A DNA stretch of 5,817 nt from Phycisphaerae bacterium (GTDB lineage: Bacteria > Planctomycetota > Phycisphaerae > Sedimentisphaerales > SG8-4), in the NCBI GenBank assembly GCA_030614945.1, contig JAUXAH010000128.1, positions 1 through 5,817 on the forward strand, in the 5' to 3' direction. The notes below the pieces were generated by a model that worked only from the letters and a program-made list of their open reading frames with translations, was not told where the DNA came from and did not search any database. Made by a program: the position numbers and the translations under genes. Shown in pieces: positions 1 to 5,817 of the stretch; within the stretch, counting starts at the first letter, position 1; each line of letters begins with the position of its first letter.

Positions 1-76
1 GCCGACCGCCCTTCCTGGAGCGACCGCCTGGCTGCCACGAGCTTGCCGACCGCCCGCCTTGGAGCGACCGCCTGGC
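1..76. repeat. Two 32-bp direct repeat copies, 44-bp period, at the window edge
   Basis: Positions 1-32 and 45-76 match at 29 of 32 bases; all three differences fall at positions 12, 13 and 15 of the unit. Each copy begins GCCGACCGCC and ends GAGCGACCGCCTGGC. The separating 12 bases (33-44) are unique within the window. The first copy starts at base 1, so the array may continue to the left. The shorter word GACCGCC also recurs inside each copy. Role unknown; it could be a binding-site array, a minisatellite or a degraded coding repeat. Confidence 0.75.
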
Positions 77-151
77 CAGAGATCGCCCGCTGACCTCGAT
101 CGCTGCACCGAGCCTCCGACTGCCTGCGTGCCTGCGCGGGGCACAATCGGC

Positions 152-190
152 GGGCGGGGATCCTCACCCGCCCTCATTCGATCGTTTTTT
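152..190 (+). terminator. Terminator-like hairpin followed by a T6 run (weak)
   Basis: GGGCGGG (152-158) pairs perfectly with CCCGCCC (167-173) across an 8-base loop, and T6 follows at 185-190. The 11 bases between stem and T run are more than a normal intrinsic terminator has, which lowers confidence. An alternative fold uses CGATCG at 179-184 and again at 194-199 with the T run in the loop. If real, it would end transcription entering from the left. Confidence 0.25.
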
Positions 191-271
191 CTCCGATCGC
201 ACTGCGCATGGCGAGCTGAAACAACTGCGGCAAGCCACTCAGCCCAGTCCTCCAAAATTGAGACTCCAGAT

Positions 272-307
272 CCCGCCCCCCCTCCCCCCGCCCCCCCACC
301 CCCACCC
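272..307 (-). other. G-quadruplex / i-motif candidate (six consecutive C runs)
   Basis: Six C runs of 3, 7, 6, 7, 5 and 3 bases follow one another, each separated by a single base (g, t, g, a, a). The minus strand therefore carries six G runs with one-base loops, well beyond the usual four-run G-quadruplex rule; the plus strand could form an i-motif. For rightward transcription the G-rich strand is the template. The surrounding 270-349 is also strongly pyrimidine-biased. Whether it folds in the cell is unknown. Confidence 0.6.
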
Positions 308-381
308 GCTCCCTCCCTCGCTCGCGCTCCCGCCCGCCCCCCCACACACTCGCTCGGTCGGTCGCCCACTCCTCGCTTCGC

Positions 382-403
382 CTTCGCCTCCGCTTCGCCT
401 CCG
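382..403. repeat. 11-bp tandem repeat, two perfect copies
   Basis: CTTCGCCTCCG occurs at 382-392 and again at 393-403, and a partial CTTCG precedes at 376-380. An 11-bp period returns at 462-483, where CGGCTCCG occurs at 462-469 and 473-480. Together they mark 370-490 as low-complexity, slippage-prone DNA and not normal coding sequence. Confidence 0.6.
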
Positions 404-596
404 GCCTGGGCCGCTGGCCCGCTTGAGGCCGGGCACAGCCGCCCATCGCTGCGCTGGCCTCCGGCTCCGCTGCGGCTCCGGCTTCGCTCGACTGCCCCAG
501 AAGGCGCGGGAAGCGCGGCCTGCAAGAAAACCTGTCCGAGCTCACGGCCGGCGAACAAGAAATCCTGCAGAGCCCCTCTCGCACCTGGCCCGGGCC

Positions 597-691
597 CGGG
601 CGGGACGGCCCCCGCAGTCCTCGGATCCGTTCCCTCGAGGGCGCCGCCTCATCCCACCTTGCCCCGGGCGCCAGGTGAGCCGTCCCGCCCG
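597..691. repeat. 13-bp perfect inverted repeat just upstream of the promoter
   Basis: CGGGCGGGACGGC (597-609) is exactly complementary to GCCGTCCCGCCCG (679-691), leaving 69 bases between the arms. The left arm overlaps a 14-bp perfect palindrome, GCCCGGGCCCGGGC (588-601). The right arm ends about 20 bases before the putative -35 element. It could be a cruciform, a binding site for a dimeric regulator or a recombination-type site; nothing in the sequence decides between these. Confidence 0.5.
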
Positions 692-712
692 CGATCTTGA
701 CCCAAAATTCAC

Positions 713-740
713 TTGCCTGTCACAGATTTACCTGTATAAT
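713..740 (+). promoter_or_regulatory. Sigma70-type promoter for the structural operon
   Basis: TATAAT at 735-740 is a perfect -10 box. TTGCCT at 713-718, 16 bases upstream, matches four of six bases of TTGACA as the -35 box. The predicted start is near 747, giving a leader of about 63 nt before the ATG at 811. CCTGT occurs three times around the core (716-720, 731-735, 744-748) and ACTTGCC twice (711-717, 749-755), so the site may carry an operator. The AT-rich patch at 700-740 stands out sharply from the GC-rich DNA upstream. Confidence 0.7.
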
Positions 741-749
741 GACCCTGTA

Positions 750-772
750 CTTGCCCTCGCAGCCAGGGCAAG
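750..772 (+). promoter_or_regulatory. 5' leader hairpin at the predicted transcript start
   Basis: CTTGCCCT (750-757) and AGGGCAAG (765-772) form a perfect 8-bp stem with a 7-base loop (CGCAGCC). The predicted transcription start is at about 747, so the hairpin would sit at or within a few bases of the RNA 5' end. That position suits an mRNA-stabilising 5' stem, or the palindrome could be a DNA operator just downstream of the promoter. No T run follows, so it is not an intrinsic terminator. Confidence 0.55.
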
Positions 773-796
773 CCCGGATCCCTCGACACACACCAA

Positions 797-802
797 AAGG
801 AG
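797..802 (+). promoter_or_regulatory. Strong ribosome binding site fixing the start at 811
   Basis: AAGGAG lies 8 bases before the ATG at 811. The same reading frame stays open upstream to a TTG at 697, but that codon has no ribosome binding site and lies upstream of the predicted transcription start, so 811 is the start to use. Confidence 0.85.
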
Positions 803-810
803 ATCTCCCA

Positions 811-1458
811 ATGGCACGTCTCACAGCCCCCTGCCTCTCGCTCAGAGCGTCAGGCTCCATCGCCAAATCCCTGGTCTTTGCCTCCTGGAAGGGGATCCCC
901 TACGCCAGGGTGCACGTCATCCCAGAGAACCCCAAGAGCGTCGGCCAGCAGGAGGTCCGGGGATGCTTCTCCACTCTCACCGAAATGTACAAGCGCATGC
1001 CTGCCATCGCCCGCGCCCCCTGGATCGCCGCCATTCGAGGACTCGCCCTCACCGCACGAAACCGGCACATCCAGGCGAACGTCGCGGCCCTCAAAGACCA
1101 ATCAGATCTGAACGCCCTGGTGATGTCGGTCGCCAGCGGCCAAGCCCTCCCACCCGAAAACGTCGTCCCTTCCGATGCCACCGGCCAGATCCTGAACATC
1201 ACCGCCGACACACCAACACCCCCGATCGGGTACACTCTCACTGCCATCCAGGGAGCCGCAGTAGAGGACGGAGACCCCAGCCCGGTCCTGACCAAGACCA
1301 CTTTCGTCGGCGAGGATGTGACCACACCCTACACCATCGACATCGACGTCCTCGTGGGCGGCACTTTCCAGTACGCCTGCTGGTGCAAATGGACCCGCGA
1401 CTCTGATTCCCTGATCTTCTACTCCACAGCGGTCCGAGGGACCCAGGTCGTCGCCTAG
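811..1458 (+). CDS. Phage structural protein with N-terminal WKG module (215 aa)
   Basis: Probable virion structural or tail-associated protein; exact role unknown. Residues about 15-90 form a module with F-A-S-W-K-G at 23-28, Y-A-R at 31-33, NPKS at 40-43, then a mostly helical part (QQEVR at 46-50, WIAAIRG at 71-77). Module and protein start (MARL) are shared with the next gene. Residues about 120-215 look beta-rich and Ig- or fibronectin-like: PTPPIGYTLTAIQG at 135-148, then alternating hydrophobic strands with VGGTFQYACWCKW at 182-194. No signal peptide or membrane span is visible. The start at 811 is set by AAGGAG 8 bases upstream and follows the promoter and leader hairpin, so this is the first gene of the operon. 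I have seen similar WKGxPYxR proteins in phage and prophage tail regions but cannot name the family with certainty. Confidence 0.85.
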   Translation: MARLTAPCLSLRASGSIAKSLVFASWKGIPYARVHVIPENPKSVGQQEVRGCFSTLTEMYKRMPAIARAPWIAAIRGLALTARNRHIQANVAALKDQSDLNALVMSVASGQALPPENVVPSDATGQILNITADTPTPPIGYTLTAIQGAAVEDGDPSPVLTKTTFVGEDVTTPYTIDIDVLVGGTFQYACWCKWTRDSDSLIFYSTAVRGTQVVA

Positions 1459-1463
1459 AAAGC

Positions 1464-2462
1464 ATGGCCAGACTCGATGCCCTGCCCTCCATCGACATCA
1501 TACGCGGCTTCAAGGGAACACTCGACTTCTACCTCTGGAAGGGTCTGCCCTGCGTCAGGGCCTGGCCCCGATACCGCCCTGCGTCCCAAACCGAAGCCTC
1601 CAGAGCAGCCGCAGCCACTTTTGGCCTCATCCTCCAATCCTACCGCCTCATCGCCCAAACAGTCTCAGAAGCCTACCAAGAGATGGCCCAGGGGATCCCC
1701 CGCACACCCCGCGACATCTACGTTTCCGGGATCCTCGGCCACCTCCATGAAAGGACGCCACCCGTGCCACCACCCACCACTTTCACCGTCTGGTCGCCCG
1801 ATGCACCCCCCGTGGCCCCCTCCGACCTGGACGACGAGTTTGACGATGCCTCCTTTGACGCCGTTCTCTGGACCGAATTCGACCCTGGAGGCCTCCTAGC
1901 CGTCTCAGAGAACGAGACCGGCCTCATCCTCGATGGCGCCACCCAAGCAGGAGACGACCTTTGCGGCATCTACCAGCCCATCCCAGCCGTCGATTTCTCG
2001 ATCACCGCCAAGCTCGCCCTTGTCGCTCCCGAAGTCAACTTCAGCGCCGTCGCCCTGGCCCTCTGGGACGACGCCACGAACCCCGCCGAGGATCTCTACA
2101 CCTGGCAGCTTACTTACCGCGCCGCTGATCAGGTCCTCGATGTCATACGCTGGACCAACTACACCACCTTCGGCGCTGGCCTCTGGTCCAGACCAGTCGC
2201 CATCCTCGGCACCCATCGCTACCTGCGCATCCGCCGAATCGCAGGCACCTACTACTTCGACTGGTCATCCGACGGCCTCGGCTGGCACCTGGTCTACTCT
2301 GGCGCCCTCGTCTTCGTTCCCAACCACTTTGGCATCATCATCAACAACGTCAACTCAGGCATCACCATACGCGGCATCGCCACCTTCTTTCGCTACACGC
2401 CCTACGGCACCTTCAATCTTCTCCTCCAAGGGGATCGCATCAATGCCGATCGCACGCCCTGA
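1464..2462 (+). CDS. Phage tail/receptor-binding protein: WKG module plus concanavalin-like domain (332 aa)
   Basis: Likely a tail-tip or receptor-binding component. Residues about 10-80 repeat the N-terminal module of the preceding protein (F-Y-L-W-K-G-L-P at 22-29, V-R at 31-32, helical part to about 78). A proline-rich linker (99-120) follows. Residues about 121-312 read like a concanavalin A/laminin-G-like beta-sandwich, similar to DUF1349-type domains: acidic entry DLDDEFDDASFD, later LRIRRIAGTYYFDWSSDG at 254-271 and a closing strand near 286-310. Such domains commonly bind carbohydrate. The start lies 5 bases after the upstream stop and has only a weak AGAAAG site, so translation is probably coupled. 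The end overlaps the next gene by 20 bases. The fold assignment is from sequence pattern only. Confidence 0.85.
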   Translation: MARLDALPSIDIIRGFKGTLDFYLWKGLPCVRAWPRYRPASQTEASRAAAATFGLILQSYRLIAQTVSEAYQEMAQGIPRTPRDIYVSGILGHLHERTPPVPPPTTFTVWSPDAPPVAPSDLDDEFDDASFDAVLWTEFDPGGLLAVSENETGLILDGATQAGDDLCGIYQPIPAVDFSITAKLALVAPEVNFSAVALALWDDATNPAEDLYTWQLTYRAADQVLDVIRWTNYTTFGAGLWSRPVAILGTHRYLRIRRIAGTYYFDWSSDGLGWHLVYSGALVFVPNHFGIIINNVNSGITIRGIATFFRYTPYGTFNLLLQGDRINADRTP

Positions 2463-3960
2463 GCACTGGTGGATCATCGTAGGCCACGGCGAGGAACCAG
2501 GATACACCGACTTGCGCGTCTACGCCTCCACCGACGTCGAGGATCACCTTTTCATGGCCTGGGGCCTCCACAAGCCCACCATGCGCGAGATCTGGCGCAT
2601 CGTCCGAGGCAAACGAATCTTCTGCGGCTTCAACTACATCTGGGACACCCCCTATATCGCCGAGCAGACCGACGAGGGCGACACCCTGGCCCACCGCTTC
2701 TACATCTCAGGCCTACCACCCCAATCCACCATCTGGTACTACCTGAACGCGCCCGGCGGTCCCTACGGCCTGGAGATCCAGGGACCCCTCATGCACGTCG
2801 AGCTACTGCGCCCCGCAGCCTGGGCCATCCGAGCCTATTTCGCCTCTCGAACCAACGGCATGTACAAGACCACCGACTTCTCAGGCCCCGGCGGACCCCA
2901 ACCAAACTGGATCCCAGACAACGACGGCCTCGCCTTCCTGGACATCATCCAGGCTTGCCCCGATCCGTGGGATCCCTACCATCGCCGCTTTGTCGTCTGT
3001 CACGGCGACATCTACCGCATGGACAACATCTTCATCGACGAGCCAGCCACCGCAACCCAGGTGCTTTCCGAGGCCGAGGCCATCTACATGACCGGCGGCA
3101 ACCCAGGCGACATCCACTGGATCGCCGGTGCACCCAACTACGAGGGCCACTTCTACGTCCTCTGGCGCTCGGATCTCAATGGCACCGGCTTCTGGTGCCT
3201 GATCACCGAGGACTATGGCGCCACCTGGACCGCCCACCTCATCGACCCCACCGCCTTCTCCTACAGCGCGGGCAATATCATGCCAGGCACCGACCAGGGA
3301 GAAAGTCCTTACCCGCCAGGAGACGCCATCTACTGCGCCCTCAATCTTGGCGCCGGAGGCCACGTGGCGGTCCGCCGATCCTTCGATCAGGGCAAAACTT
3401 GGGCCAACACACCCGGCCCACTCCCCGGCGTCAGCGTCTGGGGTCCGCGCCTTCACGTCGAACGCGCCGACCAAAGCATCGTCTACGTCGGCGCCCAGAT
3501 GGGCGGCACGGATCTCTGGCGAACCCTGAACCATGGCTTCACCTGGACCCTCTGCGACCAGGCAAACCAACTCGGCATCCTGGTCAGCCCCAGGGCCAAC
3601 TACGACACCATGGACACACGCCAGTCCAACCCGGACGAGATTCGCGTCCTCAATGACCTGCACATCTGGAAATCAAGCGATTTTGGCATCATCTGGCGCG
3701 ACCAGGGGCCGGTCCAGTACTCAACCTTGCACCTGCACTTCAAAGACCACTCGCCCGACTTTCTCTATCTGGCCCGCAACTTTGACGCCCCCGCACCCGA
3801 TGGCCTCTATGCCCAACACGTGCTCTTTGTCAGCACCGATGAAGGCTCCAACATGTTCGGCAAGGCCGGAGATCACGTCGATCAAGCCGACGGCGGGGGG
3901 GACTCTATCCCTTGGAACTGTGGCGGCGTCGCCGATGAAGGCGTCTTGACCCTACCCTGA
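2443..3960 (+). CDS. Asp-box (BNR) beta-propeller tail fibre-like protein (505 aa)
   Basis: Probable phage tail fibre or host-recognition protein. Residues about 8-105 resemble a fibronectin-III-like or baseplate-type N-domain (LFMAWG at 36-41, HRFYISGLPP at 84-93, IWYYL at 97-101). The rest carries Asp-box motifs of the S-x-D-x-G-x-T-W type: TEDYGATW 255-262, SFDQGKTW 313-320 (perfect), TLNHGFTW 361-368, SSDFGIIW 411-418, and a degenerate STDEGS at 464-469. A further weak one is near 143. The roughly 50-residue spacing is that of propeller blades. Sialidases and sortilin-type propellers share these motifs, but I see no clear sialidase catalytic set (such as an N-terminal arginine triad), so binding is more likely than cleavage. 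The start at 2443 follows AAGGGG (2428-2433) by 9 bases; the open frame runs further upstream but there overlaps the previous gene. A G7 run lies at 3895-3901. Confidence 0.85.
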   Translation: MPIARPEHWWIIVGHGEEPGYTDLRVYASTDVEDHLFMAWGLHKPTMREIWRIVRGKRIFCGFNYIWDTPYIAEQTDEGDTLAHRFYISGLPPQSTIWYYLNAPGGPYGLEIQGPLMHVELLRPAAWAIRAYFASRTNGMYKTTDFSGPGGPQPNWIPDNDGLAFLDIIQACPDPWDPYHRRFVVCHGDIYRMDNIFIDEPATATQVLSEAEAIYMTGGNPGDIHWIAGAPNYEGHFYVLWRSDLNGTGFWCLITEDYGATWTAHLIDPTAFSYSAGNIMPGTDQGESPYPPGDAIYCALNLGAGGHVAVRRSFDQGKTWANTPGPLPGVSVWGPRLHVERADQSIVYVGAQMGGTDLWRTLNHGFTWTLCDQANQLGILVSPRANYDTMDTRQSNPDEIRVLNDLHIWKSSDFGIIWRDQGPVQYSTLHLHFKDHSPDFLYLARNFDAPAPDGLYAQHVLFVSTDEGSNMFGKAGDHVDQADGGGDSIPWNCGGVADEGVLTLP

Positions 3961-3979
3961 CCCAGAAAGGATCCCTGCC

Positions 3980-4126
3980 ATGATCCCTGAACAATTCCAC
4001 CACCCCGTCTGGCTCTGGTGGCGCAAAAACTGGCCGTTCCTGGCCGTCACGGTGGCCGTCTACGCTCTCCTCTCCTTGCTCACTCGCCCGAACGCACCTC
4101 CACCCACGAAAGGACCCCTGCCATGA
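3980..4126 (+). CDS. Small Trp-rich single-span membrane protein (48 aa)
   Basis: Unknown function; holin-like or accessory membrane protein is possible. An aromatic, basic N-terminus (V-W-L-W-W-R-K-N-W at 10-18) runs into one hydrophobic span at about 18-34, then a short Pro-rich tail (NAPPPTKGPLP). The basic residues just before the span favour an N-inside orientation. AAAGG at 3966-3970 lies 9 bases before the ATG, and the stop overlaps the next start in an ATGA, so the two are probably translationally coupled. Another small Trp-rich span protein is encoded at 4784-4918. A position after the tail fibre gene is a common site for lysis genes, but one span and no lysin neighbour here leave that unproven. 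Confidence 0.75.
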   Translation: MIPEQFHHPVWLWWRKNWPFLAVTVAVYALLSLLTRPNAPPPTKGPLP

Positions 4127-4314
4127 AACAACTGCCACTCGAACCGAAAAAACCGAGGCCACCGCCGAAGCCAATCACCACACTCATGCTCCAGGCACCC
4201 TTGCCTGACTTTCTCGACACCCTGCCCATACTAATCAGCATAACGGGCGGTGGGAGCGGCCGGCAGGGACCGCCTCCCGCCGCCCCCCTGGGGAGACCTG
4301 CCAATGACAACTAA
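4123..4314 (+). CDS. Small Pro/Gly-rich hypothetical protein (63 aa)
   Basis: Not recognised. The N-terminus is Lys/Pro-rich (EPKKPRPPPKP at 7-17), followed by a short hydrophobic patch (LDTLPILISI at 31-40) and a GGGSG turn leading to PPPAAPLG. The patch is too short for a confident membrane span. The start at 4123 overlaps the upstream stop (ATGA) and has AAAGGA at 4109-4114, 8 bases upstream. The GGGSG...PPPAAP part is encoded by the two arms of a strong hairpin (4245-4285), so RNA structure may constrain this end as much as the protein does. The stop lies 11 bases inside the next gene. It is supported mainly by start context and operon position. Confidence 0.6.
   Translation: MKQLPLEPKKPRPPPKPITTLMLQAPLPDFLDTLPILISITGGGSGRQGPPPAAPLGRPANDN
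4245..4285 (+). promoter_or_regulatory. Strong hairpin inside a coding region, next to a ribosome binding site
   Basis: GGGCGGTGGGAGCGG (4245-4259) pairs with 4270-4285 to give 15 base pairs, with one G-U wobble (4251/4279), one bulged C (4273) and a 10-base loop. It ends 4 bases before the GGGGAGA site (4290-4296) of the next gene. No T run follows, so it is not a standard terminator. It could block or pace ribosomes, couple translation of the two genes, or act as a processing or stability element. Confidence 0.6.
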
Positions 4315-4528
4315 TGACGTACCTGCCATCCTGGACCAGATCCTGGATCCCTTGAACAACATCCAGGAGCAGGTCCAGGCTGCCCTTCTCCTGGCCCAGC
4401 GCAACCACCTCCCGCGCCCGTTCCTGCATACCATCCAGGCCGCCATCCATGACCTCGAACACACCTGGGAGACCCTGAACGAGATCTGCACCACCCTTGA
4501 CCCCAATCGGGGCAAATCACAACTCTAG
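4304..4528 (+). CDS. Small helical protein, first of a related pair (74 aa)
   Basis: Not recognised. The protein is soluble-looking and almost wholly helical: a first amphipathic helix at about 7-32 (PAILDQILDPLNNIQEQVQAALLLAQ), a PRP turn at 37-39, and a second at about 40-66. Residues 27-66 align without gaps to residues 25-64 of the next protein (11 of 40 identical, with matching aromatics and acids), so the two are probably tandem duplicates. GGGGAGA at 4290-4296 lies 7 bases before the ATG, and the start context (CCTGCCA-ATGACA) resembles its neighbours. An ATG at 4314 is out of frame. Two-helix proteins like this often act as small adaptors or chaperones, which is speculation here. Confidence 0.75.
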   Translation: MTTNDVPAILDQILDPLNNIQEQVQAALLLAQRNHLPRPFLHTIQAAIHDLEHTWETLNEICTTLDPNRGKSQL

Positions 4529-4540
4529 GAGGTCCCTGCC

Positions 4541-4768
4541 ATGACCACAGTACAAAGCAAGCTCCACACTTGCCACCGCCTGGCCACACCTATCCGAGAT
4601 CTCATGCAAGAAGCCCTGGATCAGGCCAAAGACCAGGGCTACGACCCCCACTGGATCAACGCCATCCTCAAGGCCATCAACGACTACGACGACGCCTACG
4701 CTCGCCTCTACAACATCGCACTCTGCCTTGACCGCCGACCCGTGCCCGCTCGATCCCACCGCCACTGA
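4541..4768 (+). CDS. Small helical protein, second of a related pair (75 aa)
   Basis: Not recognised by name. It starts MTT like its upstream neighbour and shares its length and predicted two-helix layout: helix at about 16-32, loop GYDPHW at 33-38, and helix at about 39-64 (INAILKAINDYDDAYARLYNIALCLD). It then ends in a short basic tail (RRPVPARSHRH). The second helix is notably acidic and tyrosine-rich. AGGAGG at 4528-4533 lies 7 bases before the ATG, in the recurring context TCCCTGCC-ATGACC. The gap to the upstream stop is 12 bases and to the next start 15 bases, consistent with one transcript. Divergence from its sister suggests an old duplication with separate roles. Confidence 0.75.
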   Translation: MTTVQSKLHTCHRLATPIRDLMQEALDQAKDQGYDPHWINAILKAINDYDDAYARLYNIALCLDRRPVPARSHRH

Positions 4769-4783
4769 TCAGGAGGCCAGGCA

Positions 4784-4918
4784 ATGACGCCACCTCCACC
4801 CTGGCAGTGGCCACATCCTCGATCCTGGCGGGAGGTCTATGCGAAAATCATGGGCCTCCTGCTAGGCTTCCTTGCCGTCGCCTACCTCCTCGACTGGCTG
4901 AAAGGGGTCATCCCGTGA
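4784..4918 (+). CDS. Second small Trp-rich single-span membrane protein (44 aa)
   Basis: Unknown function. The N-terminus is Pro/Trp-rich and basic (PPPPWQWPHPRSWR at 3-16), followed by one hydrophobic span at about 22-36 (IMGLLLGFLAVAYLL) and a short DWLKGVIP end. This is the same architecture as the 48-aa protein at 3980: aromatic belt, basic residues, single span, very short length. Direct residue identity is low, so common descent is unproven. A consensus AGGAGG (4771-4776) lies 7 bases before the ATG. The stop overlaps the next start in a GTGA, implying coupled translation. Holin, anti-holin, superinfection or phage-membrane anchor roles are all possible, and none is shown by the sequence. 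Confidence 0.75.
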   Translation: MTPPPPWQWPHPRSWREVYAKIMGLLLGFLAVAYLLDWLKGVIP

Positions 4919-5205
4919 AAGCAGACATCTTCATCCAAGGCCACCTTTGCGCCACCATCAGCATCCCCAGCGACAGCCTCCTGGGTCTCTTGGCCAGAGG
5001 CATGATCACTGAAGCCGCCCCCAAACTCCAACGGCTCGCACGAGACCTATCCGATCTCGACCAGGTGCAATGCTCTGTCAGCCTGCGCATCCGAACGCCT
5101 ACCCCCTACTCTCGTCGCTTTCTCGAACAGAACCGCCAGGAGCAAACCTCATGGCCAGACAAAGGAAAACCCAACGGATCATCGACAAGGCCCACGAAGC
5201 CCTGA
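4915..5205 (+). CDS. Hypothetical alpha/beta protein, GTG start (96 aa)
   Basis: Not recognised. The N-terminal half alternates strand, helix and strand: KADIFIQGHLCATISIP at 2-18, a helix at about 20-45 (SLLGLLARGMITEAAPKLQRLARDL) and QVQCSVSLRIRTP at 50-62. A polar, basic and probably disordered tail follows from about 63. The GTG at 4915 overlaps the upstream stop and has AAAGGGG (4901-4907) 7 bases ahead. The open frame extends further upstream to an ATG at 4807, but that would lie inside the membrane-protein gene and has no better site. The last 55 bases overlap the next gene, so the disordered tail is encoded by DNA that also encodes that enzyme's N-terminus. Confidence 0.75.
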   Translation: MKADIFIQGHLCATISIPSDSLLGLLARGMITEAAPKLQRLARDLSDLDQVQCSVSLRIRTPTPYSRRFLEQNRQEQTSWPDKGKPNGSSTRPTKP

Positions 5206-5817
5206 CCGAGTACCATCCCATGACAGTCCGTCAGGTCTACTACCGGCTCGTGGCCGCCCACGTGGTCGAGAACACCAGGGGCCGCTACAAGGCAGTCTGC
5301 AACGCCCTCGTCGCCGCCAGGCAAGAAGGCACCATCCCCTGGCCCTGGATCGAGGACCGCCTGCGCCGCCCCCGACGCGTCCCCATGTGGCACGGCGTCT
5401 CCCACTACGCAGCCTCAGCCCGACAATGGTACAAGCGCAGTATCTGGCCCACCCAACCCCGCCTGGTGGAAGTCTGGCTCGAAAAGGACGCCCTCTCAGG
5501 CATCTTTGAGGACATCCTACAACCCTTTGGCGTCACCCTGAACGTCGGCCGAGGCTACGATGGATGGTCCTCCATCCATCAGGCTGCCGCTCGCTACGCC
5601 AGCTGGCCCCAACCCTGCGCCATCCTCTACTTTGGAGACTTTGACCCCTCAGGCCGCGACATGATCCGTTCCCTCAAGGAGCGCATCGGCTTTTTCGGGA
5701 CAAGTCCCAATCTCAAGATCTGTGCCATTCTCAAGTCGGACATCGAGGAACACGACTTGCCTCCCGATTTCACCAAGTCCACAGACAGCCGCCAGGCCGC
5801 TTTCGTGGCCGAACACG
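5151..5817 (+). CDS. Stand-alone Spo11/topoisomerase VI A-like Toprim protein (Mini-A type), 3' end cut by window
   Basis: Probable DNA-cleaving or DNA-binding enzyme related to the A subunit of topoisomerase VI and Spo11; 222 residues are visible. Residues about 1-95 fit the winged-helix (5Y-CAP) part, with T-V-R-Q-V-Y-Y-R at 25-32 matching the RxxYY motif that holds the catalytic tyrosine (Y30 or Y31). IPWPWIEDR at 62-70 is also characteristic of this phage/prophage group. The Toprim domain has its glutamate in V-W-L-E-K-D at 108-113 and the metal-binding DxD in Y-F-G-D-F-D-P-S-G at 160-168. LPPDFTKSTDSR at 203-214 matches the usual C-terminal segment. AGGAG at 5138-5142 lies 8 bases before the ATG. 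The start overlaps the upstream gene by 55 bases. No B-subunit ATPase is visible, as expected for Mini-A proteins of mobile elements, whose biological role is not settled. No motif residue appears lost, so it is probably active. Confidence 0.85.
   Translation, partial: MARQRKTQRIIDKAHEALTEYHPMTVRQVYYRLVAAHVVENTRGRYKAVCNALVAARQEGTIPWPWIEDRLRRPRRVPMWHGVSHYAASARQWYKRSIWPTQPRLVEVWLEKDALSGIFEDILQPFGVTLNVGRGYDGWSSIHQAAARYASWPQPCAILYFGDFDPSGRDMIRSLKERIGFFGTSPNLKICAILKSDIEEHDLPPDFTKSTDSRQAAFVAEH

What the first reader, a model, noticed from the sequence alone, without database searches (positions are those of the whole stretch)
5151..5817. Intact Mini-A-type Spo11/TopoVI-A-like protein in a phage operon with no B subunit in view
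Both chemical motifs are present: RxxYY near residue 30, and Toprim E111 and D163/D165. This suggests a working tyrosine transesterase or nuclease, not a relic. Stand-alone TopoVI-A homologues of mobile elements have poorly known functions. Here the gene directly follows, and overlaps by 55 nt, a cassette of small unknown proteins that could be its partners or regulators.
Basis: partly seen in the sequence, partly recalled or inferred. Interest (0 to 1): 0.75.

Follow-up and report, generated by a model that had tools for sequence, protein, structure and literature searches.

The report
Phage Mini-A topoisomerase-like enzyme gene
The last gene of this DNA fragment encodes a member of Mini-A, a known but little-studied family of virus and plasmid enzymes related to the protein that breaks DNA in meiosis; the cutting residues that can be seen are intact and no helper subunit was recognised.

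Summary
Window 5151-5817 (+), open at the 3' end, encodes 222 residues of a roughly 275-aa protein matching phrog_6247 'DNA topoisomerase' (E 1.3e-45). It aligns to Pseudomonas phage NP1 (33%, E 2e-29), which print names 'Mini-A' (PMC7614492), and to an archaeal plasmid gene annotated 'Topo Mini-A'. So it belongs to a named, widespread family. The catalytic tyrosine should be Y31, not Y30: Y31 is present in 339 of 339 relatives with a letter there, R27 in 339 of 339, D163 and D165 in 341 of 341, E111 in 340 of 341. These five align to topoisomerase VI A R102/Y106/E202/D254/D256 in 20 of 20 realignments. Three Pfam families for GHKL and TopoVI-B transducer domains gave 0 hits in 40 Mini-A records. 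No neighbour family is constant, and the overlapping upstream ORF has no relative besides itself among 5.8 billion proteins, so the 'partner cassette' idea is not supported. Best reading: a tyrosine DNA transesterase for replication or recombination, without its own B subunit. The mechanism is inferred; nothing was assayed.

The parts
5151..5817 (+). Mini-A (phrog_6247) gene, 3'-truncated by the window end; 222 of about 275 residues
5138..5142 (+). Shine-Dalgarno-like AGGAG for the 5151 start
   Evidence: close relatives start at the same residue
5229..5243 (+). codons for R27-Q-V-Y30-Y31; Y31 (5241-5243) is the catalytic candidate
   Evidence: R27 339/339 and Y31 339/339 of rows with a letter
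5481..5486 (+). codons for E111-K112, first Toprim acidic residue
   Evidence: E 340/341, K 341/341
5637..5645 (+). codons for D163-F-D165, Toprim DxD
   Evidence: both 341/341
4915..5205 (+). upstream 96-aa ORF overlapping Mini-A by 55 nt; orphan
   Evidence: no match in the phages collection at E<=1
3980..4918 (+). five small ORFs (44-75 aa), each with an SD-like run, four of five with a CCTGCC(A)ATG start context; no match in the 120 loci
713..740 (+). sigma-70-like promoter TTGCCT-N16-TATAAT ahead of the co-directional gene run; weak (1 found, 0.8 expected in shuffles)

Best explanation
The gene encodes a Mini-A protein: a compact winged-helix plus Toprim enzyme of the topoisomerase VI A / Spo11 superfamily. 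Shown: family membership, retention of the known active-site residues visible in the window, no recognised B subunit in 40 relatives' records, no constant neighbour. Inferred: two copies form two hybrid active sites; Y31 attacks the backbone with help from the Toprim metal site (E111, D163, D165) and leaves a 5'-phosphotyrosyl break, either resealed or passed on with a free 3' end. It would do so without a GHKL ATPase of its own, in replication, recombination or late processing of the element's DNA.
For: phrog_6247 match (69 of 69 members of A6). Relatives NP1 and LC711082 are named Mini-A. Active site nearly invariant in 341 relatives and aligned to Top6A in 20 of 20 realignments. The only PDB hit at E<=1 with the family profile is TopoVI-A 1d3y_A, E 0.016; profile comparison with five archaeal Top6A gives E 5.1e-5, probability 67%. 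No HATPase_c, HATPase_c_3 or Topo-VIb_trans match in 40 records while controls ring. Mouse SPO11 alone cleaves DNA and stays on the 5' ends (PMC11922746, abstract), so an A-type protein without B can work. Replication neighbours: NP1 (ligase, ThyX, Sak4), BP12C (ThyX), TCUEAP2 (Pol III); DnaB in L042 and L051, Prim-Pol in L047, PriCT_2 in L053, AAA_25 in L050. The neighbour family with most near occurrences (20 of 107 loci, 9 within two genes, 19 of 20 same strand) is a primase-helicase type: D5_N in 6, VapE-like in 5, DUF5906 in 8 of 20 members.
Against: No activity was tested here; PMC8185306 (passages, 2021) says no archaeal Topo VIII or Mini-A had been characterised. The window protein alone finds no topoisomerase in PDB at E<=1 and no NCBIfam model. 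The second profile comparison (A1 against Top6A) is weak: probability 3.4%, E 0.013. The replication-neighbour signal is modest: p 0.011 uncorrected, one of 19 families with four or more loci; in 4 of the 7 annotated phages the nearest genes are not replication genes by name. The fourth acidic residue of Top6A (E342) could not be placed: 0 of 20 and 3 of 60 realignments. The 222-aa model has mean pLDDT 68.9 and no fold search could be run. This copy lacks its C-terminus and downstream context.
Confidence: 0.6

Rival explanations
1. A true topoisomerase: Mini-A borrows a host GHKL protein or an unrecognised phage ATPase and relaxes or decatenates the phage genome by strand passage.
For: The visible cleavage residues are kept. 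Some neighbours are replication genes, where decatenation is useful. Several phage records name it DNA topoisomerase (a name, not a test).
Against: No match to three GHKL or Topo-VIb transducer families in 40 records, no constant partner. Aligned with Top6A, the window protein starts near residue 75 of the L121 Top6A, so it lacks the segment 44-67 in which a triple mutant abolished Top6 relaxation (PMC13040014, passages).
Confidence: 0.2
2. A metal-dependent Toprim nuclease like JetD/MksG, in which the winged-helix tyrosine is not used.
For: Weak hits to JetD_C (E 0.13), PADLOC JetD (E 0.0067), DUF2399 in 6 of 69 relatives.
Against: [quoted passage not shown] its candidate Tyr258 lies in the Toprim domain (PMC10123090, passages). 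JetD_C is far below its cut-off.
Confidence: 0.08
3. A late DNA-processing enzyme acting with HNH and terminase proteins during packaging.
For: A terminase small subunit is next downstream in L041 and, after an HNH gene, in L001; a terminase-like large subunit follows about 1 kb downstream in L042 (gene order). In the window the gene follows ORFs with weak virion-like hits.
Against: In the stretches fetched for NP1, BP12C, AhaSv, LWP01 and two plasmids no gene is annotated as terminase near it (many genes there are hypothetical). In the unbiased clustering the terminase-like family (example L002 14613-16004) is in 4 of 107 loci, always 9 or more genes away.
Confidence: 0.1
4. A decaying relic of a topoisomerase VI A gene.
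For: Window copy is cut by the contig end; the matches in L053 and L054 fall in two frames.
Against: The frame is open, visible catalytic residues are intact, and the 30 closest listed relatives (69-83% identity) mostly keep 275 aa.
Confidence: 0.02

Closest known systems
Mini-A of Pseudomonas phage NP1 and relatives (phrog_6247; family named by Takahashi et al. 2020, cited in PMC8185306 passages; the 2020 paper itself is not held)
   Same: 33% identity, same motifs; no GHKL or Topo-VIb match in the NP1 record
   Different: NP1 gene sits between a DNA ligase (with one small ORF between) and a Sak4 gene; the window gene follows weakly virion-like ORFs and small orphan ORFs
Topoisomerase VI subunit A (Top6A; PDB 2q2e, 1d3y)
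   Same: R-x-x-x-Y, E and DxD residues align; Toprim profile match
   Different: About 75 N-terminal residues shorter; about 16% identity to the L121 Top6A; no Top6B found
Spo11
   Same: Stand-alone A-type cleavage is chemically possible (PMC11922746, abstract)
   Different: No direct sequence comparison made here; eukaryotic, meiotic
Topo VIII
   Same: Type IIB enzyme mainly of mobile elements (PMC8185306, PMC7614492, passages)
   Different: Described there as usually homodimeric; that it joins A-like and B-like parts in one chain is recalled. No GHKL match was found with Mini-A
JetD/MksG nuclease
   Same: Toprim dimer nuclease, weak profile hits

Membership tests
Mini-A | Homology to named Mini-A proteins over the available length | tested here: met
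   phrog_6247 E 1.3e-45; NP1 98% coverage, 33.2%; LC711082 98%, 30.3%
Mini-A | Catalytic tyrosine in the winged-helix R-x-x-x-Y motif | tested here: met
   R27 and Y31; Y31 339/339 of rows with a letter
Mini-A | Toprim E and DxD | tested here: met
   E111, D163, D165
Mini-A | Family-specific C-terminal motif (recalled from the abstract of Takahashi et al. 2020) | not testable with these tools
   Missing from the window; relatives share an E-x-D-A motif at that end, but I cannot say it is the published one
Mini-A | No TopoVI-B gene | tested here: inconclusive
   None in the window; 3' flank absent; 0 of 40 relatives' records
Topoisomerase VI | Partner B subunit with GHKL and transducer domains | tested here: inconclusive
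   0 of 40 Mini-A records; the window's own downstream DNA cannot be seen
Topoisomerase VI | N-terminal segment (residues 44-67) of Top6A | tested here: not met
   Window protein starts at about Top6A residue 75
JetD/MksG | Loss of the winged-helix tyrosine | tested here: not met
   Y31 kept in 339 of 339 rows with a letter
JetD/MksG | Curated family cut-off reached | tested here: not met
   JetD_C 12.1 bits against cut-off 22

The most novel reading that the evidence does not exclude
Mini-A is a B-independent viral Spo11 counterpart: it makes programmed, protein-capped DNA breaks that start recombination-dependent phage replication, with the caps removed by Mre11-Rad50-type nucleases that some of these phages encode themselves (both parts in 2 of 40 records; Mini-A lies about 5 kb from the Mre11-like gene in L002).
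Probability: 0.25. Interest if true: 0.75.

Novelty: new member of a known kind. Interest (0 to 1): 0.3.

Why it matters
The family itself matters: it is large (5279 proteins at E<=0.001), the members aligned here carry the Spo11/TopoVI cleavage residues, no B subunit was recognised in 40 records, and none of the passages I read reports what Mini-A does. Showing what one of them cuts would bear on how stand-alone A-type enzymes are controlled and on the origin of Spo11. This particular copy adds sequence diversity and one unusual neighbourhood but, being truncated on a 5.8-kb contig, is not the best one to study.

Tried and rejected
Small-ORF cassette as partners: not supported. Constant genomic partner: clustering of 1408 neighbour proteins from 107 non-redundant loci (115 with a Mini-A ORF, of 120 held; L033, L036, L054, L060, L110 had none by my caller) gave none; the commonest family occurs in 28 loci, only 3 of them within two genes. 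The lowest p in that table, 0.0017, belongs to a four-locus family (L063, L074, L077, L093) on mixed strands, which I did not follow. Mre11/Rad50 as a general partner: not supported, SbcC Walker B in 2 of 40 and metallophosphatase in 4 of 40 records.

An 'electrostatic clasp' reading (Top6A R102-E342, PMC13040014, passages) looked attractive after one alignment in which the E of the C-terminal E-L-D-A motif fell on E342; realignment gave 0 of 20 and 3 of 60, so I dropped it and claim only five residues. One search counted a residue as aligned if more than 80% of 25 Mini-A rows had it, sampling from 320 rows of more than 265 aa with an ELDA or EVDA motif.

Relatives of window genes 1 and 3 in viral contigs: none; gene 1 in phages: none. 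A 16.6-kb circular Ktedonospora element: the two contig ends were only 61.5% identical in ungapped register, so not shown. Neighbour Pfam scan: of 252 near proteins 236 remained after removing near-duplicates and all 236 were scanned; of 415 far proteins 150 were sampled and 118 of these scanned. AAA_25 was matched by 11 of 236 near and by at most 1 of 118 far (not among the 25 shown). The 341 relatives are the best-scoring rows of two searches plus loci, so they lean to close relatives; 339 of the 342 sequences (window included) are distinct; among the 115 loci alone Y31 is Y in 113 and gap in 2, and the one E111 exception is P0019. Literature: Mini-A searches (the last listed 20 of 28 papers).

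Full report
The observation. The window ends inside an ORF that starts at 5151 and has no stop in its 222 codons. An AGGAG lies 8 nt before that start, and close relatives begin at the same residue, so 5151 is preferred over the upstream in-frame ATG at 5070. The ORF overlaps the ORF 4915-5205 by 55 nt.

What it is. The protein matches phrog_6247, 'DNA topoisomerase', with E 1.3e-45, and so do 69 of 69 members of a diverse alignment. tblastn finds 70 of 50,697 phage records and 43 of 72,556 plasmid records. One is Pseudomonas phage NP1, whose protein is called Mini-A in a figure legend of PMC7614492 (passage); another is an archaeal plasmid, LC711082, annotated Topo Mini-A. Protein searches give 2599 relatives of the window protein and 5279 of the L002 protein at E<=0.001. 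The 30 closest listed are 69-83% identical and mostly 275 aa long, so about 53 residues are missing here. In a tree of 152 sequences the window groups with such metagenome proteins (17-member clade support 0.91, 18-member 0.97). The orphan ORF 4915-5205 is listed with a longest contig of 5817 bases, which suggests that the window is the whole contig.

Link to TopoVI-A. By itself the window protein finds no topoisomerase among solved structures at E<=1, no NCBIfam model, and Pfam TP6A_N only below its cut-off (E 0.005). In the family, TP6A_N reached E<=0.01 in 8 of 69 relatives, TOP6A-Spo11_Toprim in 2 of 69, DUF2399 in 6 of 69. The family profile finds one PDB chain at E<=1, TopoVI-A 1d3y_A at E 0.016. 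Profile comparison with five chromosomal archaeal Top6A proteins gives E 5.1e-5 and probability 67% for the diverse alignment over the Toprim part, but only E 0.013 and probability 3.4% for the narrower alignment, where TVRQVYY is nevertheless laid on TLREVYY. In 20 of 20 realignments the Mini-A R, Y, E, D and D fell, in more than 80% of rows, on Top6A R102, Y106, E202, D254 and D256 (numbering from PMC13040014 passages, mapped through). The fourth acidic residue E342 could not be placed.

Selection on the active site. In 341 relatives (115 from loci, 226 from protein searches; leaning to close relatives), Y31 is Y in 339 with 2 gaps, R27 is R in 339 with 2 gaps, E111 is E in 340 and K in 1, D163 and D165 are D in 341. 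The two Y31 gaps are L040, a fragment, and L053, whose match falls in two frames. Column 30 varies. Hence Y31 is the nucleophile candidate, and a Toprim nuclease without the N-terminal-domain tyrosine, such as MksG (PMC10123090, passages), is a poor model.

No B subunit. None of 10 window ORFs scanned hits a GHKL family. In 40 records holding Mini-A (31 virus contigs, 7 phage genomes, 2 plasmids) there were 0 matches at E<=0.001 to HATPase_c_3, Topo-VIb_trans or HATPase_c, while positive controls rang. Other GHKL families were not searched. Many virus contigs are fragments, so the 7 phage records titled complete genomes (NC_031058, CP011103, OR820514, NC_031228, PV105551, OK632025, NC_029075) and the 2 circular plasmids carry most weight.

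Surroundings. In 3 of 7 annotated phages a replication or nucleotide gene lies next to Mini-A: NP1 (Sak4, with ligase and ThyX near), BP12C (ThyX), TCUEAP2 (Pol III). In the other four the nearest genes are an excisionase (LWP01), a hypothetical gene and an opposite-strand spanin (AhaSv), an HNH gene (BirdInFrench) and hypothetical genes (JWF). Among the closest genome loci it lies by DnaB (L042, L051), Prim-Pol (L047), PriCT_2 (L053) or AAA_25 (L050) proteins, or by HNH and terminase genes (L001, L041, L042). In an unbiased clustering of 1408 neighbours from 107 loci no family recurs in more than 28 loci. The one with most near occurrences is in 20 loci, 9 within two genes, 19 of 20 on the same strand, p 0.011 before correction for the 19 families with four or more loci. 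Its members match D5_N (6 of 20), VapE-like (5 of 20) or DUF5906 (8 of 20), which by established knowledge are primase-helicase-type replication proteins (matches may overlap, and its first member matched none). That is a trend towards replication modules, not a fixed partner. The window's own neighbours are orphans or nearly so: the overlapping 96-aa ORF has no relative besides itself among 5.8 billion proteins, and of the other window ORFs only gene 1 has a match in 120 loci, in L058 (50% over 50 residues, 3.6 kb upstream of that Mini-A).

Mechanism. Shown: homology, conserved active-site residues, no recognised B subunit, no constant partner. From published work: Top6A cuts with a 5'-phosphotyrosyl bond (PMC13040014, passages), and mouse SPO11 cuts without partners and stays on the 5' ends (PMC11922746, abstract). 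Inferred: Mini-A does the same for the element's DNA. Whether it reseals, passes strands or hands breaks to recombination is open. The window protein lacks Top6A's N-terminal segment 44-67; a triple mutant in it abolished relaxation by Top6 (PMC13040014, passages). This leans against Top6-style strand passage but does not exclude it.

Verdict. A real, well-supported new member of a known family. Its interest lies in the untested biochemistry of the family, not in this copy.

Noticed in passing
window 3954-4545: Small ORFs share a start context, SD-like run followed by CCTGCC(A)ATG, at 3980, 4123, 4304 and 4541.
   Followed up: partly
window 1-700: GC-rich stretch without a recognised gene, with a 32-nt direct repeat at 1-32 and 45-76, 91% identical.
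   Followed up: partly
window 713-740: Sigma-70-like TTGCCT-N16-TATAAT ahead of the gene run; about as many expected by chance.
   Followed up: no
L002 863-4927: SbcC/Rad50-like and Mre11-like genes about 5 kb upstream of Mini-A in one virus contig; G011 (contig of L020) also has both domains.
   Followed up: yes
L053 3139-3802; L054 2445-3142: Mini-A matches that fall in two frames; described only.
   Followed up: no
L043 1113-1940 and L044 10001-10828: Two copies of one Mini-A neighbourhood 16.6 kb apart on one Ktedonospora contig, the second with a 922-aa ORF three genes upstream.
   Followed up: partly
L043 561-863; L050 9242-9571: Two near-neighbour proteins match the TubC_N docking domain (2 of 118); one search does not name them, these two are my reading of the sequences.
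   Followed up: no
L063 9020-9856: A family in four loci (L063, L074, L077, L093), each time within two genes of Mini-A, on mixed strands, p 0.0017 uncorrected; the L063 example reads like an actin-like ATPase (recalled motif, not tested).
   Followed up: no
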